Origin: Flavobacterium psychrophilum | Lineage (GTDB): Bacteria; Bacteroidota; Bacteroidia; Flavobacteriales; Flavobacteriaceae | Direction: 5' to 3' | Length of the DNA stretch: 64,000 nt | NCBI GenBank assembly: GCA_945862065.1 | Contig: CAMAWT010000004.1 | Location: 92,104 to 156,103 of the forward strand | Shown: piece after piece, positions 1 through 64,000 of the stretch | Numbering within the stretch: the stretch's first letter is position 1 | Layout: each line of letters begins with the position of its first letter | Notes under the pieces: generated by a model | Databases searched by the model: none | What the model was told of the DNA's origin: nothing | Seen by the model: only the letters and a program-made list of their open reading frames with translations | Program-made: the position numbers and the translations under genes

Positions 1-1967
1 ATGGTTTTGATGAAGTTACAAACGAACTCAAATTTTTAGCTATAGAAGATAGTCAGCTAGAACTAAGTGGTTTTCGCAAAATTTCTTTTTTATCAGAAAC
101 TTCAAATAATTTAATTTTATTTTTAAAAAAATTCAATGAGTATTACCCAAAATTACATGACAAAGCTTCAAAAGTTGAAGTAACCAAATACATCATCCAA
201 ATTATTGAAGATGTTGTTGATAAATTTGGTGAGGTTCGAGACAATGCTTCCCCAGATTTATTGATGATTCGGAAGGATATGCAAGTGTTGCGAGGCAAAG
301 TCAATCAAAGTTTTGGAATGGCATTGACCCATTATAACTCTTTGGGTTATTTAGATGATATTAAAGAAAGTTTTGTAGAAAACAGAAGAGTTTTAGCCGT
401 TTTGGCCATGTATAGAAAAAAGGTAAAAGGCTCTATTCTAGGAAGTTCAAAAACAGGAAGTATAGCTTTTATTGAACCTGAATCTACTTTAAATTATTCT
501 AGAGAGTTAAAGAATTTAGAATATGAAGAAAAAAAAGAAATCACACGGATTTTAAAATATTTAACTGCCTCGATCCGTCCTTATCATGATTTAATTATGC
601 AGTATCAAACTTTTTTAAGTGATATTGATGTAATTGCTTCTAAAGCAAAATATGCCCGAAAAATAAACGGAATTTTGCCAACAATTACCAAGGAAAAGCG
701 ATTGTATTTTAGAGATGCCTACCATCCTATTTTGTATTTGACAAATAAAAATTCGAATCAAATTACGCATCCACAATCAATAGAATTAAATTCAGAAAAT
801 AGCATCATCGTAATCTCTGGACCCAATGCAGGTGGGAAAACAATTTCACTCAAAACTGTTGGCTTGTTGCAATTGATGTTACAAAGTGGGGTGTTGATTC
901 CAGTTCACGAACGAAGTGAAACCTTTTTATTTGATAGAATTCTTACAGACATTGGCGACAATCAATCGATTGAAAACCATTTAAGTACCTATAGTTATCG
1001 ATTAAAAAACATGAATTATTTTCTTAAAAAATGTAATTCAAAAACGTTATTTTTAATTGATGAATTTGGAACAGGCTCCGATCCAGATTTGGGAGGTGCT
1101 TTGGCTGAAGTGTTTTTAGAAGAATTTTATCATCGGGAAGCCTTTGGAATTATTACTACTCATTATACCAATTTAAAAATGTTGGCAAATGAATTGCCTA
1201 ATGCTACTAATGCCAATATGTTGTTTGACGAACGAACCTTAGAACCCATGTACAAATTGCATCTCGGTCAAGCCGGAAGTTCGTTTACATTTGAAGTGGC
1301 TCAAAAAAATGGCATTCCGTACGGGTTAATTAATCGTGCCAAGAAAAAAGTAGAAGGCGACAAAGTTCGATTTGATAAAACCATTGCAACTTTGCAAAAA
1401 GAGCGTTCAAAAATGGAAAAGACTTCTCAAACATTGAAAGAAGAAGAATCCAAAGCACGTGATGAAGGAAAAAAATTGGAGCAAATCAATTTGAAAATAA
1501 AACAAAAATTAGAAAGTTATCAGGAATTGTATGATAGCAATCAGAAAATAATTTATTTGGGTCAAAAAATTGAAGACATTTCAGAAAAATATTTTAATTC
1601 TAAAAATAAAAAAGAACTTATTGGCGATTTTTTGAAATTAGTAGAAATTGAAAACTCCAAACGAAAAAAAGCCACAGCAAAAGAAATAACTGCAAAAGAA
1701 ATAATAAAAAAAGTAGTCGCAAAAGAAGTTGAAGTGAAAGTGGAAGCCATTCGAGTAGAAAAGAAAGAGAAAAAAATAAAAGCAAGTTTGGTTGAAGAAA
1801 AGCCAAAAATGGTTTTAAAAATTGGCGATCGTGTTCGAATGTTTGACGGAAAAGCAATCGGATCTATTGATAAAATTGAAAAAAACAAAGCTATAGTAAA
1901 TTATGGTGTGTTTACTTCATCTGTGAGTATTGATATTTTAGAATTTGTTGAAAGACCTAAAAAATAA
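1..1967 (+). CDS. mutS2: MutS2-like DNA mismatch-repair family ATPase (5' end outside window)
   Basis: The reading frame is open from base 3 with no stop, so the gene begins before the window; the ATG at 261 is internal. The visible part has MutS lever/clamp helices, then a Walker A loop GPNAGGKT (bases ~819-842) and a Walker B LFLIDEFGTGSDP followed by the conserved TTHY, the ATPase signature of MutS proteins. A long charged helix follows, then a Lys/Glu-rich low-complexity stretch (~1670-1800) and a short KOW-like beta domain (KIGDRVRMFDGKAIGSI). The protein stops there, so the C-terminal Smr nuclease domain of Bacillus MutS2 is absent. MutS2 proteins act on branched DNA or stalled ribosomes rather than in classical mismatch repair; which role applies here cannot be told. 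It overlaps the next gene by one base (TAATG). Confidence 0.9.
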   Translation, partial: GFDEVTNELKFLAIEDSQLELSGFRKISFLSETSNNLILFLKKFNEYYPKLHDKASKVEVTKYIIQIIEDVVDKFGEVRDNASPDLLMIRKDMQVLRGKVNQSFGMALTHYNSLGYLDDIKESFVENRRVLAVLAMYRKKVKGSILGSSKTGSIAFIEPESTLNYSRELKNLEYEEKKEITRILKYLTASIRPYHDLIMQYQTFLSDIDVIASKAKYARKINGILPTITKEKRLYFRDAYHPILYLTNKNSNQITHPQSIELNSENSIIVISGPNAGGKTISLKTVGLLQLMLQSGVLIPVHERSETFLFDRILTDIGDNQSIENHLSTYSYRLKNMNYFLKKCNSKTLFLIDEFGTGSDPDLGGALAEVFLEEFYHREAFGIITTHYTNLKMLANELPNATNANMLFDERTLEPMYKLHLGQAGSSFTFEVAQKNGIPYGLINRAKKKVEGDKVRFDKTIATLQKERSKMEKTSQTLKEEESKARDEGKKLEQINLKIKQKLESYQELYDSNQKIIYLGQKIEDISEKYFNSKNKKELIGDFLKLVEIENSKRKKATAKEITAKEIIKKVVAKEVEVKVEAIRVEKKEKKIKASLVEEKPKMVLKIGDRVRMFDGKAIGSIDKIEKNKAIVNYGVFTSSVSIDILEFVERPKK

Positions 1968-2383
1968 TGAACAATCTACCCGAAAATAAAAAAATCATTC
2001 TATTTGATGGCGTTTGTAATCTGTGTGATTTTTTTGTGCAGTTTATAATTAAAAATGATAGTGAAGATATTTTTAGATTTGTTTCCTTACAATCTGATTT
2101 AGGAAAATCAATGATGTCAATTTCAAATTATAATACCGTTGCATTAGATAGTGTTGTTTTGTATAATATAGATTCAAAAATCTATAAAATTAAATCAGTT
2201 GCGGTTTTTGAAATTTTATCTGATTTAAATCGTTTTATTTTTCTTGTAAAAATTTGTGCTCTTTTCCCTGTTATATGGACTGATTTTTTTTATAAAATTA
2301 TTGCACGCTATAGGTATTTATTATTTGGAAAAAAAGATCAATGTTTGATTCCAAATCCAGATATAATTTCGAAATTTTTATAA
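1967..2383 (+). CDS. DCC-family (DUF393) thiol-disulfide oxidoreductase-like protein
   Basis: A 138-residue protein opening with KKIILFDGVCNLCDFFVQF. DGVCNLC is the DxxCxxC signature that names the DCC/DUF393 family, whose members have a predicted thioredoxin-like fold. The rest is hydrophobic and aromatic, typical of the family, and there is no signal peptide. The start codon overlaps the stop of the mutS2-like gene, so the two are probably co-transcribed and translationally coupled. The substrate is unknown. Family assignment is firm from the motif; the redox function is a family-level inference. Confidence 0.85.
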   Translation: MNNLPENKKIILFDGVCNLCDFFVQFIIKNDSEDIFRFVSLQSDLGKSMMSISNYNTVALDSVVLYNIDSKIYKIKSVAVFEILSDLNRFIFLVKICALFPVIWTDFFYKIIARYRYLLFGKKDQCLIPNPDIISKFL

Positions 2384-2385
2384 AA

Positions 2386-2416
2386 AAAAACTCCTTAATT
2401 TCTTAAGGAGTTTTTA
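2386..2416. terminator. Bidirectional rho-independent terminator
   Basis: CTCCTTAA (2391-2398) pairs with TTAAGGAG (2403-2410) around a 4-nt loop. An A-run precedes the stem and a T-run follows it, so it can end both the plus-strand pair to its left and the minus-strand gene to its right. Confidence 0.85.
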
Positions 2417-2436
2417 AATTATATTATTTAAAACTA

Positions 2437-3498
2437 TTAGTTTTTGATAATTTTTTTAGTGCTAGTTCCTTGATCAGAAGAAACATTCATCATATAAACA
2501 CCTGTAGATAAATCACTAATATTAATTTGACCTTCAGTTGCGTTTAAAGTAACATTTTTAACTACTCTACCATTTAAGTCAGTCATTTCAACATTAGAAA
2601 TAATTGCGCTAGTAGAATTTGAAATATTTACAACATCGTTTGCTGGGTTTGGATATACTGAGAAATCTACTGTATTTGAAGTAAATTTTGCAGATTCAAG
2701 TAACGTATCTGTAGCTGATGCTCTTGAAACTAAATTATCAAAAACAACTGATGTTGACGAAGTATTAAAAACAGTTGCAGTACTTCCAGAAAAAGCAACA
2801 AAATCTATTTCAGCTGGGTCAAGACCAACAGCAGAACCTGTTAGTGTTAAACCGGCAGCAGCGATACCAGGTCCTTTTAATCTAATTTGTCCAGTAGTTT
2901 TATTAAAAGCAATACCTATTTTGCTACTTACATTTGCAGGCAATTGTAGACCAGGAGCTGCAGCTAGACTGTAGTTATAATTCCCAACCGGACTTCCTGA
3001 TGGTGTTGAGTAAGCAGTCAAAAGTAACTCACGAGTAGAAGCATTTACACTAAAACCAGCAAGAGTTTTACTAAAAGTGGCATCATATATACTTACACCA
3101 AATACATTTTTACTTGTTGTTGTACCAGCTCCAGGGTTGATTTCAACTTCTACTTCAATAATATTGTTTCCACTTGTTCTAGCAGCCCATACAGTTGTTA
3201 AGCCATTTTTCCATAAGAATGAACCTCCTTTATCACCATTTGGACCTGATAATTGAAGACCGTTACTAGAACTTCCACCAGTTACAATTTGTGCAATTGA
3301 TGCAGTTGCATTGGTAGAAGTTGTTGGTGCAGTACCATTTGATGAATCTAAATAAAATCCACCTTGTCCTGCAGTTGCTCCTGTAGTACTTGTAGTTACA
3401 TTACCTAATGTTAATGTATTAAAATTCTCTGATAATAGAGCTTGAGCGTTAATCGATCCTGATAATGCTAATAATCCGATAAGTAAAGTTTTTTTCAT
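2437..3498 (-). CDS. Secreted protein with type IX secretion C-terminal sorting domain
   Basis: A 353-residue protein. An N-terminal signal peptide (MKKTLLIGLLALSGSINAQA) is followed by a Ser/Thr/Gly/Asn-rich beta-sandwich-like region (~20-260) resembling a lectin-type fold, though no catalytic motif is seen. The last ~75 residues (from FSVYPNPANDVVNIS to TSTKKIIKN) form a type A type IX sorting domain: the YPNP start, the MTDLNGRVVKN block, the ISDLSTGVYMMNV block and a Lys-rich end. The mature protein should be exported by the Sec and type IX systems and attached to or released from the surface. A TATATTTG box sits 50 bases upstream of the start. The gene stands alone and is closed by the shared terminator. 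The ligand or role is unknown. Confidence 0.9.
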   Translation of the reverse strand: MKKTLLIGLLALSGSINAQALLSENFNTLTLGNVTTSTTGATAGQGGFYLDSSNGTAPTTSTNATASIAQIVTGGSSSNGLQLSGPNGDKGGSFLWKNGLTTVWAARTSGNNIIEVEVEINPGAGTTTSKNVFGVSIYDATFSKTLAGFSVNASTRELLLTAYSTPSGSPVGNYNYSLAAAPGLQLPANVSSKIGIAFNKTTGQIRLKGPGIAAAGLTLTGSAVGLDPAEIDFVAFSGSTATVFNTSSTSVVFDNLVSRASATDTLLESAKFTSNTVDFSVYPNPANDVVNISNSTSAIISNVEMTDLNGRVVKNVTLNATEGQINISDLSTGVYMMNVSSDQGTSTKKIIKN

Positions 3499-3547
3499 AA
3501 TAGTTTTTTTTGTTAAGATATAATTTTTATGTTTGTTAAATATGTGA

Positions 3548-3555
3548 CAAATATA
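3548..3555 (-). promoter_or_regulatory. -7 box of the type IX cargo gene
   Basis: On the minus strand this reads TATATTTG, an exact match to the Bacteroidota -7 consensus TAnnTTTG, 50 bases before the start of the secreted protein gene. No convincing -33 TTTG is visible. Confidence 0.6.
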
Positions 3556-3593
3556 TAAAATAAATTAAATATTTTTAAATTTATTATTATTTT

Positions 3594-4853
3594 TTACTCT
3601 TTTTCCCATTTTCCAACAACACTTGTGGCTAATGCATTGCCGAGAACATTTGTGGCACTTCTAAACATATCACAAAAATGGTCAATAGGTAATATTAATG
3701 CAATGCCTATAGCAGGTATATCAAACATGCCACAGGTGGCAGCAACCACAACTAAACTTGCACGTGGCACACCGGCAATGCCTTTACTAGTTAACATCAA
3801 TACTAACAACATGGTTAGTTGGGTTCCTAAGTCTAGTGGTACACCATAAGCTTGTGCGATGAATATACTTGCAAAAGTCATGTACATCATGCTTCCGTCT
3901 AAATTAAAGGAATATCCTAAGGGTAACATAAAAGTTACTATTTTGTCTTTTACTCCAAATCGTTCTAATTCTTCAGTCAGTTTTGGGAAAACTGCTTCAC
4001 TACTTGTAGTTCCAAATGCAATTGCCATCGGGCTTACTAATCGTTTTAACAATTCTGTCATTCTTGATTTTAGGAAAATATAACCTACCGTTAAAAGAAA
4101 AAACCAAAGTGTTGCAATACCTATTAAAAACGATCCGAAAAAGTAAATGTATGTTTTAAATAAATCATACCAATCGATAACTGCTAACACACTAGCAATG
4201 GCTCCAAATACTCCAAAAGGTGCAAATTTCATGACATAATTTACCATCTTTAAAATAATATGAGATGTTTTGTCTAATGCTCTAACTACTGGTTTGGCAT
4301 CATCTCCAATGGCTGCAGCTGCTAGTCCGAAGAAAATAGAAAATATGACAATTTGTAAAATTTCGTTGGTAGCCATAGCTTCAACAATACTTTTAGGAAT
4401 GATGTGTTCTACAAAGTTTTGAGCTGAAAAACCTTCTGTTTTTTGAACAATATCAGTTGCTTTTGACGTATCAATTTTTGGTAAAGTAATATGTTCACCA
4501 GGTTTTAAAACATTTACCCAAAGCATTCCAATTAATAAAGAAATTAAAGAAGCAGTAAAAAACCATCCAAGTGCTTTACCACCAATACGTCCCACAGCTT
4601 TGATGTCACCCAATTTTGCAATACCAACAACAAGTGTTGTGAAAACAAGTGGTGAAATAATCATTTGAACCAATCGGATAAATATGGTTGCTAATAATTT
4701 TATTTTTTCACTAAAAGATTGTCTAAAAACTTCATCATAATTTTTAAAGATAAAAATTCCTAATATAGCTCCTAGAAATACAGCTATAAAAATTTGAACT
4801 GTTAAGTTACTTAAAATTGATTTTTTCTTTTGAATCGTATTTGTTGTATTCAT
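3594..4853 (-). CDS. Dicarboxylate/amino acid:cation symporter (DAACS/GltP family)
   Basis: A 419-residue inner-membrane transporter of usual family length. It shows the family landmarks in order: hydrophobic helices, a serine-rich reentrant motif AIAFGTTSSEAVFPK, the unwound-helix motif NLDGSMMYM, and the second reentrant loop SKGIAGVPRASLVVVAATC. The C-terminal RSATNVLGNALATSVV matches the conserved last helix that contributes the substrate-binding Asn and Thr residues. It should import C4-dicarboxylates or acidic/neutral amino acids driven by H+ or Na+; the substrate cannot be fixed from sequence. It is a single gene on the minus strand with a dispersed intergenic repeat directly upstream. 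Confidence 0.92.
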   Translation of the reverse strand: MNTTNTIQKKKSILSNLTVQIFIAVFLGAILGIFIFKNYDEVFRQSFSEKIKLLATIFIRLVQMIISPLVFTTLVVGIAKLGDIKAVGRIGGKALGWFFTASLISLLIGMLWVNVLKPGEHITLPKIDTSKATDIVQKTEGFSAQNFVEHIIPKSIVEAMATNEILQIVIFSIFFGLAAAAIGDDAKPVVRALDKTSHIILKMVNYVMKFAPFGVFGAIASVLAVIDWYDLFKTYIYFFGSFLIGIATLWFFLLTVGYIFLKSRMTELLKRLVSPMAIAFGTTSSEAVFPKLTEELERFGVKDKIVTFMLPLGYSFNLDGSMMYMTFASIFIAQAYGVPLDLGTQLTMLLVLMLTSKGIAGVPRASLVVVAATCGMFDIPAIGIALILPIDHFCDMFRSATNVLGNALATSVVGKWEKE

Positions 4854-4864
4854 AGTTTTTTTTT

Positions 4865-5007
4865 AGGCCAGATAGAAGTGGAAAGCTTTATGAAAAAAAC
4901 CTGTATTTTTCTTGGATTAAAATAGCGACCAACGGAAGCTCATTTTAATTCAAAGAAAAAAAGGGTTTTTGAATAAACTTGAAACGAATAGCTGGAAATT
5001 GCTTCTA
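4865..5007 (+). repeat. Dispersed intergenic repeat, copy 1
   Basis: Begins GGCCAGATAGAAGTGGAAAGC and ends GAAACGAATAGCTGGAAATT followed by GCTTCTAA. It shares the ends GCC(C)nGATnGAAGTG and AGCwGGAAAT with the other copies. The internal block GCGACCAACGGAAGCTC is also in copy 6 (38324-38467). The centre can fold into a hairpin. Confidence 0.7.
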
Positions 5008-5013
5008 ATAATA

Positions 5014-6072
5014 TTAATAAATTTTGTTTAATAAATAAAAATCAGCCAAAACGATGGCTGCCATTGCTTCCACAATAGGCACCGCTCTTGGCAACACACA
5101 TGGGTCGTGACGCCCTTTTCCGTGTTGGTTGATGATTGTATTTTGGTTTGTTAAAACGTCCTGATTTTGGATTAATGTGGCAACGGGTTTAAAGGCAACT
5201 CTAAAATAAATATCCATGCCGTTTGAAATACCACCTTGAATGCCACCTGAAAAATTGGTTTGGGTTGTTCCGTCTTCTAAGAATAAATCGTTGTGTTCGC
5301 TTCCTTTCATTTCAGAACCACAAAATCCGCTACCATATTCAAAGCCTTTTACAGCATTTATCGACAGCATTGCTTTTCCTAGTTCTGCATGTAATTTATC
5401 AAAAACAGGTTCGCCCAAGCCAATGGGAACATTTTGAATGACACAGATTATGGTGCCGCCAATGGTATCGCCTTGTTTTTTGATTTCTTTTATATGTTGC
5501 TCCATTTTTTCGGCTGTAGCCAAATCTGGGCAACGAACTGCATTTGATTCAATTAATGAAAAATCCAATTCTTGATAGGGCTTTTCTATAAAAATATTTC
5601 CTACAGATGATACAAAAGCATTGATTTTGATATCGCTGATTACTTGTTTTGCGATAGCGCCAGCTACTACCCTACTTGCGGTTTCTCTTGCCGAACTTCT
5701 ACCTCCACCACGATAATCTCTAATGCCATATTTTTTTGAATATACATAATCAGCATGACTTGGACGGTAGGAATCTTTTATATCTGAATAATCGTCTGAT
5801 TTTTGATTTGTATTCGGAATTGTAAATCCTATGGGTGTTCCGGTTGTTTTTCCTTCGAAAATACCTGAGAGAAAAATCACATCGTCTTCTTCTTTTCGTT
5901 GGGTAACAATGGCTGATTGCCCTGGTTTTCTACGTTGCATTTCTTTATGTATAGCTTCAAAATCAATATCGATTCCTGGAGGACAACCGTCTATGATACC
6001 GCCAAGGGAATCTCCATGCGATTCGCCAAAGGTGGTTATTTTAAAAAGGTTGCCATAGCTATTTCCTGCCAT
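5014..6072 (-). CDS. aroC: Chorismate synthase
   Basis: A 352-residue enzyme for the last shared step of aromatic biosynthesis: 5-enolpyruvylshikimate-3-phosphate to chorismate, using reduced FMN. It opens [20 protein letters not shown] with the signature GESHG. Further family blocks are the RPSHADY segment, the flavin/phosphate region [17 protein letters not shown], and the C-terminal [20 protein letters not shown]. The frame extends upstream to a TTG at 6090, but a TATATTTG promoter box (6088-6095) covers that codon, and the ATG at 6072 gives the canonical N-terminus. It is transcribed alone here; no other aro genes are adjacent. Confidence 0.95.
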
Positions 6073-6087
6073 ACATATAGTTTGGAA

Positions 6088-6095
6088 CAAATATA
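6088..6095 (-). promoter_or_regulatory. -7 box of aroC
   Basis: TATATTTG on the minus strand, with a TTTG (6111-6114) 15 bases further upstream as a possible, slightly close -33 element. It overlaps the upstream TTG of the extended reading frame, which supports translation from 6072. Confidence 0.6.
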
Positions 6096-6202
6096 GTTTT
6101 TTCAGAGTAACAAATAAAAAATGTTTGCATCATTTTTTGATTTCAGTCAATATTATCTTTTTTTTTCGTTCATTTGTAATTATATATTTTAAAAGCCTAA
6201 CT

Positions 6203-6994
6203 ATGAAAACAAATTTTGTTTATTTTTTACTAATTGGATTGTTGATTTCGTCTTGTTCAACAAGCGATAATTCTGGAGATGAAAATGCAGCAACAAGTCT
6301 ATTCCCTCTTTCAAATGGGAATTTCTGGACGTATAATGTGGATGCACAAGTTGACGGACGCGATTCGTTGTATGTAAAAGGAGATACTATTATAAGTAGT
6401 GTTACTTATAAAAAAATGAAAACCAAGCAAATGGCAAGAGGTTTTTTTTCAAATTCTTTGCGAAATAATGGTGTCCGTATAAGTGGTAGCACTGTAAAAT
6501 TGACAGGTGGGATATCATTTGATTTAGGATTGACTGCACCTTTGAGCTTTGCAGTTCAAGATTTTGTGATTTTGAAAAAGAATGCAGCTCAAAATGAAGT
6601 TTTAGGAACAGTTACAGGTACGTTTAATCAAACAGTTGCAACATATCCTTTAACTTTTGATTATACTGTAAAGTCAATTGCAGATGGAAGCATGGCATCG
6701 TTGACTTCAAATGGTGATACATACACAGATATTCAAAAAACGAAAGTTGTTGTTTCATTAAAAATATCTAGCACTACTACAGTTCCAGGAACTACATTTC
6801 CAATTACTGTGGTTGTTTTATCGCAACAAGATGTGGTAACATCCACACAATATTATGCCAAAAATATCGGAATGGTTTATGCTGAAACCAATATTACGTA
6901 TCAATTAAATTCAATTCCAAACGTGTCACTTCCTATACCGCAGTCGGGAAGCCAAAATGTGAAAGAATATTTAGATACCTATTTGGCAAACTAA
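6203..6994 (+). CDS. Hypothetical lipoprotein
   Basis: A 263-residue protein. The start chosen is the ATG giving MKTNFVYFLLIGLLISSCST, a lipoprotein signal with a lipobox Cys at residue 18; the frame upstream of it lacks a plausible start. The mature part is Ser/Thr-rich beta-type sequence beginning SLFPLSNGNFWTYNV, a start seen in many Bacteroidota surface or periplasmic lipoproteins whose function is unknown. No catalytic motif is visible. It precedes a small beta-barrel protein by 43 bases and may be co-transcribed with it. Confidence 0.8.
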   Translation: MKTNFVYFLLIGLLISSCSTSDNSGDENAATSLFPLSNGNFWTYNVDAQVDGRDSLYVKGDTIISSVTYKKMKTKQMARGFFSNSLRNNGVRISGSTVKLTGGISFDLGLTAPLSFAVQDFVILKKNAAQNEVLGTVTGTFNQTVATYPLTFDYTVKSIADGSMASLTSNGDTYTDIQKTKVVVSLKISSTTTVPGTTFPITVVVLSQQDVVTSTQYYAKNIGMVYAETNITYQLNSIPNVSLPIPQSGSQNVKEYLDTYLAN

Positions 6995-7037
6995 ATACGA
7001 AGTAGATTATTAATTCGTTTTTAATAAAAAAAAAGTC

Positions 7038-7523
7038 ATGAGAAAAATTGCAATCATCGTATTGTTTTTGGGTGGATTAATCCAAATGTATGCACAGAGT
7101 ATTTCAAAGAACGCAATTGGTTTACGCTTGGGTGACAACGACGGATTTGGTGGCGAGGTTAGTTATCAAAAAGGTTTGAGCGATGAAAACAGGTTGGAAT
7201 TTGATTTAGGTTTTCGAAATAGCACTGATGTTAATGCATTTAAAATAGTTGGTTTGTACCAATGGGTTTGGGATATTGACACCAACTTTAATTGGTATGC
7301 TGGTGCGGGTGCAGGTTTTGGAAGTTGGAGCACCAATGTTTTAAATGCAAAAAATTCTGGAACGTTTTTATTTGCAGCTGGCGATGTGGGAATTGAGTAT
7401 AATTTTGATTTTCCGTTGCAAATTTCACTAGACGCAAGACCCGAATTGTATGTGTTTTCTAAAGGATATCGGAATTCAAATTTTGGCCCTGATATTGCAT
7501 TGAGTGTTCGCTATAAATTTTAA
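7038..7523 (+). CDS. Small outer-membrane beta-barrel protein
   Basis: A 161-residue protein with a signal peptide (MRKIAIIVLFLGGLIQMYAQ). The rest alternates short amphipathic strands rich in Gly and aromatics (GLRLGDNDGFGGEVSYQKG, WYAGAGAGFGSW) and ends SVRYKF, a C-terminal aromatic typical of BamA-inserted barrels. It would form an eight-stranded OmpW/OprF-like barrel, but no specific family can be named. A strong terminator follows immediately. Confidence 0.8.
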   Translation: MRKIAIIVLFLGGLIQMYAQSISKNAIGLRLGDNDGFGGEVSYQKGLSDENRLEFDLGFRNSTDVNAFKIVGLYQWVWDIDTNFNWYAGAGAGFGSWSTNVLNAKNSGTFLFAAGDVGIEYNFDFPLQISLDARPELYVFSKGYRNSNFGPDIALSVRYKF

Positions 7524-7527
7524 TAAA

Positions 7528-7560
7528 AAAAGGAAAAGTTGAAGCTTTTCCTTTTTTTTT
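7528..7560. terminator. Rho-independent terminator after the beta-barrel gene
   Basis: GGAAAAG (7532-7538) pairs with CTTTTCC (7545-7551) and is followed by a run of T. An A-run on the left allows termination of the convergent minus-strand lipoprotein gene as well, whose stop codon lies at the edge of the T-run. Confidence 0.8.
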
Positions 7561-7981
7561 ACTCTATAATTTCAATTGTTTTTTTTGACTTAACTTTTAT
7601 TATAAAATAAGGTTTTGTTTGATTTTCAATAGTTATTATTTTGGGCTCCAACTCTTTAATTGTTAAAGTAATTTTATCTTTTGTTTCAACAACTTTTTGT
7701 ATTTTAATCGAATAACCCTCTTTTTCTTTTTCACCCAAATTTACTAAAATAAAGTTGTTGGTTTTGATGTCGTCCTTTTTAATGTATTTTTTGATAATTT
7801 CATCATTTAGCAACATTTTAAATTCATTTTCTTCGGTAACTAATTCATAAAATCTGAAAGAACCACCACCATAATCGCCACCAACTAAAATATCGTATTT
7901 TACTTTCGATTCCAATGGTTTTTTAACTGAATTGCACGCTGATACAGAAATAATTAAAAATAAAAAAAGGATTTTTTTCAT
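7559..7981 (-). CDS. Hypothetical small lipoprotein downstream of bshA
   Basis: A 140-residue protein with a clear lipoprotein signal (MKKILFLFLIISVSACNSVKK, lipobox Cys 16). The mature part is Lys/Glu/Ile-rich with alternating beta-type pattern and no recognised motif. Its start overlaps the bshA stop by four bases, so it is translationally coupled to bshA and expressed with it. Whether it has anything to do with bacillithiol is unknown. Confidence 0.75.
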   Translation of the reverse strand: MKKILFLFLIISVSACNSVKKPLESKVKYDILVGGDYGGGSFRFYELVTEENEFKMLLNDEIIKKYIKKDDIKTNNFILVNLGEKEKEGYSIKIQKVVETKDKITLTIKELEPKIITIENQTKPYFIIKVKSKKTIEIIE

Positions 7982-9111
7982 GATAATAATTGAATTGCTT
8001 TTTTGTAAACTTCCTCATAAAGAGGTAAAATATTTTTGATGTCGAATTTTTGAGCACTTACTAAAGCATTTTGTTTAAACGTTTGTAATGTATCTTTATT
8101 TTGTAATATTCTTAGGGCATTTTCTGCCATTTCTGAAGTATCGCCAACATTAGAAAGATAACCGGAAAATCCATCCATATTAACTTCGGGTAAACCGCCA
8201 GAATTACTTGAAATTACTGGTACTCCGCAAGCCATTGCTTCCAGTGCTGCCAATCCGAAACTTTCTGTTTCTGATGGTAACAGAAACAAATCGGAATAAG
8301 ATAAAATTTTATCCACTTCATTGCTGTTTCCGAAAAAGATTACTCTATCAGAAATTTGAAGTTTTTCACATAATTTTTCAGCTTTATCACGTTCGGGTCC
8401 GTCACCAACCATCATTAATTTGGCAGGTATTTTTTGTTGGATTTTGTAAAAAACATCGATTACATCATCAATTCTTTTTATTTTTCTGAAATTACTTATG
8501 TGGGTTACAATTCGTTCGTTTGGATGTGCCATCACAGAACGTTCGCATTTTGTTTCTAATTCGTTTTTAACTTTATTTAATTCAATAAAATTGGGAATAA
8601 CTTCAATTTCTTTTTTAATATCCAAAAGTTCGTAAGTGGCTTGTTTTAAACTCTCTGAAACAGAAGTAACAACATCTGATTTATTAATACTAAAACTTAC
8701 TGCCGTTTTATAGTTGGGATGATTACCAACTAATGTGATATCGGTTCCATGAAGTGTAGTCACCATTGGGATTATAATTCCTTGATCTTTAAGCATTTGT
8801 TTTGCCATGTAGCCTGCATAGGCATGCGGAATGGCATAATGTACATGAAGTAATTCAATACCGTACAATTTTACCATATCTACTAATTTGCTTGAAAGAG
8901 CTAATTCATAAGGTTGGTAATGAAAAAGCGCATATTCAGGAACGTTTACTTCATGATAATGAACATTTGGATTTAACAAGGCTAATCGTACCGGTTGTTT
9001 GTAGGTGATGAAATGAATTTCATGTCCTTTATGAGCTAATTCGAGTCCTAGTTCGGTTGCAACAACGCCACTTCCTCCGAAGGTTGGATAACAAACAATG
9101 GCTATTTTCAT
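7978..9111 (-). CDS. bshA: N-acetyl-alpha-D-glucosaminyl L-malate synthase
   Basis: A 377-residue GT4 glycosyltransferase that joins GlcNAc from UDP-GlcNAc to L-malate, the first step of bacillithiol synthesis. The N-terminus MKIAIVCYPTFGGSGVVATE is the BshA hallmark (YPTxGGSGVVATELG). The C-terminal Rossmann half has the nucleotide-sugar EX7E motif ESFGLAALEAMACGVPVI. Length matches Bacillus BshA. The other bacillithiol genes (bshB, bshC) are not in the window. A TACTTTTG promoter box lies ~85 bases upstream. Confidence 0.93.
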   Translation of the reverse strand: MKIAIVCYPTFGGSGVVATELGLELAHKGHEIHFITYKQPVRLALLNPNVHYHEVNVPEYALFHYQPYELALSSKLVDMVKLYGIELLHVHYAIPHAYAGYMAKQMLKDQGIIIPMVTTLHGTDITLVGNHPNYKTAVSFSINKSDVVTSVSESLKQATYELLDIKKEIEVIPNFIELNKVKNELETKCERSVMAHPNERIVTHISNFRKIKRIDDVIDVFYKIQQKIPAKLMMVGDGPERDKAEKLCEKLQISDRVIFFGNSNEVDKILSYSDLFLLPSETESFGLAALEAMACGVPVISSNSGGLPEVNMDGFSGYLSNVGDTSEMAENALRILQNKDTLQTFKQNALVSAQKFDIKNILPLYEEVYKKAIQLLS

Positions 9112-9194
9112 GATGATTTAATTTAATTTTTGAATTTCAAATACTGCAATTAGAATACTACGAATTTATGAAAAATCTTCTTTTGTAATGTTAA

Positions 9195-9202
9195 CAAAAG
9201 TA
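9195..9202 (-). promoter_or_regulatory. Possible -7 box for bshA
   Basis: TACTTTTG on the minus strand fits TAnnTTTG and lies 84 bases before the bshA start; no clear -33 element. Confidence 0.4.
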
Positions 9203-9219
9203 CAAATGATTGATTAAAT

Positions 9220-9318
9220 AGCCCTGATTGAAGGCGATATCCTTGCGTAGTTTACGGAGCAAGATAAAGCCGAAAAGCAGGAAAATGGTTTATAAATAAA
9301 GCCCGAGCCATTTGCTTC
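9220..9318 (+). repeat. Dispersed intergenic repeat, copy 2
   Basis: Starts AGCCCTGATTGAAGGCGATA, carries the middle block CCGAAAAGCAGGAAAAT and ends near GCCATTTGCTTC. It fills the gap between bshA and the GH3 gene and ends six bases from the GH3 stop codon. Confidence 0.75.
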
Positions 9319-9323
9319 AAATA

Positions 9324-12320
9324 TTAATCTAGAATGGCATTTTGAATTATTTTTTGAATATCTTCTCTAATGTTTTCTTTGGATAATTTATTGGTTGCAT
9401 TGGAATTTGGAAACGTTCGGTTGGAAAGGAAAATATACACAATTTCGGTTACTGGATCTGCCCAAACTATGGTTCCTGTAAAGCCCGTATGACCAAAACT
9501 TGCTTTTGAAACGCAACCACAAGTGGGTCCTTCTTTGCCCAATTGCGGCTTGTCAAATCCGAGTCCGCGACGGTTGCCTGTTTCACAAAAATGACACCTA
9601 TTGAAGGTATCAAAAGTAGTATTGGTTATGTATTGAATGCCACCGTAATTTCCTTTTTGAAGAAACATTTGCATTATTTTTGCCATGTCCATTGCATTAG
9701 AAAAAATGCCTGCATGGCCAGCAATTCCACCTTCCATAGCCGCTGCCATGTCATGAACATATCCTTGCAAAAGGGTGTATCTAAAATAATCGTCGATTTC
9801 TGTTGGAACTATTCGTTCGCAATCAAATTTATACAAAGGATTGAAGGCTGTATTGTTCATGCCTAATGAGATATAAAAATTATTTTGAGACAATTCAGCA
9901 ATAGATTTACCCGTTGATTTTTCAATAAATTCCTTTAAGATGAAAAAAGTAAGATCGCTGTATTTATATTCTTTTTTTTCTAATAATTTACTGTCAATAA
10001 TTTTATTCATGATGCTGTCATGATACTGATTTTGAATGTATAAGTTTTCTGAAACTTGTCTAGAAAATGGTTCAGAAAATGTTTGACGATAGTATTTATT
10101 TGATGGATGTTTAATACTGTCTAAAGTTTCTTTATAAAAAGGAATCCATGCTTGTAATTGCGCATTGTGAGATAACAATTCTTTGATTGTTATGTCTTTT
10201 TTATTTGAATTGTTGAAATTTGGTAGTAAATCACCCAACTTAGAATCGACTGAAAACTTTTTATTATCAAATAATTGCATTGCATTTGGTAAGGTTGAAA
10301 CAATTTTAGTAACCGATGCTACGTCGTATAAATTTGAATTATTAATTTTATCAATGTTATCATATGTTTTATATCCAAAAGATTTTTGATAAATGACTTT
10401 ACCACGTCTAGCCACCAAAATTTGCAAACCTGGAGTCATTTTTTGAGTGATTGCTTTGTCGGCAATTTTGTCAATTTGAGATAAGATTTCGTTACTCATA
10501 CCGACGTTTTCAGGTGCTGTGAAACCAAGTCGGTTTAGTTTTTCAAATTCAATTCCGTGATTCACTGGAAAATCAGAATTGATAGAAACAGGCAATTTTC
10601 CTTGCGATTCTATAGCACCAAAAAGTAATTGAGCTGAAACTTCTTGCGCAATATCTGCATTTTGGTATGACATAACCACCGCTTCTATATCGGTAAAATT
10701 TGAGATGGCTGAAAGTGAATATGGTTTTGTAAAAGCATCTAAAATCACAGTGTTATTTTTTGCAATTTCTTGTAGCCAAACCAATTCATTTTCAGAAAAA
10801 TCGTGTTTTTTCCAAGCTTTATCTGATTTATGAAATCCAACAATAACGGTATTGAACGGCTTTAATTGAGAATTGAGAGAATCTATATTGTTTGATTGTA
10901 TTTCGGTGATTTCGGTATATTTTTTTAGCGTATTTACAAAAGTTGAATTAACATCATCGCCCAATTTAACATAAGCAATTTTTTGATTCAAGTTTTTGAT
11001 TGGCAAAATATTATCCTTGTTTTTAACAACCGTGATAGCGTTTTCATATAATTGATATTGAAGAGCATCTTTTGAAGTGGTTATTAATTCTTTGTTTAAA
11101 TTTTCTAGTTCAATGGGTTTGAAATTATTCAAACCTGATCTGAATTTATATTTTAGAATTTTTTTAACAGAACGTTCAAGTCGGTCGTTTGTAATTCTAT
11201 TTTCATTAAATGCATTCGTGATTTTTTGAATTGCCAATGGAACATTTTCTGGAAAAAGTAAAATATCATTTCCCGCTAAAAAGGTTTCTAGATCCAAATC
11301 GCCTGGTGCGAGGTATTTACTGGCTGCTTTCATGTTGAGAGCATCGGTGAAAATTAGTCCGTCAAACCCCAATTCCTCTTGAAGAATTTTAGTTACCACA
11401 TTGTATGATGCCGTTGTTGGAATATTTTTTTTTGGTTCTAAACTCGGGATATTTAAATGACCAACCATTATAGAAACCAAACCTTCGTCAAACATCCGTT
11501 TGTAAGGATAAAGTTCTGTCTTTTCGATTCTAGATTTAGAAAAATTGACTAATGGAAGCGCGTAATGCGAATCGGTGGAAGTGTCGCCATGACCTGGGAA
11601 ATGTTTTCCTGTAGAAAAAATTCCTTTAGATTGCACTCCGTCCATCAAAGCGATGGCATGTTCGGCTACGTTCACTTTGTCCTCTCCAAACGAACGATTG
11701 CCAATAATTGGATTTTTGGGATTTGTATTTATATCAATTACGGGTGCAAAATTAAATTGAATGCCTAAACGCTTCGATTCAACTGCCATATTCTCCCCTA
11801 CTTTTTTGATTAAATTTAAATCTCGAACCGCACCAAGTGTCATGTTCCACGGATATCGGTAAGTAGAATCCAAACGCATACTAAGCCCCCATTCTGCATC
11901 AATACCAATAAATAAAGGAACTTTTGATTTTGCTTGGTATCTGTTTGTAAGTTTTGCTTGTCTATTAGGGCCACCTTGAAAGAAAATTAAACCTCCAATT
12001 TTACTTTCTTGAATCAGTTTTTCAACATCTAAACAATGCGCTTCGTCTTTATTTGAATAGGCAGCCACCATAAATAATTGACCTACTTTTTCTTCAAAAG
12101 TCAATTGATTGTAAACACTATCGACCCATTTTTTTTCTGCAGAAGTTTCAGGAAAATAATTCTTACGTTCCGATTTTGGTTGTTGAATATAAACATCCTC
12201 TGGTAGTGAAAAGGCACTATCAGTAGGTTTTCCAATTTCTATTGAGACATTTTTTTTTACCGCACAATTTGTAATCAATGCAACAAAAATAAATAGTAAA
12301 AAATATTTTATTTTAATCAT
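9324..12320 (-). CDS. Glycoside hydrolase family 3 / serine beta-lactamase-like fusion lipoprotein
   Basis: A 998-residue two-enzyme fusion with a lipoprotein signal (Cys 19). Residues ~60-400 are a GH3 N-acetylglucosaminidase domain: NagZ-type catalytic loop KHFPGHGDTSTDSH (239-252) and nucleophile Asp in FTDALNM (D326). Residues ~420-590 resemble the GH3 C-terminal alpha/beta domain. From ~605 to the end is a class C beta-lactamase/DD-peptidase fold with SVTK (nucleophile S669), Tyr in KYSD (787-789) and a third-motif HTG (944-946). It is likely a periplasmic or surface-anchored peptidoglycan-recycling enzyme removing GlcNAc and cleaving peptide or ester bonds. All catalytic residues look intact. 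It is last in a minus-strand run beginning at the amidase gene. Confidence 0.9.
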   Translation of the reverse strand: MIKIKYFLLFIFVALITNCAVKKNVSIEIGKPTDSAFSLPEDVYIQQPKSERKNYFPETSAEKKWVDSVYNQLTFEEKVGQLFMVAAYSNKDEAHCLDVEKLIQESKIGGLIFFQGGPNRQAKLTNRYQAKSKVPLFIGIDAEWGLSMRLDSTYRYPWNMTLGAVRDLNLIKKVGENMAVESKRLGIQFNFAPVIDINTNPKNPIIGNRSFGEDKVNVAEHAIALMDGVQSKGIFSTGKHFPGHGDTSTDSHYALPLVNFSKSRIEKTELYPYKRMFDEGLVSIMVGHLNIPSLEPKKNIPTTASYNVVTKILQEELGFDGLIFTDALNMKAASKYLAPGDLDLETFLAGNDILLFPENVPLAIQKITNAFNENRITNDRLERSVKKILKYKFRSGLNNFKPIELENLNKELITTSKDALQYQLYENAITVVKNKDNILPIKNLNQKIAYVKLGDDVNSTFVNTLKKYTEITEIQSNNIDSLNSQLKPFNTVIVGFHKSDKAWKKHDFSENELVWLQEIAKNNTVILDAFTKPYSLSAISNFTDIEAVVMSYQNADIAQEVSAQLLFGAIESQGKLPVSINSDFPVNHGIEFEKLNRLGFTAPENVGMSNEILSQIDKIADKAITQKMTPGLQILVARRGKVIYQKSFGYKTYDNIDKINNSNLYDVASVTKIVSTLPNAMQLFDNKKFSVDSKLGDLLPNFNNSNKKDITIKELLSHNAQLQAWIPFYKETLDSIKHPSNKYYRQTFSEPFSRQVSENLYIQNQYHDSIMNKIIDSKLLEKKEYKYSDLTFFILKEFIEKSTGKSIAELSQNNFYISLGMNNTAFNPLYKFDCERIVPTEIDDYFRYTLLQGYVHDMAAAMEGGIAGHAGIFSNAMDMAKIMQMFLQKGNYGGIQYITNTTFDTFNRCHFCETGNRRGLGFDKPQLGKEGPTCGCVSKASFGHTGFTGTIVWADPVTEIVYIFLSNRTFPNSNATNKLSKENIREDIQKIIQNAILD

Positions 12321-12332
12321 GTATTTAAACTG

Positions 12333-12815
12333 TTAAAAAAATCGGCTGTGCCAACTTTCAGATGCTGGAATTTCCCAACTTTCATTAAATTCTTCAATTG
12401 AATTAACCAAATTATTAAAAACGATGGTATTCTCTGAAACCGATTTTTCTTTAGCCAATTTTTTGAAATCAAGTAGTGTTTTGTATGTAATAAATTCACC
12501 TTGTTTGAAAGCAACATTCATTTTATCTAATAAATCGACGCTGTATTTTTCTTCTAAATGTTGAATAAAAACTACCGATTTATCGATGGAACATCCCGTG
12601 GCTTGTTGTATTTCTTGATCTACTGCAATAATAATAAATCGATTGTATTTGATGCAATAAGAAGATTGTAATGAAGTTCCATGCGAAGACCATTCATTTA
12701 AAAAAGAAGTTAAATCTACTTCAATTTCCTGCAATTCATCATCAGAGAATTTTCTGCTCGATTGATATATCCAGATTTTTGATTCTAAAGGCAAGCTTTC
12801 AAAGGGAACAAACAT
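12333..12815 (-). CDS. Conserved Bacteroidota protein of unknown function
   Basis: A 160-residue soluble protein, opening MFVPFESLPLESKIWIYQSS, with a conserved acidic and aromatic centre (SYCIKYNRFIIIAVDQEIQQATGCSID) and ending in an unusual SESWHSRFF. As I recall, homologues in flavobacterial genomes are sometimes labelled 'ABC transporter ATPase', but no Walker A, Walker B or LSGGQ motif is present, so that label is not supported. It lies 12 bases upstream of the GH3 fusion and 37 bases after the Fe-S protein gene, suggesting one transcript. Function unknown. Confidence 0.8.
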   Translation of the reverse strand: MFVPFESLPLESKIWIYQSSRKFSDDELQEIEVDLTSFLNEWSSHGTSLQSSYCIKYNRFIIIAVDQEIQQATGCSIDKSVVFIQHLEEKYSVDLLDKMNVAFKQGEFITYKTLLDFKKLAKEKSVSENTIVFNNLVNSIEEFNESWEIPASESWHSRFF

Positions 12816-12852
12816 ATTTTTTTATTTAGACAGAATGGTATTTCTATTTTTA

Positions 12853-13644
12853 TTATAAATCCTGGGCATTAGCAATTAATTCTGCAATATCAAGCACAAC
12901 AACGTCTTGCTCTTTTTCTTTGTTTTTTATACCATCGGTTAACATGGTGTTGCAAAATGGGCAACCGGCGGCTATTATTTCTGAAGCGGTTTCAAGGGCA
13001 TCTTCGGTTCTTTCAATATTAATTTCTTTATTTCCTTTTTCAGCATCTTTAAACATTTGTGCTCCACCAGCACCACAGCACAATCCGTTTGCTTTTGAAC
13101 GTTTCATTTCTACCAGTTCAGCATCCAATTTTTGAATTAATTCTCTTGGCGCTTCATATACATTATTTGCTCTTCCTAAATAGCAAGGGTCGTGAAATGT
13201 AATTTTTTTACCTTTAAATTTTCCACCTTCAATGGTCAATCGTCCGTCATCTAATAAAGATTTTAAAAACTCAGTATGATGAATCACTTCATAATTTCCT
13301 CCAAGTTCTGGATATTCATTTTTCAATGTATTAAAGCAATGCGGACACGCAGTCACTATTTTTTTTGCTTCATAGGCATTTAACACATCAATATTCATCA
13401 TGGCTTGCATCTGAAATAAAAACTCGTTACCAGCACGTTTTGCTGGATCTCCCGTGCAACTTTCTTCGGTTCCAAGAACTGCAAATTCAATTTTTGCTCT
13501 ATTCAAAATTTTCACAAAAGCTTTGGTGATTTTTTTTGCTCTATCATCAAAACTTCCTGAACATCCAACCCAAAATAAAATTTCTGGTTGTTTGCCTTGA
13601 GCTAGCATTTCTGCCATTGTTGGTACTATTAAACTTTCTGACAT
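12853..13644 (-). CDS. CCG-domain Fe-S protein (heterodisulfide-reductase/LutA-like subunit)
   Basis: A 263-residue soluble protein with two cysteine-rich (CCG) domains. The first has GCSGSFDDRAKK and CPHCFNTLKNEYP; the second has the CCGAGGAQMF signature and CPFCNTML. In heterodisulfide reductase HdrB/HdrD and in LutA/GlpC these domains bind a noncubane Fe-S centre and handle thiol or quinone-linked redox chemistry. It lies 38 bases after the membrane Fe-S protein gene and almost certainly forms a complex with it. The electron donor and acceptor are unknown. Confidence 0.88.
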   Translation of the reverse strand: MSESLIVPTMAEMLAQGKQPEILFWVGCSGSFDDRAKKITKAFVKILNRAKIEFAVLGTEESCTGDPAKRAGNEFLFQMQAMMNIDVLNAYEAKKIVTACPHCFNTLKNEYPELGGNYEVIHHTEFLKSLLDDGRLTIEGGKFKGKKITFHDPCYLGRANNVYEAPRELIQKLDAELVEMKRSKANGLCCGAGGAQMFKDAEKGNKEINIERTEDALETASEIIAAGCPFCNTMLTDGIKNKEKEQDVVVLDIAELIANAQDL

Positions 13645-13682
13645 ACGGTTTTTTTATTTGATTTGTGAGATGAGTTTATCAT

Positions 13683-15005
13683 TTATTCGTTTTTCCAATT
13701 TAATCGATCCATTTGATTATATTGCCATGGAGCGCCATTATTTTCAATATTGGTCATCATACTATTTAATGACATAGGTGCAGCACTTTGTTCCATTACC
13801 AAATATCTTCGCATATCAACAATAATTGATAAAGGACTTATGTTTACTGGACATTCTTCCACGCACGCATTACAAGATGTACACGCCCAAAGCTCTTCTG
13901 TAGAGATATAATCGTTTAATAGTGATATATTATCTGGAATAAAAACACCTTTGTTCATATTCATATTTTTACCAACCTGCTCCAATCGATCACGCGTATC
14001 CATCATTATTTTACGAGGAGATAATTTTTTCCCTGTTTGATTTGCAGGACAAACAGAAGTACAACGACCACATTCTGTACATGTATAAGCATTTAAAAGC
14101 TGAACCCAATTTAAATCCAAAACATCACTCGCACCAAATTTACTTGGCACATCAGTTGTTTCAACTGGTGATGCATAAGGGTCGGCATTTGGATCCATCA
14201 TCAATTTAACTTCATTGGTAACACTTTCCAGGTTATCAAGTTTACCTTTTTGATTTAAATCAGCAAAATAGGTATTCGGGAAGGCTAATAGAATATGTAA
14301 GTGTTTGGAATAATATAAATAATTTAGAAAAACCAAAATACCTGCAATGTGCAACCACCAAAATGTACGTTCTAACATTACAACCAAACTTTCTGAAAGT
14401 CCGTTAAAAATTGGTGCGATATGTTGACTAATTGGAAACGAACCTGCCTCAGTATAATGACTTACCCCTGCTTTTTGTAACCAAAGATCGGAAGCATTCA
14501 TTAATAAAAATAATGACATCAAAACCAATTCGAAGTATATAATGTAATTAGCATCCTTTTTAGGCTTTCCATTTAAATCTGAACTTGTAAACCTATTCAG
14601 TTTGATGATATTTCGTCGTAACCAAAATATAATCACGGCTACCACAACTAATACAGCCAAAATTTCAAAAGAACCAATTAGAAAATCATAAAGACCTCCT
14701 AAAAATGATAGAACCCTGTGAGTACCAAACAATCCGTCAATAATAATTTCAATGACTTCTATATTAATAATGACAAAACTAATATAAACAATGACATGCA
14801 AAATTCCTGAAACAGGTCTTTTTACCATTTTCGATTGACCTAAAGCAATCATCATCATGTTTTTCCATCTCAAGGATGGATTGTCTTTTCTATCAACGTC
14901 TTTACCTGATTTTATATTTCTAATTATTTTTTTGATATTAGAAACAAAATAACCAATTCCGATAGTTAATAAAATAGCAAAGAAAATATTGTCAACATAT
15001 TTCAT
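13683..15005 (-). CDS. Membrane 4Fe-4S dicluster protein (HdrE/HdrC-like)
   Basis: A 440-residue protein. The first ~260 residues hold about five membrane helices, with a possible NarI/HdrE-like b-type cytochrome arrangement. The C-terminal third carries two clusters: CTECGRCTSVCP (from residue ~309) and CTSCNACVEECP (from ~375), both classical 4Fe-4S ferredoxin motifs. With the CCG protein encoded next it forms a membrane-bound redox module, probably passing electrons between quinone and a soluble partner. Pairs like this are widespread in Bacteroidota, but their substrate is undetermined. It follows the MCE gene with a 9-base gap. Confidence 0.88.
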   Translation of the reverse strand: MKYVDNIFFAILLTIGIGYFVSNIKKIIRNIKSGKDVDRKDNPSLRWKNMMMIALGQSKMVKRPVSGILHVIVYISFVIINIEVIEIIIDGLFGTHRVLSFLGGLYDFLIGSFEILAVLVVVAVIIFWLRRNIIKLNRFTSSDLNGKPKKDANYIIYFELVLMSLFLLMNASDLWLQKAGVSHYTEAGSFPISQHIAPIFNGLSESLVVMLERTFWWLHIAGILVFLNYLYYSKHLHILLAFPNTYFADLNQKGKLDNLESVTNEVKLMMDPNADPYASPVETTDVPSKFGASDVLDLNWVQLLNAYTCTECGRCTSVCPANQTGKKLSPRKIMMDTRDRLEQVGKNMNMNKGVFIPDNISLLNDYISTEELWACTSCNACVEECPVNISPLSIIVDMRRYLVMEQSAAPMSLNSMMTNIENNGAPWQYNQMDRLNWKNE

Positions 15006-15014
15006 AGTAATGAT

Positions 15015-15968
15015 TTATTTGATGGTATCTGTTGGTTTTGGTGCTGCATAAGGTTTGTTCTTTTTGCCAAATAATGATACGTTTACATACCTAGTTGGAT
15101 ATAATCTTACGTCTTGCAACAATAATTCTAGTTCTTTTGATGTTTTAGAAAAATTAGTATAGAGTGCATCATCTTTCAATAATTTCCCCATGCTTCCTTT
15201 ACCTTCGTTTAAATTTTTCATCAAAAAATTTACATTTGATAAAGTAGTTTCAAGTGTTTTAATGGTTTTATTAATTTCTGTTTTAGATAAGGAATCTGAA
15301 ATTTTCGCAAAGTTTTTGGAAGCAATATCTACGTTAGACAAAGTACTGTTCAATTTTGATTTATTTTCAGATATCATCGAATTTACTTCTGTTGAGGCAA
15401 GTTTGAACTGCACCAACGTTTCATTCAAATTATCTAATCCACTTTGAATATTATTTTTGGTTTCTGCATTCAATAGTTGATTTACATTTTGCAACATCAA
15501 ATTGGCATTGTCCATCAATTTTTCGACCTTAATTTTTATTGGATCTAATTGACCCAAAACTCCATCTATTACACCTAATTTACTTGCCGAAACTAAATAG
15601 TCACCAGATTCAATTGATTTGGTTGAACTTTTGTTGATAATTATTGCAATTTGTTTACCGCCAATAGGGCTTGGTGCATAGACTTGGGCAACACTTTTTT
15701 CAGTTATTTTAAAATCGCTATTGATTTGTAATTCTACAAGTAATTTTCCGGATTCTAACAAATCAATTGATTTAACTTTCCCTATGGTTAATCCGTTTAA
15801 AGATACTGGAGAGGACGGTAGCAAACCTTCTACATTATCATATTCTACAAAAACTTTTTTGTAATTACTTAGCAAATCGCTTCCCTTTAAAAAACTATAA
15901 CCCCAAATAAATAAAAGTATGGAAGATATAGCTAATATGGCTGTTTTAATTTCTTTAGTTAATTTCAA
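15015..15968 (-). CDS. MlaD/MCE-domain lipid-transport protein
   Basis: A 317-residue protein with one N-terminal membrane helix (TAILAISSILLFIWGYSFLKG) and an MCE domain at ~35-115 (VFVEYDNVEGLLPSSPVSLN, then GKVKSIDLL and the APSPIGGKQIAI block). The rest is a long amphipathic coiled coil. MCE proteins form hexameric rings that carry phospholipids across the periplasm with an ABC transporter (MlaE/MlaF), neither of which is in this window. The gene sits 6 bases after the amidase gene, as part of an envelope operon. Confidence 0.9.
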   Translation of the reverse strand: MKLTKEIKTAILAISSILLFIWGYSFLKGSDLLSNYKKVFVEYDNVEGLLPSSPVSLNGLTIGKVKSIDLLESGKLLVELQINSDFKITEKSVAQVYAPSPIGGKQIAIIINKSSTKSIESGDYLVSASKLGVIDGVLGQLDPIKIKVEKLMDNANLMLQNVNQLLNAETKNNIQSGLDNLNETLVQFKLASTEVNSMISENKSKLNSTLSNVDIASKNFAKISDSLSKTEINKTIKTLETTLSNVNFLMKNLNEGKGSMGKLLKDDALYTNFSKTSKELELLLQDVRLYPTRYVNVSLFGKKNKPYAAPKPTDTIK

Positions 15969-15974
15969 AATGAT

Positions 15975-17153
15975 TTAATTTAATTTTTTTAATGCTTCTT
16001 TGATACTGATGCTTGTTCCGTTATAGAATGCTATTATGTATGCAGATGAATAGCCTTTTGACTTTGCAACTGCTAATAGTTTTTTGGCTTCATCATAATT
16101 GGATGTTGAACCGTAAGTATATTTGTACAATTTATTTTCAAAAGTACTCGAAATATTTTTAAGTCCTTTAAAATTGGAAGGACTTAATTCAATATTTTTG
16201 GAACTAGCAGAAAGTTGAATTTTAAAAATTATAACCGATTCTCCTTCATTTCCTTTTAAAATTATTTTTGGATTGTTTTGTTTAATCGTATCTACTTTTT
16301 TTGGTGTTTCGACTGTTTTTGTATTTTGAGTATTTGATTTAACATAAGGTCTTTCAATAAAATCATCGTTAGTTCCTCCATCAAAGTTTTCTTTCTTATA
16401 ACTAATAACAGCGTCGGCAATTGCTTTTGCAACCTCGTTTTGTCCTTCTTCAGAGTCTAAATATTTTCCTTCCTCAGGATTTGAAATAAAACCAGTTTCA
16501 ATCAAAACACGCGGCATATATGCTTTATGCAAAACCATGTAAGGTGCTTGTTTTACTCCTCCACCTCTACTTTTTCTACCATTATCATTAACAAAATGGT
16601 CTTGAATTTTACCCGCAAGCATGATACTATTCTCTATAAATTCCTCTTGCATCAACGTCATTCCAAGCATCGACTCTGGTTTTTTTGGATCAAAACCTTC
16701 ATATTTTTGCTTATAATCTTTCTCCATCGTAATTACCTGATTTTCTCTTTTGGCAGCTTCAAGGTTCGATGCATTTTTATTCATACCCATTACGTAGGTT
16801 TCAGATCCACTTGCAGCTGAGTTAACATTTGCATTACAATGTATCGAAACAAAAATATTAGAATCGGCACGATTTGCTATGTTTGCACGTTCTATCAATC
16901 CGATAAAAACATCTGTTTTACGAGTATAAATGACTTCTATTCCTGGATAATCTTCTAAAATTTTTCCAACTTTTAATACAATGGCTAAATTTATTTTTTT
17001 TTCAATATGTGGATAATATACCGCTCCAAAATCTTGATCGCCATGACCAGCATCTAAAGTAACTTTAAATGGTTTTGTTTGTGAATAAGAAACTGTAATT
17101 TGAAACGCAAATAGGGTCGTAATTACTAGAAATAGGTTTTTGAATGCAATCAT
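15975..17153 (-). CDS. N-acetylmuramoyl-L-alanine amidase (Amidase_3) with C-terminal SPOR-like domain
   Basis: A 392-residue periplasmic enzyme with a signal peptide that cuts stem peptides from peptidoglycan during division and turnover. The zinc site is visible: LDAGHGDQDFGA (His), SIHCNANVNSAASGSETYVM (second His) and the catalytic Glu in VLIETGFISNPEEG. Residues ~300-392 resemble a SPOR septal-binding repeat pair (IFKIQLSASSK to YIIAFYNGTSISIKEAL). First gene of the minus-strand envelope run, divergent from lptD. Confidence 0.9.
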   Translation of the reverse strand: MIAFKNLFLVITTLFAFQITVSYSQTKPFKVTLDAGHGDQDFGAVYYPHIEKKINLAIVLKVGKILEDYPGIEVIYTRKTDVFIGLIERANIANRADSNIFVSIHCNANVNSAASGSETYVMGMNKNASNLEAAKRENQVITMEKDYKQKYEGFDPKKPESMLGMTLMQEEFIENSIMLAGKIQDHFVNDNGRKSRGGGVKQAPYMVLHKAYMPRVLIETGFISNPEEGKYLDSEEGQNEVAKAIADAVISYKKENFDGGTNDDFIERPYVKSNTQNTKTVETPKKVDTIKQNNPKIILKGNEGESVIIFKIQLSASSKNIELSPSNFKGLKNISSTFENKLYKYTYGSTSNYDEAKKLLAVAKSKGYSSAYIIAFYNGTSISIKEALKKLN

Positions 17154-17211
17154 AATTAATAAAAAAGTTAATTTTAATTAAAACTCCAATGTTATACATT
17201 TATTATTTACC

Positions 17212-17219
17212 TATTTTTG
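17212..17219 (+). promoter_or_regulatory. Possible -7 box of lptD
   Basis: TATTTTTG, 21 bases before the TTG start of lptD, in the 87-base gap shared with the divergent amidase gene. Confidence 0.45.
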
Positions 17220-17240
17220 GCAAAAATTAATATGTGAATT

Positions 17241-19976
17241 TTGAGTTCCATAAAATTGAGATCATTTTTTACAAAAATAGTATTTAAACCTTTGCGCACA
17301 AACTTATTTTATATCGTTTTATCAGTTATTTTCCTAACAATCGGAAACACTTCTACTTTTAGCCAAGAAAAGAAGGATAGAAAAGAACCTTTATCACTGC
17401 CAAACAAACCTTCTAACCCAACTAAAGCTAGGAATGTTTCTACAGAAATTACTTCAGAAATTCAAATAAAAGATACAATAAAAGTCGATTCTTTGAAAAA
17501 GAAAAAGTCATTATTGGAAGGTAAAGTTAAGTATAATGCTAAAAAGTATGCCAAATTTGATAATAAAAAACAATTACTTACACTGTATGACAACGCTGAA
17601 TTATACTATTTAGATTATGAGTTAAAGTCAGGTATTATTGTAATGGATTACAAAAAAAATGAAGTTTACGCAGGCCGATTAAAAGATTCAACTGGAAAAT
17701 ACATCCAATATCCAAATTTCAAACAAGGTAGTAATGTGGTTGAACCAGATTCTATTCGATTTAATTTCAAAACAAAAAAAGCAATTGTTTGGAATTCTAG
17801 AACAGAACAAGGTGAAATGCGAGTAAAAGCGGAAGTAACCAAAAAAGAAAATGATTCGGTTTACTTTATGAAAAACGCTCGTTTTACAACAGCCAAAAAC
17901 ATTGATGATCCTGAATATTATTTCATCACTTCTTCTGCCAAAATGGTTCCAGGCAAAAAAGTAGTTGTTGGTTCTACAAACATGGTTATTGCTGGCGTTC
18001 CAACGCCCATTTATCTTCCTTTTGCCTTTTTTCCTATCACAGAAACCAGTCGTTCCGGATTGATTATTCCAAGCTACGGACAAAGCAATCAACGGGGATA
18101 TTCATTACAAAATGGAGGTTATTATTTTGCTTTAAGCGAAAACTATGATTTGGCCGTTTTGGGAGATTATTATACCAATGGTAGTTATGCCATGCGTTTT
18201 GAATCGAGTTATGCCAAGCGATATAAATTTAACGGTAATGTAAATGTTCGATTTGAAAACCTCATTAATAGTGAACGTGGTTTTCCTGATTATTCGAAAA
18301 GTAAAATTTATAACATTCAATGGTCGCACAGCCAAGACATGAAATCCAGTCCTAATTCTAGGTTTTCAGCCTCTGTTAATTTGGGAAGTAGTCAATATTT
18401 TACGCAATCTATCAATCAAATTAATGTTGGAGCAAGATTGAATAATACATTAAGTTCTTCAATTTCATATTCCAAAACCTTTAATACCGTTCCGCAAATC
18501 AATGTATCGTTAACGGCAACACACTCTCAAAATACACAAACGCAACAAATAAACATGACATTGCCTACACTTCAAGCCAGTGTGGACAGAATTTTTCCTT
18601 TTGCTCCAAAAGAAGGAATTAAGAAAGGTTTTTTCAAAAACATAAACTTTCAATATAATTTGAGAGGTGAAAATAGAATTGTAACAACCGATTCCTTGTT
18701 TTTCAAATCAGAAATGTTCAAAGATGCTCAAACAGGTTTTCAACACAGCATTCCGTTGAGTACCAATTTTAAGTTATTTAAATATTTCAGTGCAACAACT
18801 TCGGTTAATTACAATGAAGTTTGGACTTTAAAAACCATTACAAAAGATTATAATTCCGCAACAAACAATGTAGTCAATACGTCGGTTAATGGGTTTGATG
18901 CCTTTAGAACATACAATGTTTCGAACAGTGTTGGAACTACTATTTATGGAACCTTTAATTTTGGAGAAAACAAGAAAATAAAATCCATCCGACACGTGAT
19001 GCGCCCAAATGTTTCGCATTCGTATGCGCCAAGTTTTAATAAATATTACGACACGTATGCAACAGACGGAAGTGGCACAATGACGAAAGAATACACACGA
19101 TTTGAAGGAAATTCTTTTGGTGTGCCAGGAAATAATTATTCCAATACAATCGGATTAAGTATCAGTAATACATTTGAAGCAAAAGTTCGTGACAATGATT
19201 CAACAAAGACAGAACCCAAAAAGATCATGTTGATTAATAACTTAAATCTTTCTACAGGATATGATATTTCTGCCGACTCACTCCGTTGGGCACCTATGCG
19301 AGTTAGCGGCGGTACTCAATTATTTAAACAAAAATTAAATCTGAACTTCGCTGCAACTTTCGATCCTTATGCGTTGGATAGCAACGGAAGACGAATTGAT
19401 ACATTCAATATTGATAATGGTGGAAGCCTTTTCAGAATGACAAGTTCCAACATGACCATGAATTATTCGTTTGCAAGTTCAGAAAAAAAGGACAAGAAAA
19501 AAAGTAACCAAAGTTCCCGAAATGGCGGTCGTGAGGATGATTTGTTTGGTACTGCTACCGATTTTTCAGACAGACGTGAAAGTCAATTTGAAGATGACGA
19601 AGAGGAAGAATCTTCCAATTTTGCCGGCTTTTATAAATCCAATCTCCCCTGGAACATGAGTTTGGCCTATTCCTTGACATACAGCAATTCAAATCGAGAA
19701 AGTAAAATTACCAATAACTCCATCATGATTTCGGCAAATACCGATTTAACACCAAAATGGAAACTTGGAATATCGACTGGTTTCGACTTTGTCCAGAAAG
19801 GCGTTACGTTTACTCAATTCAGATTTGAAAGAGATTTGATGAGTTGGCGAATGGATTTCAACTGGGTTCCCTTCGGAAACAATGCCTATTGGGGCTTCTT
19901 TATTGGAATAAAATCTGGAATTTTAAGCGATATTAAATACGATAAACAAAACCAACCAAACAGAACCGTTAACTAA
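17241..19976 (+). CDS. lptD: LptD-like LPS assembly outer-membrane protein
   Basis: A 911-residue outer-membrane protein. After a signal segment (NLFYIVLSVIFLTIGNTSTFS) comes an OstA/LptA-like beta-jellyroll domain (~90-240: EGKVKYNAKKYAKFDNKKQ, then VYAGRLKDSTGKYIQYPNF), then a long barrel with PTPIYLPFAFFPITETSRSG at its entrance, the hallmark of LptD. It would insert LPS at the cell surface with LptE. No ATG lies near the start; TTG at 17241 is the first start-like codon and gives a sensible signal peptide. A possible promoter box (TATTTTTG, 17212-17219) precedes it. It is followed after 7 bases by ridA. Confidence 0.88.
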   Translation: MSSIKLRSFFTKIVFKPLRTNLFYIVLSVIFLTIGNTSTFSQEKKDRKEPLSLPNKPSNPTKARNVSTEITSEIQIKDTIKVDSLKKKKSLLEGKVKYNAKKYAKFDNKKQLLTLYDNAELYYLDYELKSGIIVMDYKKNEVYAGRLKDSTGKYIQYPNFKQGSNVVEPDSIRFNFKTKKAIVWNSRTEQGEMRVKAEVTKKENDSVYFMKNARFTTAKNIDDPEYYFITSSAKMVPGKKVVVGSTNMVIAGVPTPIYLPFAFFPITETSRSGLIIPSYGQSNQRGYSLQNGGYYFALSENYDLAVLGDYYTNGSYAMRFESSYAKRYKFNGNVNVRFENLINSERGFPDYSKSKIYNIQWSHSQDMKSSPNSRFSASVNLGSSQYFTQSINQINVGARLNNTLSSSISYSKTFNTVPQINVSLTATHSQNTQTQQINMTLPTLQASVDRIFPFAPKEGIKKGFFKNINFQYNLRGENRIVTTDSLFFKSEMFKDAQTGFQHSIPLSTNFKLFKYFSATTSVNYNEVWTLKTITKDYNSATNNVVNTSVNGFDAFRTYNVSNSVGTTIYGTFNFGENKKIKSIRHVMRPNVSHSYAPSFNKYYDTYATDGSGTMTKEYTRFEGNSFGVPGNNYSNTIGLSISNTFEAKVRDNDSTKTEPKKIMLINNLNLSTGYDISADSLRWAPMRVSGGTQLFKQKLNLNFAATFDPYALDSNGRRIDTFNIDNGGSLFRMTSSNMTMNYSFASSEKKDKKKSNQSSRNGGREDDLFGTATDFSDRRESQFEDDEEEESSNFAGFYKSNLPWNMSLAYSLTYSNSNRESKITNNSIMISANTDLTPKWKLGISTGFDFVQKGVTFTQFRFERDLMSWRMDFNWVPFGNNAYWGFFIGIKSGILSDIKYDKQNQPNRTVN

Positions 19977-19983
19977 AATTAAT

Positions 19984-20367
19984 ATGAAAAAAATCATCAA
20001 CACCGACAAAGCTCCTGCGCCTATTGGACCTTACAACCAGTCTGTTTTAATAAACGGAATGTTATACACTTCTGGTCAAATTGCTTTAAATCCAGCAAAC
20101 ATGGAACTCGTTTTAGGTTCCATAGAAATTGAAACCAAACAAGTTATGGAAAATCTAAAAGCGATTCTGGAAGCCGCCAACATGACTTTTGAAAACGTAA
20201 TAAAATCAACATTGTTCATTATGGACATGAACGATTTTGCCAAAATAAACAATGTTTATGGCAGTTATTTCAACGAAGAAACCGCTCCTGCACGAGAAAC
20301 AGTTCAAGTGGCTAGCCTACCAAAAAATGTGAATATTGAAATCTCAATAATTGCCACTTTAGGTTAA
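19984..20367 (+). CDS. ridA: RidA family reactive-imine deaminase
   Basis: A 127-residue cytosolic enzyme of usual length that hydrolyses 2-aminoacrylate and related imines released by PLP enzymes. It shows APAPIGPYNQ at the N-terminus, the YTSGQIALNP block, the catalytic Arg in the APARETVQV motif and the C-terminal VNIEISIIATLG. It lies 7 bases behind lptD, so it is probably read from the same transcript, although the functions are unrelated. Confidence 0.93.
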   Translation: MKKIINTDKAPAPIGPYNQSVLINGMLYTSGQIALNPANMELVLGSIEIETKQVMENLKAILEAANMTFENVIKSTLFIMDMNDFAKINNVYGSYFNEETAPARETVQVASLPKNVNIEISIIATLG

Positions 20368-20379
20368 TTTATTTTTTTT

Positions 20380-20480
20380 AGAAGCACACAATCTCGTTCC
20401 AGTACAAAAACAGTCCCGCTTTCGCCTTTATTTCCCTAGCCCTACGGGACGTCGGGAAGATATCGGCTCAATCGGGGCTA
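20380..20480 (-). repeat. Dispersed intergenic repeat, copy 3
   Basis: On the minus strand it begins TAGCCCCGATTGAGCCGATA, carries GTCCCGTAGGGC and GGCGAAAGCGGGACTG and ends GTGCTTCTAAA. Its sister is copy 5 (26346-26446), which shares nearly every block. Confidence 0.8.
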
Positions 20481-20784
20481 AATATGACAAGTAGTTTTTC
20501 AGCTGAAAATGAGTAATGAGCGAATTTGAAAATGAGATAATTAGAGAATGAGTTAATTAGAAAATTCGTAGCAAATTTTGAAATTGCTTTTTGAAATTGA
20601 AATTGATAATGTTTGTCATTCCGTAGGAATCTCATAAATATTTTTATTGGTAAAAAAATCAGAAGCAAAACCAGAACAATATTTTTTTTTATTCTTAAAA
20701 ATTTATTTGTTAAAGAAAAATTTAAAAAAACGCAAGAACTTTCGAAAATTAATTAATTAACTGCCATTTTTTAAATTCCGTAAT
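20481..20784. other. Gene-free AT-rich stretch with short tandem words
   Basis: No gene is seen. The stretch 20510-20575 is built from slipped words such as AATGAG and GATAATTAGAGAATGAG, followed by GTCATTCCGTAGGAATCTC, a palindrome-like word (ATTCCGTAGGAAT). The only long frame (minus, 20468-20668) crosses this low-complexity region and the repeat and is not a gene. Confidence 0.5.
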
Positions 20785-21345
20785 ATGAAGAAGTATTTAT
20801 TTACAATTTTAGTATATATTCTAATCAGTTGTTCTTCTCCAAAAAAAGTGACTGATGATATCTATTCTGAGGATAAAAATGTAAATTTTTTTGCTTTTGT
20901 TGGTAAGAAAATATCCGTAACACAGTTTGATCCTAATGCTAAAGAAAATGAAGTAATATCTGCTGATAGTTTAACTGGAGAGAAAATCGTACAAAAATCG
21001 CATATAATGGATTCTGGTTTTAGTTGTAAATATTTGGTTATCAAAAATATTTATAATCGTGTAGAAAATGACACCATTGAATTTGTAGCGAATGATCATT
21101 ACGGAAGACCGAGTTTTGAAAAATCTGAATATGTCTTATTATATATCTCTAAAAGTTCAAAAGGAAATTATTATTTCCATCAAAAATATCAATATGATGA
21201 CCTAAAAGTTGACGAAGACAAAAATTTCTATGGATACATTTTTAAATTGAAAAATAACACTTGGATTAAGCTAGAGAAAAAAGTTTCTGTCAAAGAATTA
21301 TTTGATGAAAAGAAAAAAAATGTATTTAGAGAATTATTCAAATAA
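20785..21345 (+). CDS. Hypothetical lipoprotein
   Basis: A 186-residue protein with a lipobox signal (MKKYLFTILVYILISCSSPKK, Cys 16). The mature domain is Lys/Tyr/Phe-rich and beta-like (NVNFFAFVGKKISVTQFDPN; FVANDHYGRPSFEKSEYVLL). It has no recognised family motif. It stands alone between repeat-rich sequence and a terminator. Confidence 0.7.
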   Translation: MKKYLFTILVYILISCSSPKKVTDDIYSEDKNVNFFAFVGKKISVTQFDPNAKENEVISADSLTGEKIVQKSHIMDSGFSCKYLVIKNIYNRVENDTIEFVANDHYGRPSFEKSEYVLLYISKSSKGNYYFHQKYQYDDLKVDEDKNFYGYIFKLKNNTWIKLEKKVSVKELFDEKKKNVFRELFK

Positions 21346-21361
21346 AAACGACTTACAATTA

Positions 21362-21392
21362 AAAAAAAAACTCCGCCAAAACTGACGGAGTT
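21362..21392 (-). terminator. Rho-independent terminator of the SIMPL-domain gene
   Basis: Read on the minus strand, AACTCCG (21386-21392) pairs with CGGAGTT (21369-21375) and is followed by a run of ten T. On the plus strand no T-run follows, so its main user is the minus-strand gene. Confidence 0.75.
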
Positions 21393-21455
21393 ATTCAAAA
21401 TATTTTAATCCTAATTGGATTTAAACAATTACACTTTTTTTATTATCCAAATTAT

Positions 21456-22148
21456 CTACTCCAACAAGAAACTAACCGTAACATTACTTTGTACTTCCAA
21501 CTCACCAATTGCTAATGTTTCTCTAGGAGCATCCATTGCGGCAACGGCATCTGCTTTATAACTTGCAGCTACCACTGGGAAAAAATTAGATTCCATTTCA
21601 CTGATGCTAATTACTTTACCCACTTTTTGACCTGGTAATTCTGATATATAATCATTGGCTTTTTGTTTCGCATTTTTGATGGCTAATTTTCGAGCCTCAA
21701 TTAAATAACCCGCCATTTTGGATGATTTAAAATCGACATTATCGATTCGGTTGACGCCTACTTCAACAATCCCTTCCATCAAATCTTCGTATTTACTCAA
21801 ATCTTTTAGTAAAATATTGATGGTTTGGCTTGCTTCATATTCTTTCTTTTGACCGTCGGTATAATCATATCGTTGGTTTAAGGAAACTTGCTGGGTTGAA
21901 TAATCTGTTATGGGTAGATTCATCTTTTTGATAAATGATATCACTTTATCAACCGATTTGTCATTGTCTTTCTTCACATCGGATGCTTTGATTCCTGATG
22001 TTTCTACAGAAACAGATATAAAAACTTGATCGGGAACAATTTTGATTTTTCCTTCGGCATTAACCGTAATTTGTGGTGTTTGATTTTGAGCTGTAGCCAA
22101 TTGAGTACAACTAATGAACACGGCAAGAATTAAAATGATTTTTTTCAT
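21456..22148 (-). CDS. SIMPL-domain (DUF541) periplasmic protein
   Basis: A 230-residue exported protein with signal peptide MKKIILILAVFISCTQLATA. The mature part starts PQITVNAEGKIKIVPDQVFI and contains the SIMPL pattern of YtfJ/BP26 proteins: VSVETSGIKASDVKKDND, the ARKLAIKNAKQKA helix and a closing VTVSFLLE strand. These proteins form periplasmic channels or rings with no firm biochemical role. Single gene with its own terminator. Confidence 0.88.
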   Translation of the reverse strand: MKKIILILAVFISCTQLATAQNQTPQITVNAEGKIKIVPDQVFISVSVETSGIKASDVKKDNDKSVDKVISFIKKMNLPITDYSTQQVSLNQRYDYTDGQKKEYEASQTINILLKDLSKYEDLMEGIVEVGVNRIDNVDFKSSKMAGYLIEARKLAIKNAKQKANDYISELPGQKVGKVISISEMESNFFPVVAASYKADAVAAMDAPRETLAIGELEVQSNVTVSFLLE

Positions 22149-22197
22149 GATGTTTTTTTTTATAAATTATTACAAATAATTTACAATAATAGTGCCA

Positions 22198-22845
22198 TTA
22201 TATTTTACCTCTTTGAGCTAATACAAACAAAAATACAATCGGGATTAAAAGTAAAACCACAATAAACGTGTTGGTTACAAACAAACTTGGCACTTTAAAT
22301 AATGTGAATGCAAAACCAGCCAATGCGCCGCCAATGTGGGCTGTGTGACCAATATTGTCGTTTTGTGCTTTCATACCATAAATGGAATAAAGCAAATAAA
22401 TAAATCCAAAAATATAGGCAGGAATTCCGATTGGGATAAAAAACAAAGAAATTTGCATGTCTGGATACATCAATATGGAACTATACAAAATTCCGGTTAC
22501 AGCTCCTGATGCTCCTACAGCTCTATAATTGTAATTATGTTTGTGAAAGTAAAGTGTTAGTAAATTTCCTAAAATCAAACTGGCAAAATAGGTGGTTAAA
22601 AAAAATAAATTTCCAAACGTTTGAATAATCACATCGCCAAAAGAATAAAGCGCCAACATATTGAAAGCTAAGTGAGCAATATCTGCATGGAGGAAACCTG
22701 AGGTTATCATTCTTTTTTGGTCGCCATTAAGAATGCTTCCTAAATGAAATTCATAGGTTCTGAAAAAATTCATGTCTTCAAAGCCTTTCCAGCTCACTAA
22801 AACATTGATTCCGATGATGACAATTAATACTATATTTTCTTGCAT
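22198..22845 (-). CDS. Rhomboid-family intramembrane serine protease
   Basis: A 215-residue integral membrane protein with about six helices. The catalytic pair is intact: nucleophile Ser in GASGAVTG and His in the last-helix block HTAHIGGALAGF. The oxyanion-side HLAFNMLALYSFG motif is also present. It cleaves single-pass membrane proteins within the bilayer; the substrate is unknown. A dispersed repeat lies directly upstream. Confidence 0.9.
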   Translation of the reverse strand: MQENIVLIVIIGINVLVSWKGFEDMNFFRTYEFHLGSILNGDQKRMITSGFLHADIAHLAFNMLALYSFGDVIIQTFGNLFFLTTYFASLILGNLLTLYFHKHNYNYRAVGASGAVTGILYSSILMYPDMQISLFFIPIGIPAYIFGFIYLLYSIYGMKAQNDNIGHTAHIGGALAGFAFTLFKVPSLFVTNTFIVVLLLIPIVFLFVLAQRGKI

Positions 22846-22878
22846 ATTACTGATTTTGTGTACTTACATTGGTGTTTT

Positions 22879-22985
22879 AACCCTGATTGAAGTGATATCC
22901 TTTGCCTTTTTTTTTCAAAAAGGCAAAGATATAACGGAAAGCAGGAATAGGGTTTATCGAAAAAGCCCTAACCTTTTGTTTCTAA
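22879..22985 (+). repeat. Dispersed intergenic repeat, copy 4
   Basis: Starts AACCCTGATTGAAGTGATAT, includes a strong hairpin CTTTGCC...GGCAAAG (22900-22928) and then AACGGAAAGCAGGAATAGGG and CTAACC. It lies between rhomboid and glmM. Confidence 0.75.
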
Positions 22986-22990
22986 TAAAA

Positions 22991-24379
22991 TTAAATACCC
23001 GCTATTTGTTTGATTTCTTGAATGATTTTTTCTGCTAAATCGTCTGCCAATTGTTGGGTGGCAGCTTCGGTATAAATACGAATAATGGGCTCAGTGTTTG
23101 ATTTGCGCAGGTGTACCCAGTTTTCGGCAAAGTCAATTTTTACGCCATCAATCGTGGTTATTTTTTCGTCTTTGTATTTTTGTTCCATCGCTATTAAAAT
23201 AGCATCCACATCAATTTGAGGCGTTAATTCTATCTTGTTTTTGCTCATAAAATACTGCGGATAACTCGCTCTGAGCTGAGCAACGGTCACATCTAAATTG
23301 GCTAAATGCGTTAAAAACAAAGCCACGCCCACCAAACTATCGCGACCATAATGCGACTCTGGGTAAATGATGCCGCCGTTGCCCTCGCCGCCAATAATGG
23401 CGTTGGTTGCTTTCATCATTTCGACCACATTTACTTCGCCAACAGCACTTGCAGCATAATTTCCGTTATGTTTTTTGGTGATGTCATGCAATGCACGAGA
23501 TGACGACATGTTGGAAACCGTGTTACCTGGCGATTTACTTAAAACATAATCGGCACAAGCAACGAGCGTATATTCTTCGCCAAACATTTCGCCATCGTTA
23601 GAAATAAAGGCAAGACGATCAACGTCTGGGTCAACTACAATTCCGAAGTCGGCTTTTTCTTCCACAACAAGCTTACAAATATCGCCCAAATGTTCTTTCA
23701 AAGGTTCTGGATTGTGCGGAAAGTGTCCGTTTGGTTCGCAATATAATTTCACGACCTCTACGCCCATTTGCTCCAAAAGTTTTGGAATGATAATACCTCC
23801 CGACGAATTTACACCATCTACAACCACTTTGAATTTTCGTTTGGCAACAGCCTCTGCATCAACCAAAGGTAAATTTAAAACTTCGTCAATATGAATGTCC
23901 ATATAAGCATCGTTGATGAATATTTCGCCTAGCGAATCCACATCTGAAAAGTCAAAACGTTCCGATTCAGCTATTTCTAAAATAATTTCACCTTCTTTAC
24001 CGCTTAAAAATTCCCCTTTTTCATTTAATAATTTAAGAGCATTCCATTGTTTTGGATTATGAGATGCGGTTAAAATAATTCCGCCATCGGCAGCTTCCAT
24101 AGGTACAGCAATTTCAACAGTTGGCGTGGTTGACAAACCTAAATCGATTACGTCAATTCCCAAACCAATCAACGTATTCATGACCAAATTATGAATCATT
24201 GGTCCAGAAATACGGGCATCACGACCAATAACAACTTTTAATTTTTGCTTGTTTGAATTTTGTTTTAGAAAAGAACCATAAGCAGAAGCAAATTTTACGG
24301 CGTCAACAGGTGTCAGGTTTTCGCCTACATTCCCTCCAATAGTTCCTCTAATTCCAGAAATAGATTTTATTAGTGTCAT
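22991..24379 (-). CDS. glmM: Phosphoglucosamine mutase
   Basis: A 462-residue alpha-D-phosphohexomutase that turns glucosamine-6-phosphate into glucosamine-1-phosphate for UDP-GlcNAc synthesis. It has the phosphoserine loop ILTASHNPKQWNA (Ser 106), the metal loop VDPDVDRLAF, the sugar-binding GEGNGGIIYPE and the C-terminal phosphate loop RKSNTEPIIRIY. The GEGNGG block resembles the GlmM/PNGM type, but a phosphomannomutase role cannot be wholly excluded. TATATTTG promoter box 29 bases upstream; transcribed divergently from the next gene. Confidence 0.85.
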   Translation of the reverse strand: MTLIKSISGIRGTIGGNVGENLTPVDAVKFASAYGSFLKQNSNKQKLKVVIGRDARISGPMIHNLVMNTLIGLGIDVIDLGLSTTPTVEIAVPMEAADGGIILTASHNPKQWNALKLLNEKGEFLSGKEGEIILEIAESERFDFSDVDSLGEIFINDAYMDIHIDEVLNLPLVDAEAVAKRKFKVVVDGVNSSGGIIIPKLLEQMGVEVVKLYCEPNGHFPHNPEPLKEHLGDICKLVVEEKADFGIVVDPDVDRLAFISNDGEMFGEEYTLVACADYVLSKSPGNTVSNMSSSRALHDITKKHNGNYAASAVGEVNVVEMMKATNAIIGGEGNGGIIYPESHYGRDSLVGVALFLTHLANLDVTVAQLRASYPQYFMSKNKIELTPQIDVDAILIAMEQKYKDEKITTIDGVKIDFAENWVHLRKSNTEPIIRIYTEAATQQLADDLAEKIIQEIKQIAGI

Positions 24380-24407
24380 ATATAAATATTTTTTTGAAAA
24401 TAAAGTA

Positions 24408-24415
24408 CAAATATA
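24408..24415 (-). promoter_or_regulatory. -7 box of glmM
   Basis: TATATTTG on the minus strand, 29 bases before the glmM start. No clear -33 TTTG. Confidence 0.6.
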
Positions 24416-24452
24416 GTGATTTGAATAACTTTTTAATTCATATTTTAGTCGA

Positions 24453-25037
24453 ATGAATTTTTTAGCACATATTTATTTATCAGGAGAAAACGATTTGTTG
24501 AAAATCGGGAATTTTATGGGAGACAGCGTTCGAGGAAATGACTTTCTAAACTATCAGGAAGGTATAAAAAACGGTATTTTATTACATCGTTCTATAGATT
24601 CCTTTACAGATTTTCATCCCATTTATAGAAAAAGCAAGCACCGACTTCACGAAAAATACGGTCATTATTCGGGTGTCATTATGGATATTATGTATGATTA
24701 TTTTTTAGCGCTTCATTTTGCAAAATTTCATCCAAAACCTTTGCCAGAATTTGCTAACGATTTTTATGCATTAATTACAAGCAATCAACATTTAATTTCC
24801 GACAAAGCAAAAGCAATGCTTCCGCACATGATAGAACACAATTGGTTGGTTTCGTATGCAACAAAAGAGGGTTTAGAAAAAATACTTTTTATGATGGATT
24901 ACAGAACCAAACATAGGGCGTCAATGCAAGAAGTTATGGTTGAATTGGAGTTATATCACACCGAATTTGAAACCGAATTTTTTGCTTTTTTTGAAGAATT
25001 GCAACTTCATTGTAAACAATTTATAAATACACTATGA
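24453..25037 (+). CDS. Acyl carrier protein phosphodiesterase-like protein (AcpH family)
   Basis: A 194-residue protein opening MNFLAHIYLSGENDLLKIGN with FMGDSVRGND and the HRSIDSFTDFHPIYRKSKHR block. These His and Asp residues form the metal site of the HD-like AcpH family, which removes 4'-phosphopantetheine from holo-ACP. Length fits. It overlaps the next gene by four bases. Confidence 0.85.
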   Translation: MNFLAHIYLSGENDLLKIGNFMGDSVRGNDFLNYQEGIKNGILLHRSIDSFTDFHPIYRKSKHRLHEKYGHYSGVIMDIMYDYFLALHFAKFHPKPLPEFANDFYALITSNQHLISDKAKAMLPHMIEHNWLVSYATKEGLEKILFMMDYRTKHRASMQEVMVELELYHTEFETEFFAFFEELQLHCKQFINTL

Positions 25038-25705
25038 CTTTTATTGAACAATTAGAATTGGAATTAAACCAAAATAAAAATGCTGCTTTTGCTATTCCGA
25101 TGGAGCAATACATGAAGAATAATTTTACTTTTTTTGGAATAAGAGCAGTGCAGCGACGTGCCATCATGAAAGCGTGTTGTGAGCAACATAATGAAGAAAT
25201 TTCTACTGATTTTAGAACAATTTGTGAATCACTTTTTGAAAAAAAACAACGAGAATATCATTTAATTGCTATCGATATTTTCATAAAAGAAATTAAAAGC
25301 AACTATTTATTAAATGATTGCTATCTAATTGAAAAAATGCTTGTTACAAATTCATGGTGGGACAGCGTTGACGTGATAGCAAAATATATGGTTGGTGGTT
25401 ATTTGAAAAAATTTCCAGATCAAAAACTAAAACTAATCGAACAATTTTCTAATTCAAATAACCTGTGGTTGAACCGAACGGCAATCATTTTTCAATTGAG
25501 TTACAAAGACAAAACCGATTTTGAACTTTTAAAATCGGAATGCGAAAAACACAAAGCATCCAACGAGTTTTTTATTCAAAAAGCCATCGGTTGGGCACTT
25601 AGAGAATATAGCCAATACAACCCAAAAGGAGTATTTGATTATGCAACAAATGCGAGTTTAAAACCTTTAAGTAAGAGAGAAGCTATTAGAAATATAAAAA
25701 TTTAA
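25034..25705 (+). CDS. DNA alkylation repair protein (AlkD-like HEAT repeat)
   Basis: A 223-residue all-helical protein of the AlkD family, HEAT-repeat glycosylases that excise bulky N3/N7-alkylated bases without base flipping. The blocks MEQYMKNNFTFFGIRAVQRR, SWWDSVDVIAKYMVGGYL and LWLNRTAIIFQL follow the family; the WWD pair lies where AlkD holds its DNA-contacting Trp/Asp. FFIQKAIGWALREYSQYNP is the conserved C-terminal block. It overlaps the ACP phosphodiesterase gene by four bases (ATGA), so they form one operon. Confidence 0.9.
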   Translation: MTFIEQLELELNQNKNAAFAIPMEQYMKNNFTFFGIRAVQRRAIMKACCEQHNEEISTDFRTICESLFEKKQREYHLIAIDIFIKEIKSNYLLNDCYLIEKMLVTNSWWDSVDVIAKYMVGGYLKKFPDQKLKLIEQFSNSNNLWLNRTAIIFQLSYKDKTDFELLKSECEKHKASNEFFIQKAIGWALREYSQYNPKGVFDYATNASLKPLSKREAIRNIKI

Positions 25706-25756
25706 AAATTTCTTTCGAAATCAAAAAAAAGCGACTTCATTGAAACCGCTCGTAAA

Positions 25757-26278
25757 CTATTTCGATTTATCACCCACAAAATAATCATTCGTACTTTTAA
25801 AAAGCACATTAAATGTCGTTAAACTTCCATAAATTCTGGTGATATATTGCTGCAAATCAACCTTATCAGCATCGTCTAAATTACTCGAATTTATTTTCTG
25901 CTCCATCACTCGCAGTCGATCTCTTACCATCACAATTTTATGAAAAAAAGTATCAATAGGAACCTCTTTATTTGCCGTCGCCGTTCCTGGTTCCATCACT
26001 AGTTTGCCGCCTTTCCATTTATCGGCTATAGGTACAATTTGTGATACATCCGACCATTTTTGCAATACACTTCGCAACGATCGCTCTACTTCATAAAAAC
26101 TAATCGTATCAACTTCATCTTCCACAGCTTCAATCACTTCAAACGAATCACCTAAATCAATAGTTTCTAATCCCGTTTCCATAAATGTCACCCAATAATG
26201 CTTTGAAGTTACATTCGTAATGACACCCAATCCCAATTCAGGATGTTTTATTCGTGAGGCAATTCCTAAAATTTTCAT
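25757..26278 (-). CDS. Conserved flavobacterial protein of unknown function
   Basis: A 173-residue soluble protein. The start is set at the ATG giving MKILGIASRIKHPELGLGVI, because the promoter box TATTTTTG (26304-26311) lies inside the longer frame that reaches 26356. The N-terminal ~45 residues (HPELGLGVITNVTSKHYWV) look like a small KOW/Tudor-type barrel, and the C-terminal half is helical. No catalytic motif is seen. Function unknown; converges on the AlkD-like gene. Confidence 0.75.
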   Translation of the reverse strand: MKILGIASRIKHPELGLGVITNVTSKHYWVTFMETGLETIDLGDSFEVIEAVEDEVDTISFYEVERSLRSVLQKWSDVSQIVPIADKWKGGKLVMEPGTATANKEVPIDTFFHKIVMVRDRLRVMEQKINSSNLDDADKVDLQQYITRIYGSLTTFNVLFKSTNDYFVGDKSK

Positions 26279-26303
26279 GGTATATTTTTTATAAATTTTT
26301 TCA

Positions 26304-26311
26304 CAAAAATA
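26304..26311 (-). promoter_or_regulatory. -7 box of the 173-residue protein gene
   Basis: TATTTTTG on the minus strand, 26 bases upstream of the chosen ATG at 26278. Confidence 0.5.
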
Positions 26312-26345
26312 ATTTTTTTTTTCAAAATCTAAAAATGTTTTTTTT

Positions 26346-26446
26346 AAGAAGCACAAAATCTCGCCCTGTAAGAAAACCAGTCCCGCTTTCGCCTTTATCT
26401 CCTTTGCCCTACGGGACTTCAGGAGGATATCGGCTCAATCAGGGCT
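26346..26446 (-). repeat. Dispersed intergenic repeat, copy 5
   Basis: On the minus strand: TAGCCCTGATTGAGCCGATA, GTCCCGTAGGGC, GGCGAAAGCGGGACTGG, ending GTGCTTCTTAAA. It is closest to copy 3 (20380-20480); both form a subfamily distinct from the GGAAAGCAGGAAATAG copies. Confidence 0.8.
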
Positions 26447-26587
26447 AAATATGTAAATTAAATTTCAGTTGAAAAAAATAGTTCGCAACTGCTATCCATT
26501 TGCTGAAAAGCATTTAAGTTTCAATCCATTAAAAAACAAAATTAAAAACCAAATCAATTCCAAATAGAAAATTTCTAATAAATAGTG

Positions 26588-26595
26588 TAATTTTG
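26588..26595 (+). promoter_or_regulatory. -7 box of uvrA
   Basis: TAATTTTG, 17 bases upstream of the uvrA ATG. No SOS-type operator is recognised. Confidence 0.55.
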
Positions 26596-26612
26596 CTATT
26601 TACCTATATTTT

Positions 26613-29444
26613 ATGACACAAAACGATTCATCAATTGAAGTACTTGGCGCCCGAGTACACAATTTAAAGAATATTGACATATCCATTCCAAGAGATAAAC
26701 TCGTAGTAATTACAGGACTTTCGGGCTCTGGAAAATCATCATTAGCTTTTGACACGATTTATGCCGAAGGGCAAAGGCGTTACATAGAAACGTTTTCTGC
26801 TTACGCGCGCCAATTTCTCGGAGGATTAGAACGACCAGACGTTGACAAAATTGACGGTTTATCGCCCGTAATTGCAATCGAACAAAAAACAACCAGCAAA
26901 TCGCCTCGTTCAACCGTTGGAACCATTACAGAAATTTATGACTTTTTGCGTCTTCTTTATGCGCGTGCTGGTGAAGCATTTAGTTATAACACGGGCGAAA
27001 AAATGGTTTCATATTCAGATGATCAAATAAAAGAATTGATTACGGAAGATTTTATTAATAAACGCATTAATATTTTGGCTCCTGTTATTAGGGCTAGAAA
27101 GGGTCATTATGCCGAATTATTTCAACAAATAGCTAAACAAGGTTTTCTAAAAGTGCGTGTTGACGGAAAAATTGTCGATATCACAACAGGCATGAAACTC
27201 GATCGTTACAAAAACCACGATATTGAAATAGTTATTGATCGTTTATTAGTTGAAAATGAAGCAGAGTTGAATAAACGATTATCCGAAAGCATCAAAACAG
27301 CCATGTATCATGGAGAAGATGTCATGATGGTCATTGAACACGAATCAAACGAAGTTCGATTTTTCAGTCGCACGTTGATGTGCCCAACTTCTGGTATTTC
27401 GTATCAAAATCCGGAACCTAATTTATTTTCTTTCAATTCGCCAAAAGGCGCTTGTGAAGATTGTAATGGACTAGGAACGATCAATCAAATCAATATTAAA
27501 AAGATTATTCCTAACCCCAAATTGTCTATCAACAAAGGAGGAATCATTCCGTTAGGCGAATACAAAAGCTCTTGGATGTTCAAGCAATTGGAAGTTATTG
27601 GAGAAAAATATGGTTTTAAACTAACCGATCCTATCGAAAAAATATCTGACGAAGCCATTGACATGATTCTGAACGGTGGTAACGAAAAATTTGCTGTTGT
27701 TTCAAAAACGGCTGGAGTCACCAAAGAATATAAAATTGACTTTGAAGGAATTTCAAAATTCATCAAAAATCAATTCGATCAAAGTAATTCATCTTCTATA
27801 AAAAGATGGGCAAAAGAGTTTATGGACGAAATTGATTGTCCTGTTTGCAATGGCTCTAGACTAAAAAAAGAATCTTTATTTTTTAAAATCAATGATCAAA
27901 ACATTGCACAACTTTCGGCAATGGATATTTCAGAATTATCGGTTTGGTTTTCAGATTTACCAAAACATTTAAACAAAAAGCAAACAACAATTGCTATCGA
28001 GATTTTAAAAGAAATCAACGACCGATTGCAGTTTTTACTAGATGTTGGACTTAATTATCTAGCCTTAAACAGAAGTTCCAAATCGCTCTCTGGTGGAGAA
28101 GCACAACGAATTCGACTTGCTACACAAATTGGTTCGCAACTGGTTGGTGTTTTGTATATTTTGGACGAACCAAGTATTGGATTGCATCAACGCGACAATG
28201 AACGATTGATCAATTCGCTGAAAAATTTACGTGATATTGGCAACTCGGTTTTGGTTGTTGAACACGATAAAGACATGATAGAAAACGCCGATTATGTGAT
28301 TGATATTGGTCCTAAAGCAGGAAAATATGGTGGTGAAATCATCAGTAAAGGAACTCCAAAAGAACTTCTTGCAGAACATACCCTTACGGCACAATACCTC
28401 AATGGCGAATTGAAAATTGAAGTGCCTAAAACCCGCAGAGAAGGCAATGGAAAATCAATAAAATTGACAGGCGCATCGGGAAATAATTTAAAGAATGTTA
28501 CAGTAACTTTCCCTTTAGGAAAATTAATTTGCGTTACAGGTGTTTCTGGCAGCGGAAAGTCAACGTTAATAAATGAAACCCTCTACCCTATTTTAAACGA
28601 ACATATTTTTAATGGTGTCAAAAAACCACAGCCTTATAAAAAAATTGAAGGATTGGAACATATTGACAAAGTTATTGATATTGATCAAAGTCCAATTGGA
28701 AGAACGCCTCGTTCCAATCCAGCAACGTACACAGATGTATTTTCAGAAGTGCGGAATCTTTTTACAATGACACCAGAAGCCATGATTAGAGGTTATAAAG
28801 CAGGACGCTTTAGCTTTAATGTAAAAGGCGGACGCTGTGAAACCTGCGAAGGATCGGGGGTGCGAACGATTGAAATGAGTTTTTTACCCGATGTGTATGT
28901 AGAATGTGAAACCTGTCAGGGCAAACGATTCAATCGAGAAACACTTGAAATAAGATATAAATCAAAATCCATATCAGATATTTTGAATATGACTGTTGAT
29001 GAAGCGGTGCCGTTCTTTGAAAATATCCCCAAAATTTACCGAAAAGTAAAAACCATTCAAGATGTTGGTCTGGGTTATATTACCCTTGGACAACAAAGTA
29101 CTACCCTTTCTGGTGGCGAAGCCCAAAGAATAAAATTGGCAACCGAGCTTTCTAAAAAAGACACTGGAAACACTTTTTACATCATGGATGAACCCACAAC
29201 AGGACTTCATTTTGAAGATATTCGTGTACTTATGGATGTTATAAATAAACTAGTAGACAAAGGAAATACTGTTTTGATAATCGAACACAACCTCGATGTA
29301 ATCAAACTTGCTGATTATATTATTGATGTAGGTATGGAAGGTGGAAAAGGCGGTGGCGAAATTCTATGCACTGGCACTCCTGAAGAAATCATCAAAAATA
29401 AAAAAAGTTACACCGCTAAATTTTTAAAATTAGAATTGAAATAA
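26613..29444 (+). CDS. uvrA: Excinuclease ABC subunit A
   Basis: A 943-residue nucleotide excision repair damage sensor, full length. Two ABC ATPase modules are complete: Walker [21 protein letters not shown] near the N-terminus and [19 protein letters not shown] in the second half; signatures [13 protein letters not shown] and [13 protein letters not shown]; Walker [11 protein letters not shown] and [10 protein letters not shown]. Zinc-binding pairs [15 protein letters not shown] and CETCEGSG...CETCQGKRF are present. The first finger looks odd: CPTSG replaces the usual CPxCG, so one ligand is missing there. It acts with UvrB and UvrC, which are not in the window. Confidence 0.96.
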
Positions 29445-29512
29445 TTTCCTTTTTTTTTTAAATAGGTAATTAGATACTAATTTTGTTATATCGGCTTGAT
29501 TAAAATCCAGCC

Positions 29513-29600
29513 CTACAAAATGTGTCGAGCCTACGGCTCTTTTGCGTAAAATAGTCCCGTAGGGACGAACCATTTTGTAGCAACGGATTTTAATCCGTTG
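29513..29600. repeat. Nested hairpin element (cloverleaf-like)
   Basis: A 10-bp outer stem encloses two 5-bp hairpins and abuts a perfect 9-bp hairpin. Bases CTACGGCTC and GTCCCGTAGGGAC make the inner palindromes; the latter word also occurs in dispersed repeat copies 3 and 5, which hints at shared origin. Confidence 0.6.
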
Positions 29601-29728
29601 TTAAAAGAATTTCAATCCGTTGTTTTATGGAATTTTAATCCGTTTATAATTGAATATTAGATTTTCAAATCAATTAGACATTATAAATTTTTCTACTGAA
29701 AAAAAAAGGTCTATTTTAGCAGGTTGTT

Positions 29729-29808
29729 AGCCCAGATTGAAGTGGAAATCCTTTTGTGTAGCGTCAGCGGAGCAAAAGATTGAAACGGAAAGCTGGAAAT
29801 AGCTCCTA
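29729..29808 (+). repeat. Dispersed intergenic repeat, short archetype copy
   Basis: An 80-base copy: starts AGCCCAGATTGAAGTGGAAA, middle GTGTAGCGTCAGCGGAGCAA, end AACGGAAAGCTGGAAATAGC followed by TCCTAA. It is the most compact version and defines the conserved ends best. It lies 25 bases upstream of the LOG-family gene. Confidence 0.8.
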
Positions 29809-29832
29809 AAAAAAATGATTAAATAAAATAGA

Positions 29833-30558
29833 ATGGCAGCAAATCAATACGAAAACGAAGATCACAGAATTCAGGATAAATTGATTCATAAAACTTGGAC
29901 AGAGATTAGAACGAACGATTCTTGGGCTATTTTTAAAATCATGTCTGAATTTGTAAATGGGTATGAAACTATGTCTCGAATTGGGCCATGTGTGACTATT
30001 TTTGGATCGGCTAGAACCAAGCCCGATGACAAATATTACTTGCTGGCAGAAAGTATTGCTTACAAGATTAGTAAGGCCGGATACGGTGTTATTACAGGTG
30101 GTGGCCCTGGTATTATGGAGGCAGGAAATAAAGGTGCGCACGGTGGCGGAGGTACTTCTGTTGGATTAAATATTGAATTGCCTTTTGAGCAACATTTTAA
30201 TCCGTATATTGATAAAGATAAAAATTTGAATTTTGATTATTTCTTTGTTCGAAAAGTAATGTTTGTTAAATATTCGCAAGGATTTGTAGTAATGCCAGGT
30301 GGTTTTGGGACTTTGGATGAATTGTTTGAAGCCATTACACTGATTCAGACCAAGAAAATAGCTAAATTTCCAATTATTTTGGTTGGAACAGATTTTTGGT
30401 CGGGATTATTAGATTGGATTAAATCGGTGGTTATTGAAAAACATAAAAATGCCAATTCGGAAGACTTGAATTTGATTAAAATTGTTGATACAGAAGATGA
30501 AATTGTAGAAATTTTGGATAATTTCTATAAAAAATACAATTTGAGTCCGAATTTTTAA
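29833..30558 (+). CDS. LOG family protein (TIGR00730, lysine-decarboxylase-like fold)
   Basis: A 241-residue Rossmann-fold protein. GSARTKPDDKYY, ITGGGPGIMEAGNKGA and the diagnostic PGGFGTLDELFEAITLIQT are intact; the PGGxGTxxE motif marks phosphoribohydrolases that release free base from nucleoside monophosphates (cytokinin-activating in plants). In bacteria the physiological substrate is usually unclear. It is the first of a short plus-strand run, 20 bases before the MBOAT gene. Confidence 0.88.
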   Translation: MAANQYENEDHRIQDKLIHKTWTEIRTNDSWAIFKIMSEFVNGYETMSRIGPCVTIFGSARTKPDDKYYLLAESIAYKISKAGYGVITGGGPGIMEAGNKGAHGGGGTSVGLNIELPFEQHFNPYIDKDKNLNFDYFFVRKVMFVKYSQGFVVMPGGFGTLDELFEAITLIQTKKIAKFPIILVGTDFWSGLLDWIKSVVIEKHKNANSEDLNLIKIVDTEDEIVEILDNFYKKYNLSPNF

Positions 30559-30578
30559 TTGCTATTTATTATTAAAAT

Positions 30579-32012
30579 ATGTTTTTTAACTCTTTTCATT
30601 TCGCCATATTTTTACCTGTCATCTTTTTAATATATTGGTCGATTGGCGCAAAGTCAAAATCATATCAAAATTATATACTAATTGCAGCCAGCTACTATTT
30701 CTATTCTTGTTGGGATTGGCGTTTTCTGTTTTTGTTGGTTTTTTCTACATTATTGGATTATTTTTCAGCGATTCAGATAGAAAAAAGCGAAGATACGACC
30801 CAACGGAAAATGTGGCTTTGGCTATGTGTGAGTATCAATTTGGGATTTTTAGGGATTTTTAAATACTATAATTTTTTTGCAAGTTCTTTTGCAGACATGC
30901 TTAACAATATTGGTTTTAAAACCAATCCATTATTGTTGGATTTGATTTTGCCAGTTGGTATTTCGTTTTACACCTTCCATGGTTTATCTTATATAATTGA
31001 TATCTATTATAAACGCATACAATCAGAACGAAATTTTATTGATTATTCGCTCTTTGTATCCTATTTCCCTTTGCTGGTTGCTGGTCCGATTGAGCGAGCT
31101 ACTCACCTATTACCTCAAGTAAAAGTAAAGCGAACATTTAACTTTGAGAAAGCAAAAGAAGGCGTTTATCAAATTGTTTGGGGAATGGTTAAAAAAGTGG
31201 TTATTGCCGACTCATGTGCAGTATATGCCAATGAAATTTTTAATAATTATCCTAGCATGAATTCGTATTCCTTGATTTTGGGTGCTGTTTATTTTGCTTT
31301 TCAAATTTATGGCGATTTTTCGGGTTATTCAGATATTGCTTTAGGTACATCAAAGTTATTTGGTATAAACTTACTTCGGAATTTTAATTACCCTTATTTC
31401 TCAAGAGATATTGCCGAATTTTGGCGGAAGTGGCACATTTCATTATCATCGTGGTTTCGAGATTATTTGTACATTCCACTTGGAGGAAGCAATGGCGGGT
31501 TGTGGTTTAAGATTAGAAATACCTTCATCATATTTTTGGTAAGTGGTTTTTGGCATGGGGCTAATTTGACTTATGTAGCTTGGGGTTTTATTAATGCGCT
31601 TTATTTTTTACCTTTATTAATTTTGAATAAAAACAGAAAAAATATTGATGATTTCAATTTAAGTTTCAACTTTGCTTCTGTAAAAACACTCTTCAATATT
31701 TTAATCACTTTTGCAATAACTTGTTTTGCTTGGATATTTTTTAGATCCAAATCAATTACTGAGGCATTTAATTATATTGAGCGAATGTTTACCAATCAAC
31801 ATTTTGAAAAACAGTATTTTACAATAAGCAGATACAATTATGAATTACTCGCTTTAATACTAGTTTTTATTTTAGTTGAATGGAACCATCGTAAAAAAGT
31901 CGAGCCTATTTCTGGCAAGTACAGTTGGATTAAATTGGGACTTTGTGTTGCTGCAATCATTGCACTTGGCGTGTTTTCTGACTATAAAGAATTTATATAT
32001 TTTCAATTTTAA
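30579..32012 (+). CDS. MBOAT-family membrane O-acyltransferase (AlgI/DltB-like)
   Basis: A 477-residue protein with about ten membrane helices, starting MFFNSFHFAIFLPVIFLIYW as in AlgI-type MBOATs. The family core is complete: LPVGISFYTFHGLSYIIDIY, SYFPLLVAGPIERA, FQIYGDFSGYSDIALG, the RKWHISLSSWFRDYLYIPLG block and the catalytic His in SGFWHGANLTYVAWG. These enzymes move acyl groups across the inner membrane for transfer to a polysaccharide or other envelope acceptor. The following gene encodes a membrane-anchored SGNH-like protein, the classical AlgJ/AlgX/DltD-type partner, 3 bases away. The acceptor is unknown. Confidence 0.9.
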   Translation: MFFNSFHFAIFLPVIFLIYWSIGAKSKSYQNYILIAASYYFYSCWDWRFLFLLVFSTLLDYFSAIQIEKSEDTTQRKMWLWLCVSINLGFLGIFKYYNFFASSFADMLNNIGFKTNPLLLDLILPVGISFYTFHGLSYIIDIYYKRIQSERNFIDYSLFVSYFPLLVAGPIERATHLLPQVKVKRTFNFEKAKEGVYQIVWGMVKKVVIADSCAVYANEIFNNYPSMNSYSLILGAVYFAFQIYGDFSGYSDIALGTSKLFGINLLRNFNYPYFSRDIAEFWRKWHISLSSWFRDYLYIPLGGSNGGLWFKIRNTFIIFLVSGFWHGANLTYVAWGFINALYFLPLLILNKNRKNIDDFNLSFNFASVKTLFNILITFAITCFAWIFFRSKSITEAFNYIERMFTNQHFEKQYFTISRYNYELLALILVFILVEWNHRKKVEPISGKYSWIKLGLCVAAIIALGVFSDYKEFIYFQF

Positions 32013-32015
32013 AGC

Positions 32016-32906
32016 ATGAAGAAATTCTTATTATTTATTTTAAAAATCGTGTTGTTACTTTTTTCAGTGGCTATCGTTTTGGATGTACTTTATACGATAG
32101 TTTATGTTAATTCTGATTGTAGGTCTAAAATTGACTATCTTTACAATTCAGAGGATAAAGAATATGATGTTATTTTTTTAGGTTCATCGCGAGTTAATAA
32201 TCATTTTGTGCCCGAATTATTTGAAAAAGAAGGTTATAAAACCTTTAATTTTGGAATAACCCGTTCCAGACTAGAAGAATCGGCTTTGCAATTAAAATTA
32301 ATGGTTGAACGACGTTATAAAATAAAAAACATCATTCTTCAGGTTGATTTGAATATCAATACCAATGACCATTCTGAAGCCATTCGGTCTTTGTTTATGC
32401 CCTATTTGCATCAATCGGAAACCATTAGAAATCATTACAAAAACATACCCGAATACAATAAATTGCTATTTATTCCATTTTATAGATATATGAATTATGA
32501 TGCCCGAATAGGATTTAGAGAAATGTATTATTCGGCAATAGCCAAAAAAACAAATGTATTGGAAAATAAAGGATTTAACCCATTAGCAAACAAATCAGGT
32601 GAAATGATACCTGCCGATTTGTCAAAATATTATCCGAAAAAAAATGTAGCATACGAAGAAATAAAACGTATTTGTAAGCAACATAATATTAATTTAATTG
32701 CGATTACTACCCCGATTTGTATGAGTACTATCAATAGAGATTATTTTGATAACATTCAGAAAGTATATCCTGAAATTTTGCGTTATGAAAATGCCGTAAC
32801 TGATGATCAATTCTTTTCAACTTGTGGCCATTTAAACAAAAAAGGCGCTGAAAAATTTACCGAAGTTATTTTAAACGATTTTAAAAACCATACACTCAAT
32901 AATTGA
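32016..32906 (+). CDS. Membrane-anchored SGNH-hydrolase-like partner of the MBOAT acyltransferase
   Basis: A 296-residue protein with one N-terminal membrane helix (LLFILKIVLLLFSVAIVLDV) and a periplasmic domain. The block EYDVIFLGSSRVNNHF has the GSSR nucleophile loop of AlgX/AlgJ/DltD-type proteins, and the C-terminal DDQFFSTCGHLNKKGAEKF matches the Asp/His end (D...HLN) of the same fold. It probably transfers the acyl group exported by the MBOAT protein to its acceptor. The next reading frame begins within its stop codon. Assignment is by motif and neighbour; overall similarity is weak. Confidence 0.7.
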   Translation: MKKFLLFILKIVLLLFSVAIVLDVLYTIVYVNSDCRSKIDYLYNSEDKEYDVIFLGSSRVNNHFVPELFEKEGYKTFNFGITRSRLEESALQLKLMVERRYKIKNIILQVDLNINTNDHSEAIRSLFMPYLHQSETIRNHYKNIPEYNKLLFIPFYRYMNYDARIGFREMYYSAIAKKTNVLENKGFNPLANKSGEMIPADLSKYYPKKNVAYEEIKRICKQHNINLIAITTPICMSTINRDYFDNIQKVYPEILRYENAVTDDQFFSTCGHLNKKGAEKFTEVILNDFKNHTLNN

Positions 32907-35701
32907 AAAAAATCTTATACATATTATTATTTGCTTCCACAATATTGCAAGCGCAACATCATTCGAAATTGAATGTAGTTTTAAATGATAGCATACAAAC
33001 ATTAACAGTAAACCAAGAAATAACTTATTTCAATCAATCAAAAGATACTTTAAAAAATATAGTTTTAAACGACTGGAATCATTCCTATTCAGATAAAAAT
33101 TCACCACTTGGGAAAAGATTTTCAGATGAATACGTAAGAAATTTTCATTTGGCAAATGATAAAGAACGAGGAAAAACAAGTATTGAATCAATTACAGATG
33201 AAAATAATAATGCGATAGATTTTAAAAGAGTAGAAAATCATCTAGATATTATTGAAATAAATTTAAACGAACCAATTTTACCTTTTCAAAAAAGGACGGT
33301 AACAATTTCTTATTCAATTAAAATACCAAGTTCAAAATTCACAGATTATGGATATGATAATGAGGGTAATTTAATTTTAAGAAATTGGTTTTTGTCCCCT
33401 GCAAGATATGATAACGGAAAATTTGTAATTTACAGTAATGTCAATGTTGACGATATTGCGAATGCCATTTCAAATTATGATTTGACTTTAATAGTTCCTG
33501 ACAATTTGTATCCAACTTGTGATTTGAATTTAGTTCAAAATATAAATAATGAGTATCATTTTGAAGGTAAAAACAGAACTGATATTGCTTTATATATTGA
33601 AAAAAAGAATAGTTTTAATACTTATGTTAACAGTCAATTTTCTTTAGTTTCTAATATCAACAACACGAAGTTAGACGATATTAAAAAGGCAATGATTATT
33701 GATAAGGTTGTTAAATATGTTGCCAAAAACATAGGAAATTATCCTCATGAAAAAATCATTGTTTCGCAAGTTGATTATGAAAGAAATCCGTTTTATGGTT
33801 TGAACCAATTACCAAGTTTTTTAAGTCCGTTTAGTGATGAGTTTTTATATGAATTAAAAATTTTGAAAACGTATTTGAATAATTATTTAAAAACCTCTTT
33901 ACAATTAGACCCAAGAAGAGACAATTGGATTTTTGATGCCATTCAAATGTATTCAATGATCAATTATATCAATGAATATTATCCTGACGAAAAATTGATG
34001 GGTAAAATTGCCTCATTCAAATTATTGAAAAGTTACCATTTGGTTTCGATGGATTTTAACGAACAATATTATTTTTTCTATTTGATGATGGCTCGAAAAA
34101 ATTTAGATCAACCTCTGGGTTTTTCTAAAGATAAATTACTGAAATTCAATGAAAAAATTGCATCCAAATGCAGAGCTGGTTTAAGTTTAAAATATTTGGA
34201 TAGTTATTTAAATGATAACGTTATTTCTAAAAGTATTGCCGAATTTTATTTATTGAATTTAAACCAACAAACGAATCAAAGTGATTTTAAATCCGTAATT
34301 CAAAATAAAACCAACAAACCTATCGACTGGTTTTTTGATGTAATAATTGAAACGCGAGAATCTATTGATTATAGTTTTGGAAAAGTTACTAAAACTACAG
34401 ATTTTGTAAATTTTAAATTAAAAGAAAAATCAAAAAACAATGTGCCAATTTCAGTTTTTGGTATAAAAAACAATCAAATTGTATCTAAAATTTGGATAGA
34501 TACTTTTAAAAAAGATAGTGTTTTTGTTATGGCACGCAATAGTGCAGAAAGATTGGTCATCAATTATTCTAATAAAGTTCCAGAAATAAATCAACGCAAC
34601 AATTGGAAATCATTAAAAAGATTCCATATTCTCAATAAGCCCATAAAGTTTAATTTTATTAAAGATATTGAAGATCCCAATTACAACCAAATTATGTATG
34701 TTCCCACTTTGGAATATAATTATTATGATGGTTTGATTCCTGGTTTGCGTCTTCATAACAAAACATTGATGGACAAGCCGTTTATGTTTAACATCAATCC
34801 AACTTTTTCTACAAAAACACAAACAATTTCAGGAAGTACATCTTTTACTTTCAACCAATATAATAGAAATAGTAATTTGTTTTTAACAAAATACAATCTC
34901 TCCTACTCCCAATTTCATTATGCTCCAGATGCCTATTATAAAAAATTCAATCCGTCGGTGTCATTCCGTTTTAGGCAAGATGATTTTAGAGAAAACAATA
35001 GAAAACAATTGCTACTACGATTTATTATGGTTGATAGAGAAAAATCTGATTATGTAGATTTAGCATCTGAAAATTATGGAATATTTAACATTAAATACAA
35101 CAGCATTAAGGCAGAGTTAACCAATCAGTTAAGCCATTCATTTGATTTGCAGTTGGCACAAAAATTCGGAAAATTAGAAGCTGAAGTTGAATATAGAAAG
35201 CTTTTTAATAGCAATCGAAGTATAAATATTAGATTATATAGCGGACTATTTTTAGCTAATAATACCAATTCAGAATTTTTTAGTTTCGGATTAGACCGAC
35301 CAACAGATTATATGTTTGATCATAATTTTATAGGTAGATCAGAAAGCACGGGACTTATGAGTCAGCAATTTATCATGGCGGAGGGCGGATTTAAATCAAA
35401 ATTCGAAAAAAGGTATTCCAACCAATACATGACTACTATTAATGCAGGTTTTAATATTTGGAATTGGGTTGAAATATATGGAGATGCGGGTGTAATCAAA
35501 AATAAAATGGAGCAACCAAAATTTCTTTTTGATAGTGGTGTTCGATTAAATTTAATTACCAATTATTTTGAATTATATTTTCCAGTATATTCCAGTAATG
35601 GATTTGAATTGAAGGAACCAAATTACAGCGAAAAAATACGTTTTGTGATTTCATTAAGTCCTCAAACCATAATTAATCTTTTCACAAGAAAATGGTTTTA
35701 A
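32903..35701 (+). CDS. M1-aminopeptidase-like protein lacking the zinc motif, with predicted C-terminal outer-membrane barrel
   Basis: A 932-residue exported protein (signal MKKILYILLFASTILQAQ) starting at a TTG that overlaps the previous stop (TTGA). Residues ~20-220 follow the N-terminal M1 domain (SKLNVVLNDSIQTLTVNQEI; FQKRTVTISYSIKIPSS). Where M1 enzymes carry HExxH and the downstream Glu, this protein has SPFSDEFLYELKILKTYLNN and WIFDAIQMYSMINY, so the zinc ligands are missing and proteolysis is unlikely. From ~600 the sequence is strand-rich with alternating aromatics (YYDGLIPGLRLHNKTL; GSTSFTFNQYNR) and ends in RKWF, suggesting a C-terminal barrel. Role unknown; co-transcribed with the MBOAT/SGNH pair. 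Confidence 0.75.
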   Translation: MKKILYILLFASTILQAQHHSKLNVVLNDSIQTLTVNQEITYFNQSKDTLKNIVLNDWNHSYSDKNSPLGKRFSDEYVRNFHLANDKERGKTSIESITDENNNAIDFKRVENHLDIIEINLNEPILPFQKRTVTISYSIKIPSSKFTDYGYDNEGNLILRNWFLSPARYDNGKFVIYSNVNVDDIANAISNYDLTLIVPDNLYPTCDLNLVQNINNEYHFEGKNRTDIALYIEKKNSFNTYVNSQFSLVSNINNTKLDDIKKAMIIDKVVKYVAKNIGNYPHEKIIVSQVDYERNPFYGLNQLPSFLSPFSDEFLYELKILKTYLNNYLKTSLQLDPRRDNWIFDAIQMYSMINYINEYYPDEKLMGKIASFKLLKSYHLVSMDFNEQYYFFYLMMARKNLDQPLGFSKDKLLKFNEKIASKCRAGLSLKYLDSYLNDNVISKSIAEFYLLNLNQQTNQSDFKSVIQNKTNKPIDWFFDVIIETRESIDYSFGKVTKTTDFVNFKLKEKSKNNVPISVFGIKNNQIVSKIWIDTFKKDSVFVMARNSAERLVINYSNKVPEINQRNNWKSLKRFHILNKPIKFNFIKDIEDPNYNQIMYVPTLEYNYYDGLIPGLRLHNKTLMDKPFMFNINPTFSTKTQTISGSTSFTFNQYNRNSNLFLTKYNLSYSQFHYAPDAYYKKFNPSVSFRFRQDDFRENNRKQLLLRFIMVDREKSDYVDLASENYGIFNIKYNSIKAELTNQLSHSFDLQLAQKFGKLEAEVEYRKLFNSNRSINIRLYSGLFLANNTNSEFFSFGLDRPTDYMFDHNFIGRSESTGLMSQQFIMAEGGFKSKFEKRYSNQYMTTINAGFNIWNWVEIYGDAGVIKNKMEQPKFLFDSGVRLNLITNYFELYFPVYSSNGFELKEPNYSEKIRFVISLSPQTIINLFTRKWF

Positions 35702-35854
35702 TTCAATAAAAAAATCCATTTATTTTATTAAATATTCATTGATATTTCAAATTTGGACTATAATTAATACACAATCATATAAATAAAACCTATTAATTGT
35801 CAATAATCAAATTATTTTTTTTGGACAAAATTAGTATTTAAACTTGTTTTTTAT

Positions 35855-35862
35855 TAAATTTG
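35855..35862 (+). promoter_or_regulatory. Possible -7 box of the fused E1 gene
   Basis: TAAATTTG, 25 bases before the ATG; no -33 element at standard spacing. Confidence 0.5.
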
Positions 35863-35887
35863 TTACTGATGTAACCCCTTTTCGATT

Positions 35888-38293
35888 ATGATTCAAACAG
35901 AAGATAAAACTGAACTTACCTTTGAAGATTTCAAAAATGAAGTTTTAAATGATTATAAATTAGCGCGAATCAGTCGTGAATGCAGCTTACTAGGCAGACG
36001 AGAAGTACTTACTGGTAAAGCTAAATTTGGAATTTTTGGCGACGGAAAAGAAGTGCCTCAACTAGCTATGGCTAAAGCCTTTAAAAATGGAGATTTCCGT
36101 TCTGGATATTATAGAGATCAAACTTTTATGATGGCAATTGGCGCCTTAACAATCGAGCAATTTTTTGCTGGTTTGTATGGTCACACAGATATCAATTTCG
36201 ACCCAATGAGTGCTGGAAGACAAATGGGGGGTCATTTTGCAACACATTCGCTTGACGAAAATGGTAATTGGAATAATTTGATGAATCAAAAAAATTCTAG
36301 TTCAGATATTTCTCCAACGGCTGGTCAAATGCCAAGATTACTCGGATTAGCGCAAGCGTCCAAAATATATAGAAACGTAAAAGAACTTGAAAATAAAACT
36401 ACTTTTTCAAATAAGGGCAACGAAATTGCTTGGGGAACTATTGGAAACGCATCAACTTCCGAAGGTTTGTTTTTTGAAACAATAAATGCTGCTGGCGTAT
36501 TGCAAGTACCCATGGTAATGAGCGTATGGGATGATGAATATGGAATTTCTGTACACGCTAAGCACCAAACTACTAAAGAAAATATTTCAGAAATTCTAAA
36601 AGGGTTTCAAAGAGATGAAAACCACAACGGTTATGAAATTTTCACAGTAAACGGTTGGGATTTTCCAGAATTGATTACTACTTACAAAAAAGCTGCTGAA
36701 ATTGCCCGTGAACAACATGTGCCAGTTTTGATTCATGTTAAAGAATTAACGCAACCACAAGGCCATTCTACTTCTGGTAGTCACGAACGATACAAAAATG
36801 CGGAACGCCTAGCTTGGGAACAAGAATTTGATTGTATTTCTCAAATGAAAATTTGGATGATCGAATCAAATATCGCAACAGATGAAGAGTTAAACAGTAT
36901 TGATGAAGAAGCAAAAAAAACAGTATTAGAAGGAAAAAAAGTAGCATGGAAAGCTTATTTGGCTCCAATGAAACAAAACCAATCCGAATTAATTACTCTT
37001 TTAAAAACCATAGCTCCTTCTAGCGAAACTAAAGTTTTTATCGAAAAAATAATCGCCGATTTGGAGTTCATCAAAGAACCCTTTCACAAAGATATTTTAG
37101 TTGCAGCCAGAAAATCATTACGATTACTAATTAATGATGAAAGTAAATCGAGTTTATCCAAATGGATTCAAACTAAAATAAATCAAATTCAACCAAAATT
37201 TAGTTCAAATCTTACGTCAACGTCATCACAAAATTGTCAATCAATTGTCGAAATAAAACCAGAATATGATGCAAATGAAGAATTAATTGACGCTCGAGTT
37301 ATACTTCGAGATAATTTTGATAAACTTTTTGAAAAATATCCTGAAGTGCTCATTTTTGGTGAAGATGCAGGTACCATTGGCGATGTAAACCAAGGTCTTG
37401 AAGGCATGCAAGAAAAATATGGAGAATATCGCGTAGCCGATGTAGGTATCCGTGAAGCATCCATTATTGGTCAAGGTATTGGTATGGCAATGAGAGGTTT
37501 ACGACCAATTGCCGAAATTCAATACCTTGATTATTTACTCTATGCTGTCCAAATTTTAAGCGATGATTTGGCAACACTGCAATATAGAACGGCTGGTCGT
37601 CAAAAAGCACCTCTTATTATTAGAACTAGAGGTCATCGTCTAGAAGGTGTTTGGCATTCTGGGTCGCCACTTGGCATGATAATCAATTCATTACGCGGTA
37701 TCAATGTTTTGGTACCTCGAAACATGACTATTGCAGCTGGTTTTTATAATTCATTATTAAAAACAGATGAACCTGCATTGATTATTGAATGTCTGAATGG
37801 CTATCGTTTAAAGGAAAAGGCGCCTACAAATTATGGCGAATTCCAAACTCCTATCGGATATACTGAAACAATAAAAAAAGGTACTGATATTACTGTTGTA
37901 TCCTATGGTTCAACGCTTCGCCTTATTGAACAAGCTTCAAATGAATTAATGGCCGCAGGTATAGATGTTGAAATCATTGATGTTCAATCGCTGCTGCCAT
38001 TCGATATAAATCAGGATATCCTTAAAAGTATTCAAAAAACAAATCGTTTGCTTATCATTGACGAAGATGTGCCTGGCGGTGCAAGTGCCTATATTTTGCA
38101 ACAAATTATAGAAGTTCAAAACGGGTATGCTTTTTTAGATAGTGCTCCTCAAACGCTCACTGCACAACCGCATCGACCAGCTTATGGAACCGATGGCGAT
38201 TATTTTTCGAAACCGTCAACAGAAGATATTTACGAAAAAATATACAGCATTATGAATGAGTCTAATCCTTTAAAATACACAGAATTATACTAA
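35888..38293 (+). CDS. Fused alpha/beta 2-oxoacid (branched-chain) dehydrogenase E1 component
   Basis: An 801-residue fusion of E1-alpha (~1-400) and E1-beta (~465-801), the thiamine-diphosphate decarboxylase of branched-chain 2-oxoacid dehydrogenase complexes, which in this phylum feeds branched-chain fatty-acid primers. The alpha half has SRECSLLGRREVLTG, MGGHFATHSL and the diphosphate region GTIGNASTSEGLFFETINAA ending WDDEYGIS; the usual GDG...NN appears as GNA...DD. The beta half has FGEDAGTIGDVNQGLEGMQE, RVADVGIREASIIGQGIGMA and EDVPGGASAYI. E2 and E3 genes are not nearby. I recall the same altered motif in other Bacteroidota fusions, so it is probably active. Confidence 0.9.
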   Translation: MIQTEDKTELTFEDFKNEVLNDYKLARISRECSLLGRREVLTGKAKFGIFGDGKEVPQLAMAKAFKNGDFRSGYYRDQTFMMAIGALTIEQFFAGLYGHTDINFDPMSAGRQMGGHFATHSLDENGNWNNLMNQKNSSSDISPTAGQMPRLLGLAQASKIYRNVKELENKTTFSNKGNEIAWGTIGNASTSEGLFFETINAAGVLQVPMVMSVWDDEYGISVHAKHQTTKENISEILKGFQRDENHNGYEIFTVNGWDFPELITTYKKAAEIAREQHVPVLIHVKELTQPQGHSTSGSHERYKNAERLAWEQEFDCISQMKIWMIESNIATDEELNSIDEEAKKTVLEGKKVAWKAYLAPMKQNQSELITLLKTIAPSSETKVFIEKIIADLEFIKEPFHKDILVAARKSLRLLINDESKSSLSKWIQTKINQIQPKFSSNLTSTSSQNCQSIVEIKPEYDANEELIDARVILRDNFDKLFEKYPEVLIFGEDAGTIGDVNQGLEGMQEKYGEYRVADVGIREASIIGQGIGMAMRGLRPIAEIQYLDYLLYAVQILSDDLATLQYRTAGRQKAPLIIRTRGHRLEGVWHSGSPLGMIINSLRGINVLVPRNMTIAAGFYNSLLKTDEPALIIECLNGYRLKEKAPTNYGEFQTPIGYTETIKKGTDITVVSYGSTLRLIEQASNELMAAGIDVEIIDVQSLLPFDINQDILKSIQKTNRLLIIDEDVPGGASAYILQQIIEVQNGYAFLDSAPQTLTAQPHRPAYGTDGDYFSKPSTEDIYEKIYSIMNESNPLKYTELY

Positions 38294-38323
38294 TTCATTT
38301 ACATTATTATTTTAAGTAATTTT

Positions 38324-38467
38324 TAGTGCCAATTCCAGCTTTTCGCTATAGTGTTCAGTCAAAATTCTTTTTTTCTATCAACCCACAAGAGCTTCCGTTG
38401 GTCGCTTTGTGGCTTGTAGAAAAAATAGAATTTTTCCTTTCACAGCTATCGCTTCAATCTGGGGCAA
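38324..38467 (-). repeat. Dispersed intergenic repeat, copy 6 (long form)
   Basis: On the minus strand: GCCCCAGATTGAAGCGATAG, inner inverted repeat with AAATTCTATTTTTTCTAC and TAGAAAAAAAGAATTTT, a core GCGACCAACGGAAGCTC and end GCGAAAAGCTGGAATTGGCA. It shares the core with copy 1. A 61-codon open frame on the plus strand lies mostly inside it and is not a gene. Confidence 0.75.
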
Positions 38468-38515
38468 AACACGATATCGTTACTAAAGTTCATTTAATTT
38501 TAAAAAGGTAATTTG

Positions 38516-38523
38516 TACATTTG
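38516..38523 (+). promoter_or_regulatory. -7 box of prmA
   Basis: TACATTTG, 14 bases upstream of the prmA ATG; no clear -33 TTTG. Confidence 0.55.
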
Positions 38524-38537
38524 CAAAAACAAACATC

Positions 38538-39374
38538 ATGTCAAACGCATATTTAGGATATCATTTTACCATTACGCCACTAGAGTTGGGTTCAGAAATA
38601 TTAATAGCTCAACTTGGTGAAAAAGCCTTTGAAAGTTTTATTGAAACTGAAACCGGAATTGTAGCTTATGTTCAGAAAGAACTTTGCACACCAAATATTC
38701 TGGAAGATATCCAAATATTAGAATCAGAAGAATTTGAAATTACTCATTTTATTGAAGATATCGAACCCGTAAATTGGAATGAAGAATGGGAAAAGAATTT
38801 TGAACCCATTGATGTGGATGGAATGTGTCATGTAAGAGCTCCATTTCATAAAAAAACTACAGCAGAATTTGATATTGTTATCGAACCAAAAATGAGTTTT
38901 GGTACGGGCCATCACGAAACAACTCACATGATGATTCAACATTTATTAGCAATGAATGTAGAAGGATTAAAGACTCTAGATATGGGTTGCGGAACTGCTA
39001 TTTTGGCAATACTTGCAGAAATGAAAGGAGCAAAACCAATAGATGCCATCGATATTGATAATTGGTGTTATTTAAATTCTATCGAAAATGCAGAACGTAA
39101 TAATTGTTCTTCAATTACTGTTTATGAAGGAGATGCGGCATTATTATCTGATAAAAAATATGACTTAATTATAGCAAACATCAACAGAAATATATTGTTA
39201 AATGATATGGAAGTGTATGCCAATTGTCTAGAATCTAATGGAATTTTACTCCTTAGCGGTTTTTATAACGAAGATATTCCATTCATTGATGATTCGTGCA
39301 TCAAAAATGATTTAAAATTTGAATCAAAATTAGAGCGAAATAATTGGGTTTCTTTAAAATATATTAAAAACTAA
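38538..39374 (+). CDS. prmA: Ribosomal protein L11 methyltransferase
   Basis: A 278-residue SAM-dependent methyltransferase that trimethylates ribosomal protein L11. The N-terminal substrate domain (MSNAYLGYHFTITPLELGSE) is followed by the methyltransferase core: FGTGHHETTHMM, SAM loop LDMGCGTAILAILAEMKGA, acidic DIDNWCYLNS and the NPPY-type motif as IIANINRNILL. PrmA normally has D(I/V)GCGSGILAI; here it reads DMGCGTAILAI. It is 15 bases before clpS, as in other Bacteroidota. Confidence 0.92.
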   Translation: MSNAYLGYHFTITPLELGSEILIAQLGEKAFESFIETETGIVAYVQKELCTPNILEDIQILESEEFEITHFIEDIEPVNWNEEWEKNFEPIDVDGMCHVRAPFHKKTTAEFDIVIEPKMSFGTGHHETTHMMIQHLLAMNVEGLKTLDMGCGTAILAILAEMKGAKPIDAIDIDNWCYLNSIENAERNNCSSITVYEGDAALLSDKKYDLIIANINRNILLNDMEVYANCLESNGILLLSGFYNEDIPFIDDSCIKNDLKFESKLERNNWVSLKYIKN

Positions 39375-39389
39375 AAGTAATAATTTAAT

Positions 39390-39665
39390 ATGAGTATCAT
39401 TGAGAAAATTCAAGAAGAGGTAGCTGTTCAAGAATCTACAAGTTTAAATAATGAAATTGTATTGTTTAATGATGATGTCAACACGTTTGATCATGTCATC
39501 GAAACGTTGGTTTTGGTTTGCAAACACTCATCTGAACAAGCGGAACAATGTGCAATTTTAGTTCATTATAAAGGAAAATGTACTGTTAAAACAGGTAGTT
39601 TGGAAGAATTAATTCCGCAATGTACATCGCTTCTTGAAGCCGGTTTGAGTGCAGAAATTATTTAA
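39390..39665 (+). CDS. clpS: ATP-dependent Clp protease adaptor
   Basis: A 91-residue adaptor that delivers N-degron substrates to ClpAP/ClpCP. It has the ClpS core IVLFNDDVNTFDHVIETLVL (the ND and helix-1 pocket), then CKHSSEQAEQCAILVHYKGK and TGSLEELIP. The start fits the usual length and it follows prmA closely in one operon. No Clp ATPase is encoded nearby. Confidence 0.93.
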   Translation: MSIIEKIQEEVAVQESTSLNNEIVLFNDDVNTFDHVIETLVLVCKHSSEQAEQCAILVHYKGKCTVKTGSLEELIPQCTSLLEAGLSAEII

Positions 39666-39731
39666 TTTATAAAATGGTTTGATTTTTGATTTGTTAAATT
39701 AATAACATATTCATTTAAATTTATAGCATTT

Positions 39732-40184
39732 ATGAAATTTATATTTAAATTATCAATTCTGTCAATTTTAGCGCTTTTTATTTCTTGCGTAAGCACAAAA
39801 TCTACCCTCAAAAACGTTGACAATACGGCATCAAAACCAGCAATTGTTGACGGCCATTTTGTAATAACCACCTATAGCAAAGATTCAAAATATGGATATG
39901 ATAAAAATTATCCTATCAATGTAGGTTTTGATAATGAACGATTTGGAGAAAGAAGTGCTATGTATTTTTTCAACGCATTGCAAGGTCCGAATGGAGAAAA
40001 AATATCCTTCTTAAAAATTGATAATTGTTGCCCTTTTCCAACGCCTAGAAGCGAAATGGGTGGTGGGATTTTAGAAATTTATGAAATTACATTCATTGGT
40101 ACAAACAAAAAAGCGATTCTATATTTGAATATTTTCGATAAAGGAAAAATCGAATGTCCGAAAGGATTTACTTTGGTCAAATAA
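39732..40184 (+). CDS. Small conserved lipoprotein upstream of kdsA
   Basis: A 150-residue lipoprotein (MKFIFKLSILSILALFISCV, lipobox Cys 19). The mature domain has conserved KYGYDKNYPINVGF, FFNALQGPNGEKISFLKIDN and a CCPFPTPRSEMGGG block. I recall homologues annotated as a Kdo-8-phosphate aldolase because they precede kdsA, but it contains no aldolase motif, so that name is transferred from the neighbour. Function unknown; possibly envelope-related. Confidence 0.75.
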   Translation: MKFIFKLSILSILALFISCVSTKSTLKNVDNTASKPAIVDGHFVITTYSKDSKYGYDKNYPINVGFDNERFGERSAMYFFNALQGPNGEKISFLKIDNCCPFPTPRSEMGGGILEIYEITFIGTNKKAILYLNIFDKGKIECPKGFTLVK

Positions 40185-40202
40185 ACATAAATTATATCCT
40201 AA

Positions 40203-40230
40203 TTTGTTAGCGAAAATCTCGTTATATTTG
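40203..40230 (+). promoter_or_regulatory. Promoter of kdsA
   Basis: TTTG (40203-40206), 16-base spacer, TATATTTG (40223-40230), then 19 bases to the ATG. The -7 box is exact; spacing is slightly short. Confidence 0.6.
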
Positions 40231-40249
40231 CACTTTAAAATATCATATC

Positions 40250-41068
40250 ATGAACATACACAATATTCCACAAATAAAGCATCTTGACAGTGGTAATTTT
40301 TTCTTACTTGCAGGCCCTTGTGCCATTGAAGGAGAAGAAATGGCAATACGAATTGCAGAAAAATTGGTAGGAATTACTGATAAACTTCAAATTCCTTATG
40401 TATTCAAAGCTTCTTTTAAAAAAGCAAATCGTTCAAGAATAGATAGTTTTTCTGGTATTGGCGACGAAAAAGCACTTAAAATTTTACGTAAAGTATCTGA
40501 AACTTTTGGAGTACCTACTGTTACAGATATTCATACAAATGAAGATGCCGTTATAGCAGCAGAATATGTAGATGTTTTACAAATTCCTGCTTTTTTAGTC
40601 CGTCAAACTGATTTGGTTGTTGCTGCTGCAAATACGGGTAAAACAGTTAACTTAAAAAAAGGACAGTTCATGAGTCCTGAAAGCATGAAACATGCGGTTC
40701 AAAAAGTAATAGATTGTAATAATGAAAACGTAATGGTTACCGATAGAGGCACCATGTTTGGATACCAAGATATGATTGTTGATTTTAGGGGAATTCCAAC
40801 GATGCAAAATTATGCTACCACCGTTTTGGATGTAACCCATTCCTTACAACAACCCAATCAAATGGCAGGTGTTACCGGCGGAAGACCCGACATGATTGAA
40901 ACCATTGCAAAAGCAGGAATTGCTGTTGGCGTAGATGGAATATTTATCGAAACGCATTTTGATCCTGCAAATGCAAAAAGTGACGGAGCAAATATGTTGC
41001 ATTTGGATCATTTTGAAAATTTGATGACAAAACTTGTTGCCATTAGAAAAACAATCAACCAATTTTAA
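40250..41068 (+). CDS. kdsA: 3-deoxy-8-phosphooctulonate synthase
   Basis: A 272-residue enzyme condensing phosphoenolpyruvate with arabinose-5-phosphate to make Kdo-8-phosphate, the LPS inner-core sugar precursor. Visible blocks: FFLLAGPCAIEGEEMAIRIA, FKASFKKANRSRIDSFSGIG, TDIHTNEDAV, the metal-site region NVMVTDRGTMFGYQDMIVDF, DVTHSLQQPN and IFIETHFDPANAKSDG. KdsB lies ~3 kb away on the other strand. The outer-membrane protein gene follows after 10 bases. Confidence 0.95.
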   Translation: MNIHNIPQIKHLDSGNFFLLAGPCAIEGEEMAIRIAEKLVGITDKLQIPYVFKASFKKANRSRIDSFSGIGDEKALKILRKVSETFGVPTVTDIHTNEDAVIAAEYVDVLQIPAFLVRQTDLVVAAANTGKTVNLKKGQFMSPESMKHAVQKVIDCNNENVMVTDRGTMFGYQDMIVDFRGIPTMQNYATTVLDVTHSLQQPNQMAGVTGGRPDMIETIAKAGIAVGVDGIFIETHFDPANAKSDGANMLHLDHFENLMTKLVAIRKTINQF

Positions 41069-41078
41069 TTTATTAATT

Positions 41079-41933
41079 ATGTCCACCAAAATCAACATCA
41101 TCACAAGTATTTCTTTACTTTTATTTTCAGTATCATCCTTATTTTCTCAAGAAGCAACTGCAACATTAGCAGAAAAATATACAGCCCGTAATAAAGGGAA
41201 ATTTTTTATTTTTTGGGGTGGTAACAGAGATAGTTATTCAAAATCTGACATTCATTTTAAAGGAACAGATTATAATTTTACAATACATGATGTCGTTGCG
41301 GTAGACCGTCCAAAAGGTTGGCACGTTGATTATATCATTCCGACAAGAATGACAATTCCGCAAACAAATTTTAGAATGGGATATTTCATTTCAGATAAAT
41401 ATTCAATTGGGGTTGGTGTAGATCACATGAAATATGTAATGTATCAAAATCAAAATGTAGCTATTAGCGGAAATTATCCTGCAAGTTATAATGGAAACCA
41501 AATTAATAATGGAATATTAGACTTAACAGATGAGAATTTCTTAACGTTTGAACATACTGATGGATTGAACTTTGTTCATGCCGAAATTTCTCGTTTTGAT
41601 GATTTTTCGAAAATTTTCAAAATTAAAAATACTGATAAATTTCAAGTCAATCTAACAGAAGGTTTTAGTGCAGGTCTTATGTATCCAAAAACCAATTCTA
41701 AATTATTGGGCAAACCAAGATATGATGATTATCATGTTTCTGGCTATGGAGTAGCGGCAAAAGTTGGTTTAAACCTTACCTTTTTTAAACATTATTTCAT
41801 TCAAACGGAATTAAAAGGAGGTTATATAAATATGAATGATATTAAAACTACTTTTAATGATGCTGATTCTGCTTCACAAAAATTCTTTTTCTTACAAGAA
41901 ATTATTTCATTTGGTGGGATTTTTAAGATTTAA
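41079..41933 (+). CDS. Putative outer-membrane beta-barrel protein
   Basis: A 284-residue exported protein; the ATG at 41079 gives a signal peptide (MSTKINIITSISLLLFSVSS). The mature part is aromatic and strand-rich (KFFIFWGGNRDSYSKSDIHF; FRMGYFISDKYSIGVGVDHM; YFIQTELKGGYINMND), with Gly/Phe-ending strands as in outer-membrane porin-like barrels, but no named family fits. It follows kdsA closely and may share its transcript. Confidence 0.7.
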   Translation: MSTKINIITSISLLLFSVSSLFSQEATATLAEKYTARNKGKFFIFWGGNRDSYSKSDIHFKGTDYNFTIHDVVAVDRPKGWHVDYIIPTRMTIPQTNFRMGYFISDKYSIGVGVDHMKYVMYQNQNVAISGNYPASYNGNQINNGILDLTDENFLTFEHTDGLNFVHAEISRFDDFSKIFKIKNTDKFQVNLTEGFSAGLMYPKTNSKLLGKPRYDDYHVSGYGVAAKVGLNLTFFKHYFIQTELKGGYINMNDIKTTFNDADSASQKFFFLQEIISFGGIFKI

Positions 41934-41984
41934 AATAAAAATACTCTTTATAAATAAGGCTTTTTTTACAAAACTTTTTTTTAT

Positions 41985-43352
41985 TTATTGAATTCCATAT
42001 TTGTCAATAAGATAAATTAATGAAGTCATTGTAGCAGCTCCAAGTTCTAATTCTCTTTTGTTTACAGCGTCAAAAGTGTCATTGGATGCATGATGGTGAT
42101 CAAAATATCTTTGCGAATCTGGCTGTAACCCTACTTTAACTATATGATTTGATTTTAAAGGTCCAATGTCAACACCTGAATGTCCTTTAACAAATTTATG
42201 AATCAGATATGGTTCAAATAAATCTTTCCAACTAAGTATTTGATTAAAATTGGCTTCATCAGCATCAATTGAAAAACCTCTTGGTGAAAAACCTCCAGAA
42301 TCACTTTCAAAAGCAAAAATATGATTCTCTCCATTTTTAGAAGATAATTCTTCATACTTTAAACCACCTCGAACTCCGTTTTCTTCATTCATAAACATAA
42401 CAACTCGAATGGTGTTTTTTGGACGGTAATTTAATTGTTTAAAATTTGCTAAAACTTGCATACTTTGCACACAACCAGCACCATCATCATGAGATCCGTC
42501 ACCTAAATCCCAAGAATCTAAATGACCTCCAACAACAATTATTTTTTCTGGAGTTTCAGATCCAGTTATTTCGCCAACCACATTATAAGATTTCACATCA
42601 TCAAAAATTTGACAAGACTGTTTGAAATAAAAAGTCAATTTAGGATTTTTTTGTAATAAAGAACTTAATAATTCAGCTCCATTAGTACTGATTGCTGCCG
42701 CTGGTATTTTTTCTGAAATTAAATTAGTACCATAATTCGTGGCTCCGGTATGAGGCAAATCGTCAAGTCTTAAATTCATTGATCTTACAATAACCCCAAC
42801 AGCTCCTAACTTACCCGCTTCTTTTGCTCCCGATGACCGTTGGTCAACACAACCAGAATAAGCTTTAAAGGTTTCAATAAATTCAGGATTCATTGGTCGG
42901 TTAAAAAAAACAATTTTGCCATTAACTTTTTCTTTACCCAATATACTTAATTCTTCTATACTTTTAACTTCAATGATTTCTGCAGAAATTCCGTTTGGAG
43001 GTGTCGCAACAGAACCTCCTAAAGCACAAATTGGAAAATCAATTTTCTTACCATCATTCATTGCATACCCTTGTTCTTTGGCACCCCTCACCCACTTTGG
43101 CACCATCACTTCTTGAAGATAAACTTTTGTTAATCCGAGTTTATCTAATTCACTTTTGGTATAAACAACTGCCATTTCTGCACCTTCAGAACCAGATAAT
43201 CTAGATCCAACAACATTTGACAAATGATCCAACCATTCATAACAAAAGCCTTGATTCAAGTTATTGGTATAAATTGATTTTAGCATCTGTACGTCGCTAA
43301 TTTGTCCAAATGAATAAATAGGAATTATTAAAAGCAGTATTCGAAATTTCAT
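41985..43352 (-). CDS. Secreted M28-family zinc peptidase
   Basis: A 455-residue exported peptidase. The ATG at 43352 gives a signal peptide (MKFRILLLIIPIYSFGQIS). A protease-associated-like domain occupies the middle (KVNGKIVFFNRPMN to LKQNPK region). The zinc site is complete: HLDSWDLGDGSHDDGAGC (His, two Asp), MNEENGVRGG (general-base Glu pair), ESDSGGFSP and the last ligand His in RYFDHHHASNDTFDAV. It likely acts as an aminopeptidase or carboxypeptidase on exported peptides. Single gene. Confidence 0.88.
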   Translation of the reverse strand: MKFRILLLIIPIYSFGQISDVQMLKSIYTNNLNQGFCYEWLDHLSNVVGSRLSGSEGAEMAVVYTKSELDKLGLTKVYLQEVMVPKWVRGAKEQGYAMNDGKKIDFPICALGGSVATPPNGISAEIIEVKSIEELSILGKEKVNGKIVFFNRPMNPEFIETFKAYSGCVDQRSSGAKEAGKLGAVGVIVRSMNLRLDDLPHTGATNYGTNLISEKIPAAAISTNGAELLSSLLQKNPKLTFYFKQSCQIFDDVKSYNVVGEITGSETPEKIIVVGGHLDSWDLGDGSHDDGAGCVQSMQVLANFKQLNYRPKNTIRVVMFMNEENGVRGGLKYEELSSKNGENHIFAFESDSGGFSPRGFSIDADEANFNQILSWKDLFEPYLIHKFVKGHSGVDIGPLKSNHIVKVGLQPDSQRYFDHHHASNDTFDAVNKRELELGAATMTSLIYLIDKYGIQ

Positions 43353-43389
43353 AATATCTTTATTTAAAATGATGTACATTTATTTTTAT

Positions 43390-43397
43390 CAAAAATA
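43390..43397 (-). promoter_or_regulatory. -7 box of the M28 peptidase gene
   Basis: TATTTTTG on the minus strand, 38 bases upstream of the 43352 start. Confidence 0.5.
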
Positions 43398-43530
43398 GTA
43401 AAATTTAATTGATAGTATTAAAATAATTTGTTTTCTACTTTCTAATAATATTTAAAAAAATAAAATTATTTTGAAAAGGAAGTCATTTTATAATAAAATT
43501 CATTATTGCAAAACTTTCAAAAGAAAAAAG

Positions 43531-43538
43531 TATATTTG
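43531..43538 (+). promoter_or_regulatory. -7 box of the scramblase-like gene
   Basis: TATATTTG, 22 bases before the ATG; TTG at 43506-43508 lies 22 bases further up. Confidence 0.55.
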
Positions 43539-43560
43539 AATTCAATTAAAAAATATATTT

Positions 43561-44151
43561 ATGACCACAAATTTCTTTGAATCAAACAGTTATTTTATTG
43601 ACGAAAAAGTCAATTTTTTTAAATTTGAAAATTGTTACCAAATTTATAATGAAAAAGGACAAAACATTGGTGTTATTAAACAAAAGCTAAATACAGGACA
43701 AAAAATTTTACGCCTATTTTTAGGTAAACCCATATTGCCTTTTTTACTCGAAATTAAAAATTCTGAAGACAAATTACAAGCTTCTATTTCTAGAGGTTGG
43801 ACTTTTTTTATGTCAAAAATTACAATAAAAAATGCAAATGATGAAGTAATTGGTACCATAAAACAAAAATTTCAGTTATTAAAACCCAAATTCATCATTT
43901 ATGATGCCATTGAAAATCAAATCGCTGAAATTTCTGGAGACTGGAAAGCATGGAATTTTAGAATAAATGATGCTCAATCAAACCAAATTGGAACCATTTC
44001 AAAAAAATGGAACGGTGCTGTGAAAGAAATTTTTACATCAGCAGATAAATATCATGTTAATATAGAATCGGAATTTTCAAATATAGACAATAAAATTGCA
44101 ATCATAGCTGGTGCCATAACAATAGATATGGTACTTAAAGAAAGTAAATAA
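43561..44151 (+). CDS. Phospholipid-scramblase/LURP-one-related protein
   Basis: A 196-residue protein with repeated beta-hairpin units (FENCYQIYNEKGQNIGVIKQ; ITIKNANDEVIGTIKQKFQL; RINDAQSNQIGTISKKWNG) resembling the Tubby-like LURP-one/scramblase barrel, and a final hydrophobic helix (IAIIAGAITIDMVLKES). Each unit holds an x-G-x-I turn like the family. Membrane association is possible through the C-terminal helix. Function in bacteria is unknown. Own promoter and terminator. Confidence 0.65.
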   Translation: MTTNFFESNSYFIDEKVNFFKFENCYQIYNEKGQNIGVIKQKLNTGQKILRLFLGKPILPFLLEIKNSEDKLQASISRGWTFFMSKITIKNANDEVIGTIKQKFQLLKPKFIIYDAIENQIAEISGDWKAWNFRINDAQSNQIGTISKKWNGAVKEIFTSADKYHVNIESEFSNIDNKIAIIAGAITIDMVLKESK

Positions 44152-44173
44152 TACAAAATTGTGATAAAATTTA

Positions 44174-44207
44174 AGACCTCAAGGAAAAAATCTTTGAGGT
44201 TTTTTTA
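44174..44207. terminator. Rho-independent terminator shared by the scramblase-like gene and kdsB
   Basis: ACCTCAA (44176-44182) pairs with TTGAGGT (44194-44200), followed by seven T. It lies between two convergent genes, and the kdsB stop codon is at its right edge. Confidence 0.85.
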
Positions 44208-44936
44208 GCTATTTATCATTGCTCTCGCTTTTTCCAAATCTTCGGGAGTATCAATACCTATTCCTACATGAGAGGTTTCTATCATCTGGATTCGTTTTCC
44301 AAATTCAAGATAACGGAGTTGCTCTAATTTTTCTGAAGCTTCCAAAGATTTCATGGGAAGAGCATAAAAATCTAACAGCGCTTGCTTTCTAAAACCATAG
44401 ATTCCAATGTGTTGAAAGTATCGAACCCCCGCATTTTCATCACGTTGATACGGAATAACAGAGCGCGAAAAATAAAGAGCTCTACTGTTTTGATCAACAA
44501 CAACTTTTACATTATTAGGATTTTCAATGGCTTCTTTGTCGGTTATGTGTCGCATGAGTGATGCCAAATCAATTTCTTTACTGATGTCTTTTTTAAAAAC
44601 TTCAATCACTTTCTCCAATGATTGCTTGTCTATAAATGGTTCATCACCTTGTACATTTATGACAATATCTATGTCCATTTTTTGAACCGCTTCTGCAATT
44701 CGATCACTACCACTTTCATGCTCTTTGATGCTCATAATAGCTTTACCGCCATTAGATTGGATTTCGTTGAAAATAATTTCTGAATCAGTAACAACAAATA
44801 CTTCGTCAAAAAGTTCTGTAGTTACAGCCGCTTGATAGGTTGTGAGAATTACTGTCTTACCAACAAGATCTTGCATTAATTTTGCTGGAAAACGAGTCGA
44901 TGCGTAGCGAGCTGGTATTACTGCTATTATTTTCAT
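44205..44936 (-). CDS. kdsB: 3-deoxy-manno-octulosonate cytidylyltransferase
   Basis: A 243-residue enzyme that activates Kdo as CMP-Kdo for LPS core assembly. It carries [20 protein letters not shown], the CTP-binding [23 protein letters not shown] and the C-terminal [14 protein letters not shown]. Works in the same pathway as kdsA at 40.3 kb. Promoter box TATTTTTG 17 bases upstream of the start. Confidence 0.95.
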
Positions 44937-44953
44937 CAGATTGAATTTGATTT

Positions 44954-44961
44954 CAAAAATA
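44954..44961 (-). promoter_or_regulatory. -7 box of kdsB
   Basis: TATTTTTG on the minus strand, 18 bases before the kdsB start. Confidence 0.5.
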
Positions 44962-45159
44962 GCAAAAAAATCTTTGTATTAAATCATTTTCGCTACTCCA
45001 TTATGTCTTTATTTTATAAAAAAAATATGTTTCAACTTAATTTGTCATGTTTATTTTTTTGAAACATATAAGTCATTTAATTTTTTTTTTAGTAAAGATG
45101 ATTTGATTAGTTGAAGATCATAAAAGTAGCTGTTTGCACATAGTATTTTTTACTTTACG

Positions 45160-45222
45160 AAATCACTTTTCACTTGTCACTTTTCACTAATCACTTTTGG
45201 CTAATGCCTATTGCCTAAAAAA
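45160..45222. repeat. Short-word repeat tract
   Basis: Slipped copies of CACTTTTCACT/TCACTAATCACTT ending CTATTGCCTAA. The word CACTAATCACTT recurs between umuD and umuC (57352-57363). No gene seen in 44937-45222. Confidence 0.5.
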
Positions 45223-45900
45223 CTACTTCTTACTCTTAAGTTCCTTTGCTTTTGTTTGCCAATAGGTATCAAGCTCATTAATACTTGCAGGATTGGCAGC
45301 ATTTTGAGGATACAATCTCCCCGAGGTAAAAGCTCTATCAAGGATAGTTTCAATTAAATAGTCTTCATTGTCATCAAATGGTTCGAATTTCTTTTTCAAA
45401 TTGATGTCAAAAAGTCGGGCGGTATTGTTGGACCAAAAAGCTTTCCAACCGCTTTTGTAATCTTTGATGATATCGAATGTTGTGATTCCGGTTTGACGGT
45501 GGATGAGTTTTACTAGAATTTGACCTTGTTTTCTGGATAATTTTTTGAGTTTTGCTTTGAATTCGTTTTCCATATAATCTTCAATAATTTTGAAGTATTT
45601 CTTTTTGTCTTTGTTTGATTTTAGTTTTTCTAGGTTTTTGTTCATTGCTGTAAATCTTTCGCTAGCAGTTTTTGCATAAGGATAGACTTTGTAAACTCGG
45701 TTTTGTAAGATAAGGAATTGCTTTTGTTGTTCAGGATCAAGTTTTACATTAGATATAAGAACTTCATGAAGCGCAATGGTATCATTGTCCAAAGTATCAT
45801 TTTCAATAGGAATTATTTCATTAAAATCTTCCCCAATAGTTTGAGAATACATAGTATTTGAAATCAAATAAAAACATATCAGAAAAATTGCTTTTTTCAT
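45223..45900 (-). CDS. DUF4294-domain exported protein
   Basis: A 225-residue protein with a signal peptide (MKKAIFLICFYLISNTMYSQ). The DUF4294 core runs from YPYAKTASERFTAMNKNLEK to FDINLKKKFEPFDDNEDYLI, largely helical and Lys/Glu-rich, with LSRKQGQILVKLIHRQTG in the middle. The family is found in Bacteroidota and has no known activity. A TAAATTTG box (45951-45958) may serve as its promoter. Confidence 0.85.
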   Translation of the reverse strand: MKKAIFLICFYLISNTMYSQTIGEDFNEIIPIENDTLDNDTIALHEVLISNVKLDPEQQKQFLILQNRVYKVYPYAKTASERFTAMNKNLEKLKSNKDKKKYFKIIEDYMENEFKAKLKKLSRKQGQILVKLIHRQTGITTFDIIKDYKSGWKAFWSNNTARLFDINLKKKFEPFDDNEDYLIETILDRAFTSGRLYPQNAANPASINELDTYWQTKAKELKSKK

Positions 45901-45950
45901 GTGGGAAAAATTTTGTGTTAAATATACGATAACACTAACAAGTCTAATGC

Positions 45951-45958
45951 CAAATTTA
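45951..45958 (-). promoter_or_regulatory. Possible -7 box of the DUF4294 gene
   Basis: TAAATTTG on the minus strand, 50 bases from the start codon. Confidence 0.45.
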
Positions 45959-45979
45959 TAATTTTACAAAAAAATATTT

Positions 45980-47068
45980 ATGTCGAAGAAATCTATCCTT
46001 ACAAAAGCATCTCTTTCCTTTTTAGAAAATTATTTAAACAATCCCTCTCCAACAGGATATGAAGCCGGAGGGCAAAAGATATGGATGGATTACTTGAAGC
46101 CTTATGTGGATACTTTTATAACAGATACATATGGAACTGCCGTTGGAATCATCAACCCAGAGGCCAGTTTTAGAGTTGTAATAGAGGGACACTCTGATGA
46201 AATCTCATGGTATGTAAACTACATAACCGACAATGGTCTTATCTATGTGATACGAAATGGTGGAGCCGATCATCAAATTGCACCGTCAAAAAGAGTAAAT
46301 ATTCATACCAAAAATGGCATTGTTAATGGTGTATTTGGATGGCCTGCCATTCATACAAGACATAGGGCAAAGGAAGAGCCACCAACGTTACAAAATATTT
46401 TTATAGATTGTGGTTGTGAAACAAAAGAAGATGTTGAAAAATTGGGAGTTCACGTAGGATGTGTGGTTACTTATCCTGATGGATTCATGATTTTAAATGA
46501 AAATAAATTTGTTTGTAGAGCTTTAGACAACAGAATAGGCGGTTTTATGATTGCTGAAGTAGCAAGACTATTAAAAGAAAATAATATAAAACTACCTTTT
46601 GGACTTTACATTGTAAATGCTGTTCAGGAAGAAATTGGATTGCGAGGTGCCGAAATGATTACACAAACGATTAAACCAAATGTGGCAATTGTTACCGATG
46701 TTTGTCATGACACAAGCACTCCAATGATTGAGAAAAAAGTTGAAGGTGATTTAGAAATGGGTAGAGGGCCTGTTATAGCTTATGCTCCGGCAACTCAAAA
46801 TGTATTACGAGAATTAATTGTTTCAATTGCTCAAGAAAAGAAAATTCCTTTTCAACGCCATGCTAGTTCAAGAATGACCGGAACAGACACAGATGCTTTT
46901 GCTTATAGCAACGGTGGTGTGGCATCTGCATTGATATCACTTTCTTTGAGATACATGCATACTACAGTAGAAATGGTGCACCGTGATGATGTTGAAAATG
47001 TGATACAATTGATTTATGAAAGTTTGTTGAAAATTGAAGATAATCATGATTTTTCATATTTCAAATAG
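45980..47068 (+). CDS. M42-family metallo-aminopeptidase
   Basis: A 362-residue cytosolic peptidase resembling PepA/TET/FrvX. Metal and catalytic residues are visible: VIEGHSDEISW (His, Asp), CRALDNRIGGFM (bridging Asp), VNAVQEEIGLRGAE (Glu-Glu), IVTDVCHDTST and the last His in RYMHTTVEMVHRDDV. It should remove N-terminal residues from small peptides, as a large oligomer. It ends at a shared terminator with purC. Confidence 0.93.
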   Translation: MSKKSILTKASLSFLENYLNNPSPTGYEAGGQKIWMDYLKPYVDTFITDTYGTAVGIINPEASFRVVIEGHSDEISWYVNYITDNGLIYVIRNGGADHQIAPSKRVNIHTKNGIVNGVFGWPAIHTRHRAKEEPPTLQNIFIDCGCETKEDVEKLGVHVGCVVTYPDGFMILNENKFVCRALDNRIGGFMIAEVARLLKENNIKLPFGLYIVNAVQEEIGLRGAEMITQTIKPNVAIVTDVCHDTSTPMIEKKVEGDLEMGRGPVIAYAPATQNVLRELIVSIAQEKKIPFQRHASSRMTGTDTDAFAYSNGGVASALISLSLRYMHTTVEMVHRDDVENVIQLIYESLLKIEDNHDFSYFK

Positions 47069-47097
47069 TTAAAAAACTAAAACAATATTATTCAAAA

Positions 47098-47130
47098 AAA
47101 ATCCTCAAATTATTTTGAGGATTTTTTTTA
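47098..47130. terminator. Bidirectional rho-independent terminator between M42 gene and purC
   Basis: AATCCTCAAA (47100-47109) pairs with TTTGAGGATT (47114-47123), with an A-run on the left and T-run on the right. Confidence 0.88.
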
Positions 47131-47139
47131 ATACTTTGT

Positions 47140-48090
47140 CTATAAACTATTTAAATAACTCAACACATTGGTCTCAATGCGTTCATTGATATTAGAAATG
47201 TCAGCTTTTATAAATTTTTCTCCTAAAATATTTTCATATAATTCAATATATCTTTCTGAAACAGATTCGATATAAGCATCTGTCATATCTGGAATTTGCT
47301 GACCTTCTTTGCCTTGAAATCCGTTTTCGATAAGCCATCTTCTCACAAACTCTTTAGATAATTGTTTTTGTTCTTCTCCATTATCTTGTCGTTCTTGATA
47401 TCCATCTGAATAAAAATATCGTGAAGAATCAGGAGTATGAATTTCGTCAATCAATACAATTTGTCCGTCTTTTGTTTTTCCAAATTCATATTTGGTGTCA
47501 ACCAAAATCAAACCTCTTGAAGCTGCAATTTCTGTACCTCTTTGATAAAGGGCTCTTGTATATTTTTCTAAAATTATATAATCTTCTTCTGATACAATTT
47601 GATTAGATAAAATAGCTTCACGCGATATGTCTTCGTCGTGCGAACCATTATCAGCTTTGGTAGTTGGGGTAATTATTGGATTTGGAAATGAATCGTTTTC
47701 TTTCAATCCGTCAGGCATTTCAACACCACATATAATTCTATTTCCCGCTGTATATTCACGTGCTGCATGACCTGACAAATAGCCTCGAATAACCATTTCT
47801 ACTTTGAAAGGCTCACACAAATGTCCAATTGCCACATTTGGATCTGGCGTTGCAACAAGCCAGTTGGGTACAATATCTGAAGTAAGCTCCATGAATTTTG
47901 TAGCTATCTGATTCAAAATCTGACCTTTATAAGGAATGCCTTTAGGTAAAACTACATCAAATGCAGACAGTCTATCGGTTGCAACCATCACCAACAAACT
48001 GTCGTTGATATTGTAAACTTCTCTTACTTTACCGCGATAAACCGATTTTTGATTGGGAAAATTAAAATGTGTAGATGTTATAGTATTCAT
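47140..48090 (-). CDS. purC: Phosphoribosylaminoimidazole-succinocarboxamide synthase
   Basis: A 316-residue ATP-dependent SAICAR synthetase of purine synthesis, of the longer (eukaryote-like) type. It shows [20 protein letters not shown], the SAFD and GKGILN-type block ([16 protein letters not shown]), [12 protein letters not shown] and [14 protein letters not shown] with [14 protein letters not shown]. No other pur genes lie nearby. Promoter box TAAATTTG 24 bases upstream. Confidence 0.95.
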
Positions 48091-48114
48091 TTAATTAGAA
48101 ATATTTATTTTTTG

Positions 48115-48122
48115 CAAATTTA
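48115..48122 (-). promoter_or_regulatory. -7 box of purC
   Basis: TAAATTTG on the minus strand, 25 bases before purC. Confidence 0.5.
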
Positions 48123-48151
48123 GTTTTAATTTGAATAGAAAAAAAGGAAGG

Positions 48152-48961
48152 CTATGATAATATATTTTGTTTTAAATAGTGAGCAACTCCGTCATCAACA
48201 TTCTTTTCAATGATTTCAAGATGATTTAATTTTTCCTTAAAATTACTAGGTGCATTGTTCATTATCAATCCTTTACCTGATAAAAGAAGCATTTTTTCAT
48301 CATTAAATCCATCTCCAAAAGCAAATGTATCATTCCATTGCATTTGTTCCAATTCCAAAATTTTATGAATAGCAATACTTTTATCTACCTCTTTATGAAG
48401 TAATTCTAGACAAATTGGAAGGCTAAAAGCAAAATCAAATTGATCTGAAAAATCGATTAGTAATTCTTGTCTTAAAGCTTCTAATTTTTGATTGTCAAAA
48501 TGGGTGAAGAATATTTTAATCCCACTTAAATCATCCTCTAGATTAAAATCTACTATTTGGGCTGGATAATTCATTTTTTTCTGAAAACTATTCAATTTTT
48601 CATTCGTTTTATTGGTCATCCAAACTTCTTCTTTAAATAAAACTGCTGTAATTTCAGAATCTATTTGTTTGTTTAAAATGGTTCGAGCCGTTGCATCGTC
48701 AAGGTCAAAATAATGAATTAATTCTTTATCTGGGTTATGAATTCGGGCACCATTTGAAGTTACTAAATAAAACGGAATTTCAATAGCAGCCAAAATTGGC
48801 ATTGCATCCAAATGATGTCTGCCCGTAGCAACAATTAAAGTATGACCTTGTTGGTGAATTTGATTTAATACTTCTTTTGTAAAAGTAGAAACTTGATGAT
48901 GCTCATTTAATAAGGTGCCATCAAGATCGGTAATGATGATTTTTCTATTAGATTGTTCCAT
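48152..48961 (-). CDS. Cof-type HAD-IIB phosphatase
   Basis: A 269-residue cytosolic HAD phosphatase. Motif I is IITDLDGTLLNE (nucleophile and acid Asp), motif II IVATGRHH, the C2B cap occupies ~85-190, and motif IV is FGDGFNDEKML. Members dephosphorylate sugar or nucleotide phosphates; the substrate cannot be deduced. It follows phoH by 2 bases on the minus strand, so the two are probably co-transcribed. Confidence 0.92.
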   Translation of the reverse strand: MEQSNRKIIITDLDGTLLNEHHQVSTFTKEVLNQIHQQGHTLIVATGRHHLDAMPILAAIEIPFYLVTSNGARIHNPDKELIHYFDLDDATARTILNKQIDSEITAVLFKEEVWMTNKTNEKLNSFQKKMNYPAQIVDFNLEDDLSGIKIFFTHFDNQKLEALRQELLIDFSDQFDFAFSLPICLELLHKEVDKSIAIHKILELEQMQWNDTFAFGDGFNDEKMLLLSGKGLIMNNAPSNFKEKLNHLEIIEKNVDDGVAHYLKQNILS

Positions 48962-48963
48962 TA

Positions 48964-49914
48964 TTAATCGTTGTTCTCGATACTTTTATAAGCATCAATT
49001 ACTTTTTTAACCAATCTGTGTCGAACAATATCTTTATCATCAAGATAAATGATTCCGATACCTTCAATGTCTTTTAATACCAACAAAGCTTCTTTTAATC
49101 CAGAAATGGTGCGTCTTGGTAAATCGACCTGTCCTGGATCGCCCGTTATTATAAATTTAGCATTTTTTCCCATACGGGTCAAAAACATTTTCATTTGAGA
49201 ATGTGTTGTATTTTGAGCTTCGTCTAGAATTACAAAAGCATTATCTAGCGTTCTACCTCTCATAAATGCTAACGGAGCAATTTGAATAACTCCTTTTAAA
49301 ATATAGTCTTCAAGTGTTTGTGGTGGCAACATATCGCGCAAAGCATCATATAATGGTTGCATATATGGATCCAGTTTTTCCTTCATGTCACCAGGCAAAA
49401 AACCTAAGTTTTCTCCAGCTTCTACTGCAGGTCTTGTTAAAATTATTCGTTTAACTTGTTTTTCTTTCAAAGCCTTAACCGCTAGAGCAACTCCCGTATA
49501 CGTTTTCCCGGTTCCAGCAGGACCAACCGCAAAAACCATGTCGTTTTTAAAAACAGATTCAACCAATTTGTGCTGGTTTGGAGTCATAGCTTTAATCAGC
49601 TTTCCTCCTATTCCATGAACTAGAATCTTGTCCTGATCGGGCATTCTTTGCTCTTCTTGCTCACTACTTTGAATAACTCTATCAATCACGTTGGTATCAA
49701 TTGTATTGTATCTCGTAAAATGCAACATCAATCTGTTAAATCGTTTCTCAAACTCATTTAACTGATCTTTTTCACCAAAAACTTTTAAAGTAGTTCCTCT
49801 AGCAACAATTTTCAACTTTGGATAATATTTTTTAATTGTTTCTAAATGAGAATCTTGTTCGCCCCAAAATTCTTTAGGTGCAATGTCGTTTAATTCAATA
49901 ATTCGTTCGTTCAA
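48964..49914 (-). CDS. phoH: PhoH-like ATPase
   Basis: A 316-residue PhoH-family P-loop ATPase with an N-terminal KH-like part and the ATPase core: Walker A AVGPAGTGKTYTGVALAVKA, Walker B AFVILDEAQNTTHSQMKMFL, and TRMGKNAKFIITGDPGQVDL. The frame reaches back to 50001, but a TAAATTTG promoter box (49969-49976) lies inside that extension, and the TTG at 49914 gives the flavobacterial N-terminus MNERIIELNDIAPKEFWG. No ATG is available. PhoH proteins are linked to RNA metabolism, but the exact role is unsettled. Confidence 0.88.
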   Translation of the reverse strand: MNERIIELNDIAPKEFWGEQDSHLETIKKYYPKLKIVARGTTLKVFGEKDQLNEFEKRFNRLMLHFTRYNTIDTNVIDRVIQSSEQEEQRMPDQDKILVHGIGGKLIKAMTPNQHKLVESVFKNDMVFAVGPAGTGKTYTGVALAVKALKEKQVKRIILTRPAVEAGENLGFLPGDMKEKLDPYMQPLYDALRDMLPPQTLEDYILKGVIQIAPLAFMRGRTLDNAFVILDEAQNTTHSQMKMFLTRMGKNAKFIITGDPGQVDLPRRTISGLKEALLVLKDIEGIGIIYLDDKDIVRHRLVKKVIDAYKSIENND

Positions 49915-49968
49915 AAGGATGATTTTTTTAGTTAATTTTTGCCTAATAATTACTAGATTTGCATTATT

Positions 49969-49976
49969 CAAATTTA
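49969..49976 (-). promoter_or_regulatory. -7 box of phoH
   Basis: TAAATTTG on the minus strand, placing the transcript start close to 49962, upstream of the TTG start at 49914. Confidence 0.5.
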
Positions 49977-50019
49977 AGTAAAACGCCCTTACAATTTTCA
50001 ATTAGTTATAAACAATTTT

Positions 50020-50850
50020 ATGTCAATAATTACCCTAACAACCGACTACGGATTAAAAGACCATTTTGTGGGTTCTTTGAAGGGTAAAATATTGTCAGAA
50101 TATAATGAGGCAAAAATTATTGATATTTCTCATGAAATTGACCCATTTAATATATCTGAAGCGAGTTATATCATTGGTTCGTCTTATGCAAATTTCCCAA
50201 AAAAATCTGTGCATATAATTGGTGTTGATATAGAACGAAATAACGAAACGCAACACATTGCCATGCTTTGGAAAGACCATTATTTCATTTGTGCAGATAA
50301 TGGTATTTTAAGTATTTTGATTGAAAAAATTATTCCTGAAAAAATAGTTGCCATTAATTTTCATGAACGTTTAGCGCCAGAAGCTTCTGATGCAGATGTT
50401 TTTGTAAAAACGGCTTGTCATCTTGCAAAAGGCGGATCGTTGAGCGTAATTGGAATTGAAATTACTGAAATTAGATCTGTAACCCAATTGCAACCAATCA
50501 TTGAAAACAATTTGAAATCGATAAAGGGTCATGTTATTTATATCGATCATTTTGGAAATGCAGTGACTAATATTTCGAAAAAAATGGTCTTGGAAGTTGG
50601 CAAAGGAAGAAAGTTTACTATAAAATTTAAAAATAAAGAAATCAAGAACTTATATTCGAGTTATTCTGAAGTTGGGAATTCTGAAATTTATGAAAAAAAC
50701 GATTATATTGGATTGAAAATGGCTGTTTATAACGAAGCCGGATTTGTTGAAATTGCAATTTATAAAAGTAATCCAAATTCTGTTGGATCTGCCAATAGTT
50801 TGTTAGGGCTTAATTACAGAGACCAAATTAATATTGAATTTGAAAATTAG
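50020..50850 (+). CDS. SAM hydroxide adenosyltransferase (DUF62; chlorinase/fluorinase superfamily)
   Basis: A 276-residue cytosolic protein of the SAM-hydrolase (DUF62) family, which converts SAM to adenosine and methionine. The start ITLTTDYGLKDHFVGSLKGK and the ISHEIDPFNISEASYIIGSS block fit, as does VIYIDHFGNAVTNI in the C-terminal domain. The usual VVDPGVGTxRR loop is reduced here to IGVDIERNNE, keeping an Asp and an Arg but not the PGVGT. It opens a plus-strand run with a monooxygenase and the gld genes. Confidence 0.82.
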   Translation: MSIITLTTDYGLKDHFVGSLKGKILSEYNEAKIIDISHEIDPFNISEASYIIGSSYANFPKKSVHIIGVDIERNNETQHIAMLWKDHYFICADNGILSILIEKIIPEKIVAINFHERLAPEASDADVFVKTACHLAKGGSLSVIGIEITEIRSVTQLQPIIENNLKSIKGHVIYIDHFGNAVTNISKKMVLEVGKGRKFTIKFKNKEIKNLYSSYSEVGNSEIYEKNDYIGLKMAVYNEAGFVEIAIYKSNPNSVGSANSLLGLNYRDQINIEFEN

Positions 50851-50856
50851 AAAAAA

Positions 50857-51153
50857 ATGTTAGTTAGAATTGTAAAGCTTTCCATCGACCCATCTAATAT
50901 TGATGTTTTCAAAGAGCATTTTGATAGTGTAAAACATCACATACGAAATGCTCCCGGAAATCGTTTTCTTGAATTATATCAAGACAAAAACAATCCGAGC
51001 CTGTTTTTTACCTATAGTTATTGGGAACATGAAACGGATTTAGAAAATTACAGAAATTCAGATTTATTTGATGAAGTTTGGACTTTTACAAAAAAATTAT
51101 TTAATGACAAACCCGAAGCATGGAGTGTGTCAAAAATTTATACCTTAGATTAA
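50857..51153 (+). CDS. Antibiotic-biosynthesis monooxygenase-like (ABM/quinol monooxygenase) protein
   Basis: A 98-residue protein with the ferredoxin-like ABM fold: MLVRIVKLSIDPSNIDVFKE, then NRFLELYQDKNNPSLFFTYS and YWEHETDLENYRNSDLF. Small proteins of this type oxidise quinols or aldehydes without a bound cofactor, but many have unknown substrates. It lies 6 bases after the SAM-hydrolase gene and 2 bases before gldF. Confidence 0.85.
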   Translation: MLVRIVKLSIDPSNIDVFKEHFDSVKHHIRNAPGNRFLELYQDKNNPSLFFTYSYWEHETDLENYRNSDLFDEVWTFTKKLFNDKPEAWSVSKIYTLD

Positions 51154-51155
51154 TT

Positions 51156-51881
51156 ATGAAATCAATTCTTTTTAGAGAAATAAAATCATTTTTCGGATCG
51201 CCAATTGGCTATTTGGTGATTGCCATATTTTTGTTATTAAACGGCTTATTTTTATGGGTTTTTGATGGCGAATTCAATATTTTAAATAGCGGGTTTGCAG
51301 ATTTAAATCCGTTTTTTACAATAGCCCCTTGGATATTGTTGTTTTTGATACCGGCAGTAACCATGCGAAGCTTTTCGGATGAAAAAAAACAAGGAACCAT
51401 CGAATTATTATTAACCAAACCCTTAACGCTTTGGCAAATTATTGGAGGTAAATTTTTGGGAGCATTACTACTCATTGTCATTGCTTTAATTCCAACGTTG
51501 TTATACGTATATATAGTTTCAGACCTAGCATTACCAACTGGAAACATTGATATGGGAAGTATTATTGGATCTTATTTTGGATTGTTGTTTTTAATTTCAA
51601 GTTATACCGCAATAGGAATTTATACATCTACTTTATCAGAAAATCAAATTGTATCCTTTATTATAGCGGTATTTTTATGCTTTTTGTTCTACTTTGGTTT
51701 TGAAGGAATTAGTTCCCTTTTTTCAGAAAATGCGCAAATTATTTCGTTCTTCGGAATGGATTATCATTTTAAAAGCATCAGCAGAGGAGTTATTGACACA
51801 CGAGATGTAATCTACTTTTTGAGTTTTACCTTTTTGTTTTTGTCGTTAACCGTATTTAATTTAAAATCATTAAAATCATAA
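51156..51881 (+). CDS. gldF: Gliding-motility ABC transporter permease
   Basis: A 241-residue membrane protein with six helices; start at the ATG giving MKSILFREIKSFFGSPIGYL, the conserved GldF opening (an upstream in-frame codon at 51120 is inside the monooxygenase gene). It carries the permease block PWILLFLIPAVTMRSFSDEK, KKQGTIELLLTKPLTLWQII and later GSYFGLLFLISSYTAIGIYT. It forms the transporter with GldG and the ATPase GldA, which is not in the window. It ends immediately upstream of gldG with a 1-base overlap. Confidence 0.93.
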   Translation: MKSILFREIKSFFGSPIGYLVIAIFLLLNGLFLWVFDGEFNILNSGFADLNPFFTIAPWILLFLIPAVTMRSFSDEKKQGTIELLLTKPLTLWQIIGGKFLGALLLIVIALIPTLLYVYIVSDLALPTGNIDMGSIIGSYFGLLFLISSYTAIGIYTSTLSENQIVSFIIAVFLCFLFYFGFEGISSLFSENAQIISFFGMDYHFKSISRGVIDTRDVIYFLSFTFLFLSLTVFNLKSLKS

Positions 51882-53584
51882 TGAAAAAAAATCGTCCAAA
51901 CGCAATAAAATTATTCAAAATAATTGTTTTTTTAGTGATTATAAATTTTGGAAGTCATTTCTTCTTCAAACGATTTGATTTAACAGAAGACAAGAGATAC
52001 ACGTTGTCTGAAACTTCTATTTCAATACTTCAAAACATTAAAGAACCACTTTATGTGGATGTTTTTTTGGAAGGAAATTTTCCGGGTGAATTTAAAAAGC
52101 TACAAGCTGAAACACAACAATTATTAGAAGAATACAAAGCATATAATTCGAATATTATTTTTCAATTTGTAAACCCTTTAGAAAAAGATGAAGAACGTGA
52201 ACAAATCATGCAATCATTTATGGAAAGAGGTTTAACGCCTATGAACGTTACGGTTGACGACAAAGGAAAACAAACGCAAGAAATTGTATTTCCGTGGGCA
52301 GTCATTAATTATGGTAAAAATAGTACAAAAGTACCTTTGCTCAAAAACATGATGGGCGCTAGTACTGCAGAGAAAGTGGTAAATTCGGTGCAACATTTAG
52401 AATATGCTTTTGCCAATGGATTTAATACTGTTTCGAAAACAAAAGCAAAGAAAATAGCCGTTCTTAAAGGAAATGGTGAAGCAGAAGATTATCAATTGGC
52501 GGATTTACTTAAAACCGTTCGTGAAAATTATCATATTGCGCCTTTCACTTTAGATTCGGTAGCTACAAATCCGATCAATACAGTGAAAGAGCTTAAAAAA
52601 TATGACCTAATTATTGTTGCTAAACCAAGTATCGCATTTTCAGATAGCGAAAAACAAGTACTAGATCAATATGTTATGAATGGTGGGAAATCGATTTGGT
52701 TGGTTGATCATGTTTCTATGGAAATGGATAGCTTGATGACAACAGGCGAAAATTTAGCTTTTCCAAAAGACCTTAATTTGAATGATTTATTTTTTAAATA
52801 CGGTATCCGAATAAAACCCGATTTAGTAAAAGATTTGTTGGCCACACCCATTGCATTAGCAACTGGAAACCAAGGAAATGCAACTCAATATACGCAATAT
52901 CCATGGTTATTTTCGCCAATGGTTTATCCTGCTTTAGCCAAGGAAAATGAAAAATTAAATCCAATTATAAGTAATTTAGATGCGATAAAATTTGAGTTTA
53001 CTAACCCTATTGAGATATTGAAAAACGACATCAAAAAAACAATTTTATTGCAATCTTCGCCTTATTCAAAAGCAATTGGAACCCCTTTTCTTATTAATTT
53101 AAGTATGGTTGAAGAGCGTCCAGAGCAAAAAGATTTCAACAATAAAGGAAATTTGCCATTAGCCGTTTTGCTTGAAGGAAAATTCAATTCTGTTTTTCAA
53201 AATAGAGTTACCCCTTTCAAAGACCCTGATTTTGTTGCTGTTGGCAAAAAAACAGAAATGATTGTAGTTTCAGATGGTGATATTATTAAGAATCAATTGG
53301 ATAAAAATGGTGTTCCTTTAGAGCTGGGCTATGATAAATGGACCAATTATATGTATGCGAACAAAGAATTCATGCTCAATTGTATTAATTATTTGTTGGA
53401 TGACAACGGACTTATTAACATCCGAAATAAAGAAGTTCGTTTACCCATTTTAGACAAAGAAAAAGTATATACAAATTATACTACTACTCAAATCATAACT
53501 GTTGGTGCGCCAATGCTTTTACTCTTGTTTTTCGGAATTGCGTTTACATATGTAAGAAAATCAAAATATAGCAAAAAATGTTAA
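51881..53584 (+). CDS. gldG: Gliding-motility ABC transporter substrate-binding/auxiliary protein
   Basis: A 567-residue protein with an N-terminal helix (IVFLVIINFGSHFFFKRFDL), a large periplasmic domain and a C-terminal helix (ITVGAPMLLLLFFGIAFTYV). The opening RFDLTEDKRYTLSETSISIL is the GldG/DUF4350-like signature, with EEYKAYNSNIIFQFVNPL and YDLIIVAKPS following. It overlaps gldF by one base (TAATG), and dnaN follows from its own promoter. Required with GldF and GldA for gliding in Flavobacterium johnsoniae. Confidence 0.93.
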   Translation: MKKNRPNAIKLFKIIVFLVIINFGSHFFFKRFDLTEDKRYTLSETSISILQNIKEPLYVDVFLEGNFPGEFKKLQAETQQLLEEYKAYNSNIIFQFVNPLEKDEEREQIMQSFMERGLTPMNVTVDDKGKQTQEIVFPWAVINYGKNSTKVPLLKNMMGASTAEKVVNSVQHLEYAFANGFNTVSKTKAKKIAVLKGNGEAEDYQLADLLKTVRENYHIAPFTLDSVATNPINTVKELKKYDLIIVAKPSIAFSDSEKQVLDQYVMNGGKSIWLVDHVSMEMDSLMTTGENLAFPKDLNLNDLFFKYGIRIKPDLVKDLLATPIALATGNQGNATQYTQYPWLFSPMVYPALAKENEKLNPIISNLDAIKFEFTNPIEILKNDIKKTILLQSSPYSKAIGTPFLINLSMVEERPEQKDFNNKGNLPLAVLLEGKFNSVFQNRVTPFKDPDFVAVGKKTEMIVVSDGDIIKNQLDKNGVPLELGYDKWTNYMYANKEFMLNCINYLLDDNGLINIRNKEVRLPILDKEKVYTNYTTTQIITVGAPMLLLLFFGIAFTYVRKSKYSKKC

Positions 53585-53594
53585 TAAATTTCTT

Positions 53595-53624
53595 TTTGAA
53601 ATCTATTACTTTAAGATATATTTG
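53595..53624 (+). promoter_or_regulatory. Promoter of dnaN
   Basis: TTTG (53595-53598), 18-base spacer, TATATTTG (53617-53624), then 16 bases to the dnaN ATG: a near-ideal Bacteroidota promoter located directly behind gldG. Confidence 0.75.
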
Positions 53625-53640
53625 TAAAAAATAAGAACAA

Positions 53641-54759
53641 ATGAAGTTTATTGTATCAAGCTCGTATTTATTAAAACAATTGCAAGTATTAGGTAGTGTT
53701 ATCAATAGCAGCAATACGTTGCCCATTTTAGACAACTTTTTATTTGAAATTAATAAGAAAAATTTAACCGTTTCGTCTTCAGATTTAGAAACAACCATGT
53801 CTGCTACACTAGATATAGAGTCTAAAGACACCGGAAGTGTTGCGGTTCCTGCAAAATTATTATTGGATATCCTTAAAACATTTCCAGAACAACCTTTAAC
53901 TTTTACGGTAGAAGAAAATAGTACCATTGAAATTAGCTCCAATTCTGGGAAGTATGCCATTGCGTATGCTCCTGGTGAAGAATTTCCGAAATCAGTAAAG
54001 TTAGAAGAACCTTCTTCGACTTTAGTGCCCGCAGAAGTTTTAGCAACTGCCATCAGCAAAACAATTTTTGCAGCAGGAAACGATGATTTGCGTCCAGTTA
54101 TGTCAGGTGTTTTCTTTCAGTTTTCTACAGAAGGACTTATTTTTGTTGCAACAGATGCTCACAAGTTAGTAAAATATGCTAGAAACGATGTAAAAGCATC
54201 TCAAGTAGCCGATTTTATCATGCCAAAAAAACCATTAAATATATTAAAAAGTATTTTGGGAGCTTCTGATGCTGAGGTTAAAATTGATTACAATGACGCC
54301 AACGCTACTTTTTCTTTTGAAAATTATATTTTAACTTGTCGTTTAATTGATGGTAAATACCCCAATTATGAAGCGGTTATCCCAAAAGAAAACCCAAATA
54401 AATTGGTAATCGATCGTTCACAATTCTTGAATTCTGTGCGTCGTGTGGCTATTTTCTCAAACAAAACCACTCATCAAATTCGTCTTAAAATTGCGGGTGC
54501 CGAATTGAATATTTCTGCTGAAGATATTGACTATTCTAATAAAGCTGAAGAGCGTTTAACGTGTGATTATCAAGGCGAAGACATGCAAATTGGTTTCAAC
54601 TCACGCTTTCTTTTAGAAATGCTGATCAATTTACAATCAGACGAAATCCAATTGGAAATGTCGATGCCAAATCGTGCCGGAATCCTTACTCCTGTTGACG
54701 GATTGGACGATGGCGAAACCGTTACCATGCTTGTTATGCCGGTAATGTTGAACAACTAA
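53641..54759 (+). CDS. dnaN: DNA polymerase III sliding clamp (beta subunit)
   Basis: A 372-residue beta clamp that encircles DNA and tethers polymerase III, with three equal clamp domains (~1-120, 125-245, 250-372). Typical landmarks are MKFIVSSSYLLKQLQVLGSV, VPAKLLLDILKTFP, the ATDAHKLVKYARN block, LIDGKYPNYEAVIPKENPNK and the C-terminal MLVMPVMLNN. It is unlinked to dnaA or recF, as expected in this phylum. Confidence 0.96.
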   Translation: MKFIVSSSYLLKQLQVLGSVINSSNTLPILDNFLFEINKKNLTVSSSDLETTMSATLDIESKDTGSVAVPAKLLLDILKTFPEQPLTFTVEENSTIEISSNSGKYAIAYAPGEEFPKSVKLEEPSSTLVPAEVLATAISKTIFAAGNDDLRPVMSGVFFQFSTEGLIFVATDAHKLVKYARNDVKASQVADFIMPKKPLNILKSILGASDAEVKIDYNDANATFSFENYILTCRLIDGKYPNYEAVIPKENPNKLVIDRSQFLNSVRRVAIFSNKTTHQIRLKIAGAELNISAEDIDYSNKAEERLTCDYQGEDMQIGFNSRFLLEMLINLQSDEIQLEMSMPNRAGILTPVDGLDDGETVTMLVMPVMLNN

Positions 54760-54788
54760 AACCAACCAAACCTCAATATTTTTTTTCT

Positions 54789-54823
54789 AAAATCGTCTAA
54801 TGTATGTTAGACGATTTTTTTTT
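54789..54823. terminator. Rho-independent terminator of dnaN
   Basis: AAAATCGTCTAA pairs with TTAGACGATTTT around TGTATG and is followed by T-run (54816-54833); one of the strongest hairpins in the window. Confidence 0.88.
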
Positions 54824-54831
54824 AGGAGCTA

Positions 54832-54922
54832 TTTCCTGCTTTCCGTTACAATCTTTTTTGAAAGGGCAATGTAGCAGCCACATAAGCCCTTTCAAAAAAG
54901 GATTTTCACTGCAATCAGGGCT
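54832..54922 (-). repeat. Dispersed intergenic repeat, copy 7
   Basis: On the minus strand: AGCCCTGATTGCAGTGAAAA, inner inverted repeat TTTTTTGAAAGGGC...GCCCTTTCAAAAAA, end AACGGAAAGCAGGAAATAGC followed by TCCTAA. It is near-identical at its ends to the copy at 29729-29808. Confidence 0.82.
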
Positions 54923-54934
54923 AGGATAAATTCA

Positions 54935-55100
54935 ATATCAAAAATCAATTTCAATGGCAATTTCAATGGCAATTTCAAAAATCAATTTCAATTTCAATAG
55001 TAAACTTAATGAATCTTAATTTCTTAATGTTTCAAAAAAAAAAACAATTTCAATAATAAACTTAATGAACCTTAATATCTTAATGTTTCAAAAAAAAACA
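54935..55100. repeat. Low-complexity slipped repeats
   Basis: Tandem variants of CAATTTCAATGG/AATCAATTTCAA are followed by two copies of the block AACTTAATGAAxCTTAAT-xTCTTAATGTTTCAAAAAA (55006-55035 and 55063-55095). No gene is seen. Confidence 0.6.
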
Positions 55101-55137
55101 CTCTTTTAATTAAGTAAAACTACATTGAAACGCAAAA

Positions 55138-55266
55138 CCGCGTTAAGGATAGTAGTGAAAAGCCCACAGCAACATGAAGCGTCAGCGGAATGGTGCGCGG
55201 ACTTGTAACGGATAGCCTGACCCGCCAAGAAAAATGTCATGAAAAAGGAAAATGTGTAGCGGGTAA
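55138..55266 (+). repeat. Second-type intergenic repeat element
   Basis: Begins CCGCGTTAAGGATAGTAGTG, carries AAGCGTCAGCGGAAT and CTTGTAACGGATAGCCTGACC, and closes with a CCCGC...GCGGG stem (55221-55225 / 55258-55262). It shares short words (GCGTCAGCGG, AACGGA) with the other dispersed repeats but has different ends. Confidence 0.6.
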
Positions 55267-55305
55267 CTCCCAAAAATAAAACTAGAAAAATATACAATTT
55301 ATACC

Positions 55306-55313
55306 TAAATTTG
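55306..55313 (+). promoter_or_regulatory. -7 box of mnmE
   Basis: TAAATTTG, 17 bases before the mnmE ATG. Confidence 0.55.
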
Positions 55314-55330
55314 TAATAAAATAAAACAAC

Positions 55331-56737
55331 ATGATTAACACTGAAACCATTGTTGCATTGGCTACTCCTTCTGGGGCTGGCGCCATTGCTGTAATTAGAA
55401 TATCTGGAAAGGATGCTATTACTATTGCGTCGCAGGTATTTGAATCGGTTTCGGGAAAAGATATTACGACACAAAAAACACACACCCTTCATTTGGGGCA
55501 TATCGTGGATGGCAAAAAGATTTTGGACCAAGTATTGCTGTCGGTTTTTAAAAATCCGAATTCATATACAGGCGAAAATAGTATTGAAATTTCGTGTCAT
55601 GGTTCTACGTTTATCCAACAACAAATTATTCAATTATTGCTTCGAAAAGGAGCAAGAATGGCACAAGCAGGAGAATTTACTTTGCGTGCTTTCTTGAACG
55701 GAAAACTCGATTTGTCTCAGGCAGAAGCCGTTGCCGATTTAATTTCGTCTGACAATGAAGCTTCGCATCAAATTGCAATGCAACAAATGCGTGGCGGTTT
55801 TAGTAATGAAATTGCCAAATTGCGCGAAGAATTATTGAATTTTGCTTCATTAATTGAACTCGAATTGGACTTTGCCGAAGAAGATGTCGAGTTTGCTGAT
55901 AGAACGCAATTTTATGAATTGCTGAACCGTATTGAGTTTGTTTTGAAACGATTAATTGATTCTTTTGCCGTTGGAAATGTGATAAAAAACGGAATACCCG
56001 TTGCTATTGTGGGCGAACCCAATGTGGGAAAATCAACACTTTTGAATGCGTTGTTGAATGAAGAACGCGCCATAGTTTCTGATATTGCAGGCACAACGCG
56101 CGACACTATTGAAGACGAATTGAATATTGGTGGAATTGGTTTTCGATTTATTGACACCGCCGGAATAAGAGAAACGAAAGACGTGGTGGAAAGCATTGGG
56201 ATTCAGAAAACATTTGAAAAGATTGAGCAAGCGCAGGTGGTACTTTATTTAGTCGAAAGTCAAAAGTCAAAAGTAGAAAATACAGTACTTCAAATTGAAA
56301 TTGAAAAAATTAAAAATCAATTTCCTTTAAAATCATTAATTATTATTGTCAATAAATCGGATTTACTATCTAAAGAGAAACAAGAAAACATTACGCAACA
56401 ACTTTCGACTTTTGACTTTCGGCTTTCAACTATTTTCATTTCTGCCAAAGAAAAAACAGGCATCGACGAACTGAAAAATACGTTGCTTTCGTTTGTAAAT
56501 ACGGGAGCTTTGCGTAATAATGAAACGATAATTACCAATACACGTCATTATGATTCGTTACTCAAAGCATTGGAAGAAATTGTAAAAGTGAAATTTGGTT
56601 TGGAATCTAATCTATCCAGCGATTTAATGGCTATTGACATCAAACAAGCGTTGTATTATTTTGGTGAAATTACAGGTCAAGTATCTAATGATGAGTTGCT
56701 TGGTAATATTTTTGCAAATTTTTGTATCGGGAAATAA
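55331..56737 (+). CDS. mnmE: tRNA-modification GTPase MnmE
   Basis: A 468-residue GTPase that with MnmG makes the 5-carboxymethylaminomethyl group of wobble U34 in tRNA. N-terminal folate-binding domain (TIVALATPSGAGAIAVIRIS), helical domain, then the inserted G domain: GEPNVGKST (228-236), DIAGTTRDTIEDEL, DTAGIRETKD and NKSD (341-344). It ends in the C-terminal FCIGK motif that supplies the catalytic Cys. A region inside the G domain (56252-56280, VESQKSKVE) and another at 56401-56432 are built from the same microrepeat word AAAGTCAAAAGTC in opposite orientation. Confidence 0.94.
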   Translation: MINTETIVALATPSGAGAIAVIRISGKDAITIASQVFESVSGKDITTQKTHTLHLGHIVDGKKILDQVLLSVFKNPNSYTGENSIEISCHGSTFIQQQIIQLLLRKGARMAQAGEFTLRAFLNGKLDLSQAEAVADLISSDNEASHQIAMQQMRGGFSNEIAKLREELLNFASLIELELDFAEEDVEFADRTQFYELLNRIEFVLKRLIDSFAVGNVIKNGIPVAIVGEPNVGKSTLLNALLNEERAIVSDIAGTTRDTIEDELNIGGIGFRFIDTAGIRETKDVVESIGIQKTFEKIEQAQVVLYLVESQKSKVENTVLQIEIEKIKNQFPLKSLIIIVNKSDLLSKEKQENITQQLSTFDFRLSTIFISAKEKTGIDELKNTLLSFVNTGALRNNETIITNTRHYDSLLKALEEIVKVKFGLESNLSSDLMAIDIKQALYYFGEITGQVSNDELLGNIFANFCIGK

Positions 56738-56854
56738 AATATTAAAATAAATCAATTCTTTTTACTGTTTGTCCTAATTTTACAGTTCATATCTAAATCC
56801 TTTCTAGATAGCCAAAATTTATTAACAACGCAACCATTTGTTTTGCATCTTTAG

Positions 56855-56862
56855 TAACTTTG
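56855..56862 (+). promoter_or_regulatory. -7 box of the umuDC operon
   Basis: TAACTTTG, 19 bases before umuD. No recognisable LexA-type operator could be picked out by eye. Confidence 0.45.
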
Positions 56863-56881
56863 TAGTGAAAAGAAAACTGAA

Positions 56882-57331
56882 ATGAAATTAAGACCCCTTC
56901 ACACCACCGCATTATTTGAATTTTACATCCCCGATTACACTACAGCATTGGAGTTGCCTTTTGTTGATGTGGGCATCAGCGCGGGTTTCCCATCGCCAGC
57001 CGATGATTTTATCGAGCTAACGATTGATTTAAACAAGCACTTAGTAAAACACAAAGACAGCACCTTTTTTGCCAAAGTAAAAGGCCACTCGATGAAAAAC
57101 GCGGGCATTTTTGATGGCGATTTATTAGTGATTGATAAAAGTTTGGCACCACAAGATGGAAAAATTGCCATTTGTCAAATTGATGGTGAGTTTACTGTAA
57201 AAAGAATAAAGATTGAAAAAGACATCGTTTGGTTGGTTGCCGAAAATGATGCCTACGAACCAATCAAAGTAACTGAAGAAAACGAATTGATGATTTGGGG
57301 AATTGTAATGCATAGCATCAAATCTTTTTAA
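56882..57331 (+). CDS. umuD: UmuD-like S24 peptidase (DNA polymerase V subunit)
   Basis: A 149-residue LexA-type self-cleaving protein. The cleavage site is Ala34-Gly35 in GISAGFPSPADDF; the Ser/Lys dyad is S70 in VKGHSMKNAGIF and K107 in DGEFTVKRI. On RecA activation it would be trimmed to UmuD' and pair with UmuC for mutagenic bypass of DNA lesions. First gene of a three-gene operon with umuC and a SRAP protein. Confidence 0.93.
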   Translation: MKLRPLHTTALFEFYIPDYTTALELPFVDVGISAGFPSPADDFIELTIDLNKHLVKHKDSTFFAKVKGHSMKNAGIFDGDLLVIDKSLAPQDGKIAICQIDGEFTVKRIKIEKDIVWLVAENDAYEPIKVTEENELMIWGIVMHSIKSF

Positions 57332-57368
57332 GAAAATTACTAATTACTTATCACTAATCACTTAAAAA

Positions 57369-58628
57369 ATGTTTGCCTTAATAGATTGTAACAACTTTTA
57401 TGCCTCTTGCCAAAGAGTATTTGAACCGCATTTGATTGGAAAACCAGTGGTGATCCTTTCCAATAATGATGGTTGCGTGATAGCGCGTTCAAACGAGGCA
57501 AAAGCATTGGGAATTCCAATGGGGGCGCCTGCATTTGAATACAAGAAATTGTTCACTGATCATAACGTTTTTGTTTTTTCGTCAAACTATGCCTTGTATG
57601 GCGACATGAGTAGTCGTGTGATGAATATACTTTCCACTTTTACACCAGACATTGAAGTCTATAGCATTGATGAGGCTTTCTTGAAATTTGAAGGCTTCGA
57701 AAATTACAATCTAGACGACTACGGAATTAGCATCCAAAAAACAGTTACAAAAAATACCGGAATCCCCGTAAGTGTTGGTTTTGCACCCACCAAAGCGTTG
57801 GCAAAAGTTGCTAATAAAATTGCTAAAAAGTTTCCGGATCGCACAAAAAGTGTTTATGTGATTGACTCTGAAGAAAAACGAATTAAAGCGCTTAAATGGA
57901 CTAAAATTGAGGATGTTTGGGGTATTGGGAGACGATATGCCAAACGATTGCAAGCAAAAAATATTTTTAATGCATATCAATTTACACAAATGCCTGATGA
58001 TTGGGTACGTAGAGAAATGGCGGTTGTAGGCCTGCGGTTGAAACACGAATTAGAAGGAAAACCGACCTTGGATTTGGAAACGCCCAAAAACAAAAAAATG
58101 ATTGCCACGACCCGTTCTTTTGAAAAACCGATGGTTAAATTGGAAGATATTTCGGAACGCGTTGCAACATTTACCGCTTCTTGTTCAGAAAAGTTGAGAA
58201 GACAAAAAAGTCATTGCAACATGATTATGGTTTTTGTACATACCAATTATTTTCGAAAAGACCAACCACAGTATTCACGAAACATTGTCATCAATACTGA
58301 TTTTCCTACCAATTCAACTATTGAGTTAAATAAGTATGCACAAATAGCTCTAAAATCGATATTTAAAGCGGGATATCACTACAAGAAGGCAGGTGTAATT
58401 GTTATGGGACTTACGCCAAATAATGAAACTCAATTATCATTGTTTAGCACTTCAAATCCGAAACACCAACCGCTGATGTCTGTTGTTGATAAACTGAATA
58501 AAAGCTTTGGTAGAAACAAAATTAAGTTTGGCAATCAATCCTTGGACCGACAATGGAAAATGAAACAAGAAAAATTGTCAAAAAGTTACACAACAAGAAT
58601 TTCTGAAATAATTACCATTAAAGTTTAA
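57369..58628 (+). CDS. umuC: UmuC-like Y-family DNA polymerase
   Basis: A 419-residue error-prone polymerase, catalytic subunit of polymerase V. It has the palm motif MFALIDCNNFYASCQRVFEP, the acid SIDEAFL (Asp-Glu catalytic pair) and the fingers block VGFAPTKALAKVANKIAKK, followed by the helix-hairpin-helix DVWGIGRRYAKRLQ and the little-finger domain. It follows umuD by 37 bases, which contain the microrepeat CACTAATCACTT. Confidence 0.95.
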   Translation: MFALIDCNNFYASCQRVFEPHLIGKPVVILSNNDGCVIARSNEAKALGIPMGAPAFEYKKLFTDHNVFVFSSNYALYGDMSSRVMNILSTFTPDIEVYSIDEAFLKFEGFENYNLDDYGISIQKTVTKNTGIPVSVGFAPTKALAKVANKIAKKFPDRTKSVYVIDSEEKRIKALKWTKIEDVWGIGRRYAKRLQAKNIFNAYQFTQMPDDWVRREMAVVGLRLKHELEGKPTLDLETPKNKKMIATTRSFEKPMVKLEDISERVATFTASCSEKLRRQKSHCNMIMVFVHTNYFRKDQPQYSRNIVINTDFPTNSTIELNKYAQIALKSIFKAGYHYKKAGVIVMGLTPNNETQLSLFSTSNPKHQPLMSVVDKLNKSFGRNKIKFGNQSLDRQWKMKQEKLSKSYTTRISEIITIKV

Positions 58629-58634
58629 TCGCTT

Positions 58635-59273
58635 ATGTGTTTTCATTCGAAACAATCAAAATCGGCTATACAAGTTGAAAATCGATTTAATGCAAAAATT
58701 GATGCCCTCGATTTATTTCAGCCGCAAGAAAATATAAATGGTTTTGATTTTCCATTAACACCTATAATTACGAATGAAAATCCGAAAATAATTACTCATT
58801 ATAATTGGGGGTTAATTCCGAATTGGTCAATAAATGAAGACATTAGAAAACGAACGTTGAATGCACGAATAGAGACCATTGCAGAAAAACCATCCTTCAA
58901 AAATTCGATAAACAAAAGATGCTTGGTCATAGCCAATGGCTTTTATGAATGGCAATGGCTGGATTCAAAAGGGAAAAATAAAGTTAAATATAAAATAGGC
59001 GTCGGCAACGAAGATTTATTTGCTTTTGCAGGCTTGTATTCAGAATGGACAAATAAAGAAACAGGAGAGTGTAAACAAACGTATACCATTGTAACCACGC
59101 AAGCCAATGCAATCATGTCTGAAATTCATAATACGAAAAAAAGAATGCCAATTATACTTAAACCAGATGATGAAAATAAATGGCTAAACAACGACCCTAT
59201 ACAAAATTTCGCCTATCCGTATGAAGTGCATTTAAAAACCGAAAAAAGTTCCAATAACCTTACCTTATTTTAA
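58635..59273 (+). CDS. SOS-response-associated peptidase family protein (SRAP/YedK/HMCES)
   Basis: A 212-residue SRAP-domain protein, which covalently caps abasic sites in single-stranded DNA through its N-terminal Cys. Met-1 followed by Cys-2 (MCFHSKQSK) provides the crosslinking residue. ARIETIAEKPSFKNSINKRC gives the active-site Glu/Asn-type block, CLVIANGFYEWQW the glutamate region, and MSEIHNTKKRMPIIL the His. It lies 6 bases after umuC, so it is likely induced with the mutagenesis genes. Confidence 0.93.
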   Translation: MCFHSKQSKSAIQVENRFNAKIDALDLFQPQENINGFDFPLTPIITNENPKIITHYNWGLIPNWSINEDIRKRTLNARIETIAEKPSFKNSINKRCLVIANGFYEWQWLDSKGKNKVKYKIGVGNEDLFAFAGLYSEWTNKETGECKQTYTIVTTQANAIMSEIHNTKKRMPIILKPDDENKWLNNDPIQNFAYPYEVHLKTEKSSNNLTLF

Positions 59274-59544
59274 TTTATTAAAGGATAATTCGTTTTACGT
59301 AACTTACATTATCCGAAGTTATTTTAACAAAACACACTGCTGTTATCCAATTGCAATTAATAGAAGTATTAGTTGAAATAATAACATCTAAAATAATTAT
59401 TAACAAAACATTAAAGAATTCAAATTAACTTAATGCTGAAATACCTGACACCGTATAGTGATTTAAACTTACTAAAACTGCCAATGATTTCATAAATGCA
59501 TTTGAAAATAACAATTAATTGAATATTTTTGTAAAAAAAACAAC
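59274..59544. other. Intergenic region before the TlpA-like gene
   Basis: AT-rich, no gene seen. GGATAAT (59283-59289) and ATTATCC (59308-59314) could form a stem with an 18-nt loop behind the SRAP stop codon, but without a T-run. The right end carries a promoter. Confidence 0.4.
59501..59531 (+). promoter_or_regulatory. Promoter of the TlpA-like lipoprotein gene
   Basis: TTTG (59501-59504), 19-base spacer, TATTTTTG (59524-59531), then 13 bases to the ATG: an exact Bacteroidota promoter. Confidence 0.75.
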
Positions 59545-60684
59545 ATGAAAAAGATTGCATTATTCATTTTTACAGCATTATTGGTAGTTTCTTGTAGCAA
59601 ATATGGCGAAGGAGCTTACACAATATCTGGAACAGCAAAAGGCTTTAAAGACGGAACTAAAATTTTCTTACGACAATATAACGAAGCAGGAATGATCATT
59701 AAGTCTATTGATTCTGGGTTTGTTGTCAATCAAAAGTTTGAATTAAAAGGTAAAGCTGATGACGCAGCAATCGTTTCTTTAACGACAGATAATGATGAAA
59801 CAAGTGTAAATTTAATTTTAGAGAAAGGTGATTTAAAGATAAATTTGATGAAAGGTAACTTATACAGTTCTAAAGTTACAGGAAGCTATAATAACGACGT
59901 TTTAGTTCAATTCAATGCTGATTTTGGGAAATTACAAACTTCTGTTACAGATAAACTGATTGCTTATGAAGCTAAACATAGAGATGAATTATCCAATGCA
60001 TTAAAAAGCACAGATAGTGTTACTGTAAACAAACTTAAAAGTGGTTATCAAAAAATTGAAAATGAATTATTACAATTTTCACTTGCTTTTGTTAAGAAAA
60101 ACCCCAAAGCATTGTTAAGTTTATTGATATTGGAAAATAATATGCATAATACGCAAATCGATTTCAAAATCATTCAATCAAATTTTGAATCACTCGATTC
60201 AGAATTACAAAAATTGAGTGCGGGTGTTAAAATTCAGGAAAAAATTAATGCTATTGCAAATACCGAAATTGGAAAAGTAGCTCCCGATTTTACTGCAAAA
60301 GATCCAAAAGGTAAAGAAATATCGCTTCATAATGTATTGGGGAAAAAAGTTACAATCATTGATTTTTGGGCTTCTTGGTGTACGCCTTGCCGAGTAGAAA
60401 GCTCTAATATGGTGAAACTTAACAAAGAATTTAAATCAAAAGGTTTGAATATTGTTGGAGTTTCGTTAGACAGTAACATAGCAGAATGGACCGCAGCAAT
60501 CTATGCTGATGAATTAAATTGGTACCATGCTTCTAACTTAAAACAATGGCAAGATCCAATTGTTTTATCTTATAACATCATGGGGATTCCAAGTACTTTC
60601 ATTCTTGATGCTGATGGTAAAATTGTAGCTAAAAACTTAAAAGGAGAAGAATTAAGAAAAAAAATCATAGAATTAACTAAGTAA
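59545..60684 (+). CDS. TlpA-like thiol-disulfide lipoprotein with DUF4369 domain
   Basis: A 379-residue periplasmic lipoprotein (lipobox Cys 17 in MKKIALFIFTALLVVSCSK). Residues ~25-125 form a DUF4369 beta domain (YTISGTAKGFKDGTKIFLRQ), ~130-235 a helical linker, and ~245-379 a thioredoxin-fold AhpC/TlpA domain with the redox pair WCTPC (Cys 279 and Cys 282) and the cis-Pro region MGIPSTFILDADG. It should reduce periplasmic disulfides or cytochrome precursors. Single gene, own promoter. Confidence 0.92.
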   Translation: MKKIALFIFTALLVVSCSKYGEGAYTISGTAKGFKDGTKIFLRQYNEAGMIIKSIDSGFVVNQKFELKGKADDAAIVSLTTDNDETSVNLILEKGDLKINLMKGNLYSSKVTGSYNNDVLVQFNADFGKLQTSVTDKLIAYEAKHRDELSNALKSTDSVTVNKLKSGYQKIENELLQFSLAFVKKNPKALLSLLILENNMHNTQIDFKIIQSNFESLDSELQKLSAGVKIQEKINAIANTEIGKVAPDFTAKDPKGKEISLHNVLGKKVTIIDFWASWCTPCRVESSNMVKLNKEFKSKGLNIVGVSLDSNIAEWTAAIYADELNWYHASNLKQWQDPIVLSYNIMGIPSTFILDADGKIVAKNLKGEELRKKIIELTK

Positions 60685-60748
60685 TCTGTTTTTATACAAT
60701 TCAAAATCAATTGTTTAAAAATAAGATTAAAATTATATTCCGAATAAG

Positions 60749-60779
60749 TTTGCAATAGTAAAAAGTGTTATTATATTTG
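60749..60779 (+). promoter_or_regulatory. Promoter of tRNA-Tyr
   Basis: TTTG (60749-60752), 19-base spacer, TATATTTG (60772-60779), 11 bases before the tRNA: an exact fit to the Bacteroidota promoter. Confidence 0.8.
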
Positions 60780-60790
60780 CACACGATTTT

Positions 60791-60871
60791 GGGGAGATAC
60801 TCAAGCGGCCAACGAGGGCAGACTGTAAATCTGCTGTGTAAACTTCGCAGGTTCGAATCCTGCTCTCCCCA
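60791..60871 (+). tRNA. tRNA-Tyr (GTA anticodon)
   Basis: An 81-nt class II tRNA. GGGGAGA (60791-60797) pairs with TCTCCCC (60864-60870), then discriminator A; CCA is not encoded. The anticodon stem GCAGA/TCTGC frames loop CTGTAAA, anticodon GTA at 60835-60837. The T stem GCAGG/CCTGC with loop TTCGAAT is intact, and a long variable arm is present, as required for bacterial tRNA-Tyr. Confidence 0.96.
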
Positions 60872-60872
60872 C

Positions 60873-60905
60873 AAAAAGGACTAATCATTGATTGGTCCTT
60901 TTTTT
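60873..60905 (+). terminator. Rho-independent terminator of tRNA-Tyr
   Basis: AAAAAGGACTAATCA (60874-60888) pairs with TGATTGGTCCTTTTT (from 60889) with a single G-T pair, followed by T-run. Confidence 0.9.
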
Positions 60906-61026
60906 ATTCCACTTCAGAATTTCTTTTCACTTCATATTAGAATTTTAAAATAACAGTATTTTTTTACAATAATATTAGGATATTCATCGTTGAATAAATA
61001 GTAAATTGCACCAAAATAAAAAAGCT

Positions 61027-62580
61027 ATGAATCAAATAAAAATTCTTTGGGTAGATGATGAAATCGATCTATTGAAACCACATATATTGTTTTTAGAGAA
61101 AAAAAAATATGCTGTTACCACCTGTAATAATGGTAGAGATGCCATAGATTTATTTGCAAATGATAATTTTGATATTGTTTTTTTGGATGAAAATATGCCC
61201 GGAATGAGTGGTTTAGAAACATTGTATGAAATCAAAGAGAAAAAATCTACCACCCCCGTAATCATGATTACAAAGAGTGAAGAAGAATATATTATGGAAG
61301 AAGCCATTGGTTCTAAAATAGCCGATTACCTAATAAAACCTGTTAACCCCAATCAAATTTTACTCAGTTTAAAGAAAAATCTAGATCATTCAAGGTTGAT
61401 TTCTGAAAAAACAACTTTAGATTATCAGAAAGAATTTAGAAAAATTGCGATGGATTTATCGATGGTTAATTCGTATGAAGATTGGATTGAATTATATAAA
61501 AAATTAATTTTTTGGGAAATTGAGTTAGAAAACATCGAAGATCCCAATTTAATTTCGATTTTAGAATCACAAAAAGTGGAAGCCAATTCACAATTCGGAA
61601 AATTTATTGAGCGAAACTACGAATCGTGGTTTGATCCAAAAGCTGACAAACCTATTTTATCACATCAACTATTTAGAGAATTGGTGGTACCTGAATTGGT
61701 AAAAAAAGAACAACCTGTATTATTTGTAGTTATTGACAATTTGAGATACGATCAATGGAAAACATTTGAAAGTGTTGTGAACAATCATTACAAACTTGAA
61801 AAAGAAGTGCCTTATTTTGCAATATTACCTACTGCAACTCAGTATGCTAGAAACGCTATTTTTTCTGGGTTAACGCCTTTGGAAATGGAAAAACAATTTC
61901 CGCAATACTGGAAAAACGATATTGATGAAGGTGGCAAAAATTTGCACGAAGCTGAATTTTTGACAGCTCATTTAAAACGATTAGGTATTCATATAAAACA
62001 AGATTATTTCAAAATCACCAATCTTGCCAGTGGAAAAAAATTGGCAGAAAACTTTAAATCACTTAAAAGCAATGATTTAGTTACGGTTGTTTATAATTTT
62101 GTAGACATGCTTTCGCATGCCAAAACAGAAATGGATGTGGTAAAAGAACTTGCCTCAGACGACAAAGCCTACCGATCTTTGACATTAAGTTGGTTTAAAA
62201 ATTCACCTTTGTTAGAAATCATTCAACAAGCACAAAAGCTTGGTTTTAAATTAATTATTACCACAGACCACGGAACCATCAATGTGAAAAATCCATCAAA
62301 AGTTATTGGAGATAAAAACACCAGTTTGAATTTGAGGTATAAAACAGGTCGAAGTTTGACTTTTGAAGATAAAGATGTTTTTTATGTTAAAGATCCAAAA
62401 AAAATTGGGCTTCCGGCGATAAACATGAGTAGTAGTTATATTTTTGCAAAGAATGATTTGTTTTTGGCTTATGTAAACAACTACAATCATTATGTTGGTT
62501 ATTATAAAAATTCCTACCAGCACGGAGGTATTTCGCTAGAAGAAGTGATTGTTCCTTTTTTGGTTTTAAATCCGAGGTAA
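61027..62580 (+). CDS. porX: Type IX secretion response regulator with PglZ domain
   Basis: A 517-residue protein. Residues 1-120 form a response-regulator receiver (KILWVDDEIDLLKPHI; phospho-acceptor Asp 54 in VFLDENMPGMSG; ITKSEEEY and Lys in DYLIKPVNP). After a helical linker (~125-205) comes a PglZ alkaline-phosphatase-like domain: LFVVIDNLRYDQWKTF (metal Asp), ATQYARNAIFSGL, NFVDMLSHAKTEMD, TTDHGTINV and QHGGISLEEVIVPFLV. PorX with PorY controls type IX secretion genes and acts as a phosphodiesterase on oligonucleotides. The ATG at 61027 gives the canonical start; the frame extends to a TTG at 61006 that is not needed. It leads into tsaE after 4 bases. Confidence 0.93.
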   Translation: MNQIKILWVDDEIDLLKPHILFLEKKKYAVTTCNNGRDAIDLFANDNFDIVFLDENMPGMSGLETLYEIKEKKSTTPVIMITKSEEEYIMEEAIGSKIADYLIKPVNPNQILLSLKKNLDHSRLISEKTTLDYQKEFRKIAMDLSMVNSYEDWIELYKKLIFWEIELENIEDPNLISILESQKVEANSQFGKFIERNYESWFDPKADKPILSHQLFRELVVPELVKKEQPVLFVVIDNLRYDQWKTFESVVNNHYKLEKEVPYFAILPTATQYARNAIFSGLTPLEMEKQFPQYWKNDIDEGGKNLHEAEFLTAHLKRLGIHIKQDYFKITNLASGKKLAENFKSLKSNDLVTVVYNFVDMLSHAKTEMDVVKELASDDKAYRSLTLSWFKNSPLLEIIQQAQKLGFKLIITTDHGTINVKNPSKVIGDKNTSLNLRYKTGRSLTFEDKDVFYVKDPKKIGLPAINMSSSYIFAKNDLFLAYVNNYNHYVGYYKNSYQHGGISLEEVIVPFLVLNPR

Positions 62581-62584
62581 AAGC

Positions 62585-62992
62585 ATGAAAATAAATTATA
62601 ATTTATCTGAAATTGAAACCGTTGTAGGTTCGATTATGGCTGAAAACCCTTCAAAAATCATCCTTTTTAAAGGAGAGATGGGAGTTGGCAAAACAACCTT
62701 AATCAAAGAATTGGCAACGTTTCTTGGCGTTAAGGAAGCCACGAGCAGTCCTACCTTTTCGTTGGTAAATGAATATCTTATTGCTGAAAATCAATACATT
62801 TATCATTTTGACATGTATCGATTGAAACATGAAATGGAAGCACTGGACATGGGCATTGATGATTATTTTTATTCTGGAAATTGGTGTTTTGTGGAATGGT
62901 CAGAAAACATACCGAGTTTGATTCCTGAAGATCATTCGGTTATTTCGATAACGATGTTAGCTGATGGGAGAAGAGAGTTGGAAATGAACTAG
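62585..62992 (+). CDS. tsaE: tRNA threonylcarbamoyladenosine synthesis ATPase
   Basis: A 135-residue P-loop protein that works with TsaB and TsaD to make t6A37 on ANN-decoding tRNAs. Walker A is FKGEMGVGKTTLIKELA, switch-like SSPTFSLVNEY, then HFDMYRLKHEMEALDMGIDD and the conserved WCFVEWSENI. The porX-tsaE order is usual in Bacteroidota. Its right neighbour is a repeat-flanked gene instead of the alanine dehydrogenase gene I recall at this place in related genomes. Confidence 0.93.
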   Translation: MKINYNLSEIETVVGSIMAENPSKIILFKGEMGVGKTTLIKELATFLGVKEATSSPTFSLVNEYLIAENQYIYHFDMYRLKHEMEALDMGIDDYFYSGNWCFVEWSENIPSLIPEDHSVISITMLADGRRELEMN

Positions 62993-63004
62993 TTAACTGA
63001 AAGT

Positions 63005-63137
63005 AACGTTTCGCGGCTTTAAGAAGTTGGGGATTTGTAAGCCCGAAACTTTCGATAAAACACCGAAAATCAAAAGTACAAAACAAACTTTAAATTAAGC
63101 CCTAAAACCCCAATTTCTTAAAACCGCTGTTGGCAGA
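63005..63137 (+). repeat. attC-like imperfect inverted element, left copy
   Basis: Outer AAC (63005-63007), spacer GTTTC, arm GCGGCTTTAAGAAGTTGG (63013-63030), 75-base loop, arm CCAATTTCTTAAAACCGC (63110-63127), T, outer GTTGGC (63129-63134). The arms match at all but two positions, which are transitions at arm positions 5 and 14. The same architecture with the same two differences recurs at 63846-63981, in the same orientation. Confidence 0.75.
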
Positions 63138-63154
63138 TAGCCAGAATATTTATT

Positions 63155-63805
63155 CTATTTCAGAATTCTGTATAAAATCCAAATCACAATGAATATTCCG
63201 CTCAATATTACAATTCTATTTCCTTGTTTTCTGTCATTTTCAGAATATGCATAAATTCGGTTTCCGTTTGGTAATGTTTTTTTAAAAGTTAACAAATGCC
63301 AGCCAATAAATATTCCTAATAATCCACCAAGCAAAGCACAAACGTATCCAATAATTATATAAATATTTTGTCCTTCTTCGGGTTTCGATAATTCGATAAT
63401 TCGTTGTTTTTTTAATTCGTTTATTTGTTCAGTTGTAATTTCGTTTCCTCTTTCTTTCAATAATTTATGAGCAAGTTCTACGTCGAATTTATTCCATTCA
63501 TCACTTTTTTCAATTACATCAATCAATTCTTCGTTTGAAAAACTTAACAAATAATAATCATCTTGAATTTCATTTATTTCTGTTTTCGTTTTTTCACGTA
63601 AAATATCATTTGCTTTTTCGAAGTCATTCTGTTTAATTTTTATGCAATATTCTTTTCCAAATTCGTTATTTGAAAGAATTGGGTCAAAGTTTATTGAAAT
63701 ATTTTCTATTAAAAATTCTACCTTATTTTCTTTAAGTAAACTTCCAATTTCTGTGGCTTGACTTTCAGAGTTAAATTTCTGAAATATTAAAAATTCTTCT
63801 TTCAT
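63155..63805 (-). CDS. DUF2007-like putative signal-transducing membrane protein (repeat-flanked)
   Basis: A 216-residue protein. Residues ~1-75 resemble the DUF2007 fold (MKEEFLIFQKFNSESQATEI, then SLLKENKVEFLIEN and a KQNDFEKANDIL helix). A charged helical middle follows, and two C-terminal membrane helices (IYIIIGYVCALLGGLLGIFI; RIVILSGIFIVIWILYRIL) anchor it. The Lys/Asn/Glu-rich composition is AT-driven. No catalytic residues are evident. It lies alone on the minus strand between two direct copies of an attC-like element, and its promoter appears to lie in the loop of the right copy. Function unknown. Confidence 0.75.
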   Translation of the reverse strand: MKEEFLIFQKFNSESQATEIGSLLKENKVEFLIENISINFDPILSNNEFGKEYCIKIKQNDFEKANDILREKTKTEINEIQDDYYLLSFSNEELIDVIEKSDEWNKFDVELAHKLLKERGNEITTEQINELKKQRIIELSKPEEGQNIYIIIGYVCALLGGLLGIFIGWHLLTFKKTLPNGNRIYAYSENDRKQGNRIVILSGIFIVIWILYRILK

Positions 63806-63845
63806 TAAGTTCAGGTTGTTATTTTCTGCGATTTTTCAACTGGTT

Positions 63846-63981
63846 TCTGCCAACGTTTCGCAGCTACAAGAAGTTGCGTACTTCATTCACTGACTATTAC
63901 AAATATAGACAAAACTTTGATTCAACAATTACCATTTCTGATAATGCCCAAGTCTAGCAATTTCTTGTAACTGCTGTTAGC
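63846..63981 (+). repeat. attC-like imperfect inverted element, right copy
   Basis: Outer GCCAAC (63849-63854), spacer GTTTC, arm GCAGCTACAAGAAGTTGC (63860-63877), 79-base loop, arm GCAATTTCTTGTAACTGC (63957-63974), T, outer GTTAGC (63976-63981). Direct orientation relative to the left copy. The loop carries a minus-strand promoter box. Confidence 0.75.
63900..63928 (-). promoter_or_regulatory. Promoter inside the right repeat loop, facing the DUF2007-like gene
   Basis: On the minus strand: TTG (63926-63928), 18-base spacer, TATATTTG (63900-63907). The transcript would start near 63893 and run ~88 bases through the repeat arm to the start codon at 63805. Confidence 0.6.
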
Positions 63982-64000
63982 GGTTCGGCTTTTTATCTTC

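Follow-up and report, generated by a model that had tools for sequence, protein, structure and literature searches.

The closest described relatives of the locus examined here are integrons, together with the integrase-less attC clusters of the IntI family (CALINs), which resemble it in their cassettes of one gene reading one way, in hairpin sites ending in AAC and GTT, in the pairing of boxes within a cassette and in a tyrosine recombinase with an attI-like sequence at one end. The two ends of an integron cassette pair in the circle, so each site of a linear array takes its outer boxes from two different cassettes; the outer-box consensus of integron attC sites is GTTRRRY. XerC, XerD and archaeal XerA share their catalytic fold with the recombinase described below, which we name REC, but are separate from it in our tree (99/97), and to our knowledge no hairpin cassette arrays are associated with them.

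The definition of an integron given in the accessible parts of PMC2426708 and PMC9668308 includes the IntI-specific domain, and the accessible part of the latter describes IntegronFinder as finding integrases by two profiles, one of them built from this domain, which would explain why REC has been overlooked. An 'Integron-like' subgroup of tyrosine recombinases has been delineated (Smyshlyaev et al. 2021, PMC8138268); as far as the accessible text goes, no sites, cassettes or attI are described for its members. The NCBIfam model NF040815 ('site-specific tyrosine recombinase/integron integrase') scores nine of the proteins considered here, one being the IS91-type L150, at 189-234 bits with 3 of the 9 above its cut-off of 220; its name stands on some public records and is generic, picking out neither the REC clade nor the sites. 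A search of the open-access literature, leaving preprints and most subscription papers outside its scope, found no description of the present system, and an earlier description is possible.

The window, meaning the whole 64-kb stretch of DNA analysed, carries 3' of tsaE two elements in a shared orientation, with 127-nt cores at 63005..63131 and 63852..63978 on the plus strand and a single gene of 216 aa (63155..63805, minus strand) between them. Each copy is laid out as AAC, 5 unpaired nt, an 18-nt arm, a loop, an 18-nt complementary arm, T and GTT, and arm positions 5 and 14 mispair in both. A covariance model derived from 24 sequences, both window copies among them, finds the first copy at E 1.5e-26 and the second at 1.6e-25, and at E up to 0.01 it finds no further site in the 64-kb window, save weaker matches on the opposite strand where the two copies lie. 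The first-pass annotation was right that two attC-like elements of this layout, orientation and mispairing are present; the spans it gave, 63005-63137 and 63846-63981, also take in outer boxes beyond the cores. Its description of the gene as DUF2007-like is not borne out, the 216-aa product matching nothing in Pfam, PADLOC or NCBIfam under the limits applied. Comparison of the window sequence with plasmid DNA gave no lead. Elsewhere the window holds five matches to the Flavo-1 RNA (RF01705), at 4861-5002, 9216-9288, 22875-22952, 29725-29803 (+) and 54828-54926 (-), as well as a single tRNA at 60791-60871.

The element also occurs outside this locus; confinement to it had been named as a finding that would leave mobility unsupported. 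A scan of one genome per species, with a pattern that fixed most of the 5' arm, returned at least 119 stretches, and among the 119 listed three (L004, L014 and L107) come from outside Bacteroidota. When genomes from the listed stretches were searched with the model, sites were found in 20 of the 20 tried, from 3 to 111 per genome (E up to 1e-3). Within the genus Flavobacterium at least 125 of 150 genomes have sites (E up to 1e-3), and in a sample of the phylum Bacteroidota at least 100 of 238 do (E up to 1e-5); both counts are floors, since the large searches applied stricter filters and limited scoring to 14-29 candidates per genome. The sites form arrays, sometimes long ones, as in genome G136, where 36 of 43 matches fall inside 2937417-2973672, and neighbouring sites within 4 kb share their orientation in 136 of 136 cases. 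The site finder gave 256 matches at the threshold used and 0 in reversed sequence, and divergent cores are missed. The core is conserved, including parts of the loop, and its size (median 124 nt) sets these sites apart from those of integrons, as do the outer boxes: GTTRRRY fits only 18 of 302 (15 of 302 in the other direction), which bears out the earlier doubt about this consensus.

The strongest feature of the locus had escaped the first-pass annotation, namely the complementarity of the outer boxes across the gene. GTT-GGCAGA (63129-63137) is complementary to TCTGCC-AAC (63846-63854) at 6 of 6 box positions, so that the box GGCAGA after GTT (63132..63137, plus strand) makes one end of a cassette and the box TCTGCC before AAC (63846..63851, plus strand) the other. 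Across site 2, on the other hand, only 3 of 6 positions are complementary, and across site 1 none of the 6; the left flank of site 1 (62993..63004) is chromosomal and, counting the AAC of the site, ends in GTAAC. Core 2 belongs to the next cassette, whose start reads from the sequence as the outer box AGCGGTTCGGCT (63979..63990, plus strand) and which is cut by the window edge.

This arrangement recurs throughout the family. Counted over 6 positions in 317 contexts, the box that precedes AAC is complementary to the far box of its own cassette at 5.09 (220 of 317 perfect), to the second box of its own site at 2.88 (15 of 317 perfect) and to boxes of randomly drawn cassettes at 2.63 +/- 0.06. 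The contexts come from overlapping loci and were deduplicated by exact sequence, which leaves related cassettes in the set, and the statistics take no account of a tree. The pairing, first noticed in 134 pairs, is weaker at box position 7, absent at 8 and returns at 9-12. Furthermore, the predicted DNA energy of a core folded with the box of its own cassette averages -29.2 kcal/mol vs -22.6 kcal/mol with that of the neighbour, the own-box fold being lower in 283 of 313 cores and higher in 23. Matching end boxes would, if the system is what it seems, provide a simple rule for finding cassettes without knowledge of the enzyme.

The limits of the mobile unit can be read from repeated cassettes. 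Eight identical intersite stretches recur in more than one context, giving 10 pairs. All 10 pairs also share an identical left core but differ in the right core; on the left the sequences diverge 0-4 nt ahead of AAC, and on the right 4-12 nt inside the core. The shared left core and these breakpoints indicate that the unit consists of the left core, the gene, the box and AAC, with exchange at AAC/CG. Similarly, among 19 pairs of intersites of at least 95% identity, mostly from three genomes and hence not independent, similarity is higher in the left core than in the right in 18 and equal in one; two of the 19 link different genomes (L020/L095, 3222 bp, 98.5%; L043/L134, 673 bp, 95.9%). By the same breakpoints, and by the direct-repeat spacing of 847, the window cassette would be an 847-bp unit (core 1, gene, box and AAC) at 63008..63854 on the minus strand. 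Could the element instead be a MITE-like transposon or repeat, inserting next to genes which themselves stay in place? Its high copy number and conserved loop would suit such a repeat, but an element of this kind should move without the adjoining gene, and the core stays with the gene in 10 of the 10 pairs; one-way arrays, box pairing across genes and duplicated units of core and gene with fixed ends speak against it as well, no flanking direct repeats were seen and the breakpoints contradict it, which makes it extremely improbable. The data support placing the window gene in a putative mobile cassette of integron logic.

The content of the cassettes is that of gene-sized units. Distinct intersites (n=314) have a median length of 794.5 bp, and their longest ORF, where it reaches at least 100 aa, runs in one direction in 251 of 256. 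ORFs that cover over half of the intersite (n=200) start at a median of 41 nt from the boundary and stop at a median of 15 nt from the site; the stop of the window gene likewise lies beside site 1. A scan of 110 ORFs (109 cassette ORFs and the window gene) matched 56 Pfam families, those shown mostly once, and 32 PADLOC models, some cassette genes thereby matching candidate anti-phage defence models. A hairpin at such a short distance past the stop codon could also be a structured RNA or a transcription terminator devoid of any role in mobility, and terminator activity is conceivable as a side function; as the whole explanation it has hardly any probability, for it leaves the box pairing across the gene, the duplicated units and the neighbourhood of REC and attI unexplained, and no Rfam family matches the window element at gathering scores.

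The fold of the single site is less uniformly supported than the pairing of the boxes across the gene. In single-strand DNA folding of the plus strand, copy 1 is far better than its shuffles (z -3.4), whereas copy 2 does not go beyond them (z -1.3, 19 of 200 shuffles as good). Measures of the covariation of the arms, which had been proposed from the two window copies, disagree in an alignment whose rows were selected partly for arm pairing: 30 cells changed on both sides vs 9.9 in shuffles, and the covariation score was 0.191 vs 0.091 with 0 of 500 shuffles equally high, but neither the pairs changed on both sides (5 vs 5.5) nor the further pair types (15 vs 13.8) exceeded the shuffles.

The chromosomal setting points to an insertion. 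The left edge of the array is marked by tsaE (62585..62992, plus strand; Pfam TsaE, 5.7e-35), directly followed by ald in relatives. The upstream gene is present in 148 genomes, and in the best 20 of these 148, the closest relatives, no site follows tsaE (20 of 20); ald is matched 61-294 bp after it in 19, and the contig of the twentieth ends soon after an apparent ald start. The relatives examined show the locus without the element, and the window array interrupts tsaE-ald, with its head and right edge beyond the window. In genome G099, picked for a site near tsaE, two sites together with an attI-like sequence separate tsaE from ald, both genes being confirmed by Pfam; since they lie in the opposite orientation, the tsaE-ald spot has been used at least twice. 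The motif GTAACTTG upstream of ald is common to many relatives, and the GTAAC at the left edge of the array in the window suggests that the array was inserted at a spot of this type. Taken with the cross-cassette boxes, the shared breakpoints and the one-way genes, these relatives without the array uphold the earlier proposal of a mobile cassette in a system other than a known integron.

The same proposal had assumed a system without a visible integrase, and here the evidence goes the other way, a recombinase related to IntI standing at one end of many arrays while the corresponding end of the window array is outside the window. The integron-integrase profile gave no match over its cut-off in any of 20 genomes with these sites; many of its best sub-cut-off matches, however, adjoin arrays and skip the IntI-specific region. 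TIGR02249 scores REC at 179-217 bits, with a cut-off of 265 and the middle of the model unmatched, and the IntI-specific additional domain is absent from REC in our alignments, including a reference alignment. The catalytic residues of REC are intact, with invariant R, K, H-x-x-R, H and Y in 17 proteins. Its length ranges from 270 to 590 aa, many members having an N-terminal extension, and this spread suggests N-terminal domains that are variable or repeated. The AlphaFold model of one protein (pLDDT 83) shows an N-terminal beta-beta-alpha-beta-beta-alpha domain, and a weak HARP match was obtained in Pfam for 2 of 17 REC proteins (best 22.7 bits, below the cut-off of 25). The N-terminal length differs greatly among individual recombinases, for example L167, L161 and L149/L154.

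A tree of 56 rows, in which long branches and composition were flagged and 8 of 9 IntI rows are close to IntI1, groups REC, IS91-type recombinases and IntI together (99/97), apart from XerC, XerD and XerA. The IntI rows are monophyletic (100/99) with REC outside their clade; REC and the IS91-type rows form a group at 97/87, and the 26 REC rows without the latter reach only 86/76. Searched against the PDB, the REC profile has XerC-like and XerA chains as its top sequence matches, followed by IntI4. The lack of the IntI-specific domain, the position outside IntI and the fit of only 18 of 302 boxes to GTTRRRY bear on the least unlikely of the rival explanations, an ordinary integron remnant in the form of a CALIN: the cassette logic, the AAC/GTT ends and the one-way genes are the same, but with such boxes, with none of 20 site genomes over the integron-integrase cut-off and with an array-side recombinase of this kind we consider it improbable.

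The association of REC with the sites is marked. REC genes above 350 bits occur in six of the eight genomes searched for both, and seven of these eight genes lie within 10 kb of a site, a zone of 3-5% of each genome (P 8e-10); the exception, L220, has an internal stop. None of 14 other, lower-scoring tyrosine recombinases of the same six genomes lies within 10 kb of a site, a comparison from which the IS91-type copies (six in those genomes, 223-227 bits) were omitted. In the phylum sample (n=238), 59 genomes have REC and sites, 16 REC only, 41 sites only and 122 neither (Fisher p 5e-15). Against an integron-like reading, 41 of 100 site-bearing genomes have no REC match and 16 of 75 REC genomes have no site at the thresholds used, and three REC loci (L166, L167 and L168) are devoid of a recognised site in the stretch retrieved, as is one more with an internal stop; the three may be orphan enzymes or partners of site families that the model misses. 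A set of 19 REC-like loci, of which 16, the IS91-type L150 among them, hold a site, was chosen partly for apparent closeness to sites, and a list of 30 REC genes compiled for adjacency was hand-picked from REC matches and is not counted. On plasmid NZ_CP041688.1 of Chryseobacterium sp. SNU WT5 (L229), REC is accompanied by an attI-like sequence, weaker and stronger sites downstream and accessory genes.

The boundary between REC and the array is a further point of resemblance to integrons. At 16 of 21 REC loci the final cassette that could be recognised closes with its own box and AAC, 45-173 bp from REC, exactly where another conserved sequence takes the place of a core, one mismatch being present in two of the 16 boundary boxes. 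At 14 of the 16, REC is encoded on the strand opposite to the sites and reads toward the array, unlike in integrons, and the boundary is AT-rich, usually with T-x-x-x-x-TAT (exceptions L155 and L165); the two with REC on the strand of the sites contain AAATATACGCAA. Five of the 21 (L152, L157, L164, L197 and L198) have no matching boundary near REC, which counts against the integron-like reading, although L152 and L157 show a similar AT-rich sequence after an AAC near REC. By pattern, 24 distinct AT-rich boundaries were collected over all loci, 22 of them with more than 600 bp of room; 13 of the 22 have REC within 500 bp, every one on the opposite strand and six of them at loci retrieved by the site pattern alone, while 9 do not, again to the detriment of this reading. 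Three AT-rich boundary sequences tested contain direct repeats 43 bp apart and an inverted copy. The AT-rich boundary beside REC qualifies as a candidate attI-like sequence.

We infer that REC is the enzyme acting at the sites. The sites might instead be used by the host XerC/XerD or by the recombinase of another element, REC being a mere frequent neighbour or cargo, as could be argued from the site genomes without a REC match and from the IS91-type elements with their own tyrosine recombinase that abut sites in five places; yet REC is found at the array end, by the attI-like boundary and in a fixed orientation, and not within cassettes, and XerC/D-like genes within 10 kb of a site number 0 of 14 in the genomes compared (IS91-type copies left out), such that we regard this explanation as very improbable. 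At the five places, a second kind of tyrosine recombinase gene 21-75 bp from a site had been considered as an autonomous cassette, a candidate that was rejected, since this gene opens an IS91-type element. The gene after it matches Y2_Tnp in both loci tested (L218 and L005), with Zn_Tnp_IS91 also in L218, and the element end GAACTAAACCTTCGGTAG directly follows the GTT of the site in 4 of the 5 places, the fifth (L005) differing. These elements (L150, L201, L218 with two copies, L005) lie by the sites as if the site were a preferred target. Their recombinases were left out of the REC family; L150 is however included in alignment A2 and in the tree, in the group beside REC (97/87).

Altogether, we propose that what the window contains is the distal end of an array of gene cassettes, belonging to an integron-like system with REC and an attI-like sequence, a reading to which, from sequence comparison, we give a probability of roughly 0.87. 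Read along the cassette genes, that is, on the reverse complement of the window, the layout would be REC, an attI-like sequence ending in GTT, and then units of gene and hairpin site, the head of the array being expected past 64000. Once the cassette is circular, its outer boxes (6 bp, a mismatch near position 8 and about 4 bp more) would pair around the inner stem of 18-20 bp, and the single strand, as the presumed substrate, would fold into a long hairpin. REC would cut at the AAC/GTT boundary and exchange a cassette with attI or one site with another, so that cassettes are captured, excised and duplicated and are presumably expressed, and a cassette or a whole array would occasionally land elsewhere, here between tsaE and ald. 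Such a system would be integron-like in its workings; it is not an integron by the definitions in the accessible parts of PMC2426708 and PMC9668308, because REC has no IntI-specific domain and falls outside the IntI clade and GTTRRRY is seldom found.

A broader proposal, which we hold to be likely with somewhat less assurance, is that of a second platform for gene capture, formed by a lineage that is sister to integrons. Its own recombinase would carry an extra N-terminal domain, weakly HARP-like in two proteins, that may recognise hairpin junctions, and it would have large hairpin sites and an attI-like site of its own, in which repeats are spaced 43 bp apart. It would occur in about 4 in 10 sampled Bacteroidota species, sometimes plasmid-borne, with short-loop archaeal cousins, and would have escaped notice because integron finders look for the IntI-specific domain as a requirement. 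If this is true, a well-known bacterial route of gene shuffling may have an overlooked sister, and a large share of Bacteroidota has an equivalent system stocked with many cassette genes that await study. The IntI-specific domain would then not be needed for cassette logic, the origin of integrons would become testable by comparing two related enzymes, and a new recombinase would be available for DNA tools.

Sites with the same ends and a short loop (~66-80 nt) were observed at L233:1501-1572, L234:1501-1571, L231:523-602 and L107:4019-4084, in genomes of the phylum of a Methanophagales MAG, at least 6 of 120 of which have such sites (E up to 1e-5); they may be archaeal cousins or contamination. 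L231 has a recombinase-like fragment (131 bits) 878 bp from its short-loop site. Finally, the IMG/VR contig L001, from a viral collection, contains one site at 627-747, and such sites may also be carried by phages or prophages.
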